Origin: a bacterium
GTDB taxonomy: Bacteria > Planctomycetota > JAFGQW01
Length of the DNA: 64,000 bases
Direction of reading: 5' to 3'
NCBI GenBank assembly: GCA_030426805.1
Contig: JAUHXU010000003.1
Location: 434,001-498,000 of the forward strand
A model generated the notes under the pieces. The model did not search any database, was not told the DNA's origin, and saw only the letters and a list, made by a program, of their open reading frames with translations. Both the position numbers and the translations under genes were made by a program. Shown here one piece after another: positions 1-64,000 of the stretch. How positions within the stretch are numbered: the stretch's first letter is position 1; each line of letters opens with the position of its first letter.

Positions 1-1546
1 CCTTGCCCTCGCTCGGCGACGCGCTCGTGACGAGGATCCGGCGGAGCGGCGCGCCCGCGGCGGCGAACCCCAGCGCCGTGCGCACCGAGCGGAACGACTC
101 GGCGAAGTAGCCGGTCGGCTCGTCGACGGCGTGCAATTCGTCGGCCCCGGCCGGCAACGCGGGCACCTGCCCGAGCACGGGCAGCCCGAGGTCGCCCTCC
201 ACTTCGTCGACGCTCTTGACCGTACCGTCGAGCCCGTGCAGCAACAGGCTCACGCCCACGCCGAGCACGAGCCCCGCGAACAAGGCCATCAACAGCGCCT
301 CGCGCTTGCGCGGGAATGACGGCTGCCCGGGCACCTTGGGCGCCGCGATCTCGAAGACGTTGTCTTCCTTCGTCCCCGCCGCGCTCGCGATCTCGATCTC
401 CTCGATCCGCTTGATGATCGAGCGGTAGGACGCGTTCGTCGACGCATAGGTGTCCTTGAGCATCGAGTAGCGGACCGACAGCCGGTTCTGCTCCATCACG
501 AGCCGCTCCTGCTTCGAGAGCGCGGCTTCGAGGTCGCCCTGCTGCGTGCGCACGCGATCGAGGTCGGCGGTGACGCCCGCGAGGATCCCCTCGATCTCGC
601 GCTGGATGCGAACTTCGAGCGTCTCGACGTTGCTGCGGATGCGCCGCATCTCGGGATGCCGGTCTCCGAAGCGGTCGGTGTAGTCGGCCTCGAGTTGCGC
701 GAGCTTCGTCAACTCCACCTTCAGCTCGCGGATCAGCTCGCTCTGCATCACCTCGGGCAAGTCGGTGACCGACCGCTTGCCGTCGAGCGCTTCGCGGATG
801 CTGCGACAGCGGCTCTCCAACGCGATGCGCGCCGCCTCGATCCCGGTGAGGTTCGCGTTCGTCTCCTTGAGCCGCTCGTTGATGATGTCGTGGTTCTCCT
901 CCAGCGACACCATGTTGTGCTCGGCCATGAACGACTGCAGCGCGCGCGCTTTCGCTTCGACGGTCGGACGGAGATCGGCCGCCTTGCGGCGCAGCGCGCC
1001 GAGGCCGTCGACCGTCACGCCGAGGCGCCGGCGGCGATACTCCTCGATGTACGTCTTCACGACCTGACTGAGCGCCCGCGCCGCCATCTCGGGTTCGGTC
1101 CACTCGAACGTCACGCGCGCGAGCCGCGTGTTGCGGACGCGCTCGACCGAGAAGAGGTCCTGGAACGCGGCGACCGGATCGGCGGCGCCGGCAAACCGTG
1201 CGTGCGCGCCGAAGTCGAATCGATCGAACACCTGGCGAAGGACCGGACGACTCAGCATCAGCTTGCACTGCGTCTCGATGAACTCGCGCTGGTCGGCGCC
1301 GGAGCGCGTCGTCGGGTCGTAGACGTCCTTGAACTCGGTGACGTTGAGCTTGTTCGGCTCGATCAGCACGAGGCTCTCGGCGGTGTATCGCGGCGTCGCG
1401 CTGAACACGAACACGAGCGTCGCCGCGACCGTGAGCAGCGTCACGATCCCGACGACGCGTCGGTAGCCGACGAGCAGATCGATCGCCTGGCGGAGCGGGC
1501 TCGTCCCGTGGGGTTCGCCGGTGTCGGTGCGGGTCGTGCGGTCCAT
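1..1546 (-). CDS. Wzc/GumC-like polysaccharide co-polymerase and tyrosine autokinase, 3' end beyond the window
   Basis: Translating the minus strand from the ATG at 1546 gives an open frame of 515 codons that runs off the left edge. It has a first membrane segment (about residues 20-40), a long periplasmic part with the Wzz-type start (RYTAESLVLIEPNK) and coiled-coil helices, and a second membrane segment near residue 425. The C-terminal kinase then begins (FRSVRTALGF), and the window ends inside what looks like the Walker A loop (VTSASPSEGK). This is the layout of bacterial BY-kinases (Wzc, Etk, GumC fused to CpsD), inner-membrane proteins that set chain length and export of capsule or exopolysaccharide. 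The start overlaps the stop of the Wza-like gene by one base (TGATG), so the two are an operon. Catalytic Walker B and the tyrosine tail lie outside the window, so kinase activity is inferred. Confidence 0.88.
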   Translation of the reverse strand, partial: MDRTTRTDTGEPHGTSPLRQAIDLLVGYRRVVGIVTLLTVAATLVFVFSATPRYTAESLVLIEPNKLNVTEFKDVYDPTTRSGADQREFIETQCKLMLSRPVLRQVFDRFDFGAHARFAGAADPVAAFQDLFSVERVRNTRLARVTFEWTEPEMAARALSQVVKTYIEEYRRRRLGVTVDGLGALRRKAADLRPTVEAKARALQSFMAEHNMVSLEENHDIINERLKETNANLTGIEAARIALESRCRSIREALDGKRSVTDLPEVMQSELIRELKVELTKLAQLEADYTDRFGDRHPEMRRIRSNVETLEVRIQREIEGILAGVTADLDRVRTQQGDLEAALSKQERLVMEQNRLSVRYSMLKDTYASTNASYRSIIKRIEEIEIASAAGTKEDNVFEIAAPKVPGQPSFPRKREALLMALFAGLVLGVGVSLLLHGLDGTVKSVDEVEGDLGLPVLGQVPALPAGADELHAVDEPTGYFAESFRSVRTALGFAAAGAPLRRILVTSASPSEGK

Positions 1547-2613
1547 CAGACGATCGCTCCCAACGGCACGCCCACCATCGCCTTGATCGTGTCCCAGATG
1601 CCGAGCAGGATGCTGCGTCGCGCCGTCTGCTTGACCTCGAGGATGTCGCCGGGCTCGAGGTAGCGGTTCGGCTCCTCGCCGTCGGAGACCGCGACGAGGT
1701 TCACCGGGATGATCCGCTCGCCGCTCGCGTCGCGCCGCTTGAGCACGCACGACGTCGGCGACGCTTCGCGCGGGATCAACCCGCTCGCGAGTGCGACCGC
1801 ATCCAGCACCGTCGTCGGGCGCTTGAGCGGGAACCCGCCGGGTTCGCGGACGAAGCCGCGCACGTAGAACTGCTCCGCCTCGGGGATGTGAACGACGTCC
1901 CCGCTCGCGAGCACCATGTTCAGGTCGAGGTTGCCGAGTTCCATCAGCTCGAAGAGGTCGATCGTCACGCGCAGTTCCGCGCCCTCGGCGACGACGACGG
2001 TATCGGATGCGCGACCCCGGACGAGTTCCTGGCGGATCACGTACGCGACCTGCCCGGCCTGTTCGCTGGCCCCACCGGCCAGTGCGATCACGTCGAGCAG
2101 CGTCGTGACGTTCGTCTGCAGCGTGTAGACACCGGGCTCACGGACGGCGCCGACGACCGAAACGCGTCGGCTGCGGTAGGCCTTCACCTCGACCGACACG
2201 CGCGGGTTCTTCAGGATGTCGCCTTCGCGCAATCGCGACTCGATCGCGACGCGCACGTCGCCGGTCGTGCGGCCGGCGGCGACGACCGCGCCGATCGTCG
2301 GCAGTTCGATCGCGCCGACGCGCGACACGCGCACGTCGAGCGTGCGCGTCTCATCGCGCAACTCCCACTCGAAGATGCTGACCGACAGCACGTCCTCGGG
2401 GCCGATCCGGTAGTCGTGGCTCTCGTGGACCGCCTCCTCGAAGCTGCGGCGGATCGCCGCGCGGCTCGCGGCATCGGTGCGCGACGTCCAACGCGCGACC
2501 GACGCGACGTCGATCGTCTCGGTCGACGTCGACCCGCACGCGGCGAGCGGCAGCAACGCGAGGGCGAGCAGCCACGGCGTTCGGTGGCGAACCGGGCGAA
2601 CGGTCGTCGGCAC
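1546..2613 (-). CDS. Wza-like polysaccharide export outer-membrane lipoprotein (Poly_export and SLBB domains)
   Basis: 355 residues from a GTG start with an AAGGAG ribosome site 8 bases upstream. The N-terminus is a lipoprotein signal with lipobox LAAC, cysteine at residue 26. A Poly_export domain starts near residue 72 (YRIGPEDVLSVSIFEW), followed by two SLBB-type beta-grasp segments (around VVGAVREPGVYTL and VRGFVREPGGFPL). Proteins of this family form the outer-membrane channel for capsule or exopolysaccharide and work with a Wzc-type partner, which is the next gene here with a one-base overlap. The C-terminal tail (about 305-355) is the usual length for the family. The linked pair suggests a Wzx/Wzy-type export system, though no polymerase or flippase of that kind is visible. 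Confidence 0.9.
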   Translation of the reverse strand: MPTTVRPVRHRTPWLLALALLPLAACGSTSTETIDVASVARWTSRTDAASRAAIRRSFEEAVHESHDYRIGPEDVLSVSIFEWELRDETRTLDVRVSRVGAIELPTIGAVVAAGRTTGDVRVAIESRLREGDILKNPRVSVEVKAYRSRRVSVVGAVREPGVYTLQTNVTTLLDVIALAGGASEQAGQVAYVIRQELVRGRASDTVVVAEGAELRVTIDLFELMELGNLDLNMVLASGDVVHIPEAEQFYVRGFVREPGGFPLKRPTTVLDAVALASGLIPREASPTSCVLKRRDASGERIIPVNLVAVSDGEEPNRYLEPGDILEVKQTARRSILLGIWDTIKAMVGVPLGAIV

Positions 2614-2718
2614 GGGGTCGGCTCCTTCGATCGAGAACGGCGTCGTGCGGCGCGATGGCCGCGTCGTCGGTTCTTTCGACCGCCCCCGGTCTCAAACAGA
2701 AATGCGAGCTCAACCCAT

Positions 2719-2746
2719 TTGATTTCACATAGTTAGGTACGATACT
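2719..2746 (+). promoter_or_regulatory. Candidate sigma-70 promoter in the divergent gap, TTGATT-16-GATACT
   Basis: TTGATT (2719-2724) and GATACT (2741-2746) are separated by 16 bases in a locally AT-richer part of the 170-base gap between the export lipoprotein and the flippase-like gene. It would drive the plus-strand gene. Both hexamers deviate from consensus, so this is a suggestion only. Confidence 0.35.
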
Positions 2747-2844
2747 GTCGAGGAGGCCGATCATCGGCCAGGGGGATCCGAACCATGCGCGGCGCCGACG
2801 GTGCGCGCCCGCATCGGCTCCCGGGCATCCACGCCGGAGGCTTC

Positions 2845-3870
2845 GTGGCGAACGCCAAACGACGACTGCTCATCCTCGTCGGCATCGCGATCAGCGTGCT
2901 GTTCCTGTGGCTCGCGCTGAAGGACACGAACTTCGCCGAGATCGGCGCCGCGCTCGAGCGTTCGCAGCTCTGGCTGATGGCACCGCTGCTCCTCGCGTAC
3001 GGCGCCTACTACTGGCTCAAGGCGATCCGGTGGCGAATCCTGCTCAAGCCGATGGCCGAGGTCCGCACGAACGAGATCGTCAGCCCGATGATGATCGGCT
3101 TCATGGGCAACAACATCCTGCCCGCACACCTCGGCGAGTTCATTCGGATGTACCTCGGCGCCAAGCAGCTCGGGCTGCGCAAGACGCAGGTGCTCGCGAC
3201 GATCGTGCTCGAGCGCATGTTCGACGTGTTGTCGGTCGTGCTGTTCCTCGGGTTGGTGCTGATCGTCGGCAAGAACGTGCCGGAGAAGCTCGTGACGGTC
3301 GGCTACGTCACCGCGGCGATCGGGGTCGCGGCGATGGCGCTCGTCGCGTGCTACGTGAAGTGGACGGATCGCTTCCTGCGTGAGCTGCGCCGGTTGCTGT
3401 TCTTCATGCCGGGCAAGATCCGCGAGGCGATCCTGCATCAGCTCGAAGTCGGCGTCGAAGGCCTTGCGGCGATCAAGCGGCCCGGTCTGCTGTTCGGCAT
3501 CGCGACGACGTCGCTCGGACAATGGGCGTGCATGGGCGTGTCGAACTACCTCGCGATCCGCGCGATCGGGATCGACACCCGGATGTCTGCCGCGTTCGTC
3601 GTGCTCGCCGCGACGACGTTCGCGGTGACGCTGCCGACCGCGCCGGGTTTTCTCGGCACGGTGCAATACGCGTTCACGGTCGCGCTCGTTCCGTACGGCA
3701 TCGCGGCCGGCGACGCGGTCGCCGCCTCGGCGTTCTTTCACGTGCCGACCTACCTCGCCGTGACGATCGTCGGGCTCTGGTTCCTCAAGCGGACCGGCTA
3801 CCGCCTCAGCCAGCTCCGCGAAGACGCCGAGGACGAGTTCGAGGACGCGGTCGACCCACCCGCGGCTTGA
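2845..3870 (+). CDS. Lysylphosphatidylglycerol-synthase-TM / UPF0104 family integral membrane protein
   Basis: 341 residues from the GTG at 2845, which has GGAGG four bases upstream; an in-frame ATG at 2785 would add 20 uncharged-poor residues before the first membrane helix and is the alternative. About eight hydrophobic helices are visible, with the family's conserved stretch around KAIRWRILLKP, NNILPAHLGEFIR and VLERMFDVLS. This is the membrane half of the PF03706 family (MprF N-terminus, AglD, DUF2194-like proteins), implicated in flipping or modifying lipid-linked molecules. The soluble aminoacyl-transferase half of MprF is absent. Neighbouring polysaccharide export genes make a role in lipid-linked glycan handling plausible, but that is inference. 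Confidence 0.82.
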   Translation: MANAKRRLLILVGIAISVLFLWLALKDTNFAEIGAALERSQLWLMAPLLLAYGAYYWLKAIRWRILLKPMAEVRTNEIVSPMMIGFMGNNILPAHLGEFIRMYLGAKQLGLRKTQVLATIVLERMFDVLSVVLFLGLVLIVGKNVPEKLVTVGYVTAAIGVAAMALVACYVKWTDRFLRELRRLLFFMPGKIREAILHQLEVGVEGLAAIKRPGLLFGIATTSLGQWACMGVSNYLAIRAIGIDTRMSAAFVVLAATTFAVTLPTAPGFLGTVQYAFTVALVPYGIAAGDAVAASAFFHVPTYLAVTIVGLWFLKRTGYRLSQLREDAEDEFEDAVDPPAA

Positions 3871-3895
3871 CACGTCCGGACTCGCCGGTCAAAAT
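3867..3895 (+). promoter_or_regulatory. Candidate sigma-70 promoter TTGACA-17-CAAAAT
   Basis: A consensus -35 (TTGACA, 3867-3872) overlaps the stop codon of the upstream gene, with CAAAAT (3890-3895) exactly 17 bases downstream. It would give a leader of about 190 bases before the coiled-coil glycosyltransferase-like gene. Confidence 0.45.
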
Positions 3896-3965
3896 CTCCG
3901 GTCGAGACGGGATCGCGCAACGCACCTGCCGTGCTCTCCGTTTCTACGCCTTGGGCAGAACGGGT

Positions 3966-4000
3966 TTCATGGGGAGCGCACCTCCATGAAGAGGTATGAT
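3966..4000 (+). promoter_or_regulatory. Inverted repeat abutting a second -10 element (TATGAT)
   Basis: TTCATGG (3966-3972) and CCATGAA (3984-3990) form a perfect 7-base inverted repeat, followed five bases later by TATGAT (3995-4000). This is the arrangement of an operator overlapping the -35 region of a promoter. It lies downstream of an in-frame ATG at 3986, one reason to prefer the later start at 4094. Confidence 0.35.
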
Positions 4001-4093
4001 CAAGGGCCTGCGAAGGACCGCCCGACAGGGCACGAGACGAAAGGAGACGTCCCCTCCGGCGATTCATGCCCGCCCGAGAGGACACCGCACGCG

Positions 4094-5581
4094 ATGCGCG
4101 ACACGGGCTTGCTCCTCGTCGCGCCGCACTACACGACCCGTCCGTCGTCCGCGTTGTCGCGCCACGTACGCCAGCAGGCGCACGTCGCGAACGAGCGTAT
4201 CGCCGTGCTGTGCGCGGTGGAGAGCGACGAGGATCGCGAAGGCGCGGTGCGCACCTTCAGCCGTGACGGGGTCACCGTCCATTCGATCAACCGCGCGTTC
4301 GACCAAGACGCGCCGTTGCACGGCCGCTACGAGTCCCCCCGCGCGCTGGCGGCGGCCGACCGCGTCCTCGCCAAGACCCGCCCGACGCTGATTCACGTCT
4401 ACGACCTCGACGGCATCGGCGTCGGCCTGCTCGACGCGGCACGCCATCGCGGCATCCCGGTCGTCGTCACCGCGCGCGATTCGTGGCTCGTGTGCCCCCG
4501 CAGGGACCGGATCGCAGTCGACGGCACGCCGTGCCACGACATCGATCGCGCTCGCTGCCTCGGGTGCCTTCGGAGCACGGACGCGGCGCTCTTCCCCGGC
4601 GGTGCGCACCGCTTGCGGGACGTCGCGGACCGCGAGGCGATCGCATCGTGGGACGATCGAGTGCGCGCGGTGATCGCATCCGTCGACCATTGGATCGTCA
4701 CCGACGACGCGGCGCGAGACGCGTGGGTTCGCTACGGAATCGCCGCCGACCGGATCACGGTGATCGCCGGCGCGGCCGGGCCGGCCCAGCCGGCGACGCT
4801 GGCGGCGATCGACGCGACGATCGGTGAACGCCAGCGGCGTGCGGCCCGCGTCGTGGCGCCCCAGGGATCGGACGGCTTCGGCGAACGGTTCCGCCGGGAC
4901 GTCGCGCGCGTCGGCGCGATGGCGCACGACGACCTGCTCGCGCGAGCGGGCGAGGGCCTCGTGTCGCTCGCCGAGCGGCTGCGGGTCGATGCGCGGCGGC
5001 TCAAGGGCATCTGCGAACTCGGTGCGCATGGCGCTCGCGTGGGCGACGCCTATCGCGCGGCCGAACGCGAACTCGAGTGGCTCCGGAACGAGCGGGCCGC
5101 GATGACGGCGTCGCGCACCGAATTGCAGACGCGCAACCGCTACCTCGAAGACACCGTCGCGCAACTCAACGCGTGCCACGACTCGCTGCAACAGGATCGC
5201 GAGGCACTGAAGGGCCGCGTTGCCGCGATGGAATCCACCGTGCGGACCAACGCGGAGCATACCGAACGCACCGAGCAGCATGCGCGCCACCTCGAGTCCG
5301 AGCGCCACGAACTCGCGCGCCATGCCGAGTCGCTGGAGCTCCACACGCGCGCGCTCGAGCGGGAACTCGCGCAGCGCGAGGCCGCGCTCGAACGACTGCG
5401 GCGCTCGCCGATCGTCCGTTTCGTCGCCTGGTGCAAGCGTGTCCGGTGGCTCGGGACGTTTCGTCGACCGGGTGCATCCGAACACGCGCGCCCGTCGACG
5501 CCTCGTGGTGCGCCGACCTCGACGGCGGAGTCGACGGCGGAGTTCACCGAGGACGCGGCAAAGCGAGAGCGGTGCGCCTGA
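4094..5581 (+). CDS. GT4-like N-terminal domain fused to a coiled coil; probably lacks the donor-sugar domain
   Basis: 495 residues from the ATG at 4094. The first 230 residues look like the acceptor-side Rossmann domain of a GT4 glycosyltransferase: VAPHYTTRPSSALSRHVRQQ at the start, then HVYDLDGIGV, VVVTARDSWLVCPR and ITVIAGAAG. The C-terminal GT1 domain with its E-x7-E nucleotide-sugar site does not follow. Instead residues about 300-455 are a continuous heptad-rich, Glu/Arg/Leu coiled coil (ERTEQHARHLESERHELARH region), then a basic tail (SPIVRFVAWCKRVRWLG). A CxxC-containing stretch (RARCLGCLRS) sits near residue 155. It may be a scaffold or a degenerate transferase in the same surface-glycan system. 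An in-frame ATG at 3986 is the alternative start. Confidence 0.7.
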   Translation: MRDTGLLLVAPHYTTRPSSALSRHVRQQAHVANERIAVLCAVESDEDREGAVRTFSRDGVTVHSINRAFDQDAPLHGRYESPRALAAADRVLAKTRPTLIHVYDLDGIGVGLLDAARHRGIPVVVTARDSWLVCPRRDRIAVDGTPCHDIDRARCLGCLRSTDAALFPGGAHRLRDVADREAIASWDDRVRAVIASVDHWIVTDDAARDAWVRYGIAADRITVIAGAAGPAQPATLAAIDATIGERQRRAARVVAPQGSDGFGERFRRDVARVGAMAHDDLLARAGEGLVSLAERLRVDARRLKGICELGAHGARVGDAYRAAERELEWLRNERAAMTASRTELQTRNRYLEDTVAQLNACHDSLQQDREALKGRVAAMESTVRTNAEHTERTEQHARHLESERHELARHAESLELHTRALERELAQREAALERLRRSPIVRFVAWCKRVRWLGTFRRPGASEHARPSTPRGAPTSTAESTAEFTEDAAKRERCA

Positions 5582-5594
5582 CGCACCCCGCGAA

Positions 5595-6356
5595 TCAGCC
5601 GGCGGCGCCGGCGTCGAGCACCGCGAACAACGCGTCGACGACGAGCGCGTCCCACGCGCGGCCGCGACCGTTCTCGAGGATGCCGCGAATCTCCTGCGGC
5701 GACTTGCCCTTCTGATACGGGCGGTTCATCCGCATCGCGTCGTAGCTGTCGCACACCGCGATGATCCGTGACAGCACCGGGATCGACTCGCCGGCCAAGC
5801 CATCGGGATACCCCCCGCCGTCCCAGCGTTCGTGGTGGTGACGGATCGCATGCGCGATGCTCTTGAACTCGGCACCGATCTTCTGGACGATCTCCTCGCC
5901 CGCGACCGGATGCATCTTCATCTCCTCGAAGTCCTCGGGCGCCAGTTGCGGCGTCGTGTTCTCGAGGATGCGTTCCGGCGTTCCGATCTTGCCGATGTCG
6001 TGCAGCAGCGCGGCGTAGTGCAGTTCGCGAAGCCGCTTGCGCGTCAGCCGCAAGTGCTGACCGACCCGAACGGCGAGGCCCGCGACCCGGAACGAATGCC
6101 CCGCGGTCCACTGCGACTTCGCGTCCTCGGCGGCGACGAGCGCTCGGATCGTCCCGGTGACGAGACCCTCCAACCGGATCTCCCGCGCCTCGACACGGCC
6201 GAGCAACAGCGTGATCGCGTCGACGAGTCCGTGCATCGCCCCGTCGGTCTCGAGACGCCCGAGCGCACTCAACGCCGACGCGTAGCCGCCTTCGGCCGCT
6301 TCGCGTGCGACCGTCGCGAGTGCGTCGATCATCGTTCGGTCGGTGGTCGTCGTCAT
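5595..6356 (-). CDS. HD-GYP domain protein, probable cyclic-di-GMP phosphodiesterase
   Basis: 253 residues from the ATG at 6356, with AGGGA about 9 bases upstream. An N-terminal helical region of about 80 residues precedes a full HD-GYP domain. The metal-binding and signature motifs are all present: H at 87, LLHDIGKIG (HD at 119-120), HHHERWDGGGYPDGL (GYP at 182-184) and VCDSYDAM. Such proteins hydrolyse cyclic di-GMP to GMP and act in the cytoplasm. No receiver or PAS domain is present, so the N-terminal helices are the only visible sensor or partner region. It is the last gene of a minus-strand run that begins with the two TPR genes. Cyclic-di-GMP commonly controls exopolysaccharide, whose genes lie nearby; that link is inference. 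Confidence 0.88.
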   Translation of the reverse strand: MTTTTDRTMIDALATVAREAAEGGYASALSALGRLETDGAMHGLVDAITLLLGRVEAREIRLEGLVTGTIRALVAAEDAKSQWTAGHSFRVAGLAVRVGQHLRLTRKRLRELHYAALLHDIGKIGTPERILENTTPQLAPEDFEEMKMHPVAGEEIVQKIGAEFKSIAHAIRHHHERWDGGGYPDGLAGESIPVLSRIIAVCDSYDAMRMNRPYQKGKSPQEIRGILENGRGRAWDALVVDALFAVLDAGAAG

Positions 6357-6460
6357 GGATCGCTTCCCTTTCGACCCCACCTGTATCGACATCGGGATCG
6401 CGGGACTGACTCGCACGTCGGTTTCTCGTTTCGAGCCGCAAGGCCGCCCGAATGCGCGTG

Positions 6461-7825
6461 TCAGGCGATGCGCGGAAGCGGGTGCTCGCGCCAGTCGAGG
6501 TTCGGCTTGCCGGGCCGGAAGAGGCCCGGGTCGCGCTCGGCGATCGCGCGAGCGAGCGAGCGGAAGACTCGCGTATCTCCGGGGCGCGTCGCCCAGAAGC
6601 GGTCGCGTCGCGTCACGACTTCGGCGGTGGTGCCGACGACGTGCGCATAGTCGTCCGTGTCGAGGATCACGTGCCCGTCGTCGATCCCGACGAGTGCGGC
6701 GATCGCTTCGGCGGGCCGCCGGAACGCGCGCGGATGCTCGGCGAGCACCGCGCGGACACTCAAGACGAATGCCTGCGACGCGTGCGGCAGCGACGCGATG
6801 CCCTTCTGCTTGAGACCGAGCCGGCCGACGTCGTCCTCGGTCAGATCGAACGCCCCCTTCGGCCCCTCCACCCGGCACGGCAGCGCGGCGTCGGCCTCGG
6901 CGGGGGTGACCGTGAGCCCGAGCGGCATCGAGGCGTCGGCGGCGCGGCCGGCTTCGACGTGCGAACCGTAGCAGTACGCTTCGACGGCCCCCGTCTCCGG
7001 CGTCGCCCCGGCGACGCGTTCGATCACGACGCCCCACCGGTTGTCCGACCGACTCCGCACCGCGACCATGCGCATCGCGTGGTAGATGTCCGCGTCCGAT
7101 CCCTTCGCGTGGAACATCGGCCACTCGGCACCGACCGCGCCGATCTCGCCTTCGGCGGCCATGTCCAACACCGCGACGATCGACGCCTCGGTGAGTTCGC
7201 GGATCACGCAGAGGGCTTCGAGCAGCGCGTCGGTATCCTCGGCGCCGCGCGACGACGCGAGTTCGCGCGCGACGCGATGCGGCTCGAGGTTGGCGAGGTG
7301 GCGGAGCAGCTGACGTGCACGCACGCCGTTACGCTCGGCGCGGTCGGCGAGCAGCGAATAGCCGAGCGCCGGATGCGTCTCGATCCACTCGCGCAGCAAC
7401 CGCTCCGCGTCGCTCCGGTCGCCGCCGATCGTCTCCACGTCGAAGAGCAGGTCGAACGCGCGCGGCGTGCCGACTTCGAGGAGGCACGCGAGCATCGTCT
7501 CGGGCCGCTCGGCGAGATCGCGCTCGCGGATCGCCGCCTCCGGCCACGCGAGCACCGCGTTGCCGTAGCGCTCGAACGCGGCGATGTCATCGGGCGCGGC
7601 AGGCTCCGCGCGCCACCGGAGTCGACGCGCGTGCTGGACGAACTCTCGCGCATCCTCGAGGGAGAGCAGCGCCGCCCACAGTCGCGCGCGCTCCTCGTCG
7701 GAGCCGTCGAACGCACTCGCGGGCTCGACGATCGCACGCGCTCGATCGAGCGGGATCAGCGATCGATCGTCACGTGCCTCGCCGGCGCGATCGAGCGCGA
7801 GTTCGAGATCGTTCGGTTCGGCCAT
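6461..7825 (-). CDS. Hypothetical cytoplasmic protein, family not recognised
   Basis: 454 residues from the ATG at 7825 (MAEPNDLELALDRAGEARD). No signal peptide or membrane helix. The first 230 residues are rich in short amphipathic helices (for example LLREWIETHPALGYSLLADR and LEPHRVARELASSRGAEDTD), reminiscent of alpha-alpha repeats without a clear register. The C-terminal half is mixed alpha/beta, with acidic stretches and two histidine-containing segments (IYHAMRMVAV, SHVEAGRAAD). It sits 95 bases downstream of the second TPR gene and 104 bases upstream of the HD-GYP gene, all on the minus strand, so may share their transcript. I cannot assign a function. Confidence 0.72.
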   Translation of the reverse strand: MAEPNDLELALDRAGEARDDRSLIPLDRARAIVEPASAFDGSDEERARLWAALLSLEDAREFVQHARRLRWRAEPAAPDDIAAFERYGNAVLAWPEAAIRERDLAERPETMLACLLEVGTPRAFDLLFDVETIGGDRSDAERLLREWIETHPALGYSLLADRAERNGVRARQLLRHLANLEPHRVARELASSRGAEDTDALLEALCVIRELTEASIVAVLDMAAEGEIGAVGAEWPMFHAKGSDADIYHAMRMVAVRSRSDNRWGVVIERVAGATPETGAVEAYCYGSHVEAGRAADASMPLGLTVTPAEADAALPCRVEGPKGAFDLTEDDVGRLGLKQKGIASLPHASQAFVLSVRAVLAEHPRAFRRPAEAIAALVGIDDGHVILDTDDYAHVVGTTAEVVTRRDRFWATRPGDTRVFRSLARAIAERDPGLFRPGKPNLDWREHPLPRIA

Positions 7826-7920
7826 CGGCAGGATCCGGCTCCGGGCAACGCGAGCGCGCGCCGGCAAAATCCCGCGCGCTTCGCCACGATGCCGCGGATC
7901 GGGTCGAGCGTCAACCGCCC

Positions 7921-9522
7921 TCAGCGATTCCCGTCGGCCTCCGCTTCGTCGCGCTCGGCGGCCCGGAGTTTGCGCAGCACCCGGCTCAGCTCGCGCATCG
8001 CGACCGCACGTCCCGGTTCGCGCTCGACGACCGCCGACAGGAGCGCGCGAGCGCGCTCGAGATCCTGGCCGGATTTCCCCAGCATCATGCCGAGGTTCTC
8101 CATCGCGTGGATGTGCGTCGGGTCGAGTTCGAGCGTGCGTTCGTAGAGTTCCCGCGCCCGCGCCTCCGGGTCGACCACGGTCACGGTGTAGTAGTGGAGC
8201 AACATGCCCGCGGCGTTGACGATGTCCGGGTTGTCGCCGGCGTAGGCGAGCGCCTTCTCGTAGGCCCACCACGCTTCCTTGTAGCGACGTTGCTCGGTCA
8301 GGAACTTCGCGAGGTTCGCCCACTCGCCGCCGACTTCCGGCTGGGCGTCGATCATCATCCGGGTCACCGCTTCGGCACGCACCGGGTCGTTGCGCCCGAT
8401 CGAGCGCAGCACGATGTTGCGCAACACGCTCATCGCGCGTGTGTTCGCGGGGTTGATCTCGAGGGCCCGTCGCGCCGCCGTCTCGGCGCCGGCTTCGTCG
8501 TCGTTGTCGAAGAAGCGATACTCGCCGACGAGCATCCACGCGTCGTCGAAACGCTTCCCGCCCGCGTCGGTCGCGACACAGCGCTCGAACGCCGCGAGTG
8601 CCGCGGCGCGGTCCTTCGCCTTGTCGTGGATGTAGCCGAGGTAGTAGGTCGGCAGCGGCGACGTCGGGTGCGCCTTCGCGAGCGCCTCGAGCAGATCGAC
8701 CGCTGCCGCACGGCGCGTCGGGTCATCGCCCAGCGCACGCCAAATCGCATCGTAACCGACCGGGTCGTCCGGGTGCGCGCCGACGACCGCGCGCAGCCGG
8801 GCGACCGCGACGTCCGTCTGGCCCGCGAGACCGTACTCGATCGCGGCCGCACGACGAGCGCTGTCGGCGAACGCGACATACTGCTCGGGCGTCACCTCGA
8901 CGACGCGATCGTACGCCGCGGCAGCCTCGGCGTGGCGACCGGCCGCCGCGCACGCATCCCCGTGGATCTTGAGGTAGGCCGGGTCGTTCGGCTTCTGTTT
9001 CAACGCGGGCTCGAGCGCCGCGAGCACCGCGGCCGCCGTCTTCGCGTCCACCGCGACACCCGCGAGCTTGATCTGTGCGAACGTGTACCGCGCCTCGGCG
9101 TCGTCGGGCGCGACCTCGACCGCGCGCTCCGCGGCGATCGCCGCGTCGAGCAGGCTCGCGTCGGCACCGGACGCGTCGTTCGCCTGCCGCCGCGCGAGGC
9201 CGTTCCAGTAGTGCGCCTGCGCGGTCGCGACGAGCGCCGACGCCACCGGCGGGTCGCGGTCGGCGAGCGGTGCGAGCGCGTCGATCGCATCGTCGTTGCG
9301 GCCGAGCGCGATCAGACAGCGCCCCTGGCCGACGACCGCCGCGTGCATCGCCGGGCGTGCTGCGGCCACCGCGCGGTAGGCGCCGAGGGCAACGTCGTAT
9401 CGGCGCGACGCGTAGAGCTCGTCGGCGAGTGCGAGCAACGGTTCCTTCGATGCGGCCTGCGCCCGCGCCGTCGGTGCGAACGCGAACAACGCGACGATGG
9501 AGACGAGTGCGATCCGGGTCAT
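7921..9522 (-). CDS. Secreted tetratricopeptide-repeat protein (second of a tandem pair)
   Basis: 533 residues from the ATG at 9522. A Sec signal peptide (about 1-22, ending TARAQA) is followed by TPR-type repeats across nearly the whole protein: clear units include YDVALGAYRAVAAARP, PTYYLGYIHDKAKDRAAALA, YKEAWWAYEKALAYAGDNPD and RELYERTLELDPTHIHAMEN. TPR proteins are protein-protein scaffolds; here the location would be periplasmic. The start overlaps the upstream TPR gene's stop by four bases (ATGA). The two share layout and motifs (PxYYLGY, then LL..ALxxxP..EW..LA) and look like a tandem duplication. No partner or enzyme domain is visible. Confidence 0.85.
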   Translation of the reverse strand: MTRIALVSIVALFAFAPTARAQAASKEPLLALADELYASRRYDVALGAYRAVAAARPAMHAAVVGQGRCLIALGRNDDAIDALAPLADRDPPVASALVATAQAHYWNGLARRQANDASGADASLLDAAIAAERAVEVAPDDAEARYTFAQIKLAGVAVDAKTAAAVLAALEPALKQKPNDPAYLKIHGDACAAAGRHAEAAAAYDRVVEVTPEQYVAFADSARRAAAIEYGLAGQTDVAVARLRAVVGAHPDDPVGYDAIWRALGDDPTRRAAAVDLLEALAKAHPTSPLPTYYLGYIHDKAKDRAAALAAFERCVATDAGGKRFDDAWMLVGEYRFFDNDDEAGAETAARRALEINPANTRAMSVLRNIVLRSIGRNDPVRAEAVTRMMIDAQPEVGGEWANLAKFLTEQRRYKEAWWAYEKALAYAGDNPDIVNAAGMLLHYYTVTVVDPEARARELYERTLELDPTHIHAMENLGMMLGKSGQDLERARALLSAVVEREPGRAVAMRELSRVLRKLRAAERDEAEADGNR

Positions 9523-11009
9523 CGGCGACCTCCAACCGAACCGAGCGCCCGCGCGGACTGGTTGTCGCCGAGAGCGGCCGCCTTCTCGAAGCAGTCGCGC
9601 GCCTCGTCGGTCTTTCCGATCTTGCGGTAGTAGTAGCCGAGGTTGCGCAGGGACTGGACGTGCTTCGGGTCGATCGCCAACGCCTCGAGCCACAGCCGCT
9701 CGGCGGTCTCGCCGCGATTCGTGTCGTTGTAGAGGTTGGCCGCGTTCGCCTTGATCTGCGGATCCTTCGGATCGAGCGCGAGTGCTTTCTCGTAGAACGG
9801 CTCGGCTTCGCGAAGCTGACGGCGCATGTGATAGAAGCCCGCGAGCGTGCTCCACTCCTGCGCGTTCTTCGGCTGGAACTCGAGCAGGCGCTTCGTCAAC
9901 GTGATCGCCCGCTTGGTATCGCGCGACTCCACCGCACGACTGACGAGGCGCTGGACGTTGAGCGTGCACGACGCATCGTTCGGATCGGCCGTGAGGCCCT
10001 TGAATGCGGCGCGCTCGGCAGCCTTCTCGTCATCCGCCGTGAGACACGCCTCCGCGAGCGCGCCCCAACCGGCCGCCCACTTCGCGCCCTCCGGGGTCTT
10101 CACCGCGCGCTTGAACGAGGCGCGAGCCGACTTGGCATCGCCGAGCGCGTTGTGGAAATAGCCGAGGTAGTAGTGGGGATAAGCCGCGCGTCCGTTCTTC
10201 TTGACGAAACGCTCGAGCAGCGCGATCGCGGCGCGCTTCTTCGCATCGTTCGTCGAGTAGAGCTGCCACAGACCGGTGTAGAGCGCGCCGTTCGACGGGT
10301 CGACGGCGAACGAGTTCGCGTAGGCATCCGCCGCACGCTCCGGTGCGCCGTTTTGATCGTGGGTGAACGCGGCCCACAGCCAGGCGTCACGACGCTTCGT
10401 CGCCGACGCCTTCGGGTACGCCTTGGCTGCCGCTTCGTATGCGTCGGCCGCCGCCGACCGCGCCGACAGCGCGGCGTGCGCGTGACCGAGTTCGAGCTGG
10501 TTGTCGCCGTCGCTCGGGTTCAACTCGACAGCCTTGCCAGCGGACACGAGCGCCTCGTCGACCTGCCCTTTCGAGCGCTCGACGCGGGCGCGCACGCGGT
10601 AGGCCGCGGCAAACCCGGTGTCGCGCTCGAGCGCCGACGCGCACTTCGTCAGCGCCTCCTCGAGCTGTTGGAGACGGAAGAGCTTGTCCTGGCCAGCCTG
10701 TTCCGCGGATGCGTGCAATGCCTCGGCGAGTGCGACGAGCGCGTCCGGCCCCGCGCCGTCTTCATTGGCGACGGCCTCGAGCATCTCGAGCGCCTCGCGA
10801 ACCCGACCGAGGGCCAGCTGGCAACGCCCCGCGCCGACGCGGGCGGCCACAGCGTGGTCACCGTCGCTCTTGGTGCGATACGCGGCCAGCGCCTTCTCGT
10901 AGTCGCCGCGCTCGAAGAGGCGCTTCGCCGCGTCCAACTCCGCCTGAGCGGCGACCGGGACGGCCGCGAAGACCACGATCGCGGCAAACCGCGCGAGCGA
11001 TGCCACCAT
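9519..11009 (-). CDS. Secreted tetratricopeptide-repeat protein (first of a tandem pair)
   Basis: 496 residues from the ATG at 11009, preceded by GGGAG at 8 bases; a longer version from 11048 would bury the signal peptide and is less likely. The signal peptide (ARFAAIVVFAAVPVAAQA) is followed by TPR-like helices throughout, for example YEKALAAYRTKSDGDHAVAA, YPHYYLGYFHNALGDAKSAR and AEPFYEKALALDPKDPQIKA. The C-terminal repeats (LWLEALAIDPKHVQSLRNLG) match the TPR consensus best. Its downstream paralogue overlaps by ATGA, so the two are probably translationally coupled. It would act in the periplasm as a scaffold. The gene is divergent from the large HEAT-repeat gene across a 499-base gap. Confidence 0.85.
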   Translation of the reverse strand: MVASLARFAAIVVFAAVPVAAQAELDAAKRLFERGDYEKALAAYRTKSDGDHAVAARVGAGRCQLALGRVREALEMLEAVANEDGAGPDALVALAEALHASAEQAGQDKLFRLQQLEEALTKCASALERDTGFAAAYRVRARVERSKGQVDEALVSAGKAVELNPSDGDNQLELGHAHAALSARSAAADAYEAAAKAYPKASATKRRDAWLWAAFTHDQNGAPERAADAYANSFAVDPSNGALYTGLWQLYSTNDAKKRAAIALLERFVKKNGRAAYPHYYLGYFHNALGDAKSARASFKRAVKTPEGAKWAAGWGALAEACLTADDEKAAERAAFKGLTADPNDASCTLNVQRLVSRAVESRDTKRAITLTKRLLEFQPKNAQEWSTLAGFYHMRRQLREAEPFYEKALALDPKDPQIKANAANLYNDTNRGETAERLWLEALAIDPKHVQSLRNLGYYYRKIGKTDEARDCFEKAAALGDNQSARALGSVGGRR

Positions 11010-11508
11010 GCTTCTTTCTCCCTGGTTGTTCTGTCGTCCGGCCCCCACCCTACAAAATCGGGGCCGACCGCGGCCGCCATGGCCGATCCGCGACCCTACC
11101 GGCGGGGCCGGGGCTTTGCAACGCGAGGCGATGGTCCCGGAGAGCCTCTAAATCGGACCTTTCCGTGATTTACGACGCCGTGACGAGCGTTCCCGATCGG
11201 TAACACCCTGTCACGGGAGCGGACACTTGCCCGATTTGGCCATTCCGGGCCGGAACGCTCGCCCGGGGCCGATCCGGGCACTTTCACGATTTCCTCGCGA
11301 CGAGATTGGGGTCGTTGGCCCGCCGCTTGCTATTCCATGGGTCTCGGGGTCTGATGTGGACGGTGAGCCGTCCGCGTCGGATCGACACTGACGAACACCA
11401 AAACCGATGAGAGTCGGCGCTCCGGACCGCAGAGACGGGCGGAGCACCTCAGGAACCTCGGAGACCGGGACCCGACAGGGCCTGGCGATGAGGAAGGAGA
11501 GGAACCAG
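11010..11508. other. 499-base divergent intergenic region between TPR and HEAT genes
   Basis: No convincing gene lies here. The region contains the candidate sigma-54 promoter (11315-11331) for the HEAT gene and a leader of about 165 bases after it, ending in a strong purine-rich ribosome site (GGAGAGGA) five bases before the ATG at 11509. The part proximal to the TPR gene shows no clear promoter motif. Short GC-rich inverted repeats around 11225-11280 could be activator sites but are not distinctive. Confidence 0.5.
11315..11331 (+). promoter_or_regulatory. Candidate sigma-54 (RpoN) promoter, -24/-12 type
   Basis: The sequence TTGGCCCGCCGCTTGCT matches the RpoN consensus (YTGGCACG-N4-TTGCW) with one substitution. 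The invariant GG (11317-11318) and GC (11329-11330) are separated by exactly 10 bases, as RpoN requires. The predicted start of transcription is near 11342, giving a leader of about 165 bases before the HEAT-repeat gene. An enhancer-binding activator would be needed; none is encoded in the window. Confidence 0.5.
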
Positions 11509-13509
11509 ATGAAACGATTCACGATCCTCGGCGCAGTGCTGTTCGGCTTGATGGCCGCAGACTACGCCTACGCCCACGGTGGTGGTCACCCGGTGCCGTA
11601 CACCGGACCCGCCGGCCGCGTGCCGCCGAACAACCAGCCTGGTGGCTCGCCGAAGCCCCCGCCGGCTCCGACGCCGACTCCGACCCCCACGCCGGGTCCG
11701 ACGCCGAGCCCGAGCCCGAGCCCCAGCCCGTCGCCGACGCCTGCACCGGCGCCGAGCACCGGCGCACCGTCGCGTGGCGGCGGAGCGGCGATCCCGGGTG
11801 CGGTCACGCGCCGCAACAAGGGTCAGAGCAGTGCCTCCTACGAAGACTGGGATTTCTGGTGGGCTCACAACAAGGAGCCGTGGCTCAAGCTGAAGCAGAG
11901 CCTCTACGCCGATCGCGGCGCGTCGGAGTCGGTCGATTCGTTCTTCGGCAAGAAGGTCAAGGCCGGTGCGAAGGACACCGCTCGCCCGAGCGCTGCGTTC
12001 CTCCGCGAGGAGTTGATCCCGCAGCTCGTCAAGACCGTCGATGACAAGCACCCGGACGTCGCGGACAGCGCGTGCATCGCACTCGGCAAGGTCGCCGAGA
12101 CGTCGGAAGTGATGAAGTTCGTCGAACTCTTCAGCCACAAGAACCAGAGCGTCCGCAAGGCGGCCGTCATGGGTCTCGGGCTCGTCGAGTCGAAGAAGGC
12201 GATCGAGCCGCTCGTGGCCTTGCTGCGCGCGAACCAGTCGGGCGTCAAGCTCCGCGGTGGTCGTGAGCCGGAGTTCGGCATGCGCGCCCACGCGGCGATC
12301 GGCATCGCGTTCGCGATCCGCGCCGAGGGTGACCTCGACGGCGCCGCTGGCCGCGACGCACTGCTCGAGTACGCGCAGGACGAGCGCTCCAACAAGGCGA
12401 TTCGTGTGAACGCGACGGTCGCGCTCGGCCTCTTGAAGGGCGACGATCAGTACCTCGCGCCGATCACGAAGACGCTCCTGGACCTCGCGAAGTCGAAGCG
12501 TCGCGACGACTTCGTGCGCGCCCACGCGATCGTCGCGCTCGGCCGCGTCCACAAGTTCAACGGCAAGGACGTCGACGCCGACACGCTGGCGGAGATCATC
12601 AAGCTCTCCAAGCGCGACCAGGTCAGCCACGTCCGTCGTAGCGGCACGATCGCGCTCGGCTCCCTCAACGAGGGCAAGGGCGACGCCTGCAACGCAGACG
12701 TGCTGACGCTGCTGAAGAAGCAGGTCACCGGCAAGGCCAAGGGCTCCGGTAACATGGAGAAGAACTTCGCTTCGATCGCGCTCGGCCAAATCGGCGGCAA
12801 GGTCGCGGTGGACACGCTCGAGAAGATCGCGCGCAAGGAGAAGAACCAGAAGGGTGCCTACGCGGCGCTCGCGCTGGCGATCCTCGCGAGCAGCGACTCC
12901 AAGGATCCGGCGGCTGCGAAGTACAAGGCTGATGCGCTCAACGCGATCCGCTTCGGCTTCGAGAAGCAGAAGAACCCGGCGGTCAAGAGCGGCTACGCGA
13001 TCGCGCTCGGCATGGCCCGCGACAGCGAGTCCGGCGACGAGATCCTCAAGTCGATGAAGAAGGTCTCGGACTTCGAGTACAAGGGCTACGCGGCGGTCGC
13101 GCTGGGCATGATCAAGTACGGCACCTCGGTGGAGTACCTGCGTCGCGTCCTCGACAACGCCAAGAACCAGCCGGTGCTGAAGCAGCAGGTCGCGATCGGC
13201 CTCGGCCTCATGGGCAACCGTGAGGTGTCGGGTCTGCTCGTGAAGAACCTCGCCGAGGGCAAGAACGCCTACGTGCAGTCGTCCATCACGAAGGCACTGG
13301 GCTACATCGGTGATCGCAACGCGATCAAGCCGCTCGTCGAGATCATGGTGAACAAGAAGGATCACCAGGACCTCACCCGCGCGTTCGCTTGCGTCGCGCT
13401 GGGCACGATCGGTGACGATCACGACATCCCGCTGCTCTCGGAGCTGTTCGTCGATCACAACTACCTGGCGAGCACGAGCACGCTGGTCGAGCTCTCGCGC
13501 ATCCTCTGA
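11509..13509 (+). CDS. Secreted HEAT/PBS-lyase repeat protein with proline-rich linker and Trp-rich motif
   Basis: 666 residues from the ATG at 11509, five bases after GGAGAGGA; an in-frame ATG at 11407 lacks support. A signal peptide (cleavage after AYA, about residue 22) and a His/Gly-rich start lead into a low-complexity PTPTPT/PSPSPS/PAPAP linker (about 50-95). Next comes an aromatic motif, DWDFWWAHNKEPW (about 111-123), and then HEAT/PBS-type helical repeats to the end. Many repeats carry the signature ALGxxxxxxxVxFLxxLL, for example SACIALGKVAETSEVMKFVE and FACVALGTIGDDHDIPLLSE. A conserved insert LRANQSGVKLRGGREPE falls near residue 240 and the protein ends HNYLASTSTLVELSRIL. These landmarks recur in the paralogue at 14719. 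It is probably an extracytoplasmic scaffold; no enzyme site is visible. Confidence 0.85.
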   Translation: MKRFTILGAVLFGLMAADYAYAHGGGHPVPYTGPAGRVPPNNQPGGSPKPPPAPTPTPTPTPGPTPSPSPSPSPSPTPAPAPSTGAPSRGGGAAIPGAVTRRNKGQSSASYEDWDFWWAHNKEPWLKLKQSLYADRGASESVDSFFGKKVKAGAKDTARPSAAFLREELIPQLVKTVDDKHPDVADSACIALGKVAETSEVMKFVELFSHKNQSVRKAAVMGLGLVESKKAIEPLVALLRANQSGVKLRGGREPEFGMRAHAAIGIAFAIRAEGDLDGAAGRDALLEYAQDERSNKAIRVNATVALGLLKGDDQYLAPITKTLLDLAKSKRRDDFVRAHAIVALGRVHKFNGKDVDADTLAEIIKLSKRDQVSHVRRSGTIALGSLNEGKGDACNADVLTLLKKQVTGKAKGSGNMEKNFASIALGQIGGKVAVDTLEKIARKEKNQKGAYAALALAILASSDSKDPAAAKYKADALNAIRFGFEKQKNPAVKSGYAIALGMARDSESGDEILKSMKKVSDFEYKGYAAVALGMIKYGTSVEYLRRVLDNAKNQPVLKQQVAIGLGLMGNREVSGLLVKNLAEGKNAYVQSSITKALGYIGDRNAIKPLVEIMVNKKDHQDLTRAFACVALGTIGDDHDIPLLSELFVDHNYLASTSTLVELSRIL

Positions 13510-13553
13510 TGCCGTGAGCCTCACGATCGAACGATCGTAAGACGGTTCGATAG

Positions 13554-13583
13554 AAGCCGCCGGCGCAAGCCGGCGGCTTTTTT
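13554..13583 (+). terminator. Strong rho-independent terminator
   Basis: An 11-base-pair perfect stem (AAGCCGCCGGC, 13554-13564, with GCCGGCGGCTT, 13569-13579) closes a GCAA tetraloop and runs into six T residues (13578-13583). It lies 45 bases after the stop of the first HEAT-repeat gene and isolates it from the FGE-domain gene. Confidence 0.92.
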
Positions 13584-13671
13584 CGTGCGACCGTTTTCGG
13601 CGACCTCGCGCGACGAATCGGCGGTGCGGAACGGGATTCGCGACACCATTCGCGTTCCCCAGGACCCGAGG

Positions 13672-13677
13672 TATGAT
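13672..13677 (+). promoter_or_regulatory. -10 element TATGAT seven bases before the start codon
   Basis: TATGAT is followed by CGACGCC and then the ATG at 13685. That distance places the transcription start at or next to the A of the start codon, so the message would be leaderless. No Shine-Dalgarno sequence is present, which fits. An upstream in-frame ATG at 13673 overlaps this element and would give an extended signal peptide. Confidence 0.55.
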
Positions 13678-13684
13678 CGACGCC

Positions 13685-14509
13685 ATGAAGACCCGCCTGT
13701 TCGCCATCACGCTCGTCGCACTCGCCGCGACCCTCACCGCGCAGCCACGCACGATTCCCGGGTTCACGCCGACCGGCTCGAACCCACAGGGCCGAGCCGA
13801 ATACCGGCACGACGCGACGGGCATCGTGTTCATCCTCGTGCCCGGCGGCACGTTCCGAATGGGCTCGCCGGAAGACGAGGAAGGGCGCTTCCCGACCGAA
13901 GGTCCGCTGCGGACCGTCACGGTGAAGCCGTTCCTGCTCGCAAAGACCGAGCTGACGCAGGGCGCGTGGCGCGCCGCGATGAAGTCGGCGCCGTGGCGCG
14001 GGGTCAATTACGCGCGCTGGGGTGAGTCGTTCCCGGCCACCGACATCTCGTGGGACGACACCCAGGCCTTCTGCAAGCGCACCGGGCTGCGCGCGCCGTC
14101 GGAGGCGGAGTGGGAGTATGCGTGTCGCGCGGGCACGACGACGCGTTTCTCCTACGGCGACGACGAGACGATCCTCGGCGACTACGCGTGGATCGAGGCG
14201 AACACCTGGGACATCGGCGAGCGCTACGTCCGACGCGTCGCGTCGAAGAAGCCGAACCCGTGGGGCTTCTACGACATGCACGGGCACGTCTGGGAGTGGT
14301 GCGAAGACCACTGGCACCCGAACTACGAGGGCGCACCGGCCGACGGGAGCCCCCGGCTCGACAGCAAGGCCCGGGTCCCGATGCGCGTCCAGCGCGGCGG
14401 CAGCTGGCTCTACGGCCCGTGGAACTGCCGGTCGGCGTCGCGCATCCGGAACGTGCCGGGTTTCCGCAACGGCCACCTCGGCTTCCGGCCCGCCTGCTCC
14501 GTCCCGTAA
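13685..14509 (+). CDS. Secreted FGE-sulfatase/SUMF1-domain protein
   Basis: 274 residues from the ATG at 13685, with a short signal peptide (MKTRLFAITLVALAATLTAQ). Residues about 45-270 form a formylglycine-generating-enzyme-type domain (PF03781): FILVPGGTFRMGSPEDEEGR, LAKTELTQGAWRAAM, LRAPSEAEWEYACRAGTTTR, WGFYDMHGHVWEWCEDHW, RVQRGGSWLYGPWNCRSASR and the end HLGFRPACSVP. Family members oxidise sulfatase cysteines or serve other oxidative or C-type-lectin-like roles. The NCRSASR cysteine fits one family cysteine, but GFRPAC differs from the usual GFRCA, so classical FGE activity is doubtful. No sulfatase is encoded nearby. It lies between the two HEAT-repeat paralogues, separated from the first by a strong terminator. 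Confidence 0.85.
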   Translation: MKTRLFAITLVALAATLTAQPRTIPGFTPTGSNPQGRAEYRHDATGIVFILVPGGTFRMGSPEDEEGRFPTEGPLRTVTVKPFLLAKTELTQGAWRAAMKSAPWRGVNYARWGESFPATDISWDDTQAFCKRTGLRAPSEAEWEYACRAGTTTRFSYGDDETILGDYAWIEANTWDIGERYVRRVASKKPNPWGFYDMHGHVWEWCEDHWHPNYEGAPADGSPRLDSKARVPMRVQRGGSWLYGPWNCRSASRIRNVPGFRNGHLGFRPACSVP

Positions 14510-14648
14510 GGCCGCCCGACTCAACCGCCTCGCCCAGCCGGACTTAGGGGCCGGCCGGACGGACGGACCGGGCGAATCCGCACGCGCAACCACGCCCACA
14601 GCAACGAGTTAGAGCGTTTTCGCTCGAGAAAAATCCGTCGGGGATCCG

Positions 14649-14677
14649 TTGACAGGCTCCGGCGGTCGAAGAATACT
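14649..14677 (+). promoter_or_regulatory. Sigma-70 promoter TTGACA-17-AATACT
   Basis: A consensus -35 (TTGACA, 14649-14654) and AATACT (14672-14677) are spaced by 17 bases, 42 bases upstream of the second HEAT-repeat gene. A short hairpin (GAGCG-TTTT-CGCTC, 14611-14624) lies just upstream in an AT-richer patch. Confidence 0.62.
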
Positions 14678-14718
14678 TCGGTAGGGTTTGGATCTCGGGG
14701 GACATCGCGAGCGGAACC

Positions 14719-16797
14719 ATGCGCCACTCGATTGGCAACCGTCGACACCCGCACGCACGGACGCGTTTCGCAGCAACCGCCGTGGTGCTGGCTGCACTCT
14801 GCGGCATGGGCTTCTCGTCCGTCGCGTCGGCGCAGACCTCCGACGAAGGTCGGAACAAGCTCCCGAAGACGCGGCCGCACGACAAGCCCGACGGAACCGT
14901 CGACCCGATCCGACCCGCGCCGGCTCCGGACCCGACGAAGAACCGCCCCCCGAAGAGCCCACCGGCCCCGGCTCCTGCACCGGCACCCGCGCCGGCCCCG
15001 GCGCCCGCCCCGGCACCGAAGACCGGTGGCCCGGCCCCTGCGCCGAGCACCGCACCGCCGAGCCGCCCCGGCGCCTCCCCGTCGAGCCCGTCCCCTTCGG
15101 CAGCGGCGGCCGCCGCCCGGCGCCGGCGCTCATCGACGAGCAACGCCGAGATGTGGCCGCTGTGGTGGCAGTTCAACCGCGACCAGTTCATCGTGCGTGC
15201 CCGCTACCGCAAGCCGACCGCGACGCCGCAGTCCAACGACACCGGCGTCTTCCTCGGCGGCCGAACGCAAGGCAAGGCGCCGACGCCCGGCGGGATCGAC
15301 TGGAACCGGCTCCAGGAGAAGATGTTCCCGGTGCTGCACGCGGCGCTGCGCGACTCGAACCCGTCGGTCCGCGCCGACGCCGCGATCGCCCTGGGCAAGA
15401 TCGCGCGGGTCGAAGACGTGCCGGTGTTGATCGGCGCGCTGGCCGACACGACGACACGCGTCCGCGAAGCCGCGGCGCTCGCGATCGGGCTCAGCGAGCA
15501 CACCGAGGGAATCGCGCCGCTGCTCGACGTCCTCCGCGCGAACGCCCGTGGCAACAAGCTCCGCGGCGGTCGCGACCCGGAACACTCGCTGCAAGCCGTC
15601 GCCGCGCTCGGGCTCGGCCTGATCGGGCGCGATCCGAAGGGCGAGGTCTCCACCGCGCTGATCCGCGCCAGCGGCCACCGGAACGCGCCGATCGAAGTGG
15701 CGATGATGTCGACGATCGCGCTCGGGCTGATCCGTGACGGGGGTCCGGTCGAAACACACCTCAAACGCCTCGCGAGCAGTCGCAAGCCTCGCGCCTGGGT
15801 CCGCGCGCAAGCGGTCACGAGCCTGGCGCGTCAACTCGGCGCCCGCGGCACGTCGCCCGACGCGCAGACGCTCACCGGCTTCACGCGCCTGATGCGCAAC
15901 GGCCGCTCGGTCGATGTGCGGCGCAGTGCGACGAGCGCGTTCGCGCTCCTGCTCGGCGACACCGGCCAGGGTCACCCCGATCGCGTGCTCGACGCGGCGT
16001 CGAAGCTGCTCGCACGCATGCACGACAAAGCCGCCGACACCCACGTGCGCAACCTCGCGGCGATCAGCATCGGCTTCCTCGGCCGTGACGCCGGCATTCG
16101 CGCGCTGTGCTCGTCGGTGCGCACGGCCAAGCGCGAGGCGAGCCGCACGTATGCGGCGCTGGGGCTCGGCATCTCGATCCGACGGGCACGCGAGCAGCAA
16201 GCCGACACGCCGGCGATCGCGCACGGCCTCGAGGCGCTGCGCCGTGCGTTCATGAAGGAACGCAACCGCAGCACCCGCGCGGCGCTCGCGCTCGCGCTGG
16301 GGCTCGCGCGCGACAACGAAGCCGGCGAGCCGATCCTCGCGGCACTCCGCAAGAACAACGACCAGCTCTTCCGCGGCTACGCCGCGATCGCGCTCGGCAT
16401 GATCGGGCACAAGCCGGCCGCAGCCGACCTGACGGCGATGCTGACGCAGGTCGACTACCAGCCGCTCGTGCGCGAGCGCATCGCGCTCGGTCTCGCGATC
16501 ATGGGCGCCGGCGACCTCGGGCCACTCTTCGATCAGCTTCGCGCCCGCCGGTCGTCCTACGCGCTGCAGGCACTCGCGAAGGCGGTCGGCCTCGTCGGTG
16601 ACGAGAAAGCGGTCGCGCCACTGCTCACGCTCGCATCGGATCGGCGCTCGACGGCACTGACGCGCGCGGCCGCGTGCAGCGCGCTCGGCACGCTCGGCGA
16701 CCCGCATCCGATCCCGGTGCTCGCGTCACTGCGCGCGCACTACAACTATCTCGCGTCGACCGGCTCGATCAACCGGACGCTCACCGCCGACGACTGA
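14719..16797 (+). CDS. Secreted HEAT/PBS-lyase repeat protein, paralogue of the gene at 11509
   Basis: 692 residues from the ATG at 14719. A long basic N-terminus leads into a signal peptide (about 17-39, ending SVASAQ). A long low-complexity PAPAPA linker (about 70-100) is followed by a Trp-rich motif, MWPLWWQFNRDQF (about 145-157), and then HEAT/PBS repeats to the end, such as ADAAIALGKIARVEDVPVLI and GYAAIALGMIGHKPAAADLT. It shares with the first paralogue the insert LRANARGNKLRGGRDPE and the C-terminal HYNYLASTGSINRTL. The linkers differ in composition (PA repeats here, PT/PS there), so spacing seems to matter more than sequence. Its 3' end overlaps the convergent cysteine desulfurase gene by 17 bases. 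Extracytoplasmic scaffold is the likely role; no catalytic motif is visible. Confidence 0.84.
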   Translation: MRHSIGNRRHPHARTRFAATAVVLAALCGMGFSSVASAQTSDEGRNKLPKTRPHDKPDGTVDPIRPAPAPDPTKNRPPKSPPAPAPAPAPAPAPAPAPAPKTGGPAPAPSTAPPSRPGASPSSPSPSAAAAAARRRRSSTSNAEMWPLWWQFNRDQFIVRARYRKPTATPQSNDTGVFLGGRTQGKAPTPGGIDWNRLQEKMFPVLHAALRDSNPSVRADAAIALGKIARVEDVPVLIGALADTTTRVREAAALAIGLSEHTEGIAPLLDVLRANARGNKLRGGRDPEHSLQAVAALGLGLIGRDPKGEVSTALIRASGHRNAPIEVAMMSTIALGLIRDGGPVETHLKRLASSRKPRAWVRAQAVTSLARQLGARGTSPDAQTLTGFTRLMRNGRSVDVRRSATSAFALLLGDTGQGHPDRVLDAASKLLARMHDKAADTHVRNLAAISIGFLGRDAGIRALCSSVRTAKREASRTYAALGLGISIRRAREQQADTPAIAHGLEALRRAFMKERNRSTRAALALALGLARDNEAGEPILAALRKNNDQLFRGYAAIALGMIGHKPAAADLTAMLTQVDYQPLVRERIALGLAIMGAGDLGPLFDQLRARRSSYALQALAKAVGLVGDEKAVAPLLTLASDRRSTALTRAAACSALGTLGDPHPIPVLASLRAHYNYLASTGSINRTLTADD

Positions 16798-17950
16798 CGC
16801 GCAAGCGCTCGACGACGTCCACGACCGTATCGATCGCGCGCGTGACGTCGTCGTCGGTCGTCGTCTCGCCCAGCGAGAGTCGCAGCGCCCCTCGCGCCGC
16901 ATCGCGTGACTCGCCGGTCGCCGTCAGCACGTGCGACGGGTCGATCTGTCCCGTCACACACGCGGAACCGGTGGACGCGCAAACGCCGCGCAAGTCGAGG
17001 CCGACGACGAGCGCATCGCCGTCGACGTGATCGAACACGAACGACGCGATTCCCGGGAGCCGCTCGTCACGAGCCCCGGTGATACGTCCGCCCGCCTTCG
17101 CGGCGATCGCCTCGAGCAGGCGATCGCGCAACCCGGCGAGCCGCGCCGCCTCGCGCGCGACGTGATCCGGGTCGAGCCGCGCGGCCGCGACGCCGAAGCC
17201 GACGATCGCCGCGGTGTTCAACGTGCCGGCGCGCAGCCCCTCCTCCTGGAAGCCCCCGTGCAGCAGCGGCGCGAGCGCGATCCCGCCGTCCGCGCCGCCG
17301 CGGACCCAGAGCGCGCCGACGCCGGTCGGCCCCCCGAGCTTGTGCGCCGACACGCTGAGCAGGTCGCAGCCGATCGCGCGTACGTCGACCGGCACGTGGC
17401 CGACGCTTTGCACGGCATCGACGTGGTAGAGCGCACCGGTGCCACGCACGATCTCGGCGATCGCCTCGACCGGCTGAATCGTGCCGATCTCGTTGTTCCC
17501 GTGCATCACCGACACGAGGGCGGTGCCCGGCACGATCGCGGCCCCGACGGCCGCCGGCGCGACCCGGCCCGCCGCGTCCGCACCGGCGATCGCGAGCGGA
17601 TGCCCGAGCGCCTCGAGGAACCAGGCCGGGGCGAGCACCGCCTTGTGCTCGATCGCGCTGACGACGAACGGCGCCCCGCGACGATTCGGGTGCAGCAGCA
17701 CGCCCTTGAGCGCGAAGTTGTTCGCCTCGGTGCCGCCGCCGGTGAAGACGATTTCGCCCGGCTCGCCGCCGACGAGGCGAGCGACGTGCGTGCGCGCCTC
17801 CTCGACCGCCCGCGCCGCGGCACGCCCCCGCGCGTGCTGGGACGACGCGTTGCCCGCGTCGTCGCCGAGCCACGGCAGCATCGCCTCCCGCACCGCCGGC
17901 GCGAGCGGCGTCGTCGCAGCGTGATCGAGGTAGATCGACGGCGTCGCCAT
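16781..17950 (-). CDS. Cysteine desulfurase (NifS/IscS-like, class V aminotransferase fold)
   Basis: 389 residues from the ATG at 17950. All active-site landmarks are present: YLDHAATTP at the start, the PLP-contacting histidine in SAIEHKAVL (about 102), NNEIGTIQP, the PLP lysine in SAHKLGGPTG (K204) and the catalytic cysteine in CASTGSAC (C331). The enzyme removes sulfur from L-cysteine as a persulfide for Fe-S clusters or tRNA thiolation. The short active-site loop (STGSACVTG) resembles the NifS/IscS group rather than SufS. No IscU, IscA or MnmA gene adjoins it. The gene converges on and overlaps the HEAT gene by 17 bases. Confidence 0.9.
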   Translation of the reverse strand: MATPSIYLDHAATTPLAPAVREAMLPWLGDDAGNASSQHARGRAAARAVEEARTHVARLVGGEPGEIVFTGGGTEANNFALKGVLLHPNRRGAPFVVSAIEHKAVLAPAWFLEALGHPLAIAGADAAGRVAPAAVGAAIVPGTALVSVMHGNNEIGTIQPVEAIAEIVRGTGALYHVDAVQSVGHVPVDVRAIGCDLLSVSAHKLGGPTGVGALWVRGGADGGIALAPLLHGGFQEEGLRAGTLNTAAIVGFGVAAARLDPDHVAREAARLAGLRDRLLEAIAAKAGGRITGARDERLPGIASFVFDHVDGDALVVGLDLRGVCASTGSACVTGQIDPSHVLTATGESRDAARGALRLSLGETTTDDDVTRAIDTVVDVVERLRVSRRR

Positions 17951-18024
17951 GCGTCGCCTCCGGCGCTAAACGTTCGAGGAGTCCGTTCGACTTCGCTTAC
18001 TACTCTACAGCCGGAACCGACGCG

Positions 18025-18624
18025 ATGCGAATCATCGGAGGCGCGTTTCGCGGAACATCGCTCGTCGCACCGAGCGGCCGCGGGACCCGCCCGCCACTCG
18101 ACCGCCAGCGCGAGACGATCTTCAACATCGTCGGCCCTCGCGTGCGGGGCGCGCGCGTGCTCGACGTCTTCGCCGGCTCGGGGAGCTTCGGCCTCGAAGC
18201 GCTCAGCCGTGGTGCGGAGTCCGCCGCGTTCGTCGAGACCGGTCGCCCGGCGCTGCGCGCGCTCGAAACGAACATCGCGACGCTCGCCGTCGACGAGTGC
18301 GCCACGGTGCACCGGACCGACGCGTTGCGACTGCCGAGCGACGAGTCGATCGGCGGACCGTACGATCTCGTCTTTCTCGATCCGCCCTACGCGTGGCTCG
18401 AAAACCCCGGCGCGCTGATGCGCTTCGCGACGATCCTCGATGCGCTCGACGAACGCGTCGCGCGGCCGGGTCTCGTCGTGTTCCGCTTGCCGCTCGGCTC
18501 GGGCCTGCCGCGCACCGCCCGCGGCGCGACCCACGTGGACATTCGCGACGACGGACGCTCCCGCGTCCACTACGTGCACTACGAACCGTCGGCCGACGCC
18601 GACGGTGGAGAGGATACGCAATGA
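18025..18624 (+). CDS. rsmD: 16S rRNA (guanine966-N2)-methyltransferase RsmD
   Basis: 199 residues. The start MRIIGGAFRGTSL and RPPLDRQRETIFNI, the SAM-binding VLDVFAGSGSFGLEALSRGA and the catalytic DLVFLDPPY are typical of RsmD, which methylates G966 of 16S rRNA during small-subunit assembly. Length is normal for the family. The C-terminal 20 residues are acidic and variable. The downstream OsmC-family gene starts within its stop codon (ATGA), so the two are coupled. The gene is divergent from the cysteine desulfurase across 74 bases. Confidence 0.9.
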   Translation: MRIIGGAFRGTSLVAPSGRGTRPPLDRQRETIFNIVGPRVRGARVLDVFAGSGSFGLEALSRGAESAAFVETGRPALRALETNIATLAVDECATVHRTDALRLPSDESIGGPYDLVFLDPPYAWLENPGALMRFATILDALDERVARPGLVVFRLPLGSGLPRTARGATHVDIRDDGRSRVHYVHYEPSADADGGEDTQ

Positions 18625-19028
18625 CGACGATCTCGATCGCCTACCAGGGCGACTTTCACTGCGAGGCCACCCATGGCCCCTCCGGCGACCGCCTGCAGAC
18701 CGATCTGCCCGCGGACAACGGCGGCCGCGGCGAGGCGTTCTCGCCGACCGACCTCGTCGCGACCGCACTGGGCACCTGCATGATGACGATCATGGCGAAG
18801 GTCGCCGAACGCAACGACGTCGACCTGCGGGCGGCCACGGTGCGCGTGGAGAAGACGATGGCGGCCGACCCCCGGCGGATCGCCCGGCTCGCGACCGTCA
18901 TCGAATTGCCACAAACCCTTACAGAACGCGACCGAAAGTCGCTCGAACGGGCCGCGCTCACGTGTCCGGTGCACCGGACGCTCGGGGAGACGGTCGAACT
19001 GCCGGTCGACTTCCGGTATGTGCGCTGA
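18621..19028 (+). CDS. OsmC/YhfA-family thiol peroxidase-like protein
   Basis: 135 residues from the ATG at 18621, with GGAGAGG about 8 bases upstream. The OsmC fold is recognisable: GDRLQTDLPADNGGRGEAFS, SPTDLVATALGTCMMTIMA with the first redox cysteine, and LTCPVHRTL with the second. OsmC proteins reduce organic hydroperoxides with these paired cysteines in the cytoplasm. The start overlaps the rsmD stop by four bases. The short variant without a long N-terminal strand region matches the YhfA-like branch. Physiological substrate cannot be read from sequence. Confidence 0.87.
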   Translation: MTTISIAYQGDFHCEATHGPSGDRLQTDLPADNGGRGEAFSPTDLVATALGTCMMTIMAKVAERNDVDLRAATVRVEKTMAADPRRIARLATVIELPQTLTERDRKSLERAALTCPVHRTLGETVELPVDFRYVR

Positions 19029-19153
19029 GCGGACCCGATCTCCGTGAAGTTTGGTGCCGGTCGTGATACGCTGAAGGGCAAAGCGTGTCCTCTCGCGGGG
19101 CCCGGCCGACGCTTGTTCGACGGCGACCCGACGCGAGACAATGGAGAATCGAA

Positions 19154-19852
19154 GTGAAACAGATCCACCGCTACGCACTACTGATCAGCACGTTGGCCGC
19201 CGTTCTCGCGGCCGCGCCGACGGCGACCGCGCAGAAGAAGAAGAAAGACGAACCGTTCACCGCGCCCGAGGGCATGAAGATCATCGAGCTCAAGCCCGGC
19301 AAGGGCCCGACGCTGATGGTCGTCGTCCCGGACGACAAGGCCTACCGCAGCCGTGGTGGAACGAAGCTCGGCGCCGCGATGGGCATCCGCTTCAAAGAAG
19401 AAGGCCACGTGTTCCTGATGGCCTACGGCACGACGTACGAGCCCAAGCACGAAATCACGTTCGCCCCGGCGGTCGTCGGCTCCTCCGAATCGGCGCAGAG
19501 CTGTGCACGCGCCTGCCAGAAGGCGAACCTCGAGCGCTTCAAGAAGGTGAAGAAGTCCAAGGGCAAGCGCTTCAAGTCGCCCGCGGGCAAGGGCGCCTAC
19601 GCCGACCTGGTCGTGAGCGATCCCATCGAGAAGATCGGAACCCTCTACATGGAGGAGTTCACGAAGGGCGCCGCGTCGATCGATGCGACGAAGAGCTACG
19701 ACCCGCGCACGATCACGATGGAACTTCGCTTCCTCTACATCCAGAGCAAGCACGGCTGCCACGAACTCGTCGCGATGGGCACGAAGGGCTGCTTCAAGAA
19801 GTGCCGTAAGCAGATCCAGAAGCTCTTCGAGAGTTTCCGCCTGAAGGAATAG
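19154..19852 (+). CDS. Secreted, lysine-rich, cysteine-containing hypothetical protein
   Basis: 232 residues from the GTG at 19154, with GGAGA six bases upstream; the signal peptide (about 6-26, ending TATAQ) only makes sense from this start. The mature part begins with a lysine cluster (KKKKDEP) and is basic overall. Five or six cysteines occur in small groups near the middle and end (SCARACQ, HGCHE, KGCFKKCRK), which suggests disulfides in the periplasm. The rest looks like a mixed alpha/beta domain. I do not recognise the family. It stands alone, ends 13 bases from a convergent radical SAM gene and has no obvious functional neighbour. Confidence 0.75.
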   Translation: MKQIHRYALLISTLAAVLAAAPTATAQKKKKDEPFTAPEGMKIIELKPGKGPTLMVVVPDDKAYRSRGGTKLGAAMGIRFKEEGHVFLMAYGTTYEPKHEITFAPAVVGSSESAQSCARACQKANLERFKKVKKSKGKRFKSPAGKGAYADLVVSDPIEKIGTLYMEEFTKGAASIDATKSYDPRTITMELRFLYIQSKHGCHELVAMGTKGCFKKCRKQIQKLFESFRLKE

Positions 19853-19864
19853 CGAGCCCAGCGG

Positions 19865-20905
19865 CTACGCGAAGAGATCGGGCGTCTCGTGCGGGCGACG
19901 AAAGGTCGTTCGGCGGGACGCCCGTTCGTCGTACTCCGGCGTCCGCCCTCCTTCGGCGCGGAGGCCGAACCGCCGGCACGACGTCTCGAACAGCCGGTGC
20001 AGCACCGCCCACCGCTCGCCCGCCCCGGCCATCCGACGCCCGAAGCGCGCATCGTCGAGGGCGCCGTCCCGCATCGACCGCTGGGCATGCTCGATCTTCG
20101 ACCATCGGTCGGGGAACGCCTCGCGCATGCGCGCCTCGAACACGCCGCGCACCGGTCCGGGCAGACGCAGCAGGATCGAAAACGCACGGGTGGCACCGGC
20201 GTCCCGGGCCCGCTCGAGCAAGCGCGGAATGTCGGACTCGTTGAGGCCGGGGATGATCGGTGCGACGGCGATGCCCGTCTCGATGCCCGCGTCGGCGAAC
20301 GTGCGTAGCGCGTCGAAGCGACGGCTCGGCGGCGGCGCATACGGCTCGACCGCGCGGCAGACCGCGGCGTCGTCGAACGGGATCGACAGGAAGACGGTGA
20401 CCCGGGCGCGCTCGTGCAGCTCCGCGAGCAGCGCGACGTCGCGCTCGACGAGCACGCTCTTCGTGATGATCGCGACCGGGTTGCGGTAGTCGCGGCACAC
20501 CTCGAGGCACGCGCGCGTGAGACCGTAGCTCGCCTCGAGCGGCTGGTAGCAGTCGGTCACACCGGAGAACGAGACCAGTTCGCCGCGCCACGACTTGCGG
20601 TCGAAGGCACGACGAAGCGCCGTCGCGGCATTGGTCTTCACGACGAGCTTGCGCTCGAAGTCCGTCCCGGCGCCGAAGTCGAGATACTCGTGGTACGGCC
20701 GCGCGTAGCAGTAGGCGCACCCGTGGAAGCAGCCGCGGTACGGATTCACGCTCCACGAGAAGTCGACGTCCGGGCTGTCGTTGTGCGTCAGCACCTCGCC
20801 CGCGGTCTCCTCGTAGACCTCGAGCTGCGCCGCCGGCGGCTCGCCGATCCACTCGACGTGCGCGGCGTGCCACGGGTTCGGCGGGTTGCTGACGCGGCGG
20901 ACCAT
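19865..20905 (-). CDS. PA0069/SplB-like radical SAM protein
   Basis: 346 residues from the ATG at 20905. The N-terminus (VRRVSNPPNPW) is followed by VDFSWSVNPYRGCFHGCAYC, which carries the radical SAM cluster motif CxxxCxxC and is diagnostic for the PA0069/Rv2578c family. Next come GVTDCYQPLE, a SAM-barrel core (VAIITKSVLVERDVALLAEL, IAPIIPGLNESDIPRLLERA-like segments) and a C-terminal extension. The family resembles spore photoproduct lyase but its substrate is unknown. A TATACT element lies 8 bases before the start codon, suggesting a leaderless message, and the gene is divergent from the SenB-like gene across 70 bases. Confidence 0.88.
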   Translation of the reverse strand: MVRRVSNPPNPWHAAHVEWIGEPPAAQLEVYEETAGEVLTHNDSPDVDFSWSVNPYRGCFHGCAYCYARPYHEYLDFGAGTDFERKLVVKTNAATALRRAFDRKSWRGELVSFSGVTDCYQPLEASYGLTRACLEVCRDYRNPVAIITKSVLVERDVALLAELHERARVTVFLSIPFDDAAVCRAVEPYAPPPSRRFDALRTFADAGIETGIAVAPIIPGLNESDIPRLLERARDAGATRAFSILLRLPGPVRGVFEARMREAFPDRWSKIEHAQRSMRDGALDDARFGRRMAGAGERWAVLHRLFETSCRRFGLRAEGGRTPEYDERASRRTTFRRPHETPDLFA

Positions 20906-20913
20906 CGCCGCCG

Positions 20914-20919
20914 AGTATA
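20914..20919 (-). promoter_or_regulatory. -10 element TATACT eight bases before the radical SAM start codon
   Basis: On the minus strand TATACT is followed by eight bases and the ATG at 20905. Transcription would begin at or beside the start codon. There is no ribosome site upstream of that ATG. Confidence 0.5.
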
Positions 20920-20975
20920 CATCGACGCGGGGCCTGCTGCGGAGTATGCTCGCTTCGCAACGCCGAAGGACGCCC

Positions 20976-21956
20976 ATGCCCGCACCGCACATCACGATCG
21001 CCGCGCCGGCGCGCGAGCCGCTGATCGGCAACCGGATCACGGCGCGCCGCTGGACCGCGATGCTCCGCGACCTCGGCTATCGCGTTCGCACGGTCGAACG
21101 TTGGGACGGTCGCCCGACCGACGTGCTGATCGCCGTGCACGCACGCCGGTCGCATCCGTCGGCCCGGGCGTTCAAGCGCGCGCATCCCGATCGATCGCTC
21201 GTCGTCGTGCTGTCCGGCACGGACGCCTACCGCGACCTGCCGGACGACGCTCGGGCGCGTGAGTCGCTGCGGCTCGCGGACCGGATCGTCACGCTGCAAG
21301 CCGACGCGCTCGACTGCATCCCGCGCGACGAGCGCTCCCGGGCGACGACGATCCTTCAATCGGCCACGCCGACGCCCGACGTCACGCGGCCGCGATACCG
21401 GCGCGGCGACCGGCTCGAGATCGTGCAACTCGCATCGCTCCGACCGGTGAAGGACCCGTTCCTGATCGTTCGTGCCCTCCGGCACCTGCCGGCCGACGTC
21501 GCGGTCCGGGTCACCCACGCCGGCCCGTCGCCGACCGCCGCCGCGACACGTCGCGCACACCGCGCGGCCGAACGCGACCCGCGCTATCGGTGGCTCGGCG
21601 CGGTCACGGCCGCGCGCGCCCGGCGCCTCCTCGCGACGAGCCACCTCGCGATCCTGACGTCGCACTCCGAGGGCGGCGCGAACGTCGTCGCCGAGGCAGC
21701 GGTCGATCGGGTGCCCCTGCTCGCGACGCGGGTGGGCGGCACCGTCGGCCAGCTCGGCCCGGACTACCCCGGCTACCTCGCGGTCGGTGACGCGCGCGGC
21801 CTGGCCGAGCGCATCGGGGCGCTCGCCGCCGACCCGCGCGCGCTGGGCGCCCTGCGCACGGCGATGCGCGAACGCGCGTCGGCGTTCTCGCCCGCCCGCG
21901 AACGGCGCGCGCTCGCGGCACTCCTCCGACCGCTGTGCGGACGCCCGGCGGGGTGA
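20976..21956 (+). CDS. senB: SenB-like selenosugar synthase (GT4-fold glycosyltransferase)
   Basis: 326 residues from the ATG at 20976, with AAGGA five bases upstream and a possible TATGCT -10 at 20945. The N-terminal half matches the SenB/TIGR04348 family as I know it: GNRITARRW, VLIAVHARRSHPSA, VVVLSGTDAYRDLP, SLRLADRIVTLQ and TILQSA. The C-terminal half is a GT-B donor domain (LEIVQLASLRPVKDPFLIVR, SHSEGGANVVAEAA). SenB joins selenophosphate to a UDP-sugar to make a selenosugar, the step before SenA forms the C-Se bond in selenoneine synthesis. SenA and a SenC/SelD homologue are not in the window, so the pathway is not proven here. A generic glycosyltransferase is the alternative. Confidence 0.75.
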   Translation: MPAPHITIAAPAREPLIGNRITARRWTAMLRDLGYRVRTVERWDGRPTDVLIAVHARRSHPSARAFKRAHPDRSLVVVLSGTDAYRDLPDDARARESLRLADRIVTLQADALDCIPRDERSRATTILQSATPTPDVTRPRYRRGDRLEIVQLASLRPVKDPFLIVRALRHLPADVAVRVTHAGPSPTAAATRRAHRAAERDPRYRWLGAVTAARARRLLATSHLAILTSHSEGGANVVAEAAVDRVPLLATRVGGTVGQLGPDYPGYLAVGDARGLAERIGALAADPRALGALRTAMRERASAFSPARERRALAALLRPLCGRPAG

Positions 21957-21962
21957 TACGAT
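21957..21962 (+). promoter_or_regulatory. -10 element TACGAT overlapping the senB-like stop region, seven bases before the next start
   Basis: TACGAT begins one base after the TGA of the SenB-like gene and is followed by CGGCGGC and the ATG at 21970. Spacing equals that at 13672 and 55097, so the downstream lipoprotein methyltransferase probably has its own leaderless promoter. Confidence 0.5.
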
Positions 21963-21969
21963 CGGCGGC

Positions 21970-22680
21970 ATGATCCACCGACACCACCTCGCACTCGCCG
22001 TGGCGCTCGTGCTGGCCGCATGCGCCGGCAGCCCCGACGGCGAAACCTCCGTCCGGCCCGGCATCAACCAGGCCTACTACGACGACCCGAGCATCGACAC
22101 GTGGCGGGCGCGCTTCGAGCGTCCCGACCGCGAGATCTTCGCCAAGCGCGACGAGATCGTGCGGCGCATCAAGCTCCGCCCCGGCCTGTCGGTCGCCGAC
22201 ATCGGCGCCGGCACCGGGTTCATCGCGCTGCAGATGGCGCGCGAAGTCGGTGCGGACGGGACGGTCTACGCGGTGGAACTGATGCCGACGTTCATCGAGC
22301 ACATCGACAAGACCGCACGCGAGCAAGGCGTCACGAATCTGCGCACCGTGCAGTGCACCGAGCGCGACCTCGCGCTCGCACCGAACTCGATCGACCTCGC
22401 GTTCGGGTGCGACGTCTACCACCACTTCGAGTATCCGCAGTCGTCGCTCGCATCCCTGCGCCGCGCGCTGAAGCCCGGCGGATACTTCGTGCTCGTCGAC
22501 TTCCACCGGATCCCCGGCCGCAGCAGCGACTGGGTGATGGGGCACGTCCGCGCGGGTCAGGAGGTCTTCGAGCGGGAGATCGAGGCCGCGGGCTTCGAGA
22601 AGATCGGCGAGGAGCGCTTCATGCAGACGTGCTACTTCGTGCGCTTCAAGAAGACGTCGGATCCGCCGACCGACCCGTAG
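21970..22680 (+). CDS. Lipoprotein with a class I SAM-dependent methyltransferase domain
   Basis: 236 residues from the ATG at 21970. The N-terminus is a lipoprotein signal ([20 protein letters not shown]) with lipobox LAAC, cysteine near residue 19. A class I methyltransferase follows: a lead-in with [20 protein letters not shown], then motif [19 protein letters not shown] at the end of beta 2, [13 protein letters not shown] and [12 protein letters not shown]. The methyltransferase core is intact, yet the signal should export it, where SAM is not normally available. Homologues with this layout occur in several phyla; their substrate is not known to me. Its end overlaps a convergent methyltransferase gene by 35 bases. 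Confidence 0.85.
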
Positions 22681-23410
22681 GCCGCGCCGCGACGATCCAG
22701 TCCTCCCCGAACGCGAGCCCGCCGTTCGCGCGCGCGAACGCGGTCGCCTCGCGCCGCATTCGTCCGATCTCCCGCGCCAGCGCCCGCGCGAGCCCACGAT
22801 TCTCGACGCTCGGCAGGTAGCGCATCCCGACGCGCAGCTGCTGGCCGACGAAGTCGGCCCCGTAGCGGATCGGGAACGAGCGCGCCTCGACGATCTCGTA
22901 GCCCGAACGCTCGAGCGCGTGGCGCACCCAGTCGATCGGATACTCGCGGTAGCAGCGGCCGCCGCCGAGCAGGATGCACGCGTCCCGCAGCCGAGCGATC
23001 CGACGCACGACCCGCCCCGCCGGCGTCTCCGGTCCGGGCTCGTACGGCGCCAGCCCGACCGCGTAAAGCATGCCGCCGACGTGCGGCCGCAGCCGCTCGA
23101 AGAGCCGCGTCTGAAAGCTCGGCGCGAACCCCTCGACGGCACCCAACAGGTAGTCGGCGATGACCGTCTCGAACCGCTCGCCAGCGAGCAGCGCCTCGTC
23201 GGTCCAGTTGCCGACGACCATCCGGCCGTCCGGGTGACGCCCTTCGAGACGCCGCCCCTCGCGCGGGTCCCCGGTGACCGCGACCCACCCGTCGGTCGCG
23301 AGCGACTCGATCCACGCGAGCGAGTGGGAGCCGGTCCCGGCATCGAGGACACGCCCCCACGGCTGCTCGCCCTGCAGGTGCTCGATGAAGTCGAAGAGCG
23401 TGTCGGCCAC
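22646..23410 (-). CDS. Class I SAM-dependent methyltransferase, cytoplasmic
   Basis: 254 residues from a GTG start. Motif I is [14 protein letters not shown], followed by VTGDPREG and the acceptor-region segment [16 protein letters not shown] helical insert ([20 protein letters not shown]) and a C-terminal extension follow. Length and motifs fit a small-molecule or lipid methyltransferase, but no specific family is recognisable. There is no signal peptide, unlike the methyltransferase it converges with (35-base overlap of 3' ends). It is divergent from trmFO across about 105 bases. Confidence 0.78.
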
Positions 23411-23451
23411 GGGAGTGCTCGCGAGGTTGTCGCCGACGCGCGGTGCGCGGC

Positions 23452-23460
23452 TGCTATACG
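23452..23460 (+). promoter_or_regulatory. Extended -10 promoter (TGC-TATACG) for trmFO
   Basis: TATACG (23455-23460) is preceded by TGC, the extended -10 pattern that compensates for a missing -35. It lies 55 bases upstream of the trmFO start. Confidence 0.4.
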
Positions 23461-23515
23461 TTCCGGAACCCGGCCGCCCACTTTACCAGCCCGGCCGGAT
23501 CGACGGGAGCTCAGC

Positions 23516-24877
23516 GTGGCGCGAACGACGACGGTGCACGTGATCGGAGCCGGCCTCGCCGGCACCGAAGCGGCATGGCAACTCGCCGAGGCCGGCGTCG
23601 CGGTCGTGCTGCACGAGATGCGACCGGTGCGCTCGACGCCGGCGCACCACACCGCGGACGCCGCCGAGCTGGTATGCAGCAACTCGTTCGGCGCACGCGC
23701 GGTCGATCGCGCCGCCGGGCTGTTGCACGAGGAGCTGCGCCGCCTCGGCTCGCTCGTGATCCGCACGGCCGACGAGCACGCGGTGCCGGCCGGCGGTGCA
23801 CTCGCCGTCGACCGCGCGACGTTCGGCGCCGCGCTGACCGACGCGCTCGCGTCGCACCCGCGGATCGAGTTCCGGCGCGAGGAGGTCGAGGCGCTTCCGG
23901 CCGACGGCGTCGCCGTGCTCGCCACCGGCCCGCTGACGAGCGATGCGCTCGCCGACGACCTCCACCGCTTCACCGGCCTCGACGCGATGAGCTTCTTCGA
24001 CGCGGCGAGCCCGATCGTCGACGGCGAGACGATCGACCGCTCGATCGCGTTCGTCCAGTCGCGTTACGATCGCGGCGAGGCGGCCTACCTGAACTGCCCG
24101 TTCGACCGGGAGACCTACCGCGCGTTCCGCGACGCGCTCGTCGCCGCCGAGCAAGTCCCGCTGAAGGACTTCGAGCGCGAGTCGGCGACGTTCTTCGAGG
24201 GGTGCCTTCCGATCGAAGAGCTCGCACGGCGCGGCGAGGACACGATGCGCTTCGGTCCGCTCAAACCGGTCGGGCTCTCGGTGCCGGGCAAGACCGACGA
24301 CCGCGGCCGCCCGCTCCGACCGTACGCCGCGGTGCAACTCCGGCAGGAGGACCGGGCGGGCAAGCTGTGGAACCTCGTCGGCTTCCAGACCAACCTCAAG
24401 TGGGGCGAACAGACGCGCATCTTCCGGATGATCCCGGGGCTCGAGCGGGCCGAGTTCGTCCGCCTCGGCGTGATGCACCGCAACACGTTCCTCAACGCCC
24501 CCCGGCTCCTCGACCCGACGCTGCAGTTCCGCGCCCGCCCGACGCTGCTGGCGGCCGGCCAGCTCGTCGGCACCGAGGGCTACGCATGCGCGGTCGGCGG
24601 CGGCTGGCTCGCCGGGACGAACGCGGCCCGGCTCGTGACCGGCCGCGAGCCGATCACGCTGCCGACGACGACGATGCTCGGTTCGCTCGCGCACTTCATC
24701 GCGACCGCGAGCCCGAAGCACTTCCAGCCGATGCCGGCGAATTTCGGGCTGCTGCCGGAACTCCCGGAGCGGGTTCGGAACAAGCGGGAGCGCTACGGTC
24801 GCTACGCCGAACGGGCCCTCGCCGATCTCGCGCCGTTTGGCCCGGAGCGCCCGCTTCGAGACGTTCCGGGCGCTTGA
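23516..24877 (+). CDS. trmFO: TrmFO, folate- and FAD-dependent tRNA uracil-54 C5-methyltransferase
   Basis: 453 residues from the GTG at 23516, with GGGAG six bases upstream. The FAD-binding start [20 protein letters not shown] and the family stretches [80 protein letters not shown] and [16 protein letters not shown] are all present. TrmFO makes 5-methyluridine at position 54 of tRNA using methylenetetrahydrofolate, in place of SAM-dependent TrmA. Catalytic cysteines expected in the family are visible (CSNSF, EGYAC). Length is normal. It stands alone upstream of citrate synthase. Confidence 0.93.
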
Positions 24878-25034
24878 AGGCGCCCCTCCGGGCGCTTATA
24901 TGTTCGACCGAAACGGGTGCATTTCCGCGCTCGTTGAGACGCCGCGCCCTCCCTGCCCACCGGCCTCCGGCGGCTCGGCCCAGCCGTCCGAACGGCGAAC
25001 CCAATGATCGAACGCCAACCATCGGAGGATTGAC

Positions 25035-26345
<1,311 letters not shown>

Positions 26346-26376
26346 CACCGGTTCGACCCGTTTCGAGACACGTACA

Positions 26377-26404
26377 CGCCGGGCCGAGATGCCCGGCGAT
26401 TTCG
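26377..26404 (+). terminator. Hairpin after citrate synthase, possible weak terminator
   Basis: CGCCGGGC (26377-26384) pairs with GCCCGGCG (26391-26398) over a six-base loop, followed by only a short ATTT tract. It could terminate or attenuate transcription between gltA and the PEP carboxykinase gene. Confidence 0.4.
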
Positions 26405-26420
26405 GTTTGGAGATCGTGAG

Positions 26421-28208
26421 ATGGTGACGAGCAACGAGAAACTGAAGGCGTGGGTCGAAGAAGTCGCCTCGCTTTGCCGGCCGCACCGCATCGAGTGGTG
26501 TGACGGGTCGCAAGAGGAATACGACCGCCTCGCAACCGAGATGGTCGCGACCGGTGCCGCGACCCGACTCGACGAGTCGAAGCGGCCGAACAGTCTGCTC
26601 ATCCGCTCCGATCCCGCCGACGTCGCCCGCGTCGAGGACCGCACGTTCATCTGCTGCGACAACGAAGCCGACGCCGGGCCGACGAACCACTGGCGCGATC
26701 CCGCCGAGATGAAGCGCGAGCTGACGAGCCTGTTCGACGGGGCGATGCGCGGCCGCACGATGTACGTGATTCCGTTCAGCATGGGTCCGATCGGTTCGCC
26801 GATCGCACACATCGGCGTGCAGCTCTCCGACTCGCCCTACGTCGTGTGCAACATGCGGATCATGACGCGCATGGGCAAGGACGTGCTCGACGCGCTCGGC
26901 GATGGCGACTTCGTCAAGTGCCTGCACTCGGTCGGCGCCCCGCTCGAGGGCGGCGAACTCGACGTCGCGTGGCCGTGCAACGCCGACAACAAGTACATCA
27001 CACACTTCCCCGAGACGCGTGAGATCTGGAGCTTCGGCTCGGGCTACGGCGGCAACGCGCTGCTCGGCAAGAAGTGCTTCGCGCTGCGCATCGCGTCGTG
27101 CATGGCGCGCGACGAGGGCTGGATGGCCGAGCACATGCTGATCCTCAAGCTCACGAGCCCCGAGGGCGCGGTGAAGTACGTCGCCGCGGCTTTCCCGAGC
27201 GCGTGCGGCAAGACCAACCTGGCGATGCTCGAGCCGACGATCCCCGGCTGGAAGGTCGAGACGATCGGCGACGACATCGCGTGGATGAAGTTCGGCGACG
27301 ACGGACGCCTCCGCGCGATCAACCCGGAATACGGCTTCTTCGGCGTTGCGCCGGGCACGAGCGACCACTCCAACCCGAACGCGATGAAGACGCTCCACGC
27401 GAACTGCATCTACACGAACTGCGCGCTCACCGACGACGGCGACGTCTGGTGGGAGGAGATGTCGGAGCCGCCGGCACACGTGATCGACTGGCACGGCGAG
27501 GACTGGACGCCCGGCGGCGGCAAGAAGGCCGCCCACCCGAACGCGCGCTTCACCGCGCCGGCGGGCCAGTGTCCGGTGATGGCGCCGGAGTGGGAGAGCC
27601 CCGAGGGCGTCGCGATCGACGCGATCCTGTTCGGCGGCCGTCGCGCGACGACGGTGCCGCTCGTCAACGAGTCGCTGTCGTGGCAGCACGGCACGTTCCT
27701 CGGCGCGATCATGAGCTCCGAGAAGACCGCGGCCGCAGCCGGCAAGGTCGGCGAACTGCGCTTCGACCCGATGGCGATGCTGCCGTTCTGCGGCTACAAC
27801 ATGGCCGACTACTGGGCGCACTGGCTCACGCTCGGCGCCGAGCACGGCGACGCGATGCCGAAGATCTTCTACGTGAACTGGTTCCGCAAGTCCGACGACG
27901 GTCGCTGGCTGTGGCCGGGCTACGGCGAGAACAGCCGCGTGCTGAAGTGGGTGTGCGATCGACTCGACGGCAACGCCGAAGCGGTCGAGACGCCGATCGG
28001 CTACCTGCCGGCCAAGGGCAGCCTCGACACGAGCGGCCTCGACATCGCCGACGCCGACCTCGACGCACTGCTCGCACCGAACGCCGCCGCCTGGGCCAAG
28101 GACCTGCCGGCGATCCGCGCCCACCTCGCGAAGTTCGGCGACCGGCTTCCCCAGGGCATCCGCGACGAACTCGACGCCCTCGAGGGGCGACTGTCCGCGT
28201 CGGTGTAG
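26421..28208 (+). CDS. pckG: Phosphoenolpyruvate carboxykinase (GTP)
   Basis: 595 residues from the ATG at 26421. The GTP-type enzyme is identified by its P-loop [14 protein letters not shown] (about residue 257), [20 protein letters not shown] with metal ligands, [30 protein letters not shown] and the C-terminal [20 protein letters not shown]. It interconverts oxaloacetate and PEP in gluconeogenesis or anaplerosis. Length is the usual 590-620. It follows citrate synthase on the same strand. A short ribosome signal (GGAG at 26410) lies upstream. Confidence 0.95.
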
Positions 28209-28297
28209 TTCGCCCCTGGATTCGATCTTCTCGCGCTGATACAGTCCGGTTCGATTGGGCCCTGGATCAGTGTCTTTGCGTGAGAGGTATCGGAGTC

Positions 28298-29074
28298 ATG
28301 AAACGCACGAGTCTATTGCTGCTGGCAGGTGTCGCCGCCGTCGTCGGGTGTTCGTCGAAGGAGACGCACCCTTACCTTCACAAGTCCGAGAAGCCCAAGG
28401 CCGCGGAGTGGGGCTACACGGGCGACATCGGGCCCTCCCACTGGGGCGACCTGTCGCCGAAGTACGCGCTCGCCAAAGACGGCAAGCAGCAGTCGCCGAT
28501 CGACATCCGCGGCGCCGCCTCGGCCGACCTTCCGTCGCTCGCGTTCGACTACAAGCCGTCGAGGATCAACCTCGTTTACAACGGCCACACCGTCGAGGAG
28601 ATGGAAGACGGCAAGAGCAGCGTCACGGTCGGGGGCAAGCGCTACACGCTCGAGCAGTTCCACTTCCACTCCCCCAGCGAGCACACGATCAACGGCCGCC
28701 ACGCCGACATGGAGATGCACCTCGTGCACAAGGCCGCGGACGACACGCTCGCCGTCGTCGCGGTGATGATCAACGAGGGCGCCGAGAACGCCGCGTTCGC
28801 GCCGGTCTGGGACAACCTCCCGTCGAAGGACATGGCCAAGCGCGAGGCGTCGGCGACGATCGACGCGTCGGCGCTGCTGCCGAGCGACCACGGCTACTAC
28901 CGCTACATGGGATCACTGACGACGCCGCCGTGCACCGAAGGCGTGCACTGGATGGTGCTCCGGACGCCGATCGCGCTGTCGCGCTCGCAGATCGACGCGT
29001 TCCGCGCGGTGATCCACGGCAACAACCGGCCGGTGCAACCGCTCAACGGCCGCGCCGTCGACACGTCGCGCTGA
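28298..29074 (+). CDS. Alpha-class carbonic anhydrase lipoprotein
   Basis: 258 residues from the ATG at 28298, with CGGAG close upstream. A lipoprotein signal ends at GVAAVVGCSS (cysteine at about residue 18). The mature enzyme has HWGDLSPKYALAKDGKQQSP near its start, the zinc histidines in EQFHFHSPSEH and MEMHLVHKAA, and the family's substrate-pocket segment MGSLTTPPCTEGVHW. It hydrates CO2 to bicarbonate outside the cytoplasm, tethered to a membrane. A predicted polytopic protein resembling ZIP metal transporters starts 25 bases downstream and is probably co-transcribed. Confidence 0.93.
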   Translation: MKRTSLLLLAGVAAVVGCSSKETHPYLHKSEKPKAAEWGYTGDIGPSHWGDLSPKYALAKDGKQQSPIDIRGAASADLPSLAFDYKPSRINLVYNGHTVEEMEDGKSSVTVGGKRYTLEQFHFHSPSEHTINGRHADMEMHLVHKAADDTLAVVAVMINEGAENAAFAPVWDNLPSKDMAKREASATIDASALLPSDHGYYRYMGSLTTPPCTEGVHWMVLRTPIALSRSQIDAFRAVIHGNNRPVQPLNGRAVDTSR

Positions 29075-29099
29075 TCGAGGTCGAGCGCGCGCCGGGCCG

Positions 29100-29789
29100 A
29101 TGCGACACACGGAGATCCTCGTCGTCGCGGCGGTCTTCGCCGCCGTGCACCTCGCCACGCCGCTGATCGCTCGAGCGATCCGAAACCCGGAACGCTTCGA
29201 GTCGTTCAGCGGCGGCCTCGCGGTCGCCTACGTGTTTCTGCACCTGCTGCCCGAACTCGACGAGGGCCATGCGCTGCTCGGGACGCGGATCTACTTCGTC
29301 GCGTTGTTCGGCTTCGCGGCGGTCTACGCATTCGAGTACCGGATGACGCACCGCGATCGCGACGCCGAAGGCGCGCACTTCGCGCTCCACACGACGCTCG
29401 CAACGGTCTACACCGCGTTGCTCGTGTTCACCCTCGGCGCGCAACTGCCCGCGACACTGCCGATGACCCTCGTGTTCATCGTCTCGATCGGCATGCACCT
29501 CTCGAGCGGCGACGTCGGATCGCTCAACCGCTACGGGGACCGGTTCCGAAACCGCGGGCGCTACATCCTCGCCGCTGCGGCGATGGCCGGCTACGCACTG
29601 AGCCTGTTTCGCCGGCCGCACGAGGCCGCGATCGACGCGCTGACGGCGCTGCTGGCCGGCTTCATGCTGTTCCGCGTGTTCCGCGAAGAGCTCCCCCACC
29701 TGTCGAAGGCGAAGCTCCGCCCGTTCTTCGCCGGGATGGTGACGTTTCTGCTCCTGCACGTGCTGCTCGCACTCGGCGCCGAGCGATGA
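29100..29789 (+). CDS. Polytopic membrane protein with ZIP-transporter-like features
   Basis: 229 residues with about seven hydrophobic helices. Helix 2 contains SGGLAVAYVFLHLLPELDEG, which resembles the metal-binding HxxPE helix of ZIP zinc and iron transporters, and helix 5 contains FIVSIGMHLSSGDV with another histidine. A cytoplasmic loop carries YRMTHRDRDAEGAHFALHTT, rich in His. Overall length is a little short for ZIP and the family assignment is tentative. It begins 25 bases after the carbonic anhydrase gene, so a role in zinc or bicarbonate supply for that enzyme is a reasonable guess. Confidence 0.7.
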   Translation: MRHTEILVVAAVFAAVHLATPLIARAIRNPERFESFSGGLAVAYVFLHLLPELDEGHALLGTRIYFVALFGFAAVYAFEYRMTHRDRDAEGAHFALHTTLATVYTALLVFTLGAQLPATLPMTLVFIVSIGMHLSSGDVGSLNRYGDRFRNRGRYILAAAAMAGYALSLFRRPHEAAIDALTALLAGFMLFRVFREELPHLSKAKLRPFFAGMVTFLLLHVLLALGAER

Positions 29790-29933
29790 AGCGTTGGCAC
29801 CTCGCATTCGCGATGGTGCCCGGCGGGTGTTGGCGGACGATTCGCCTTTTGTCGGATCCCGGTTAACGATTCGGCCTACGATCCGTGCAGGCTCCTCGCG
29901 GGGACGTCCCGCACGATCGGAGGACGATGCACG

Positions 29934-30449
29934 ATGGCCGATGACCTCGCGAGACGGGCGCTGCCCTACTGGGCCGAGGCCCACGCGCTCGCGCGCCTGT
30001 TGCTGCGGGATCGCGGGCGTGCCTACGACGTCTGTCAGGAGGCGTTCGCGCGGTTGGCCGCCCGGGAGACCGACGACCCGCGGCGCGACGTGCGGCCACT
30101 CCTCTTCCGCGTCGTCCGCAACCTCGCGATCGACGAGCAACGACGCGCGGGCGCGATCTCGCTCGAGTCGCGGATCGCATCGACCGGTCCGATCGCCGAT
30201 CTGCGCTCGCCGGACCCCGCCGAGGAGGCGAGCCGCCGCGAGCAGGTCCGCCGCCTCGAGCGTGAGCTCGCGGCCTTGGACCCGGTTTGGCAGACCGTGC
30301 TCTACCTGCGCGACGGCGTCGGCCTCTCGTATCGCGAGATCGCTTCGGTGATCGAGCGCAGCGAGGACGTCGTCCGCGTGACACTCCACCGCGCACGCCG
30401 TCGGATGCGCACCGCCCTCGGCGCGACCGAAGAGAGGAAGTGCTCATGA
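29934..30449 (+). CDS. ECF-type sigma-70 family RNA polymerase sigma factor
   Basis: 171 residues from the ATG at 29934. Region 2 is visible as DRGRAYDVCQEAFARLAA and VRPLLFRVVRNLAIDEQRRA, and region 4 as ELAALDPVWQTVLYLRDGVG, LSYREIASVIERSEDVVRVT and LHRARRRMR. No region 3 intervenes, as in extracytoplasmic-function sigma factors. The following gene starts in its stop codon (ATGA) and encodes a membrane anti-sigma factor, so the pair is a signalling unit. The upstream 144 bases hold GGTTAAC and CCGTGC about 15 bases apart, which could be an autoregulated ECF promoter, but the match is loose. Confidence 0.9.
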   Translation: MADDLARRALPYWAEAHALARLLLRDRGRAYDVCQEAFARLAARETDDPRRDVRPLLFRVVRNLAIDEQRRAGAISLESRIASTGPIADLRSPDPAEEASRREQVRRLERELAALDPVWQTVLYLRDGVGLSYREIASVIERSEDVVRVTLHRARRRMRTALGATEERKCS

Positions 30450-31594
30450 CCCGCCCCGACTCCGACCGGCTCGACGCCTACGTGGACGGCGAGCTGCCCC
30501 CGGCCGACGCGGCCGACGTCGAACGCGCGATCCGCGAGGACGAAGCGACGCGCGACGCACACGCGGCACTCGTCGCGACTCGCGCGGCACTCGGCGACGT
30601 GTTCGCCGACGCGATCGCCACCGCTCCGCTGCCACCCGCATCGATCCCCGGCGCCGCATCGACGCACGTGCGCCGTCGGATCGCATGGGTGCCGTGGCTC
30701 ACCGGCTGCGGCATCGCGGCAGCGCTCGCGATCGCCGCGTGGATCGGAACGAGCGGGCGCAACGCAGCGCCCGAGCCGGTCGACGCACCGAGCACACCGA
30801 AGAGCCTGCTCCCGCGCGACGTCGTCGCCCGTGCGGCGAAGGAGTTCCGCTCGCTGCGCGACGCCGAGCTGCTCGTGACGATGGAGAGCGCGGCGATCGA
30901 CCTGCTGAAGGCGCTGCTGGACGACAAGAAGCCGGAGGATCGGAAGAAGACGCGGTTCTTCTTCCGCACGCGCGTGCAGTCGCCCGATCGCTTCGCGATG
31001 TTCACCGTCGCGAACCGGCGTGACCCGATGCCGGTGTTCGGTGAAGACGCGAGCGGCAGCGACGGCGAGTGGCGCTGGTCCTACGATCGCGAGAACGCCG
31101 AGGTCGTCCGCTATCCGGCCGACGGTCCGGCCCCGGCGATGCAGTGGTCGGTGAAGTCGTCGTCGGTGACGAAGTCCACGACGACGTTCGATACCGACAA
31201 CGGCGCCGACGGCGTGCTGCGCTGCCTGAACTTCGGCTTCCTCGAAGAGCTCGAAGCGAACGACCCGCACCTCGTCTACGAAGAGACGACCGGCCCGTCC
31301 GACGAGCGGGCCGGCCGCCGCGTCTTCCGCGTCCGACGAACCGACAAGGCCGACGAGTGGGTGACGGATGCGATCGAACTGACGGTCGACCCGATGCGCG
31401 ACCGGCTCGAGCGGGTGCGCTTCGACGTGCGCCTCACGGTCGTCAGCCTGATCTCGTTCACCGTGGACGTCGCCGCGACGAATCGCGGCTTCACGAAGCG
31501 CGATTTCGACCCGCGCCGCTACGTGGCCACGGACGTGACGGTCCGCGACGCGACGCCCGAGGAGATCGAGAAGGCGCGCAAAAAGGACAAGTAG
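30446..31594 (+). CDS. Membrane anti-sigma factor with a C-terminal LolA/RseB-like domain
   Basis: 382 residues from the ATG at 30446, overlapping the sigma-factor stop by four bases. Residues 1-50 resemble an anti-sigma domain (RLDAYVDGELPPADAADVER), without the zinc-binding HxxxCxxC set. One membrane helix follows at about 77-100 (WVPWLTGCGIAAALAIAAWI). The remaining 280 residues look like an outer-membrane-lipoprotein carrier fold: AKEFRSLRDAELLVTMESAA, RFFFRTRVQSPDRFAMFTVA, GEWRWSYDRENAEVVRYPAD and a final YVATDVTVRDATPEE. RseB, which binds RseA and senses lipoproteins or LPS, has a LolA-like fold, so this may fuse both roles into one chain. That reading is inference. Confidence 0.82.
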   Translation: MTRPDSDRLDAYVDGELPPADAADVERAIREDEATRDAHAALVATRAALGDVFADAIATAPLPPASIPGAASTHVRRRIAWVPWLTGCGIAAALAIAAWIGTSGRNAAPEPVDAPSTPKSLLPRDVVARAAKEFRSLRDAELLVTMESAAIDLLKALLDDKKPEDRKKTRFFFRTRVQSPDRFAMFTVANRRDPMPVFGEDASGSDGEWRWSYDRENAEVVRYPADGPAPAMQWSVKSSSVTKSTTTFDTDNGADGVLRCLNFGFLEELEANDPHLVYEETTGPSDERAGRRVFRVRRTDKADEWVTDAIELTVDPMRDRLERVRFDVRLTVVSLISFTVDVAATNRGFTKRDFDPRRYVATDVTVRDATPEEIEKARKKDK

Positions 31595-31596
31595 CG

Positions 31597-31642
31597 GCAT
31601 ACCGTAGCGGACGCCGCGCCCGTCGGCGATGATACGGTATGC
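31597..31642 (+). promoter_or_regulatory. Perfect 10-base inverted repeat enclosing the start codon of the next gene
   Basis: GCATACCGTA (31597-31606) and TACGGTATGC (31633-31642) are exact inverted copies; the second contains the ATG at 31639. The 26-base spacer is GC-rich. It could be a two-half-site operator or an mRNA hairpin that hides the start codon. Confidence 0.45.
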
Positions 31643-34167
31643 GAAACGGGCTCGCTTTGGCGGCCGTGCTCGCCGTCGCGGCGATCACGGGCCTCGTCCT
31701 CTGGCTCGGGATCGACGATCACGAGCGCGCACCCCCACCGTTCGAGGTGCCGCTCGATCCACGGCCGGAGGCACCGGCGAGCGTGCCGCCCGAACCAGGG
31801 CCGGCGCCCGCGCCCGAAGCGAAGCCGGCCACCGCACCGAACGAGCAGAGCGAGCAGAGCGAACCGAACGAACCGCTCGCCGACGAGACGCCGGCGCCCA
31901 CCGCACCGCGCTTCGACGGACCGCTCGTCCGCGTCGTCGACGCCGCCGGCGGACCGGTCGCCGGTGCGACGCTCCACTTCGCGGCGACCCGCGCCGGTTC
32001 GTGGCGACGCAGGCGCGACTACGAACCGACACGAACGTTCGAGACCGACGCGGCCGGCGAAGCGCGCATGCCGTTCTTCCGCACCTACGGCGAGATCTGC
32101 GCAACCCACCGCCTCGGCGCCGCGCGCTTCTCCGCTCGGGCATCGCAGTGGTACGACGGCGACGCGGTGATCCTCCGCCTCGCGCCGGCGCGCACGCTCG
32201 CCGTGGACGTCGTGGACGAACACGGCGCCCCGGCGGCCGACATCCGCCTCCTCGCGACGCCGGGAACCATCGGTTCACTCTACCCGCTCCGTGCGACGAC
32301 CGACCGCACCGGCCGTGCGACGTTCGTCTTCCCCGAGGCGACGCTGCCGGTCGCGACATTCGTCGAGGTCGACCTGCCGCTCGCCGTTTCCGTGGACGCG
32401 ACGGTCACCCAGGACGCGTGGCCGTCCGAACCGATCCGCCTGCAGTTGCCGCCGACGATCGCGCTCGTCGTCGAGATGCAGACGACGGACGGTCGGCGCG
32501 AGACGCGCCCGACGTCGATCCGCCTCCGCACCGGCACCGACACGCGGGAGCAACGTCGTACGACCGTCGACGGCCGCGCGGTCTTCCCGCGAATCGGTGT
32601 CGGTGCGTCGATGCGCCTCCTCGCCGTGCGGCAGTTCATCCGTGCCACGACGACCGTCACCGCGGAGAAGACCGCCGCCGGCACGCAGACGGTCACGCTG
32701 CGATCGCGGCGAGCCGACGCCTGCTGCCTCGTCGGTCGCATCGCATCCGGTCGCTGGACCCGCGTCCGAGCGGTCGGCCGGATCGTGCATCCGGCCAACG
32801 AGCGCCGTCCGTCGCCGCGCGAGGTGGGGTTCTCACGCGACGTCGAAATCGCCCCCGACAACTCGTTCTCGATCGCATTCGTGCGGCCGATCCATGCGCT
32901 GCGAGCCCTCCGGATCCTCGCCTACACCGACGACGACCTCGTTGCGATGAGCGCGATCATCCCGGTCGCGATCGAGCCCGACGCAAAGACGATCCCCCTC
33001 GGGACGGTCACGCTGACCGACGCGCCGCTCTGGGTATCCGGCACGGTCGTCGACCGTCTGGACCGACCGGTCGCGCTCGCCCGGGTCAGCGCCGAGGGCA
33101 CGACGGACGACGGCACGAAACTGCGTCGCACGGTCACCGACCGACACGGTCGCTTCGTCCTCCGCGGCGTCGCTCGCCCCGCGACGCTGACCGTCGTCGC
33201 GAGCCGCCCGGACCACGCCGACTCGGTACACGACGTCGCGTGTGGCACCGCCGACATCGTGCTCCGCATCGCGCGCTACGGCGACTTCGGCGGCCTCGTC
33301 ATGCTGCCGAGCGGCTTCGACGCCGACTGGTTCTATGCGGGGCTGATCGGGTCGACCCTCGCCGACTCCCGGCGGCGATGGCTCGAGTCCCTGTCGATCG
33401 ACGCCGCCGGCGACGGCCGTGGGCGCTTCGCCGCGAGCGCGGTCGAACCGGGCACCTACGACATCGCGTTCCACGTCGTGGGCGGCGACACGCCGCTGCT
33501 CACCGTCCCGGGCGTCTCGGTGACCGAGAACGGCAAGACCCCCGACAACCGGCTCCGGTCGATCGATCTCCGCGGCTCGATACGCGCGATCACGCTGCGC
33601 GTCGTCGGCGACGACGGCACGCCCGTCGCGAACGCCGCAATCACCGCGTGCCGCGCGACGAACGGCCGCTACGACGCGCGACGCACGGTTCGAACGGATG
33701 CGCAGGGCGAGGTGCGACTGCCGGCCTCGGCCAACGGCTCGGCGTTCGAGGTCGCGGCCCCCGGCTACCGGATCCTCCGAACCGAAGCGCGGTCCAGCCG
33801 CACGATCCCGCTCGAACGCGGCTTCCCGGTCACGTTCGACCTCGGCTCGGGCGTCCGGGCCCGCGACCGCGCCAAGGCACTCGTGATGCGACTCGCCCGC
33901 GAGGACGAGGACGACGACGTCGCGACACCGGCCCGGCCACTCTACCGGGTGCTGCCGGATGACGACGACGCGATCGCATTCGTCGTCGATCGACCGGGCA
34001 CCTACAGCGCGACGCTTCGCCTCTGCCCGATCACACGCGGCGCGTCGCCCCGCGATCTCTACCGCGCGCGCCGCAGCCGCGTGCTGCGCAGCACGCGCGT
34101 GACGCTCGCCGACGACCGGGCGAGTCGGATCGCGATGCCGATCGAGCCGTCGCTGCTCGCACGGTAG
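31639..34167 (+). CDS. Membrane-anchored protein with repeated carboxypeptidase-regulatory-like beta domains
   Basis: 842 residues. An N-terminal hydrophobic anchor (about 4-24) is followed by a Pro/Glu-rich spacer (to about 90) and then a series of beta-sandwich modules of the CarboxypepD_reg type. Each opens like LVRVVDAAGGPVAGATLHFA and continues as a strand with T-D-xx-G-x-A turns (FETDAAGEARMPF, TDRTGRATFVF, TDRHGRFVLRGVA, TDAQGEVRLPA). At least five such units are visible. These domains are adhesive or structural. A few cysteines occur (ADACCLVGR, DVACGTA). It follows the sigma/anti-sigma pair on the same strand, separated by the inverted repeat, and may belong to its regulon. Specific function is unknown. 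Confidence 0.8.
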   Translation: MRNGLALAAVLAVAAITGLVLWLGIDDHERAPPPFEVPLDPRPEAPASVPPEPGPAPAPEAKPATAPNEQSEQSEPNEPLADETPAPTAPRFDGPLVRVVDAAGGPVAGATLHFAATRAGSWRRRRDYEPTRTFETDAAGEARMPFFRTYGEICATHRLGAARFSARASQWYDGDAVILRLAPARTLAVDVVDEHGAPAADIRLLATPGTIGSLYPLRATTDRTGRATFVFPEATLPVATFVEVDLPLAVSVDATVTQDAWPSEPIRLQLPPTIALVVEMQTTDGRRETRPTSIRLRTGTDTREQRRTTVDGRAVFPRIGVGASMRLLAVRQFIRATTTVTAEKTAAGTQTVTLRSRRADACCLVGRIASGRWTRVRAVGRIVHPANERRPSPREVGFSRDVEIAPDNSFSIAFVRPIHALRALRILAYTDDDLVAMSAIIPVAIEPDAKTIPLGTVTLTDAPLWVSGTVVDRLDRPVALARVSAEGTTDDGTKLRRTVTDRHGRFVLRGVARPATLTVVASRPDHADSVHDVACGTADIVLRIARYGDFGGLVMLPSGFDADWFYAGLIGSTLADSRRRWLESLSIDAAGDGRGRFAASAVEPGTYDIAFHVVGGDTPLLTVPGVSVTENGKTPDNRLRSIDLRGSIRAITLRVVGDDGTPVANAAITACRATNGRYDARRTVRTDAQGEVRLPASANGSAFEVAAPGYRILRTEARSSRTIPLERGFPVTFDLGSGVRARDRAKALVMRLAREDEDDDVATPARPLYRVLPDDDDAIAFVVDRPGTYSATLRLCPITRGASPRDLYRARRSRVLRSTRVTLADDRASRIAMPIEPSLLAR

Positions 34168-34172
34168 GCACG

Positions 34173-34204
34173 AAAAACGGGACGCGCCCGAAGGCGCGCC
34201 CCGT
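34173..34204 (-). terminator. Rho-independent terminator for the PhoX-like gene
   Basis: Read on the minus strand, ACGGGG-CGCGCC-type arms (34204-34193 with 34188-34177, one mismatch in 12 pairs, TTCG loop) are followed by five T residues. It sits 40 bases past the stop of the PhoX-like gene and also just after the convergent upstream gene. Confidence 0.75.
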
Positions 34205-34244
34205 AAGCGATGCGGCGCGAATCGTCGCGTCGACCGCGCGTCCG

Positions 34245-36428
34245 TTACGGACGCTGCTGCGGCCAGGTGCTGGTGTTCGCGTTGAAGTTCTCGCCCGGGT
34301 GCTGGACCGCGAAGAAGATCGTCCGCTCGTCCGTCGTCAGCGCGGGCCCGGTGGCCTCGCTGTCGCTCGGACCGGCGATCACGCGGAACGGCAGGCCGTA
34401 GGTCGCCGTCGTGACGCCCGGCTGACCGCTCTTGTGCATCGGGTCCAGGTCGAGGTAGTAGAGGCCGTCGGCCGTGCCGTTGACGCCGAAGTTGCCGTCG
34501 GTGCCGAACCAGACACCGCCGTTGGCGTCGAGCATCAGGTTGTCGGGGTCGGCGACGTCATACGGGCCGGTGCCCTGCGTGCCGAGCCACGCCTGGAAGT
34601 AGGTGAACGTCTTCGACGACGCCGGCGCAGCCGGGTTCGCCTCGTCGAGCACGAAGATCGAGCCGACCGGATCCGGGCGCAGCGGCGAGTTCGCCGCGTG
34701 CTGCTGCGGGTCGTAGAGCACGCCGTTCTGGTCGAGCGCGACCTGACGGCCGTGCTTCGTGAACGCGATGTAGAGGCGCGGGTTGCCGCTCGGGTCCTTC
34801 GCGTTCCACTCGAGGTCCTCGGGGCGGTTGAGCTCCATGATGCCGAGCTTGTTCGCCGCGGTGTAGAGCGCGAGGCGAACGTAGTCGTCCGTCGGGAAGC
34901 CGCCGAGGCTGTTGTAGTTGCGATCCTGGAGCGCCTGGCCCACGGTGACGTTCGCCTGGTTCAGCGCGACCGCGTTCGGCGGGGTGTCGGTCGACGTCGT
35001 CGACATGTGGATCCACTGACCCTGGCCGGGCGCGGCGTCGGTCGGGACCTGCTTCGTCGCGACCAGCGTGTTGCCGGTCGTGTTGTCCAGGCCGGCGAAG
35101 TGCGCGACGTAGATCGAGCCGCTGTCGAGCAGCGCGCGGACCTGACCGCGGGTCATGCCCTTCTGATACGGGTTCGACGACACGAACTTGTAGATGCGAC
35201 CGCCGCGACGATCGTTGGCCGCGTAGATCACGATCGGCTGACCGTCGAGGAGGCGACCGTCCTTGCCGACGACGAACGTGCAGTTCTCCCAGCGTGCGCG
35301 ACCGAGGGCGCCGAGCTTGCGGTGACCGAGGCCGTCGCCCTGGTTCGCGACGCTCGTGTAGGCGCGGTTCGCGGCGACCGTCGGATCGATCTCGACGAGG
35401 TAGCCGTAGGCGTCACGGTTGTGACGCATCTGGATCTTCGAGCCGCGCGCGAACTGACCCGAGCGGCTCGAGTCGAAGATCGGGCAGATGTCGTTGCCGG
35501 CATCGAAGCCGTTTCCGGGGAGGAACTGGCCGCCGCTCGTCCACGACGCTTCGAGGTCGCCGTAGTACGACTGCACGTTCTCTTCGGCGCTGAACACCGT
35601 GCCCCACGGCGAGACGCCGCCCGAGCAGTTGCCCTGGATGCCGGCGATCGTGCCGGTCGGCAGGTCGGTTCCGTCGTCCTTGTGGTCGGCGCCGAGCGGG
35701 AAGAGCGGCTGGCCGACGAGCGCGACCTGCGTGCCACTGGTCGCGTCGTACCGACGGTTCGCCGCGTTTCGGTTGACGCGCCACGCACCGTTTTCGTCGC
35801 GGTAGACGTTGAGCCAGCTCCCGCCGACCTGACGCTTGAACTGGCGGATGTAGGTGTCGATCTCCGCCTGCGGCCACGTCGGGCTCGTCGGATCGATCGT
35901 CAGAATGCCCGACGCCTTGAGGAACTTCGCGTAGGTCAGGTGCTGGCCGTCCGGCGCCGACGTCGGCGTGGGCTGGCTGTTCGAGATGTACTCGTGGTTG
36001 ACCCAGATCCAACCGTGGTCGTGCGCGCCACGGAAGTAGGGGGCGGCTCCGACGATGTCGCCTTGCCAGCCCGCGTTCCAGCCCGCGCCGAAGAACGCGA
36101 TGAAGTCGCAGTTCGCCCCGAAGACCGGTGCGTCCTTGACGTTGGCGTTCGTGATCGGGTCGAGCCACTTGATCACGACGTTGTGGGACAACTCCGGCAG
36201 CGTCCGAACGGTGTCGGTGGTCGCGTTCGGCAGCGGGAAGACCGCGTTCGGCGGCAATGCGCCCTTCGCGACCTCGTCCACGCGCTGACGCACGAGAGCG
36301 GGAATGCTCTGGTTGCCGCTCGCGTTGACCGCGACGACGGACGAGAGCGGATCTTGCTGTGCGCCGGCCACACTGGCGCCGACGAGCGCCGCGGCGATCG
36401 CCGCAGCCCGACCGAGATGACGTTTCAT
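34245..36428 (-). CDS. PhoX/DUF839-family secreted phosphatase-like protein
   Basis: 727 residues from the ATG at 36428, with AGGAGAC five bases upstream. The signal peptide (about 1-23, ending SVAGAQ) precedes a DUF839/PhoX beta-propeller. Landmarks are WIWVNHEYIS, GVSPWGTVFSAEENVQ, ALGRARWENCTFVVG, YAANDRRGGRIYKFVS, LNRPEDLEWNAKD and the C-terminal ATGPALTTDERTIFFAVQHPGEN. PhoX enzymes are calcium/iron phosphatases that release phosphate from organic esters outside the cytoplasm. Here NHEY and SAEEN keep the acidic metal-ligand positions, but the family is broad, so phosphatase activity is likely rather than certain. It is divergent from a diheme cytochrome gene. Confidence 0.85.
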   Translation of the reverse strand: MKRHLGRAAAIAAALVGASVAGAQQDPLSSVVAVNASGNQSIPALVRQRVDEVAKGALPPNAVFPLPNATTDTVRTLPELSHNVVIKWLDPITNANVKDAPVFGANCDFIAFFGAGWNAGWQGDIVGAAPYFRGAHDHGWIWVNHEYISNSQPTPTSAPDGQHLTYAKFLKASGILTIDPTSPTWPQAEIDTYIRQFKRQVGGSWLNVYRDENGAWRVNRNAANRRYDATSGTQVALVGQPLFPLGADHKDDGTDLPTGTIAGIQGNCSGGVSPWGTVFSAEENVQSYYGDLEASWTSGGQFLPGNGFDAGNDICPIFDSSRSGQFARGSKIQMRHNRDAYGYLVEIDPTVAANRAYTSVANQGDGLGHRKLGALGRARWENCTFVVGKDGRLLDGQPIVIYAANDRRGGRIYKFVSSNPYQKGMTRGQVRALLDSGSIYVAHFAGLDNTTGNTLVATKQVPTDAAPGQGQWIHMSTTSTDTPPNAVALNQANVTVGQALQDRNYNSLGGFPTDDYVRLALYTAANKLGIMELNRPEDLEWNAKDPSGNPRLYIAFTKHGRQVALDQNGVLYDPQQHAANSPLRPDPVGSIFVLDEANPAAPASSKTFTYFQAWLGTQGTGPYDVADPDNLMLDANGGVWFGTDGNFGVNGTADGLYYLDLDPMHKSGQPGVTTATYGLPFRVIAGPSDSEATGPALTTDERTIFFAVQHPGENFNANTSTWPQQRP

Positions 36429-36668
36429 GTTCGTCTCCTGAGAACTGTGCGACGACCCGACGACGTGCCTGACATCGGACTCCGTGCCGCCACTGAGCGG
36501 AGAACGTAGAGAGCGCGCGCTAGGGTCCGGTGCAGACTCGGTTCAAAACCGGACAACGACTCGTGAAGAGATCTTCTCGACGCGTTGACGAAACGCTCGA
36601 CTCGGCCTTGTTCGTCCGTTCATCAAACGGTCGTAGCCTTCGCGTGATTCCGAACGGAGGTTACCGAG

Positions 36669-38312
<1,644 letters not shown>

Positions 38313-38390
38313 CGACCCTCCACCGGGCATTCGGCGACCCGATCGGATATGGTGTTCCTCGTGTTGGTGTCACGAACGAGGAGAACCCGC

Positions 38391-39107
38391 ATGTCATCCA
38401 CGACCGCTGTGGCCGCCGCCAAGAAGGTGCTCGCTGAACTCGAAGCGCTCGGCGACGAGAAGCGCCGCCGGCACAACGCAAAGACCGGCCCCGACGGGAT
38501 CGCGGGTGCACCGCCGGATATGCAGTTCGGCTGCAAGACCGGTGACCTGCGCAAGGTCGCGAAGACGCTCAAGGCCGATCACGAGCTCGGACGCGCGTTG
38601 TGGAAGACCGGCAACATGGACGCCCAGATGCTGGCGATCCTCATCATGAAGCCGAAGCAGCTCTCCGCGGAGCAGCTCGACACGATGGTTCGCGAGGCTC
38701 GCTTCGCATGGGTGGCCGACTGGCTGCAGTCCTATGTCATCAAGGGCAGGCCCGATGGCGAGAAGGAGCAGCTGCGCAAGGCATGGATGAAGAAGAGCGA
38801 GAAGGACGGTTGGGTCGCCCGAGCCGGCTGGCAGCTCACCGCATCGAAGATCAACCGCGGCGACGAGACCGACGTGGATGCGCTGCTCGACCGCATCGAG
38901 AAGGAGATGCCACGGGCCGCGCCGGAAACGAAGTGGACGATGAACAGCACGCTCGCCGCAATCGGGATCAAGCATGCCGAGCACCGCGCGCGCGCGATCG
39001 CGATCGCCGAGGCGATCGGTCTCTACAAGGACTGGCCCGTGTCGAAGGGCTGCACGATTCCCTACGTCCCGGTGTGGGTCGACGCGATGGTCGAGGGGAA
39101 GAACTGA
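38391..39107 (+). CDS. AlkD-like DNA alkylation repair protein (HEAT-like fold)
   Basis: 238 residues from the ATG at 38391, with GAGGAGAA seven bases upstream; an in-frame ATG at 38349 has no ribosome site. The protein is almost entirely helical, with the AlkD family's MQFGCKTGDLRKVAKTLK near residue 44, LGRALWKTGNMDAQMLAILI, WVADWLQSYVIKG, and paired tryptophans in later helices. AlkD-type glycosylases remove bulky or cationic alkylated bases using HEAT-like repeats. The exact catalytic aspartate and tryptophans cannot be placed with certainty, so it may be a divergent member. It stands alone on the plus strand, ending 9 bases from a convergent permease gene. Confidence 0.82.
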   Translation: MSSTTAVAAAKKVLAELEALGDEKRRRHNAKTGPDGIAGAPPDMQFGCKTGDLRKVAKTLKADHELGRALWKTGNMDAQMLAILIMKPKQLSAEQLDTMVREARFAWVADWLQSYVIKGRPDGEKEQLRKAWMKKSEKDGWVARAGWQLTASKINRGDETDVDALLDRIEKEMPRAAPETKWTMNSTLAAIGIKHAEHRARAIAIAEAIGLYKDWPVSKGCTIPYVPVWVDAMVEGKN

Positions 39108-39116
39108 TCGGACGCG

Positions 39117-40619
39117 TCACGCGTCGCGCAGCAGTGCGCGCGCACCCGTCGTCCGAATTGCGGCGATGAGCGCGGCGGCGATGACGAGCAGGCCGATCGT
39201 CGGCGGCACGACGGTGCCGAACCGGCTCATGCCGGCTTCGTTGAACGTCGCGAGCGCGTCGACGAGGCCGATCGGCCCGAACCACGCGGCTTGGGGCAGG
39301 ACGTTCGCGGCGAGCCCCGGCAGCGTCGCCCACGCGAGCACGGTCATCGCGGCGATCACGACCGCGTGGGTCGCGCGTCGCGAGACCGCGCCGATGAGCA
39401 GGCCGATGAGCGCCATCGTCACGAGCACGAGCAGCATCGCGACGACCGGCACGACGAGGCCGAAGCCGAGCATCCCCGGCCAGCGGCTCCCGATCTGCGT
39501 GTGGACGCCGTTGAGCAGCAGCCCGCCGAGCCACAGTGCGCCGGCGATCCCGACGACCCGCAGGGGAAGCGCGAGCTTCTGCGCGAGAATCGCGCGCGGG
39601 CCGAGCGGCGACGCGAGCAACACGCCGAGGGTCGCGTCGCGTCGCTCGCCCGCGATCTCACGCGCCGCGATGACCGCGACGACGACGCCCGCCGCAAGTG
39701 TGAACACCGTCGCGTAGACGTGGAACGGTGCCGCGAGCGCGACGATCACGATCGGCCCGATCGCCCAGTGCGGGCTCACCGGCATGTCCTGGAGCGGCGA
39801 GCGCGCGACCGCCCGCCATGCGACCGGTCGATCGCCCGGCAGCCCGCGAGCCCGTAGGCGACGGCTCGCATCGAAACGCGCGAGTCGCGCGACGCCGAGC
39901 GGATCCTGCGTCGGCACGAGCGCGACCGACGCTCGGCGAAGGTAGATCGTCACGAGGATCGCCGTGATCACGAGCACGCCGATCAGGGCACCCGGAGTGA
40001 GCGCCTCGTCGGCGACGAGAAACGCCGTCATCGGGGCGAATCCGGCCCCGACCCACACCGTGCCGTAGAGCAGGAGGCCGATGTGCATCAGCGCCAACTG
40101 CCCGGCGGTTCGTACGAGCGCGACGCCGAAGCGGTCGGTGCGAATCGCGACGTCCAGCGATACCGCACAGACGGTCGTCGACGACGCGGCGAGCGCGACG
40201 AAGCCGCCGAGCAACTCCGCATCCGACACACCGCCGTACGCGAATGCGAGCGCGAAGATCGGAAACGACACCGCGACGCAAGCACCGACGTGCACGAGTC
40301 GTGCGAGCAGTTTCTGGACGACGATCGCCCCCGGACCGAGCGGTGTCAGGCGGAGCAACTCGAGCTCGCCGCGCACGGTGCCCTCGTGCACGGACCCGAT
40401 CACGATCAGCGGCCCGACGAGATGCACCGTTGCGGTCAACAACCCGAAGAACGTGTAGAAGATCGTGCGCCCGCCACCGATGACGTTGCCCTCGCGCGCG
40501 ATCGACGGGCCGATCCACGCGAGCAGCGCGCCGGCGAACGCGATCCCGAACGCCACGCGGAGCGCCGGCGTGCGTCGGCCGAGTCCGAGTTCGCGGAGTT
40601 CCTTGCCGAGCACGATCAT
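39117..40619 (-). CDS. ABC-2-type transporter permease with two membrane halves
   Basis: 500 residues from the ATG at 40619. About twelve hydrophobic helices are arranged in two halves that resemble each other: each has a start like GKELRELGLGRRTPALRVAF or REIAGERRDATLGVLLASPL, and a GxRxxLxxLRLTPLGPGAI/LLASPLGPRAI turn. This is the look of ABC-2 permeases such as those of export or gliding-type systems. The start overlaps the stop of the upstream membrane-protein gene by four bases. No ATP-binding subunit is encoded within several genes, so the partner ATPase must lie elsewhere or the system differs from a canonical ABC exporter. Confidence 0.82.
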   Translation of the reverse strand: MIVLGKELRELGLGRRTPALRVAFGIAFAGALLAWIGPSIAREGNVIGGGRTIFYTFFGLLTATVHLVGPLIVIGSVHEGTVRGELELLRLTPLGPGAIVVQKLLARLVHVGACVAVSFPIFALAFAYGGVSDAELLGGFVALAASSTTVCAVSLDVAIRTDRFGVALVRTAGQLALMHIGLLLYGTVWVGAGFAPMTAFLVADEALTPGALIGVLVITAILVTIYLRRASVALVPTQDPLGVARLARFDASRRLRARGLPGDRPVAWRAVARSPLQDMPVSPHWAIGPIVIVALAAPFHVYATVFTLAAGVVVAVIAAREIAGERRDATLGVLLASPLGPRAILAQKLALPLRVVGIAGALWLGGLLLNGVHTQIGSRWPGMLGFGLVVPVVAMLLVLVTMALIGLLIGAVSRRATHAVVIAAMTVLAWATLPGLAANVLPQAAWFGPIGLVDALATFNEAGMSRFGTVVPPTIGLLVIAAALIAAIRTTGARALLRDA

Positions 40620-42559
40620 CGGGCGGCGGGCTCCAGCCGACGGTAGACGCGAATACCGCCCTCGACGGCGACCACGACGAACAGCCGCACCGCGCCGGGT
40701 TCGACGACGAGATCGTCCAACGAGCGGCCGCCGGTCGGCGCGACCGCGACGAACCCGCGGAACGTACCCGACCGCCTCGCCCGCGACCAACGCTGCACCG
40801 CGACCACGGCGGCAACCCACCCGGCAGGCGGCTGCGCCGGTGCCCGCGCGCGGCTCCGGTCGGTGAACACTTCGAGCGCCCGATCCCCGACGATCGGCGC
40901 GAGTCGCGACAGCACGTCCGCGGCGCTCGTATCCGGAGGCAGCGCCGCGATCGCCCTGGCGATCGGGTCGTCACGCTGCGGGGCGATCTCGAATGACCGC
41001 AGCGCGCGCGGCGCCCACTGCCGCAGCCGCACGCCCATCCGGTAGTTCCGCGGAAACGCGCCGTGAAACTCGATCGGCGCCTCATCCACCGCGGCGAGTC
41101 GACCGGACGCGACGCCGGTCGCGAGGAGCACCGGGGTGACGAGTCGGTTGCGCACCCGCTCCTCGTGTCGTCGATCCTTCGAGGAGAACAGCATCCGCAC
41201 GCCCGACTCGCGCACGATGCGGCCGGCCGAGCCGACGTCGGTGATCCACACGGTCCGATCGGCGTCTCGGCCACCGAAGTGTCCGTGCGCGAGCGCGACG
41301 ACCGCGGCGACCGCGGCAGCGGTCCACCCGACGAACAGCGACCAGTTCAGCCACGCGCGACGAACCCAGCGCGCGACGAGCCAATCCACCGGGCCGATCC
41401 CGAGCAGGTAGAACGCGAGCAGCAGACCGACGGACATGAGCGGCACCGGCGTCAGCTCCGGCGCGTAGTCCGACGCGTCGAGGTCGACGTCGAACAGCGG
41501 TTCGAACGACGTCGGCGGGAGCATCGGTCGCTGACGTCGCATCGTGTCCGCACGGAGCGTGTAGCGCACGACCGCGCGCGCCCGTTCGGGGGCCAGGGGC
41601 GGGGCGTCGGCCGGTCGGTGCACGACACTGACCCGCCCGGCGCCGGCCCGACCGCTCACCTGGTAGTCGGGCGCCGGATCCCCGCTGCCGCGAAGGCCGC
41701 CGATGCGGTGACTGCCGCCGTCCGGCGTCATCGCGAGGACGCGCGCGCCGTCGACGGAGTAGACGAGCCCGGTCGCGGCGAACAGGCGATTCAACGCGGG
41801 GACGACCTCGTCGTCGAGCACGCTGCTGCAGAACGTGAAGAGCGCCGACCCGCCGGCTTCGACCCACCGCACGAGCACGTCGAGCCGCTCGGGCCCGAGC
41901 ACGGCGAGGGCCGCCTCGTCGAATACGAGCGCGTCGAAGCCGAGAAGGGCGAGCGGGTCGTCGGGAAACGCGTGCGGATCTACCTGCCGCACGTCCGCCC
42001 GGAGGAGCGGCTCGTCGTCCTGCACGCGACTCGAACCGAGCAGCGACTGCTCGATCCGGAGCGCGCCCCGCAGCTGCCGATCGAGCTCGCGCACGCCGGC
42101 GAACGCGACGCCCACCGCGACGTCGCGCCGCTGGAGCGAGCCGAACGGAACCCCGGCGAGGCGAACGCGGATCACACCACCCCGCACACTGTGGAACGAC
42201 ACCTCGCACCACGACGTCTTGCCCAGTCGCGGCGCTGGCGCGAGCATCAGCCGCACGGTTTGGACCGGGGACGCGATCGCGAGCTCGGGGCCTTCCCATC
42301 GGTGCGGCAAGGCGTGGTCGGCGCCCCACGTCGCGACGAGGCGCCCGCGCAGGATGCCATCGTCCGTCGTCGGCGCGGCAGGCGCGAGACCCGACCGCCG
42401 CGAACGGTCCTCGCGCGTGATCGTCACGTCGAGCACGAGGGATCCCGCGGAGCGCTTCGCCGCAAACGGCGCCACGACCTGGAGCTTCTGCGCACCCGCA
42501 CCGCACGCGCTCACCACAGCGATCGACACGATCGCGTACACGATCCTCAGACGCCTCAT
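40616..42559 (-). CDS. Lipoprotein-like membrane protein with a GATase1-like domain, partner of the permease
   Basis: 647 residues from the ATG at 42559. A probable lipobox (IAVVSACGAG) ends the signal. About residues 30-360 form an extracytoplasmic region with a Rossmann-like segment (ALLGFDALVFDEAALAVLGP, LDVLVRWVEAGGSALFTFCS). Two to three membrane helices follow near 390-440 (LMSVGLLLAFYLLGIGPVDW, LNWSLFVGWTAAAVAAVVAL), then a long cytoplasmic or periplasmic tail. The layout recalls GldG-type auxiliary ABC proteins and DUF4350-like proteins. ATGA overlap with the ABC-2 permease gene ties the two together. Its substrate is unknown, and it lies divergent from the SMUG gene. Confidence 0.72.
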   Translation of the reverse strand: MRRLRIVYAIVSIAVVSACGAGAQKLQVVAPFAAKRSAGSLVLDVTITREDRSRRSGLAPAAPTTDDGILRGRLVATWGADHALPHRWEGPELAIASPVQTVRLMLAPAPRLGKTSWCEVSFHSVRGGVIRVRLAGVPFGSLQRRDVAVGVAFAGVRELDRQLRGALRIEQSLLGSSRVQDDEPLLRADVRQVDPHAFPDDPLALLGFDALVFDEAALAVLGPERLDVLVRWVEAGGSALFTFCSSVLDDEVVPALNRLFAATGLVYSVDGARVLAMTPDGGSHRIGGLRGSGDPAPDYQVSGRAGAGRVSVVHRPADAPPLAPERARAVVRYTLRADTMRRQRPMLPPTSFEPLFDVDLDASDYAPELTPVPLMSVGLLLAFYLLGIGPVDWLVARWVRRAWLNWSLFVGWTAAAVAAVVALAHGHFGGRDADRTVWITDVGSAGRIVRESGVRMLFSSKDRRHEERVRNRLVTPVLLATGVASGRLAAVDEAPIEFHGAFPRNYRMGVRLRQWAPRALRSFEIAPQRDDPIARAIAALPPDTSAADVLSRLAPIVGDRALEVFTDRSRARAPAQPPAGWVAAVVAVQRWSRARRSGTFRGFVAVAPTGGRSLDDLVVEPGAVRLFVVVAVEGGIRVYRRLEPAAR

Positions 42560-42672
42560 CCACCCAGCCTACCCGCTGTGCCGGGACCATGCTTGTCCGA
42601 AAACCCGGACACGATCGGCGGGGGTGACAGCGCGCGGCCATGCGAGTAGAATCCCGCGTGGGGAGGATGCCG

Positions 42673-43389
42673 ATGCCGGATCTGGTGACGATATCCAGAT
42701 CGCTGAGGCGCGCCGTCGATGCGCTCGCGTTCGGCGGCGACGTCAGCCACGTCTACAACCCGCTCGCGTACGCGTGGGCGCCCCACCGCCGCTACCTCGA
42801 GACGTACGGCACCCCCCCGAAGTCGATCGTCCTCGTCGGGATGAACCCGGGCCCCTACGGCATGGCGCAGACCGGCGTGCCGTTCGGCGAGATCGAGCAC
42901 GTCCGGGACTGGCTCGGGATCGAAGCGCCGGTCGAGCAGCCGGATCCCGAACACCCGAAGCGGCCGATCCTCGGCTTCGATTGCCCGCGCAGCGAGGTGA
43001 GCGGCCGGCGCCTGTGGGGCTGGGCGCGCGAACGCTTCGGCACGCCGACCCGCTTCTTCTCGCGCTTCTTCGTGCACAACTACTGCCCGCTCGTCTTCAT
43101 GGCGTCGACCGGGCGGAACATCACGCCCGACAAGCTGCCGGCCGAGGAGCGCTCGCCACTGTTCGCGGCATGCGATCGTGCGCTCGACCGGGTCGTCGAT
43201 ACACTGAAGCCCGAACTGGTCGTCGGCGTCGGGGCGTTTGCCGAACGCCGCGCCTCGGAGGTCCTCGCCGGGCGCGACGTCGCGATCGGCCGGCTGCCCC
43301 ACCCGAGCCCGGCGAGCCCGCTCGCCAATCGCGGGTGGGCAGAGGTGGCCGATGCGGCGTTCGAGGCATTAGAGGTTCGCATTCCGTGA
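42673..43389 (+). CDS. SMUG-type uracil-DNA glycosylase
   Basis: 238 residues from the ATG at 42673, chosen because GGGGAGG lies six bases upstream; in-frame starts at 42640, 42658 and 42667 are alternatives. The SMUG1 signature is unmistakable: VLVGMNPGPYGMAQTGVPFG, VRDWLGIEAPV, SRFFVHNYCPLVFM, GRNITPDKLP and LPHPSPASPLANRG with the catalytic-loop histidine. The enzyme excises uracil and hydroxymethyluracil from DNA to start base excision repair. Bacterial SMUGs are restricted in distribution, including several planctomycetes. The Ppx/GppA gene begins within its stop codon (GTGA). Confidence 0.93.
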   Translation: MPDLVTISRSLRRAVDALAFGGDVSHVYNPLAYAWAPHRRYLETYGTPPKSIVLVGMNPGPYGMAQTGVPFGEIEHVRDWLGIEAPVEQPDPEHPKRPILGFDCPRSEVSGRRLWGWARERFGTPTRFFSRFFVHNYCPLVFMASTGRNITPDKLPAEERSPLFAACDRALDRVVDTLKPELVVGVGAFAERRASEVLAGRDVAIGRLPHPSPASPLANRGWAEVADAAFEALEVRIP

Positions 43390-44381
43390 GCGAGCGCCGG
43401 ACACTCGGGCGTGCGCTCGCCACCCATCGAGGAACGCTCGAGTTGTCTGACGTCACCCTCGCAGGACCTGCGGCCGCGATCGACCTCGGGTCGAACAGCT
43501 TCCACCTGATCATCGGGCGCTTCGTCGACGACGATCTCCACGTCGTCGACCGCGTGCGGGAGAAGGTGCGCCTCGCCGCCGGCATCGGCGCCGACGGGCG
43601 ACTGGACGATGCGTCCCAGCAACGCGCGCTCGCCTGTTTGCGGACGTTCCGCGAACACCTCGACCGCTACGAGGTGACCGACGTTCGCGTCGCCGCGACG
43701 AGCACGTTCCGCCGCGCCGCAAACGCGGGCAAGCTCCGCAAGCGTGCCTCCCGGGTGCTCGGCCATCCGATCCGTGTGATCAGCGGCGAGGAGGAGGCGG
43801 CGCTCGTCTACAAGGGCGTGCATTCGATGCTCCAACCCGGCGACGTCGTCGCGGATCGGCGACTCGTGATCGACATCGGCGGTGGCAGCACCGAGTGCAT
43901 CGTCGGCAAGCGGGAAGAAGCGGTCTACGCCGAGAGCTTCGAGATGGGCTGCGTGTCGTTCAGCAACGCGTTCTTCGAGGACGGGCGCGTCAAGCGCCGT
44001 TACTTCGAACGCGCGATCGACGCCGCCAACGACGTGTTCGACGACCTCGCTCGCTTCGACTCCGAGCGCTGGGACGTGTGTCTCGGCTCCTCGGGCACGG
44101 CACGCAACCTGCACCGGATCCTGCTCGCCAACGGCTGGATCTCGTCGGACGTCACGCGCGCGGGTCTCGAGCGGCTGCGGGACGCGCTCGTCGACGCGGG
44201 CAACGTCAAGCGCGTCGTGCTCCTCGGACTCAAGGAGAACCGTCGCCCGGTGCTCCCCGGCGGGCTCGCGATCCTGATCGCCGCGTTCGAGCGGTTCGGT
44301 ATCTCCTCGCTGATCCCGGCGCGGGGCGCGCTCCGCGAGGGCCTGTTGTTCGCGTGGCGCGAAGAGGCGGCGAGCGCCTGA
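43386..44381 (+). CDS. Ppx/GppA exopolyphosphatase family protein
   Basis: 331 residues from the GTG at 43386, overlapping the SMUG stop by four bases. The ASKHA-fold phosphate loops are present: AAIDLGSNSFHLIIGRF, RVISGEEEAALVYKGVHSML, LVIDIGGGSTECIVG and GSSGTARNLHRIL. Members hydrolyse polyphosphate or pppGpp. Only the N-terminal two-domain core is present; the C-terminal HD-like domain of E. coli Ppx is absent, as in many short Ppx/GppA proteins. Its 3' end is 9 bases from the convergent PPK1 gene, which placement supports polyphosphate as the substrate. Confidence 0.9.
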   Translation: MSERRTLGRALATHRGTLELSDVTLAGPAAAIDLGSNSFHLIIGRFVDDDLHVVDRVREKVRLAAGIGADGRLDDASQQRALACLRTFREHLDRYEVTDVRVAATSTFRRAANAGKLRKRASRVLGHPIRVISGEEEAALVYKGVHSMLQPGDVVADRRLVIDIGGGSTECIVGKREEAVYAESFEMGCVSFSNAFFEDGRVKRRYFERAIDAANDVFDDLARFDSERWDVCLGSSGTARNLHRILLANGWISSDVTRAGLERLRDALVDAGNVKRVVLLGLKENRRPVLPGGLAILIAAFERFGISSLIPARGALREGLLFAWREEAASA

Positions 44382-44390
44382 ACCCGTCGC

Positions 44391-46655
44391 TCAGCCGCGG
44401 CGCGGCTTGAACGTCGCGAACAGCTCCGAGATGCGTCGCGCCGATTCCGCCTCGTCCGACGTCGAGTCGTCGCGAGTGGGATCGACCGGTGGCGCACTCG
44501 CGGGCGCATCGTCGGCCGGGTCGACCGGAAGCGGCGGCGGCGCGGGCTCGTCGCCCTCGGCCGCGTCGTCGGGAATCGGGCCCGTCGCGAGCTGCTTCAG
44601 CAACACGCGATGCGCGGCGACCGCCGGCTCGTCACCGGGCGTGAGTCGTTCGTAGCTGCCGTCTCGGCGCAACGTCCACGTCTGGGCGTTGTCCGTGAGG
44701 TAGGCGAGCAACCCCTCGTCGATCACGCGGCGGCGGAGCTTCTTGTCCTCGACCGGAAACGCGACCTCGACCCGGCGGAAGAAGTTGCGCGGCATCCAAT
44801 CGGCACTCGACAGCCACAGCTCCTCGTCGCCGCCCGCGTGAAAGTAGAAGACGCGCGTGTGCTCGAGGAACCGACCGAGGACCGAACGCACGCGGATGTT
44901 CTCCGAGACGCCGGGCACCCCCGGCACGAGGCAGCAGATCCCGCGGACGATCAGGTCGATCTCGACACCCGCCTGGGACGCTTCGTAGAGCGCCTCGATC
45001 GTGCGCGCCTCGATCAGCGAGTTCGTCTTCACGATGATGCGCGCCTCCCGACCGGCGCGCGCCTCGGCGGTCTCGCGACCGATCGCGTCGAGCATGTGCT
45101 TGTGCAATGTGAACGGCGACTGCAGCAGCTTCTCGAGCTTCTCGACACGGCCGAGCCCCGTGAGTTGTTGGAACAAGCGGTGCACGTCCTCGCAGATGCG
45201 ACGGTCGCTCGTCATCAAGCCGAAGTCGGTATACGCGCGCGACGTGCCGGTGTGGTAGTTCCCGGTGCCGAGGTGCGCGTAGCGGCGGAGCTTGCCGTCC
45301 TCGCGGCGAACGACGAGCAGCATCTTGCAGTGCGTCTTGTAGCCGACGACCCCGTAGACGACCTTGGCTCCGGCCTCCTGGAGCTTCGTCGCGAGCCCGA
45401 TGTTCGCCTCTTCGTCGAAGCGCGCCCGCAGTTCGACGACCGCGGTGACCTCCTTGCCGGCACGCGCCGCCTCGATCAGCGCCGCCGCGAGCGGCGAGTC
45501 TTCGCCGGTGCGGTACACCGTCATCTTGATCGCGAGCACGCCCGGGTCGCGCGCCGCGTCGTTGACGAAGCGGACGACCGGGAGGAACGACTGGTAAGGA
45601 TGGTGCAACAGCAGGTCGCGGCGCCGGATCGTCCCGAACAGTGTGCGCGACTTCGCGCTCGGCGGCATCGGGTTCCCCTGCGTGAACGCGGGGTACTTCA
45701 TGTCCGCCCGGTCGACCATGTCGTAGAGCGCGCTCAGCCGGTGCAGGTTGACCGGCCCGTTGACGATGTAGAGGTCTTCCTCGGTCAGGCCGAACTCCTT
45801 GAGCAGGTAGCGCTGCATCTCCTCGGAGCACGTGTCGGCGACCTCGAGCCGGCAGGCGCCGGCGAACCGGCGACGCGACAGCTCGCCCTTGAGCGCGCTG
45901 AGCAGGTCGTCGACCTCCTCCTCGTCCACCCACAGATCGCTGTCGCGCGTGACGCGGAACTGGCTCGCCGCGACGACCTTCATCCCGGGGAACAGCTCGT
46001 CCATCTGGTCGTGAATCACCGACGAGATCATCACGAACTCGTGCGCGCGGGTCGCGACCTCGTCCGGCAGGGCGACGAGCCGCGGGAACAGCCGCGGCGC
46101 CTGGACGACGGCCATCCGGCTGCGCCGCCCGAACGCGTCCTTGCCCTTCAGCGAGACGATGAAGTTCAGACTCTTGTTGACGATGCGCGGGAACGGGTGG
46201 GCCGGGTCGAGCCCGACCGGCGTCAGCACCGGCAGCACTTCGCGAAGGAAGAAGTCGCGGATCCACGTCCGCTGCCGATCCGTCCACTCTTCGCGCTTGA
46301 GCACGAAGATGCCGTGCTCGTTGAGTGCCGGGAGCATCTCGTCGTTGAGCACGCGATACTGATCGGCGACGAGGCCGTGCGCGACGCGGCTGACGCGCTG
46401 GAGCACGGTCTGCGGCGCGAGCGCATCGGGGCCCGGGAGCCCCAGCTCGAACGCGACGTGTTGTTTGAGGCCGGCGACGCGGATCTCGAAGAACTCGTCG
46501 AGGTTCGACGACGAGATGCACAAGAAGCGAAGGCGCTCGAGCAGCGGCACCTTCGGATCACGCGCGAGTTCGAGCACGCGACGGTTGAACGCGAGCAGGC
46601 TCAGCTCGCGGTTGAAGAACAGGCGCGGCTGCGCGCCGCTGTCGATGTCGTTCAT
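44391..46655 (-). CDS. ppk1: Polyphosphate kinase 1
   Basis: 754 residues from the ATG at 46655. The full PPK1 layout is visible: FFNRELSLLAFNRRVLELAR and LERLRFLCISSSNLDEFFEI at the N-terminus, HPFPRIVNKSLNF, the middle LLHHPYQSFLPVVRFV, KMTVYRTGEDSPLAAALIEA, VVGYKTHCKMLLVVRR with the phosphorylated histidine, HLGTGNYHTGTSRAYTDFGL and GRFLEHTRVFYF with the second active-site histidine. The last 60 residues are a variable Pro/Asp-rich tail. It makes polyphosphate from ATP reversibly, usually membrane-associated. The start overlaps the upstream SixA-like gene's stop by ATGA, so both are one transcript. Confidence 0.96.
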   Translation of the reverse strand: MNDIDSGAQPRLFFNRELSLLAFNRRVLELARDPKVPLLERLRFLCISSSNLDEFFEIRVAGLKQHVAFELGLPGPDALAPQTVLQRVSRVAHGLVADQYRVLNDEMLPALNEHGIFVLKREEWTDRQRTWIRDFFLREVLPVLTPVGLDPAHPFPRIVNKSLNFIVSLKGKDAFGRRSRMAVVQAPRLFPRLVALPDEVATRAHEFVMISSVIHDQMDELFPGMKVVAASQFRVTRDSDLWVDEEEVDDLLSALKGELSRRRFAGACRLEVADTCSEEMQRYLLKEFGLTEEDLYIVNGPVNLHRLSALYDMVDRADMKYPAFTQGNPMPPSAKSRTLFGTIRRRDLLLHHPYQSFLPVVRFVNDAARDPGVLAIKMTVYRTGEDSPLAAALIEAARAGKEVTAVVELRARFDEEANIGLATKLQEAGAKVVYGVVGYKTHCKMLLVVRREDGKLRRYAHLGTGNYHTGTSRAYTDFGLMTSDRRICEDVHRLFQQLTGLGRVEKLEKLLQSPFTLHKHMLDAIGRETAEARAGREARIIVKTNSLIEARTIEALYEASQAGVEIDLIVRGICCLVPGVPGVSENIRVRSVLGRFLEHTRVFYFHAGGDEELWLSSADWMPRNFFRRVEVAFPVEDKKLRRRVIDEGLLAYLTDNAQTWTLRRDGSYERLTPGDEPAVAAHRVLLKQLATGPIPDDAAEGDEPAPPPLPVDPADDAPASAPPVDPTRDDSTSDEAESARRISELFATFKPRRG

Positions 46656-47179
46656 CGCTCGCGCGCCTTCTTCGCCGGGCGCTCCCCGCCGAGCGCGCGC
46701 AACGCGCGCGGCGACAGGTGCCAGACGAGTTGCGCGTTCGCATCGAGCCCCATCATGAAGTCGATGTAGGCGGTCGCGCACTTCTTGAAGCGCAGCGCTT
46801 CACCCCGTGTACCGATCGCCTCGGACGCGAAGAACGAGAGGTGCGGCAGGTGGCCGCTGCACAGCACCGGCTTGCCCTCGAGCTCGAGGAGTTCCTTCAT
46901 CAGTTCGCGCGGCGCGCGGTCGGGTTCGAGCACCGGTGTGCATCGGATGATCCCGCGATCGAGACCGAGTCCGTCGGCGACGATCTCCGCGGTCTCGCGC
47001 GCCCGCACGTAGGGACTCGACAGGATCACGTCGGGCGACACGTCGAGTGCGGCCAAACCGCGCACCGCGCGCTCGGTGCGGACGCGACCGCGATCGGTCA
47101 GCGGACGCTCCGGATCCGGCGGACAAGCCGGGTCGGCACGGTCGAACGCGGGACCGTGGCGCATCAGCCACACGTGCAT
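46652..47179 (-). CDS. SixA-like histidine phosphatase
   Basis: 175 residues from the ATG at 47179. The histidine-phosphatase start MHVWLMRHGPA (RHG at 7-9) is followed by PLTDRGRVRTERAVRGLAAL, ILSSPYVRARETAEIV and the second catalytic histidine in VLCSGHLPHLS. SixA removes phosphate from phosphohistidine in signalling and PTS proteins; relatives are linked to CHAD and PPK genes. ATGA overlap with ppk1 downstream suggests a role in controlling polyphosphate metabolism, but the target is unknown. A longer start at 47212 is possible. Confidence 0.9.
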   Translation of the reverse strand: MHVWLMRHGPAFDRADPACPPDPERPLTDRGRVRTERAVRGLAALDVSPDVILSSPYVRARETAEIVADGLGLDRGIIRCTPVLEPDRAPRELMKELLELEGKPVLCSGHLPHLSFFASEAIGTRGEALRFKKCATAYIDFMMGLDANAQLVWHLSPRALRALGGERPAKKARER

Positions 47180-47376
47180 CGATTCGTCGTCCTTTTCTCC
47201 CCGGCCGCGCAACCGTCACCCAGGTAGAAAGCCGGAGAGCCGCTGCGGTTGCATGTGAAGATTCCATAAAGACCGCGGGCGCCGGTCTCGTCGACCAGGA
47301 CTATCGGCTCGAAACGGAACTCCGGTGGAATCTTATCACGTTTTCGCTACGCTGGTCGGTCCACCGAGCGGGGACC

Positions 47377-48906
47377 ATGGCCACCGAAACCGAACTCAAA
47401 CTCTGCGCCGGCGCGATCGACTTCGACTTCCTCGATCGTGTCGATCCGGTGCGTCGCTACGCCCGCGGCCCGGCGAAAGACCGACAGCTGACGTCGATCT
47501 ACTACGACACGCCGGACCTCGCGCTGCGCGACCGCGACGTCGCGATCCGACTGCGTGAAGTCGACGGCCGATGGATCCAGACGGTCAAGGCGCGCGACCA
47601 GGCGCACGCCGGGTTGCACCGCCGCGCCGAGTGGGAGCACGAGGTGTCCGGCGAGTCGCTCGAGCCGGACCGAGTCGCGAGTGCAGCGGTGCGCGAACTG
47701 CTCGCGACCGAACCGATCCGCAGCGGGCTGCATCCGGTCTTCACGACCGAGTTCCGCCGCAAGACGTGGGACCTCGTCTTCCCCGACGGCACCGAGATCG
47801 AACTCGCCGCCGACCGTGGCACGATCCGCGCCGGCGACGCCGCGACACCGATCGCCGAGATCGAACTCGAACTGCGAAACGGGCGACTGTCGCACGTCTA
47901 CGAGGTGGCCACCGCGCTCAACGACATCGTCCCGTTGAAGCTGTCGAGCGTCAGCAAGGCCGCGCGCGGATACGAACTGGTCCAGCCCAACGGCGTGCCG
48001 GAACCGGTGTTCGCGTCGGGCCTGCAGTTCGACGGCACCGAGTCGCTCGAGACGACGTTCATCGCGATCGCGACGGACGCGATCGCACAGTTGCACGGCA
48101 ACGAGCCGGCGATCCTCGACAACCCGGTCGACATCGAGGGCGTGCACCAGATGCGCGTCGCGGCCCGCCGCACACGCGCCCTGTTCGCATTCTTCCGGCC
48201 GTGGATCCCGCGGATCGCGACGCGCGCGCTCGAAGCGGAGCTGCGCTGGCTCGGCGGACTGCTCGGCCCGGCGCGCGACTGGGACGTCTTCCTCGACGAG
48301 ACGCTGCAGCCGCTGATCGACGACCTGCCGGACGAGGCGGCACTGCTCGACGTGCGCCGCGCGGCCGAGCAACGGCGTCGAGCCGCCTACGAAGCGGCCG
48401 AGACCGGTTTGCGCAGCCAGCGCTACACGCGGCTCGTGCTGCAACTCTCCGCGTGGATCGAGTCGCGGGGGTGGCGCACCGACCCGGACGCGGATCTCCA
48501 GACGCTGCTCGGCCCGGCCCGGCCGGCGGTCGCCGCACGGCTTCGGAAGATGCACCGCCGCGCGGCGAAGCTCGGCGCGACGCTCGACGAGCGCACCGAC
48601 GAGGAGCGCCACCGCGTACGCATCACGCTGAAGAAGCTCCGCTATGCGGTGCGCGCCTACGAGTCGCTGTTCGCGAAGAAGATCGCGCGGCGCTACCGAC
48701 GGCGCGTCGCGCGCCTGCAGGATTCGCTCGGCGTGCTCAACGACCAGGCGGTGACGTCGACGCTGCTCCGACAGCTCGCGACGGACGCGCCGCCGGTCGG
48801 GATCGCGATCCTGCGCGGTGCGACCGTACGCGCCGCGCGCCTCGGCCTCACGTCGCTCAAAGCCGAGTGGCGCGAGTTCCGCGACACGCCGCGCCCGTGG
48901 GCGTGA
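47377..48906 (+). CDS. CYTH-CHAD protein, probable inorganic triphosphatase/polyphosphate-binding protein
   Basis: 509 residues from the ATG at 47377. The CYTH tunnel domain (about 1-205) starts with the ExExK motif in ATETELKLC and has the paired strands SIYYDTPDLALRDRDVAIRL and EIELELRNG. The CHAD domain (about 225-505) is helical and rich in basic residues: GVHQMRVAARRTRALFAFFR, GGLLGPARDWDVFLDE, HRVRITLKKLRYAVRAYESL and RVARLQDSLGVLNDQAV. CYTH domains of the YgiF type cleave tripolyphosphate; CHAD domains bind polyphosphate granules. It is divergent from ppk1-sixA across about 200 bases, consistent with a polyphosphate module. The next gene overlaps by GTGA. Confidence 0.93.
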   Translation: MATETELKLCAGAIDFDFLDRVDPVRRYARGPAKDRQLTSIYYDTPDLALRDRDVAIRLREVDGRWIQTVKARDQAHAGLHRRAEWEHEVSGESLEPDRVASAAVRELLATEPIRSGLHPVFTTEFRRKTWDLVFPDGTEIELAADRGTIRAGDAATPIAEIELELRNGRLSHVYEVATALNDIVPLKLSSVSKAARGYELVQPNGVPEPVFASGLQFDGTESLETTFIAIATDAIAQLHGNEPAILDNPVDIEGVHQMRVAARRTRALFAFFRPWIPRIATRALEAELRWLGGLLGPARDWDVFLDETLQPLIDDLPDEAALLDVRRAAEQRRRAAYEAAETGLRSQRYTRLVLQLSAWIESRGWRTDPDADLQTLLGPARPAVAARLRKMHRRAAKLGATLDERTDEERHRVRITLKKLRYAVRAYESLFAKKIARRYRRRVARLQDSLGVLNDQAVTSTLLRQLATDAPPVGIAILRGATVRAARLGLTSLKAEWREFRDTPRPWA

Positions 48907-49568
48907 CCGAGTCGCGCCACGCGATTCCGTTCGGCGACGCGCCGCTGGACGCGCTGGCGATCGTCCCCGATGCCCCGCGCGCGCTCTACGTCTTCGCTCA
49001 CGGCGCCGGTGCCGGCATGGAGCACGCGTTCCTCGTCCACGCCGCGCACGAACTCGGCGCACGGGGGATCGCGACGCTCCGGTACGACTTCCCGTATCGC
49101 ACGGCCGGCTCGCGCCGACCCGACCCGCAGCCGAAGCTCGTCGCGGCGGTGCGCGCCGCGGTCGCATTCGCGCGCGAGACCTACCCGGCGCTGCCGTGTG
49201 TCGCGGGCGGCAAATCGATGGGCGGTCGCATGACGTCGCTCGCCCACGCCGCCGCGCCACTCGACGGCATTCGCGGCATCGCGTTCTACGGCTTCCCGCT
49301 GCACCCCGCCGCGAAGCCCGGCACCGCGCGCGCCGACCACCTCGCATCGATTGACGTCCCGATGCTCTTCCTCCAGGGCACGCGCGACAAACTCGCCCCG
49401 CTCGACACGCTCACGCCGATCGTCGGCGGCCTCCCCAACGCCCACCTGCACGTCGTCGACGGCGCCGACCACGGCTTCGCCGTCCTCAAACGCTCCGGCC
49501 GCACCGAAGACGACGTGCACGCGGAACTGGCCGACGCGACCGTGTCGTGGATCCAGCACCTGCCGTAG
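48903..49568 (+). CDS. Small alpha/beta hydrolase (dienelactone-hydrolase-like fold)
   Basis: 221 residues from the GTG at 48903, overlapping the CYTH-CHAD stop by four bases. Catalytic landmarks are VFAHGAGAGMEHAFLVHAAH (oxyanion region), the nucleophile elbow AGGKSMGGRMTSL with Ser about 103, FLQGTRDKLAP with the acid, and VVDGADHGFAV with the histidine. The family contains esterase-like proteins with poorly known substrates. Coupling to CYTH-CHAD suggests joint expression, but no mechanistic link is evident. Confidence 0.88.
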   Translation: MTESRHAIPFGDAPLDALAIVPDAPRALYVFAHGAGAGMEHAFLVHAAHELGARGIATLRYDFPYRTAGSRRPDPQPKLVAAVRAAVAFARETYPALPCVAGGKSMGGRMTSLAHAAAPLDGIRGIAFYGFPLHPAAKPGTARADHLASIDVPMLFLQGTRDKLAPLDTLTPIVGGLPNAHLHVVDGADHGFAVLKRSGRTEDDVHAELADATVSWIQHLP

Positions 49569-49714
49569 GCCTCGCGGCCGGACCTCGCTCTTCGCCTCGC
49601 GGGAATCCGCGAATCGGCTGTCACCGATCGAGGCCTCGCCGAACCGGATCGTTGCGCCGACGAATCGGTCGTCGGCACGACGTCATCGCAAGGCACACGA
49701 GGAAGGTTCGAATC

Positions 49715-50782
49715 ATGAGGAAGTCACTCGGCATCGTCGCCGCGGTCGCAATCGCACTCACCGCGGCGCACGCCGCCCCGACACAGCAGGTCAACTACAC
49801 CGGCTTCACGCTCGAATCGACGCAGCAGGAGAAGACGAGCTACACGCTCCTGCAAGGCGGCGCGATCGCATCGATCGTGTCGCCGAATATCTACAGTCGG
49901 TCGTACTACTACAGCCCCTTCACAGTCGCCGACTGTTGGATCTCCACCGAAGTACGCGTGATGCGTGGCCTCGACAACGACTTCTTCGGGTTCGTGCTCG
50001 GATACCAACCGGGGGACATGAACACCGACCGCCCGGCCAACTACGTGCTGATCGACTGGAAGGCAGGACAGAGCGCACAGAACGGTGCAAAACCCGGCCT
50101 CGCGATGATCCAGTTGCTACGCGGCGGCCCGATCAAGGGCGGTGAGCAGCAGTCCGTTTTCTGGAAGCACGAAAACCCGACGAACGCACCCTACACCTAC
50201 ATGCGTTCCCTCGCGCGGGGCTCGTCGCTCGGTGGCATCGAGTGGCAACCCTTCACGACCTACGTGTTCGACATCCGCTACGCTCCGACCAAGGTCGAGG
50301 TCTACGTGAACGGGAAGCTCGAGATGAGTGCCGCAGGGAGCTTCTCGCCGGGCCGATTCGGGCTCTACAACTACTCGCAGAACTGGGTCGTCACGGGCCC
50401 GACCTACGTCTCGGTTGCCCGCGTCGGCCGCCCCTTCAACGGCACCGCGATGCTCTCGACCGCGCCATGGCGACCGGGACAGCCCTACGCGATCGACGTG
50501 ACCGGTGCGGCATCTCGCAGCCCGGGGAGCCTCCTCGTGACGCTGCAACCCTCGGCACCGACGGTCGTCGCTCCCGGCCTCGTCGCGCACGTCGACCTGA
50601 CGCGGGTCCTCGTGCGGGCTCCGCTTTCCACCGACTCGGCCGGCCAGGCCCGCCACGCGAGTCGAATCCCGGCGATTCCCGCGCTCGCCGGGATTCGGCT
50701 CGCCTGCCAGGCGGTGTTCACGGGCACCGGCTCGCCGCCGATCGCCACCACCGATGGCCTGAACATCACGATTGCGAAGTAG
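49715..50782 (+). CDS. Secreted protein with a thrombospondin-C/concanavalin-like domain and a shared C-terminal module
   Basis: 355 residues from the ATG at 49715, with GAGGAAGG eight bases upstream. A signal peptide (about 1-20) precedes a jelly-roll domain whose core resembles the thrombospondin C-terminal domain: WISTEVRVMRGLDNDFFGFV, GYQPGDMNTDRPANYVLIDW, FTTYVFDIRYAPTKVEVYVN and GRFGLYNYSQNWVVTGPTYV. Such domains bind glycans or calcium. From about residue 245 a beta-rich C-terminal region ends IPALAGIRLACQAVF, which matches the tail of the SBBP and beta-helix proteins downstream. Outer surface location is likely. It is the first of a block of secreted proteins. Confidence 0.82.
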   Translation: MRKSLGIVAAVAIALTAAHAAPTQQVNYTGFTLESTQQEKTSYTLLQGGAIASIVSPNIYSRSYYYSPFTVADCWISTEVRVMRGLDNDFFGFVLGYQPGDMNTDRPANYVLIDWKAGQSAQNGAKPGLAMIQLLRGGPIKGGEQQSVFWKHENPTNAPYTYMRSLARGSSLGGIEWQPFTTYVFDIRYAPTKVEVYVNGKLEMSAAGSFSPGRFGLYNYSQNWVVTGPTYVSVARVGRPFNGTAMLSTAPWRPGQPYAIDVTGAASRSPGSLLVTLQPSAPTVVAPGLVAHVDLTRVLVRAPLSTDSAGQARHASRIPAIPALAGIRLACQAVFTGTGSPPIATTDGLNITIAK

Positions 50783-50801
50783 GCCGGCCACTCGTCGCCA
50801 C

Positions 50802-50836
50802 GGCGCGGACCCCGGCCGCCCACCGGAGTCCGCGCC
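50802..50836. terminator. Strong hairpin between two convergent genes
   Basis: GGCGCGGAC (50802-50810) pairs perfectly with GTCCGCGCC (50828-50836), with a further four-pair inner stem. There is no T tract on either strand, so it is a possible bidirectional terminator or rho-independent pause rather than a classical intrinsic terminator. Confidence 0.45.
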
Positions 50837-50848
50837 CCTCTGCGGCGA

Positions 50849-53323
50849 TCAGTTCGTGTAGAACGCGGCCATCTTCTTCACGCCGGCGCCCTGGAGGCGC
50901 ATCAACTCGCGCCCGAGCGCGAGGTCGATCACACTGACCGTGCCGTCGCCGTTGGCCACATACATGCGCGCCGGCGCCGACGTCTGCGACGCGTTCGGCA
51001 CGTCCGGCATGTGCTTGAAGTTGTTCGATTGGCACGTGACGTACGGGTCGCGCAGCACGACGTCGCGCGGGCGCGCACCGACCGTGACGACCGTCGTCGT
51101 CTCGAAGTCGACGCCGACGAACGACGGCGGCGGGTTCGGGAACGGCGAATAACGGAACCGCGTGGCCCGGAGGTAGCGCGCCGTGCCGTCGTCACACGTC
51201 ACCCAGAAGCCGGTGAGGCTCGAGGACGGCGGGATCGGGTCGTGGCTGCCGGAGCCCACACCGCCGGACCGCTCGTCGGCGTTGACCGACGTCGGACCCG
51301 GGAGCTGCCCCAACACCTGGACGATGTTGTCGCGGCCGTAGCCGTTGACCTGTTGCGGCCCGGACTCGAACACCGACACCGAGTCGGCGCCCTGGTTCGC
51401 GAAGTAGGCGTAGTTGGGGAACGGCGACAACGACGGCAAGAGCGGCGGGATCCGTCCCGTCGCACAAACGTCGACGCAGTTCGGCCCGACGTTGCCGCGC
51501 AGCGTCAGGCGAACCGGGTCGTTCGACGCGACCTGGTTCAGCTGGATCACGCTGACCGAGTTCTCGAGCCGGTTGACGACGAAGAGATCTTCGTTGTCGG
51601 GCCCGACGGTCAGTGCATCGGCACCCTGACCCGTCGGAATCGTCCGCACGAGCGAGCCGCGCGGCAGGCTCGTCATCGGGTCCGCGGTGATGTCGAACAC
51701 CGACACGCTGTTGCCGCCGAAGTTCGACACGAACATGAACTGCAGCAACGGGTCGATCGCGATCCGCCGCGGATCCGGCGCCGGGATGTCCTTGTAGAGC
51801 TGATACGTGTTCGAGTTGAACACGTGGATCACGTTGCGGTCCTCGTTCGCGACGAACAGGAAGTTGCCGATCGCCTGCACCGGAACCGGGAGCGTCCCGC
51901 ACAACCCGGCGGTCGGCGCCGCACCCGGCAGCGAATACTCGGTGATCGGAGGCGCGGGGGTCGTCGTGATGCGCGGCGGGTTCGGGACCGGCGGGTTGCC
52001 GATCACGTTGCCGCTACCCGGCGGGTTCAGATACGGCGCGATGAACGGGCCGATCACGACGTCGCTGAGTCCGCCCTGCACGAGGCGTGCGAGGTCGTTG
52101 CGGTCGTTGACCGGGACGATGAAGTCCTCGTTCTGCGCGCCGTCGGTGTCCACGACGTTGATCGCGCCGATCTCGCTGTTCGTCGTGACGAAGTGCACGA
52201 CACCCGGCGCCACCGGGTTGTTCGCGAGGTCGGGTCCCCTGCCGGTCGTGAAGCTGTAGGCGCCGTCGGTGAACGCGCTCGCGGGCAGCTCGTTGTTCGC
52301 TCGGTCGAGGTGATACGGCGCGCCGGACACGATCGTCACGCGGATCAGCGTGCTACCCGGCAAGTCGACCTGCGGCGTGAAGCGCAGCTCGTTCGTGAGC
52401 CCGGAGGTCGGCGCGACCGACCCGACGAGCTGAACCGTCTGCGGACCGTTCGGCCCGGTGCTCAGCGCCTGCACGAGCAGGCTGTACGGCGGCGGCGGAC
52501 CGGTCGTCGGCAGCAGCGGCGCCGAGATCACCGACGATGCCTCGATCGGCTCGGTGAGGCGGATCACGATGTCGCTCTTGATGTCGACGTTCGTCTGGTC
52601 GTTCGCCGGCGTCACCGAGTCGATCAGCGGGTAGACGTAGTCGCGGTCGCCGACGTTGAAGCTCGCGGCGAAGCGGGACGAGAGCGCCTCTCCGCCCGCG
52701 GCGCTCTTCACGCCGGCCTGCACGTCGACCTGGATCTGTGCGTGCGGCAGCGCCGCGTTGAAGAGATCCGACGGGAGGAACGACTCCGGCGTCCCGAGCG
52801 CGCCGTCGGTATCGGCGATGAAGTAGGCGACGTTCGCCGCGACCTGATACTTCGCCGGCGCGATGCCGAGTTCCGTCGCGGTGACCGAGCGCAGCACGCC
52901 GCCGTAGGTGCTCGTCGACGGGTCGAAGTTCGTCCGACCGTTCAGAACGAGCACGCCCTGCAGCCGTCGGCTCGACTGCTGCGACGCGGCGCCCGGCGGA
53001 TTGGTCTGCGAGAACTGCCCGAGGTAGTAGCGGTTGATCAGCCGCAGCGCCGAGGAGACGCCGTTGGACGTCGTGGCGTCGAACAGCGTGGCCGGATCGA
53101 CCGCATCGGAGAACTCGATGCGCAGGAACTGGTTCTCGGTCGACGGGCTCGGCTGTGCGGGGAGCATCGCGCCGTTCGGCTCTGCCGCCACGGCGATGAC
53201 GCGGAACACGCCGCCCACGCCGGTGCCGCCTCCGCTGCTTCCCCCGCCCCCACATCCGGCCAGCCCGATCGTCGCGGCGAGACCGGCGATCACGCCGACG
53301 CCGCGCAACGTCTGAAGTCTCAT
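50849..53323 (-). CDS. Surface lipoprotein with Big_5-like domains and a lactonase-type beta-propeller
   Basis: 824 residues from the ATG at 53323, with GGGAGGA about eight bases upstream. Lipobox LAGC (cysteine about 24) is followed by a glycine stretch. Residues about 40-400 hold two bacterial Ig-like regions of the Big_5 type (LRIEFSDAVDPATL, DSVTPANDQTNVDIKSDIVI, RLTEPIEASSVISA), and residues about 480-820 a seven-bladed YncE/lactonase-like propeller, with units such as NFLFVANEDRNVIHVFNSNT, FMFVSNFGGNSVSVFDITAD and YVANGDGTVSVIDLALGREL. Such lipoproteins are of unknown function, often surface-exposed. It converges with the TSP-C-like gene across a strong hairpin. Confidence 0.83.
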   Translation of the reverse strand: MRLQTLRGVGVIAGLAATIGLAGCGGGGSSGGGTGVGGVFRVIAVAAEPNGAMLPAQPSPSTENQFLRIEFSDAVDPATLFDATTSNGVSSALRLINRYYLGQFSQTNPPGAASQQSSRRLQGVLVLNGRTNFDPSTSTYGGVLRSVTATELGIAPAKYQVAANVAYFIADTDGALGTPESFLPSDLFNAALPHAQIQVDVQAGVKSAAGGEALSSRFAASFNVGDRDYVYPLIDSVTPANDQTNVDIKSDIVIRLTEPIEASSVISAPLLPTTGPPPPYSLLVQALSTGPNGPQTVQLVGSVAPTSGLTNELRFTPQVDLPGSTLIRVTIVSGAPYHLDRANNELPASAFTDGAYSFTTGRGPDLANNPVAPGVVHFVTTNSEIGAINVVDTDGAQNEDFIVPVNDRNDLARLVQGGLSDVVIGPFIAPYLNPPGSGNVIGNPPVPNPPRITTTPAPPITEYSLPGAAPTAGLCGTLPVPVQAIGNFLFVANEDRNVIHVFNSNTYQLYKDIPAPDPRRIAIDPLLQFMFVSNFGGNSVSVFDITADPMTSLPRGSLVRTIPTGQGADALTVGPDNEDLFVVNRLENSVSVIQLNQVASNDPVRLTLRGNVGPNCVDVCATGRIPPLLPSLSPFPNYAYFANQGADSVSVFESGPQQVNGYGRDNIVQVLGQLPGPTSVNADERSGGVGSGSHDPIPPSSSLTGFWVTCDDGTARYLRATRFRYSPFPNPPPSFVGVDFETTTVVTVGARPRDVVLRDPYVTCQSNNFKHMPDVPNASQTSAPARMYVANGDGTVSVIDLALGRELMRLQGAGVKKMAAFYTN

Positions 53324-53426
53324 GGTACGTTCCTCCCGGGGGCGACCCCCCGGTCACGTGACGACCCGACTCCAGACTGCGGCACGGAAACGCAAACGAC
53401 GGGCCATCGACGCAATCGACCCGAGA

Positions 53427-53467
53427 AACGGCGCCAGTTGGCCGCAATTCGCGGATTCAGCGCCGTT
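53427..53467. repeat. Nested inverted repeat in the gap between two minus-strand genes
   Basis: AACGGCGC (53427-53434) and GCGCCGTT (53460-53467) are perfect inverted copies, with an inner CCGC/GCGG stem. It lies 80 bases after the beta-helix gene's stop on the minus strand, so may stop or stabilise that transcript; no T tract follows. The rest of the 223-base gap shows nothing distinctive. Confidence 0.35.
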
Positions 53468-53546
53468 CGCGATACGGCAGTTCGAGCGTCGAGGAGGCGC
53501 CGACACGCCGAGCGTGCGGATTCACACGTGCGATCGCGCTACAGCG

Positions 53547-55034
53547 TCAGTGAATCCAGAGGGCCAGCGGGTTCGTGAGCCGACTGCCGACGAGCGCCTG
53601 CACGATGAACGGGGTCGGCGTCGGGAAGGCCGCCGGCAAGCGCACCGTCACGGTCGTGAAGCCGCCGGCGCCGATCGGACTCAGCGGAACGAGCGTGAAC
53701 GGATCGGGCACGACGAACATACCGGCGCCGAGGATCGTGGCCGCCGGCGTCCGCGGCGTCGCGCTCGGTGCGATCGCCGCGACGACCGGTGCGCCGGGCT
53801 GACCGACCACGCGGAGCGCAAACGGCATCGCCGGGCGCGGCTGACCGACGACGTAGAGGTGCATCGCACGCTCGTCGGCGCCGATGTCGGCGGTCCGCAC
53901 GCGACGGCGACGATCCCCTTCGAAGTCGACGGAGAAGGCGCTCTGCGTCGCATCGATCGCCGGCGACCCCACTCGCAGGTGGACGTCGTTCGAGCTCGGG
54001 TCGACGAACAACGGATCGGCCGACGACATCCCCGGCCCCCAATTGAGCGTCGACAACGGCGACGGCACCGAGACGCCCGCGAGGCCGCCGTCGACGATCG
54101 AGTCTCGAATCGACAGCACGCTCAGTGACGTTGCCAACTGCCCGAGCCCGATCTGCGCGCCGGCCGGTGCCTGGTTGCCCCAGAGGATCGAGCGATCGAT
54201 CACATGCGTCCCGCCGTCGATCAACGACACGCCACCACCCGAGTTTCCGGCGCGGTTGTAGGCGATCGTGCAGTGCGACATCGTGCTCACCCAACCGCTC
54301 GTCCACGAACGGAAGACGCCGCCGCCGTCCCGCCCGGCGCTGTTGCCGACGATGACGTTGTTGTCGCAATCGCAGTTCCACGGTTCGTAGTAGATCCCGC
54401 CGCCATCGCGCCCGGCCGTGTTGCCGACGATCGTGTTCTCGAAGATGTCGCAGCCCCAGTTGCCGCCGTTGAAGTGGATGCCGCCGCCGTCGAGCGACGC
54501 GTAGTTGCCGGCGATCACATTGCGGTAGACCTGCGTCCACCCGCCCGACTGCCCGCCGCTGATGCCGCCGCCCACGATCGCCCAGTTGTTCGCGATCGTG
54601 TTGCCGACGATGTGAAACGCCCCACCACCGGCATCGATGCCGCCGAGCCCGTTGCCATGGATCCGGTTGTTCCGAATCACGCCGGTCCCGCAGTAGGTCA
54701 ACTCCACGCCGTAACGACCGTTCGTGATCGTGAACCCGTCGATCACGACCGCGTTGACGCAATCGACGCGTATCGGGCTCTGGCCGCCGCCGTCGATCGT
54801 CGTCAGGAACGCACCGGCCGAACTGCGCAGCACGAGGTCCTTGTTGATGTAGACGCTCTCGTTGTAGCGCCCCGGCGCGACGACGATCGTGTCGCCGGCC
54901 GGTGCCGCGGCGAGGACCGCGCGCTGGATCGTCGGATACGGCCTCGGGACGTGCAGCGTCGTTTGGGCGCCGACGCTCGTGATGCCGAGAACGCCCCAGA
55001 GCGCCACGACGAGCGCGAGTGTTCGACCACGCAT
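53547..55034 (-). CDS. Secreted right-handed parallel beta-helix protein with shared C-terminal module
   Basis: 495 residues from the ATG at 55034, with GGAGG seven bases upstream. A signal peptide (about 1-23) leads into a beta-helix: TTLHVPRPYPTIQRAVLAAA, DTIVVAPGRYNESVYINKDL, FTITNGRYGVELTYCGTGVI and repeated GNxAGRDGGGI turns up to about residue 290. The segment VGSPAIDATQSAFSVDFEGD, RTADIGADE is the polymorphic outer-membrane/choice-of-anchor region known from such proteins. The last 100 residues (PRPAMPFALRVVGQPGAPVV to QALVGSRLTNPLALWIH) match the C-terminal module of neighbouring secreted proteins. It may be a surface adhesin or polysaccharide lyase-like protein; no catalytic residues are evident. 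Confidence 0.84.
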   Translation of the reverse strand: MRGRTLALVVALWGVLGITSVGAQTTLHVPRPYPTIQRAVLAAAPAGDTIVVAPGRYNESVYINKDLVLRSSAGAFLTTIDGGGQSPIRVDCVNAVVIDGFTITNGRYGVELTYCGTGVIRNNRIHGNGLGGIDAGGGAFHIVGNTIANNWAIVGGGISGGQSGGWTQVYRNVIAGNYASLDGGGIHFNGGNWGCDIFENTIVGNTAGRDGGGIYYEPWNCDCDNNVIVGNSAGRDGGGVFRSWTSGWVSTMSHCTIAYNRAGNSGGGVSLIDGGTHVIDRSILWGNQAPAGAQIGLGQLATSLSVLSIRDSIVDGGLAGVSVPSPLSTLNWGPGMSSADPLFVDPSSNDVHLRVGSPAIDATQSAFSVDFEGDRRRRVRTADIGADERAMHLYVVGQPRPAMPFALRVVGQPGAPVVAAIAPSATPRTPAATILGAGMFVVPDPFTLVPLSPIGAGGFTTVTVRLPAAFPTPTPFIVQALVGSRLTNPLALWIH

Positions 55035-55096
55035 TTCACCACCTCCTATGCCCCGCATTCTCCGACACGGGTGCATGCCGCGCAACGCCCCGGCCG

Positions 55097-55102
55097 TATA
55101 AT
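55097..55102 (+). promoter_or_regulatory. Consensus -10 TATAAT seven bases before the start codon
   Basis: TATAAT, then CGGCGCG, then the ATG at 55110: the clearest leaderless-promoter arrangement in the window. No ribosome site precedes the ATG. Confidence 0.62.
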
Positions 55103-55109
55103 CGGCGCG

Positions 55110-57581
55110 ATGTACGCCAGACTGCTCCTCGCCGTGCTGCTCACGGCCCTGCCCGCGGCCGCGCAGACCGGCCACCGCCTGATCGCCAACGGCAACCGCT
55201 TCCTGCTCGAAGATCGGGCGACGGCGGTGAAGCGGCCGTTCGAGATGTGGACGACGCGGCTCGCGAACGCGTTCGTGACGCAGTCGTTCGCCGATCGCGT
55301 GATCGCCGCACTCGACGACTACATGCGCTACGGCGTGAACACGGTCTGCGTGTCGATCCAGGGCGGCGAACTCGGGCCGGGCAACAACGCGCTCTACCCG
55401 TCGACGCTGAACGCCGACGGCACCCTCGATCTCGCGAGCCCGGTGTGGGCTCGGCTCGACCGGTTCCTCGACGAGACCGATCGGCGCGGGATGGCCGTCA
55501 ACGTGATGATCTGGTATCACCGCCGCGCGATCGAGGTGCCCGACGACACGAACGCGCTGGCCGCGACGCGCGCGGTCGCCGCGTGGCTGCGCGCAACGGG
55601 CCACGAGCACTACGTCTACGACGTCGCGAACGAGTTCGACCACAACGCCTACCGGTTCCCGGACAACGGGCCGAAGCGACCGCTGTTCAGCACGCTCCAG
55701 GGCGCGCTCGCGCTCGTGCACGCGGTGCAACAGACGGACCCCGGTCGACCGGTCGGCGTGAGCCCGCTCGGCCAGCTCTTCTGCCCGAGCGGCACGCTGC
55801 TCACCGCGCCCGGCCAGCCGTTCGTGCAGGCCGACGTGATCTACAACCACGGCTGGGCGGTCGACCCGCTGAACACCGCGGCCTACCGCTTCAACGTCTG
55901 GCCGACGAACCCGAGCGCGTTCCCACTGATCAACAACGAGTTCTTCACGCAGCTCGGCTACGAACTCCGGCCCTATCAGAATCCGCGGACGAACGTGCTC
56001 AGCTACGGTCACTGGGACGCGACCACGACGCAGCGATACATCGCGGAGCTCGCGACCGTGCGCGGTTTCGGCGGCGCCCCGAACGTCTTCTCGCACTTCC
56101 AGCAATACGCGCCGCCGTTCGGCGTCGAGCCGGAAGCCGAGGTCGGGCCGGCCGGCACGCAACCCGAGAGCACGTTGACGCCGAACGAGCCGAGCATGCA
56201 CTGGATGTTCGACGCGATCGCCGGGCTGCGCGGCTTCGCGGGGTTGCCGTTCTTCCTCGACATGGACGCGCACACCGGCGGCCTCGAGACCGCGCTCGCC
56301 GGCACGTGGACGATCGCCGGGGGCGAACTCGCGCAGACCGACACGAACGCCACGCCGGCATGGGCGCGGATCGCCGCCGACGACGGCGAGTGCGAGGTCG
56401 CGTTCGACGTGCGGTGGATCGCCGCGCCGGGGGCGACCGGGTCGGCAGGCATTCGCGTCGGTGACGAGACGCCGGTCGGTGACGCGTGGGCGGCCGACGT
56501 GTTGCGCGATCGCCTGCGCCTCGTGCGCGGTGCATCGATGACGACGCTCGCGCATGTGCCGCGTGCGACGAGTCGCTATGCGTTCCGGATGCGCCGCGGG
56601 CGCGTGCAACTCGATGTGGACGGCGTGACCGCGATCGACGTCGCTGGCGCACCGGTCGGCGCCGACCAGAATCTGCTGCTCGTGACCGGCGGCGCTGCGG
56701 CGGCGTTCGACAACGTGCGGCTGACGCCGTTTCGCGACACCGATTTCGAGGACGGGACGAGCGGGGCATGGCAGGTGCAGACCGGCGCGTGGTCGGTCGT
56801 GCCGCGGCCCGGCGTGCCGGCGGAACGCGTGTGGGAGTCGACCGCACCTGGATTCGCCGCCGACGCGCGCCTGTTCGCTGACGTGCGCGTGGACGTCCGC
56901 GCGGACATCGCGGCCGCGACCGGCGCGCTCGGGATCCGGTGGCGCGCTGCCGACGCGACCGACGCGGCGAGCGACGGATACGCGCTGTTCGTCGCGCCGA
57001 ACGGCGACGTGCGGCTCGAGCGCACGCTCGCGTCGGTGACGACGACGCTGGCCACCGCGCGCCCGACGATCACGCCCGCCGACGTCGCGATCACCGTCGT
57101 CGCCGAGGGCGCGCGCATCGCGGTGCGCATCGACGGCGTCACCGTGCTCGACGTGATCGACCCGTCGCCGACCGCACCGGTTCGCGGGGCGCTACAGCTC
57201 GTCGCGCCGACCGGCACGACCCGCGTCGACGACGTGTTCGTCGCACTCGGCCCCGACCGCTTGCCGGAAGCGCGCTACACGCCCGCGGCCGGCCCGGCGT
57301 TCGCGAAGGGATCGACGTTCGAGTTCACCGACCCCGACGGCTTGAACGACGTCGCGTTCCTCGCGTTCGCGCTCGCGCCCGGCACGCAGACGTTCGTCGA
57401 CCTGACCGTGTTGATGCACCCCGCGTTCAACCTGTTCTCGTTCGCCCCCACCGCGGACGGCCGCGGTTACCGTTTCCGCTCCCTCGTCGACGTCCCCGTC
57501 ACGAACGGCCCCTGGCGCATCCGCCTCACGACCCGCGACCGCGCGGGGCAGACGGCCGTGCGCATCTTCTCGATCGGATAG
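55110..57581 (+). CDS. Secreted GH5-like glycoside hydrolase with two jelly-roll modules
   Basis: 823 residues from the ATG at 55110. The signal peptide (about 1-19, ending LPAAAQ) precedes a TIM-barrel: FADRVIAALDDYMRYGVNTV, WARLDRFLDETDRRGMAVNV and MIWYHRRAI. A probable acid/base Glu falls in VYDVANEFDHN (about 175) and a probable nucleophile in PLINNEFF (about 277), as in clan GH-A. Two beta-sandwich modules of the 3-keto-disaccharide-hydrolase/LamG type follow (about 405-560, GTWTIAGGELAQTDTNATPA; about 565-720, GAWQVQTGAWSVVPRPG), then a C-terminal beta domain. It probably hydrolyses a plant or algal polysaccharide outside the cell; the substrate is not predictable. Confidence 0.78.
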   Translation: MYARLLLAVLLTALPAAAQTGHRLIANGNRFLLEDRATAVKRPFEMWTTRLANAFVTQSFADRVIAALDDYMRYGVNTVCVSIQGGELGPGNNALYPSTLNADGTLDLASPVWARLDRFLDETDRRGMAVNVMIWYHRRAIEVPDDTNALAATRAVAAWLRATGHEHYVYDVANEFDHNAYRFPDNGPKRPLFSTLQGALALVHAVQQTDPGRPVGVSPLGQLFCPSGTLLTAPGQPFVQADVIYNHGWAVDPLNTAAYRFNVWPTNPSAFPLINNEFFTQLGYELRPYQNPRTNVLSYGHWDATTTQRYIAELATVRGFGGAPNVFSHFQQYAPPFGVEPEAEVGPAGTQPESTLTPNEPSMHWMFDAIAGLRGFAGLPFFLDMDAHTGGLETALAGTWTIAGGELAQTDTNATPAWARIAADDGECEVAFDVRWIAAPGATGSAGIRVGDETPVGDAWAADVLRDRLRLVRGASMTTLAHVPRATSRYAFRMRRGRVQLDVDGVTAIDVAGAPVGADQNLLLVTGGAAAAFDNVRLTPFRDTDFEDGTSGAWQVQTGAWSVVPRPGVPAERVWESTAPGFAADARLFADVRVDVRADIAAATGALGIRWRAADATDAASDGYALFVAPNGDVRLERTLASVTTTLATARPTITPADVAITVVAEGARIAVRIDGVTVLDVIDPSPTAPVRGALQLVAPTGTTRVDDVFVALGPDRLPEARYTPAAGPAFAKGSTFEFTDPDGLNDVAFLAFALAPGTQTFVDLTVLMHPAFNLFSFAPTADGRGYRFRSLVDVPVTNGPWRIRLTTRDRAGQTAVRIFSIG

Positions 57582-57715
57582 CGATGACCAACGCCCTGAC
57601 CGCACCCGTGGCACCGACCCCGATCGCCACCTCCACGGCGGCTTCGAGACCCGCGTCGTGACCCAGGTCTGGGCCTTCGGGGCGACGGGGCAGGGGTAGC
57701 CGGGCACGCGGGCCA

Positions 57716-60223
57716 TCAGTAGATCCAGAAGCTCTCCGTGTTGGAGACCGACTGGATGCCCAGCGGCGCGCTCGGCTTGAACGTCACGAACGCCGAGTGG
57801 ACGACGACGCCGGCGAGGGCCGGGACGTTCGGAATCCGCAGCGACGCCTGGCCGAGCCCCTGCGCATCGAGCGTGCCCGTGTAGCCGACGAACGTTCCGG
57901 GCAGCGTGCCGCTCACGGAGAGCGCGAGTAGCGGATCGGGGCTCAACCCCAGCGGCCGCGCACCGATCGGAATCGGGCCGGTGCCGAGTGACGAGCCGAG
58001 CTGGTAGGGAAGGCCGGGCTCGTCGTTGATGACGAGCGTCATCGTCGCGCCGGGTCGCGGCGTTCCGGTGACCGTCAGTTCAGTAAGAGCGACCTTCGCC
58101 GCAAACGTGTCCTGGCGCCCCCAGCCGTTAAACGTCAGGTCCGGACCGACGCGCACCGGAAACTGTGCCTCGGTAGCCATGGTACCGCCCACGATGTAGA
58201 TCCGGTTTCCGAGAGGATCGGTCGCGACGTGGGTCGCCCCGTCGGCCAAAGGGCTGCCTACAAAGGTGCTGTACTCGAGCGCCGCGCCGGTCGGATCGAC
58301 CCGTGCGATATATGCGTCACCCCCGCCGTTGTTCGGCGTCACGGCCGGCCCGATTGCCGGGAAGTCCTGACTGGCTGTTCCGCCGGCGACCGTCGCGCGT
58401 CCGATCGCATCGACGGCAATCCCAACGGCATTGTCGGGCCCGACCCCACCGAGGTAGCCAAGATACTCCCAGCCACTGCCGTCTGCACGAAGCCGCCCAA
58501 CGAAGCCTTCGCCATCGTTGCTATGGGTCAGGTCCGGGCCAACCCGGACCGGAAAGGTGTGCTCGTCACTCAGCGTCCCGCCGCACAGGTAGGCCCGGCC
58601 GAGGCGATCGACGGCGACGGCGCTGACGGTAGCCCCGAACCTCCCGCCGATGTAGCCGCAATAGTCGAGTCCGCTCGCATCGGGTTTCACCTTCGCGATG
58701 AACGAGTCGGGAAAGTTCGGCGAGTTGTACGTGAGATCCGGCCCGACAGCGACCGGGAACCCATCGTTCTCGGTGCTCAGGGTTCCGCCAACGACGTAGG
58801 CAGCGCCATCGCCACCGACCGTGACTCCGACTGTCCAGTCCCTTTTCGACCCGCCGAGGTAGCTACAGTAGTCGAGCCGCTTCCCGTCAGACGCTACCCT
58901 TGCGACAAACCCGTCCACGTAGCCCCCCGGAGACGGGTCGCGCAAGAACGGCCCGACCTTCACCGGGAAGGTCCCATCGTCGCTCTCGGTGTTGCCAACG
59001 ACGAAGGCGACGCCAGCGACGTCGACGGCGACATCGATGAGTCGATCGCCCAGAGCCCCGCCGAGATAGCCGCAGTACACGAGGCCGGTCCCGTCGGGTC
59101 GGACCTTTGCGATGAACCCGTCGCCGGTCTGCAACGGCGCACCGATGTCGTTCTGCGTCAGATCCGGACCGACCGCGACCGGGAAATTTGACTCGAGGCT
59201 GTCGGTCGCTCCGACGACGTAGGCGGCGCCCGCCGCATCCACCGCGACCCCATGCCCAACGTCGCTACCTAGGCCGCCGATGTAACCGAGGTAGACAACT
59301 CCGGTCCCGTCGGGCCCTATTCTTGCGACAAACGCGTCCGGGTTCGGTGCGAGGTTCGGCGGTGGCCTGAAGCTGTTGAACGTGAGATCCGGGCCGACCG
59401 TGACCGGAATCTTCGTCTCGTCGAGGTTCGTGTATCCGGTGAGGTAGAGCGCGCCGTCCGGGCCAACTGCGATGTCCTCGATGTTGGCCAGCCCGAAGAG
59501 GTAGCCGCAGTAGACGAGCACCGGCGGGTCGATCACGAGCGGTCGCGTGCGGTCGTAGTCACCGAGCGTGAACGCGATCTCGCAGCCGGCTGGCGTTTCG
59601 ATCAGGTCGAGCGTCGCCTCGACGGGCACGCGTGCCCCGCCATCACAGGCCGGCTGGAACACGACCGGCGGCCCCTCCTCGATCTCGCCAGCAGGCGTCA
59701 CCACACGCAGACCACCCGCGTCGGTGCGCTCGACGCGCTCGGCGCCCTCGTACCGAAAGCGCGCCTGCGCCGGGTCCGCGCCTGGGTGGACAATGACGTC
59801 GTACTTGAGCCGCCCGTTCTCGAGCGCGTAGACGACATCGATCCCGGGCCAGACCTCGCGGTAGACGACGCGCTCGTACGTCCGGAGCCCGGTCTGGGAG
59901 TCATCACCGCCGCGGAAGTAGCTCACGACCGTCTCGGCCTGCGCCTCGCCTTCCGGGGTGACATCCGCCCCGTCGACGAACGAGAAACGCACGGTCCACG
60001 CGGGCTCCCCGGCGAGCCGGAACGTCACGCCGCCAGCCGTGAACAGTACCGTCCGGCCCCCGGCCTCGACGTGGAAACGCACGGCCGGCCCGTAGCGCCC
60101 TCGGCTCTCGACGAACGGCACCGGCAGCCCGCGAACCACCGCCTCCGCCTTCGCACGCGACACCGGCTGGGCAACCACCGCGCTCGCGAGAAACACGAGC
60201 ACCAACGCGCAAACTCGACCCAT
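57716..60223 (-). CDS. Secreted SBBP beta-propeller protein (paralogue A) with shared C-terminal module
   Basis: 835 residues from the ATG at 60223, with GGAGG seven bases upstream. Signal peptide to about residue 19, then a DUF7948-like domain (VPFVESRGRYGPAVRFHVEA, YREVWPGIDVVYALENGRLK, TLGDYDRTRPLVIDPPVLVY). From about 245 to 700, seven SBBP-type repeats are each about 60 residues, with the consensus DAFVAKVxPDGTGLxYxGYLGG...GIAVDxxGxAYVxGxTxS..FPVxVGPDLTxN. The recurring VGPDLT(Y/F)N step is unusual and very regular. The last 120 residues are the shared module (TPRPGATMTLVINDEPGLPY through PALAGVVVHSAFVTF). It is a tandem paralogue of the next gene. Confidence 0.85.
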   Translation of the reverse strand: MGRVCALVLVFLASAVVAQPVSRAKAEAVVRGLPVPFVESRGRYGPAVRFHVEAGGRTVLFTAGGVTFRLAGEPAWTVRFSFVDGADVTPEGEAQAETVVSYFRGGDDSQTGLRTYERVVYREVWPGIDVVYALENGRLKYDVIVHPGADPAQARFRYEGAERVERTDAGGLRVVTPAGEIEEGPPVVFQPACDGGARVPVEATLDLIETPAGCEIAFTLGDYDRTRPLVIDPPVLVYCGYLFGLANIEDIAVGPDGALYLTGYTNLDETKIPVTVGPDLTFNSFRPPPNLAPNPDAFVARIGPDGTGVVYLGYIGGLGSDVGHGVAVDAAGAAYVVGATDSLESNFPVAVGPDLTQNDIGAPLQTGDGFIAKVRPDGTGLVYCGYLGGALGDRLIDVAVDVAGVAFVVGNTESDDGTFPVKVGPFLRDPSPGGYVDGFVARVASDGKRLDYCSYLGGSKRDWTVGVTVGGDGAAYVVGGTLSTENDGFPVAVGPDLTYNSPNFPDSFIAKVKPDASGLDYCGYIGGRFGATVSAVAVDRLGRAYLCGGTLSDEHTFPVRVGPDLTHSNDGEGFVGRLRADGSGWEYLGYLGGVGPDNAVGIAVDAIGRATVAGGTASQDFPAIGPAVTPNNGGGDAYIARVDPTGAALEYSTFVGSPLADGATHVATDPLGNRIYIVGGTMATEAQFPVRVGPDLTFNGWGRQDTFAAKVALTELTVTGTPRPGATMTLVINDEPGLPYQLGSSLGTGPIPIGARPLGLSPDPLLALSVSGTLPGTFVGYTGTLDAQGLGQASLRIPNVPALAGVVVHSAFVTFKPSAPLGIQSVSNTESFWIY

Positions 60224-60300
60224 CGTGGCACCTCCATCCTTGCACTCTACCCGTCCCGCGAGACACGCGGAAGAGAGGCGACCGCCGCCGCGTATGCCGC

Positions 60301-62685
60301 CTACGGCACGATCGTCGTCGGGGTGGCGTTCGAGATCGACTTGATGCCGCCGGGGTGGCCCGGCGCGAACGTCAGGAAGGCGGTGAACAGGTTCACGCCG
60401 ACGAGCGCGGGGAACGGCGGCAGCACGATCGTCGACGTCCACTGGCCGTTCGCCGGCACCGTGCCCGCGTAGCTCCGGAACACACCCGGCAACGTCCCGT
60501 CGACCGACACCTGCAACACGCCGTCGGGAGACAGATCGACGCGCCGCTGCCCCGGCAGCGTGATCGGGCCACCGCCGAGCGCGGTGCCGACCTGGAACGG
60601 CAAACCGACGTCCTCCGACGCGACACAGTCGATCGCGATCGACGCACCGGGCCTCGCAGCGAGCGGCGTTGCCGCGACGGTCTGGCCGACCTTCGTCAGG
60701 AAGCTCCCCTGCAATTGGCTGCCGTAGAGAAGGTTCGGACCCACGCGAACCGGGAACGTGCCACTGCTTCGCGTGACGCCGGCCACGTGCACCGCGCCGG
60801 TCGGACCGAGGGCGACCGCATGCGCGGAATCGACGTGATGGCCGCCGAGATACCCGCCGTACTCAACGTGGCCACCGTCTTGGGCGATCCGCAGCAGCAC
60901 CGCGTCCGGCGCTACCGCGATCGCCCCCGACAACGCACCACCGACCGGGTAAGGCGGCGTGGCGATTACGTTGCCGGCGACCGACACGCGACCGCTCGTA
61001 TCGACGGCCAGCGCGAGTGGCGCGACACCGCCGAGGAAACCCGAATAGTCGAACCCGCTTCCGTCGGGCTTGATCTTCGCGAGGTAGCCGTCGCCGCGTT
61101 GGCTCGGCGGAACCGCTGCTCTCGGCCACGGCCCGCGGACGATCGGAAACGTCGCCTCGTCACTCTGGGTCTGGCCGCATACGTACGCGGCGCCCTGTCG
61201 GTCGACGACGATTCGCGCAGTCCACTCGTCGAGTGCGCCACCGACGTAGCCGGCGTAGTGGATCGTGCCGCTGGTGCCGTCGACTTTCATCACGAACGCG
61301 TCGAACACCCCCTGCAGCGTTGTCATCGGACCGATCATGACGGGGAACGAACGCTCATCGCTCAGGGTCCGCCCCACGACGTAGGCATCACCCGCGGCGT
61401 CGACGTCGACGTCCGTGCAGTATTGGATCGCCGGCCCGGCGCCGCCGATGAAGCCGGAGACGAGCAAGGAACGACCGTCGGGTGCCACCTTCGTCAGCGT
61501 CCCGGGCGCAGGTCCGGGCATCGTGGTTTGCGGCCCCCCGCGCGTCGGGTAGTCGGGACTGTCCGTCTGCCCGGCAATCCACAACGCGCCCATGCCGTCG
61601 ACCGCGACGCCGCGCACGCCCTCGACCTGAGTGCCTCCGACGTACCCGCAGTAGCGTATGGACTGGCCGTCCAGTGACAACTTGCAAACAAACGCGTCGA
61701 GGCCGCCACCCGCGTACACAAGCGACGGGCCCGCGCGCACCGGGAAACTCTGCTCGTCGGAACTCGTGTTGCCCGCCGCGTAGACACCGGTCGCATCCAC
61801 GGCCACGCCGGTGACGATCGATCCCTTCGCCCCGGAGACGTAGGTGATGAAGTCGAACGCCGTGTAGTCGGGCCGCACCTTGGCGACGACCCCTTGCAAC
61901 ATTAGGGCCGCGTCCAGAACGGCGCCGCCGACGTAGACCGCACCCGTCGCGTCGACGGCGATGTCCTGCAGCGACGTCATGTTCGGAATCAGGTGGCCGC
62001 TCGCGACGATGAACGCCGGGTCGATCACGAGCGTGCGCGACCGGTCGTAGTCGCCGACCGCGAATCCGACCTCGTCCGTCGCATCGCTCGCGAGCGCGAA
62101 CGCCGATGCGACCGGCACGCGTTCGGTGCCTTGCCATGAGACCGGCGCCGGGTCGGTGCGTTCGGTGTCGCCGCCGATGTGCAGCGAACCGTGGGCGCCC
62201 ACGGCCAGCTGCGCGCCGACCCAGCGCATCCGGATCGCACGCGGGTCCGCACCGGGCGCGACGTGGAACTCGTATTTCACCTCGCCGCGCGCGCCGTGGA
62301 GCACGAGGTCGATGCCCGGCCACAACTCGGCGTAGCGGATCCGCTCGAACGTCGGGACGCCGGTGCGCCAGTCGGGCTCCCGGCCGATCAGGTAGTTCAC
62401 GCGGGTCGGGAGCGCCGCCTCGGGAGTCGCGTGTGCTGCCGCGCTCGAGCCGGGGAACTCGACGCGCAAGTCGGCGCGCCCGTGCTCGCGGAAGACGATC
62501 GCGCCATCCTTGATGAGCACCGCGCCCGTGGTGTGATCGACGTGGTAGCGCACCGACGCCTCGTGGCGATCGCGGTTCTCGACGAAGAACACCGGGATCC
62601 CGGTCGGGGCGGACTGGGCGGCTGCAGTCGCGCCGACGAACATCGCGGCGAACACGAGCCCGGCGCGCGTACGTCGACTCCGCAT
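60301..62685 (-). CDS. Secreted SBBP beta-propeller protein (paralogue B) with shared C-terminal module
   Basis: 794 residues from the ATG at 62685, with a full AGGAGGT ribosome site six to seven bases upstream. A signal peptide (about 1-23) is followed by a DUF7948-like domain (IPVFFVENRDRHEASVRYHV, IRYAELWPGIDLVLHGARGE, VGDYDRSRTLVIDPAFIVAS). Six propeller repeats follow, in the style of the upstream paralogue but with a looser form of the VGPDLT step (RAGPSLVYAG, MIGPMTTLQG, RVGPNLLYGS). It ends in the shared module (ARPGASIAIDCVASEDVGLP through PALVGVNLFTAFLTF). A 77-base gap separates it from paralogue A; they probably arose by tandem duplication. Confidence 0.85.
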   Translation of the reverse strand: MRSRRTRAGLVFAAMFVGATAAAQSAPTGIPVFFVENRDRHEASVRYHVDHTTGAVLIKDGAIVFREHGRADLRVEFPGSSAAAHATPEAALPTRVNYLIGREPDWRTGVPTFERIRYAELWPGIDLVLHGARGEVKYEFHVAPGADPRAIRMRWVGAQLAVGAHGSLHIGGDTERTDPAPVSWQGTERVPVASAFALASDATDEVGFAVGDYDRSRTLVIDPAFIVASGHLIPNMTSLQDIAVDATGAVYVGGAVLDAALMLQGVVAKVRPDYTAFDFITYVSGAKGSIVTGVAVDATGVYAAGNTSSDEQSFPVRAGPSLVYAGGGLDAFVCKLSLDGQSIRYCGYVGGTQVEGVRGVAVDGMGALWIAGQTDSPDYPTRGGPQTTMPGPAPGTLTKVAPDGRSLLVSGFIGGAGPAIQYCTDVDVDAAGDAYVVGRTLSDERSFPVMIGPMTTLQGVFDAFVMKVDGTSGTIHYAGYVGGALDEWTARIVVDRQGAAYVCGQTQSDEATFPIVRGPWPRAAVPPSQRGDGYLAKIKPDGSGFDYSGFLGGVAPLALAVDTSGRVSVAGNVIATPPYPVGGALSGAIAVAPDAVLLRIAQDGGHVEYGGYLGGHHVDSAHAVALGPTGAVHVAGVTRSSGTFPVRVGPNLLYGSQLQGSFLTKVGQTVAATPLAARPGASIAIDCVASEDVGLPFQVGTALGGGPITLPGQRRVDLSPDGVLQVSVDGTLPGVFRSYAGTVPANGQWTSTIVLPPFPALVGVNLFTAFLTFAPGHPGGIKSISNATPTTIVP

Positions 62686-62739
62686 CGGCGACCTCCTCTC
62701 ACGCTTCCCTGGCGTCAGGCTATCACGCACGCGGGTTCC

Positions 62740-62913
62740 GTGCGCTTGGCGGCGCGGATCTGCACCCTGCGGGGGTGATCGGCGCGCTTGGCGGGGCGAT
62801 CTTGCACCGAAGGGGCTTGGGCCGGGTCGATTCGGGGGTGTTTGGGTGCAGGATCGGGCCACGAAGCGCGGGTTTGGCGGGGATGGGGGCAGAATGGGGC
62901 CGCCAAGCGCATC
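62740..62913. repeat. Four-copy, 27-base interspersed repeat in head-to-head pairs
   Basis: Two direct copies start at 62740 and 62782 (core GCGCTTGGCGG at 62742-62752 and 62784-62794) and each ends in a (A)TC(T)TGCACC tail. Two inverted copies lie at 62844-62870 and 62885-62913; the last has CCGCCAAGCGC at 62900-62910. Spacing within each pair is close to 41 bases. The arrangement resembles paired REP/BIME elements. I did not see further copies in this window. Confidence 0.6.
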
Positions 62914-62956
62914 GGAAGGACCGGCGGCGGGAAATCCGGATTCTCCCTTGTCGAGT

Positions 62957-62985
62957 ATGCGCATTTTGAACGATATAATGCGCAT
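62957..62985 (+). promoter_or_regulatory. Paired ARG-box-like operator over the argR promoter
   Basis: The palindrome ATGCGCAT occurs at 62957-62964 and 62978-62985, exactly 21 bases apart. ArgR hexamers bind pairs of 18-base ARG boxes separated by three bases, which also gives a 21-base period. The second palindrome overlaps the TATAAT at 62974 and abuts the start codon, so binding would block transcription: likely autorepression by arginine-bound ArgR. The box sequence itself differs from the E. coli consensus. Confidence 0.62.
62974..62979 (+). promoter_or_regulatory. -10 TATAAT six bases before the argR start codon
   Basis: TATAAT is followed by GCGCAT and the ATG at 62986, so argR-argG is probably read from a leaderless mRNA. 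No ribosome site precedes this ATG. Confidence 0.6.
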
Positions 62986-63465
62986 ATGCCTGCTCCTGCC
63001 GAACTTCGCCTGCGTCGCCTGGACGCGATCCGCGAGCTGCTCGCCCGCGCCGACGTGCGCGCGCAGGAGCAGATCGTCGCGTCGCTCGCGGAGGCCGGCT
63101 TCGACGTCACGCAGTCGAGCGTCAGCCGCGACCTGAAGGAACTCGGCGTCGCGAAGGTCGACGGGCGCTACACGCTCGCCGCCCCCGAGACCGACGACGC
63201 CGAGGGCACGCGCCGGCTGCGGCAATACGAACACCTCCTCCGCGCCGCGACGCCGGCCGGACCGAACCTGACGGTCGTCCGCACCGCGGTCGGCGCCGCC
63301 CCCGGCGTCGGGCTCGCGATCGACGCGGCCGACTGGCCCGAAGTCGTCGGCACGATCGCCGGCGACGACACGATCTTCGTCGCGACCGGCGACGCCCGCG
63401 GACAAGCGGTGCTCGTCAGCCGGCTCGAAACGCTGATCGACTCTCGTGGAAAGCGCGACTCATGA
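62986..63465 (+). CDS. argR: Arginine repressor ArgR
   Basis: 159 residues from the ATG at 62986. The winged-helix DNA-binding domain (about 1-75) is shown by RRLDAIRELLARADVRAQEQ, IVASLAEAGFDVTQSSVSRD and LKELGVAKVDGRYTLA. The C-terminal oligomerisation and arginine-binding domain has VVRTAVGAAPGVGLAIDAAD and VVGTIAGDDTIFVATGD. ArgR binds arginine and represses arginine synthesis genes. The next gene is argG, overlapping by four bases (ATGA), and the promoter carries paired palindromes with the correct period, so it is likely to be self-regulated. Earlier in-frame starts exist but lie upstream of the promoter element. Confidence 0.92.
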   Translation: MPAPAELRLRRLDAIRELLARADVRAQEQIVASLAEAGFDVTQSSVSRDLKELGVAKVDGRYTLAAPETDDAEGTRRLRQYEHLLRAATPAGPNLTVVRTAVGAAPGVGLAIDAADWPEVVGTIAGDDTIFVATGDARGQAVLVSRLETLIDSRGKRDS

Positions 63466-64000
63466 CCTCGCCGATCGTCCTCGCCTTCTCCGGCGGACTC
63501 GACACCTCCTACTGCGTCCCGTGGCTCGCCGAACGCCACGACCGCCCGGTGATGACGCTGACCGTCGACACCGGCGGCCTCGACGCCGACGCGGCCGCGG
63601 CGCTCGCCGACCGCTCGAAAGCCCTCGGCGCGATCGACCACGTCACCGTCGACGCGCGCGCCGCGTTCTTCGACGAGGTGCTGCGCTTCCTCGTGATGGG
63701 CAACGTCCGCCGCGGCGAGGTCTACCCGCTGTGCGTCGGCGCCGAACGCGGCCTGCAGGCGCGCGAACTCGCTCGCGTCGCGCGCGAGATGGGCGCGACG
63801 ACGGTCGCCCACGGCTGCACCGCCGCCGGCAACGACCAGGTGCGGTTCGAGGTCGCGCTCCGCACGCTCGCGCCCGAGCTCGAGGTGCTCGCCCCGGTGC
63901 GCGACCACTCGGTCGAGCGCGCGGTGCAGGTCGCCTACCTCGAGAAGAAGTCGATGCCGGTCCCGCCCGCCGGCGGCACCTACTCGATCAACCGCGGCCT
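63462..64000 (+). CDS. argG: Argininosuccinate synthase, 5' part; cut by the window edge
   Basis: 179 codons are visible from the ATG at 63462. The ATP-pyrophosphatase P-loop is VLAFSGGLDTSYC (SGGLDTS at 9-15), followed by the family's VMTLTVDTGGLDADA, GNVRRGEVYPLCVGAERG, VAHGCTAAGNDQVRFEVAL and LEVLAPVRDHSVERAV. The enzyme joins citrulline and aspartate using ATP in arginine synthesis. Its VTVDTGGLD segment and short spacing resemble the shorter type found in some proteobacteria and bacteroidetes rather than the common bacterial form. It is translationally coupled to argR. Confidence 0.93.
   Translation, partial: MTSPIVLAFSGGLDTSYCVPWLAERHDRPVMTLTVDTGGLDADAAAALADRSKALGAIDHVTVDARAAFFDEVLRFLVMGNVRRGEVYPLCVGAERGLQARELARVAREMGATTVAHGCTAAGNDQVRFEVALRTLAPELEVLAPVRDHSVERAVQVAYLEKKSMPVPPAGGTYSINRG

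Follow-up and report, generated by a model that had tools for sequence, protein, structure and literature searches.

We found four genes for exported proteins that end in related C-terminal domains (hereafter the tails) in a 64,000-nucleotide stretch of a planctomycete genome. This stretch, the window, is C6:434001–498000 of a 5.58 Mb MAG with six contigs and 90.8% completeness. Type A denotes here the main family of tails, type B the subfamily of the beta-helix protein. In window coordinates, the genes and their tails are as follows.

49715–50782, + strand: exported protein whose N-terminal part is weakly TSP-C/lectin-like (TSP_C, E 0.016, below the cut-off), with a signal peptide (MRKSLGIVAAVAIALTAAHAA) and a main-family tail
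50429–50779, + strand (core about 50441–50779): tail of the TSP-C-like protein, which HMM and BLAST assign to the main family as a divergent member
53547–55034, − strand: exported right-handed beta-helix protein (Beta_helix, E 9e-13) with a choice-of-anchor-Q-like segment ahead of the tail (choice_anch_Q, E 3.3e-5; 24 bits against a cut-off of 25)
53550–53858, − strand: tail of the beta-helix protein, type B, a nine-member subfamily (from its relatives, a profile link and AlphaFold)
57716–60223, − strand: SBBP1, exported DUF7948 + SBBP beta-propeller protein (DUF7948, E 5.9e-43; SBBP, E 5e-11)
57719–58087, − strand: SBBP1 tail, main family (type A; own-genome matches and AlphaFold)
60301–62685, − strand: SBBP2, exported DUF7948 + SBBP beta-propeller protein and paralogue of SBBP1 (DUF7948, E 3.7e-43; common cargo cluster)
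60304–60678, − strand: SBBP2 tail, main family (type A; 48% identity to the SBBP1 tail, HMM E 2.7e-35)

All four genes encode a signal-peptide-like N-terminus and their tails run to the stop codons; the tail boundaries in the original prediction were accurate to within a few codons. The neighbourhood also contains a lipoprotein gene at 50849–53323 (− strand; lipobox LAGC, Big_5 and a beta-propeller) without a tail. At 55110–57581 (+ strand), amid the tail genes, lies a gene for an exported glycoside-hydrolase-like protein, in which no tail is detected by HMM.

Relationship and fold of the four tails

The original prediction took the four tails for one module on the basis of a shared residue pattern. 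Aligned over its length, the SBBP1 tail is a plain homologue of the SBBP2 tail (E 9e-30). The direct match between the TSP-C-like and SBBP1 tails spans 21 residues only. An HMM trained without the TSP-C-like tail scores it at 24.2 bits (E 3e-7 within the tail set, 9e-6 when the window ORFs are scanned), compared with 16.9 bits for the best of 2000 shuffles and 2.1 bits for the reversed tail, and its BLAST matches include seven members of the family (E 1e-6 to 5e-4). HMM and BLAST thus place it, if weakly, in the main family. Chance similarity was considered for these three tails and ruled out by direct alignment, shuffles and reversal.

The beta-helix tail scores 8.1 bits with the same HMM, under its best shuffle (10.8 bits), so that profile, fold and cargo-swap tests were needed for it. 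It has eight clear relatives in its own genome, all following the same type of cargo end. When the nine-member type B profile was compared with the 95-member type A profile in hhalign, the probability was 96% with P 2.4e-9 for this single comparison, and an alternative alignment gave 95% and P 6e-8. Moreover, related beta-helix cargo (n = 17) carries a type B tail in nine cases and a type A tail in eight. These carriers combine homologous cargo with alternative tails, the subtypes being interchangeable. The beta-helix tail is thus a remote subfamily, tied to the others by profile–profile comparison, predicted fold and swapped cargo. As it fails the plain HMM, the residue pattern describes the main family; a single module is borne out by HMM and BLAST for the SBBP1, SBBP2 and TSP-C-like tails, and the pattern alone does not carry the beta-helix tail. 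Likewise, the HMM proposed as a check links the TSP-C-like tail and misses the beta-helix tail, which is joined by hhalign.

AlphaFold predicts an Ig-like beta-sandwich for the SBBP1 tail (pLDDT 95, pTM 0.87), and the beta-helix tail is predicted with a pLDDT of 88.7 and a pTM of 0.77. Both models are essentially all-beta and have a common strand order, as the original prediction had anticipated for a structural comparison, differing by one short helix and small strands. The tails are about 105–125 residues long and the chain is predicted to end in a beta-strand. The most strongly conserved columns are D56 (94 of 95 tails), Y33, F71, Y74, R49, P91 and several glycines. A Foldseek search against solved structures returned nothing at E ≤ 0.001; its leaders, below significance, were antibody Ig domains (TM about 0.5) and, for type B, also an uncharacterized Leptospira protein. 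A PDB sequence search with the tail gave no match up to E 1, and Pfam and NCBIfam models gave only single scattered matches to the tails, with E above 0.01. The tails are one superfamily of Ig-like domains without a name in Pfam, NCBIfam or PDB. The Planc_extracel family (PF07595) was also considered and has no match in the genome. Our literature search found no description of planctomycete C-terminal sorting domains.

Number, position and cargo of the tail

With the SBBP1 tail as a single query, at least 150 matches were found in its own genome (with scores for 150 of 290 candidates, the weakest match at E 2.1e-6), and a 15-row tail profile likewise gave at least 150; E-values are per genome. 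Carriers were extracted from stretches around 168 match places. The main profile fits 155 of them, and together with the TSP-C-like protein and nine type B carriers the number is at least about 165, so that the original prediction of one tail on differing exported cargo extends far beyond the four window proteins. They occur on all six contigs and make up about 4.3% of the genome DNA. The domain is flush with the stop codon in 154 of the 155 profile-confirmed carriers; the distance from model end to stop has a median of −1 residue and a 5–95% range of −3.3 to 0.3. A crude script rule (not SignalP) assigned a signal-peptide-like N-terminus to 158 of 164 carriers and found an AxAQ-like site in 71 of the 164. 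The tail is thus nearly always the last element of an exported protein, on unrelated cargo.

Exceptions to this position do occur. In L067 (C1:319600–319905) of the same genome, the tail directly follows the signal peptide and precedes the cargo, and in L251, from another family, it also directly follows the signal peptide and is itself followed by what by eye is a serine-hydrolase/beta-lactamase-type domain. At C3:301147 (L121), two tail-like domains stand in tandem at the end, the second of a different subtype. At L109:301–3110 and L078:506–4342, three adjoining tail-bearing genes each run in the same direction and are apparently tandem duplicates.

Five long hydrophobic stretches were found, all in core strands of the tail, starting 27–41 residues before the end. 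Lipoprotein anchoring was rejected as a general explanation: a lipobox-like pattern is found in only 10 of 164 carriers, most of which also have a type-I-like site just after it. The tail matches no named domain and provides neither a lipid nor a membrane anchor.

The cargo is far more diverse than the tails. BLAST groups the cargo parts into 42 clusters, whereas the tails form three (155, 9 and 1 members), and only 459 of 4129 tail pairs at E < 1e-10 have similar cargo. Named cargo includes DUF7948/SBBP (18), beta-helix (13), PD40, FG-GAP and kelch proteins as well as M14 and S8 peptidases, CotH, arylsulfotransferase and LamG-like domains; many carriers match no named family. The largest cargo cluster (for example, L066:476–1720) has 48 carriers of about 410 residues, probably propellers, most of which match no named family. 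The tail is present on every one of the 18 DUF7948 proteins in the genome, and these form one cargo cluster, which includes SBBP1 and SBBP2. Since these two paralogues have DUF7948/SBBP cargo in common, the window holds three cargo types; the original prediction was right that the cargo kinds differ and wrong in counting four unrelated ones. When cargo is mapped onto a tail tree built with FastTree, five labels require 13 changes where the minimum is four, suggesting that the pairing of cargo and tail is, on this sequence evidence, partly inherited and partly reshuffled. Because of this partial co-inheritance, not each pairing represents an independent swap.

Some carriers belong to families for which sorting tails are known elsewhere. 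We found choice-of-anchor Q (12), V (2), B, X and GloVer (one each) cargo, two carriers matching the MXAN_6652 family and two matching a T9SS-dependent M6-like family, although some of these matches may fall under the curated cut-offs. The NCBIfam name "choice-of-anchor" seems to refer to families in which the terminal anchor varies from lineage to lineage. By this naming logic, the tail sits here where the anchor sits elsewhere, and on choice-of-anchor cargo it occupies the place of known sorting tails of other phyla.

Such C-termini are probably common in planctomycete genomes. At E ≤ 1e-5, a 95-row profile finds the tail in 70 of 392 sampled Planctomycetota genomes from 16 family groups, while the other genomes give no match and many families are negative. 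Single-genome counts are at least 150 within the same family and 88, 48, 46, 35, 28 and 18 in others. At the loci of other families the domain is again C-terminal, ending within 15 residues of the stop in all but one, and a signal peptide usually precedes where the start is included. A scan of named genomes with a conserved subset (A3) gave 50 pattern matches, none of which was confirmed. Using tails of other families as queries, a second scan yielded seven loci, of which six lie in planctomycete records; the seventh is a short, weak match in one Desulfobulbaceae bin, in which the profile finds no tail.

What the tail may do

On balance, we think it probable, by a modest measure, that the tail is a C-terminal sorting or surface-retention tag that acts by recognition in one part of the Planctomycetota. 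The N-terminal signal peptide would take the precursor over the inner membrane, and a shared apparatus in the periplasm or at the outer membrane would then recognise the folded C-terminal domain and either export the cargo or keep it held at the surface. The cargo, mostly propellers, beta-helices, FG-GAP and kelch proteins with some hydrolases, would work extracellularly. This reading is supported by the homology of the tails, their near-strict C-terminal position, their number, the cargo diversity, which includes choice-of-anchor families, the tail swapping, the fold prediction and the lack of a match to any known tail family. It is also favoured by the tail-less neighbouring lipoprotein, which has its own lipid anchor, and by an apparent fold parallel with the T9SS export signal, a C-terminal Ig-like beta-sandwich (PMC4804311). 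On the other hand, the domains after the signal peptide in L067 and L251 and the tandem in L121 argue against a signal that is strictly C-terminal. An accessory Ig domain at the C-terminus that plays no part in sorting could give the same picture.

Passive surface binding is a serious rival, given the two proteins in which the domain immediately follows the signal peptide. An Ig-like tail would then bind the cell surface, the S-layer or extracellular polysaccharide, and cargo exported by a general route would stay attached, with no need for dedicated translocation machinery. The Ig-like fold is consistent with this, as are the placement right after the signal peptide and the single tandem, both frequent in binding domains; the choice-of-anchor cargo is explained equally well. 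Adhesive Ig domains often form tandem arrays, however, whereas almost all carriers have one stop-flush copy at the C-terminus, and we consider passive attachment somewhat unlikely, while noting that it overlaps in practice with sorting or anchoring by recognition. It seems quite improbable that the tail serves as a structural cap, or as a domain for folding or stability, that was duplicated with the secreted proteins of the lineage and has no targeting role. Its compact, well-folded predicted structure and partial co-inheritance with the cargo would fit such a cap, but the 42 cargo clusters, the subfamily swap on related cargo and the neighbouring lipoprotein without a tail argue against it.

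As a sub-case of the sorting-tag reading, the tail might be read by the type II secretion system of the genome, whose operon is one candidate for the recognising machinery. The operon (L267:499–8296), which resembles a type II system, encodes a secretin, GspE, GspF, GspG and three further pseudopilin-like proteins with an N-methylation (pilin-type) motif. MYXO-CTERM proteins are thought to get to the surface via a type II system (PMC11980579), which lends this sub-case some support. Nevertheless, we regard it as unlikely, as nothing ties the tail to the operon and secretins, of which the genome has six, serve other systems too. To our knowledge, no common linear type II signal has been established. 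In a further locus (L270:349–7148), a MotA/ExbB-like gene and two ExbD-like genes are closely followed downstream by a gene that bears a secretin.

Comparison with known sorting systems

Extracellular protein transport and retention in planctomycetes are poorly known, and the tail HMM offers a handle for predicting the exoproteome and searching for partner machinery. The PEP-CTERM/exosortase system was discovered from a signal of this kind (PMC1569441), here a single undescribed domain borne by at least about 165 exported proteins. PEP-CTERM is likewise a C-terminal homology domain that occurs in many copies, on signal-peptide proteins of diverse types, but it consists of a short motif, a transmembrane helix and a basic end, whereas the tail is a folded domain. 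Exosortase (TIGR04178) has no match in this genome and matches three control genomes. The tails contain no C-terminal transmembrane helix with a basic end, the feature of PEP-CTERM, MYXO-CTERM and LPXTG signals. MYXO-CTERM is also a sorting tag of surface proteins, and the MXAN_6652 family, matched by two carriers, is described as anchored by it. It comprises a cysteine motif, a transmembrane helix and an arginine-rich end (PMC11980579), none of which the tail has. The choice-of-anchor names denote the cargo and not the anchor, and the tail would add an anchor type.

The type IX CTD of Bacteroidota is an Ig-like beta-sandwich that exists in several sequence types for one job (PMC4804311, PMC10202324). 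Like the tail, it is C-terminal on unrelated proteins with Sec signal peptides, the likeness resting for the tail on the crude script and the predicted fold. Its sequence types are type A (TIGR04183/PF18962) and type B (TIGR04131/PF13585), and the tail similarly has more than one. The two differ in length, about 105–125 residues for the tail and 73 for the crystallised RgpB CTD fragment, and type IX is found in a different phylum. None of 95 tails matched TIGR04183, TIGR04131, PF18962 or PF13585 even at E ≤ 1. SprA_N has no match in the genome, and no control genome matched it either. We tentatively entertain, as a possibility by analogy, a separately evolved, Planctomycetota-specific system for outer-membrane export or anchoring that reads the Ig-like tail and would handle well over 100 proteins per genome in some lineages. 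The type IX CTD is the closest working analogue of the tails, but by sequence they do not belong to its families.
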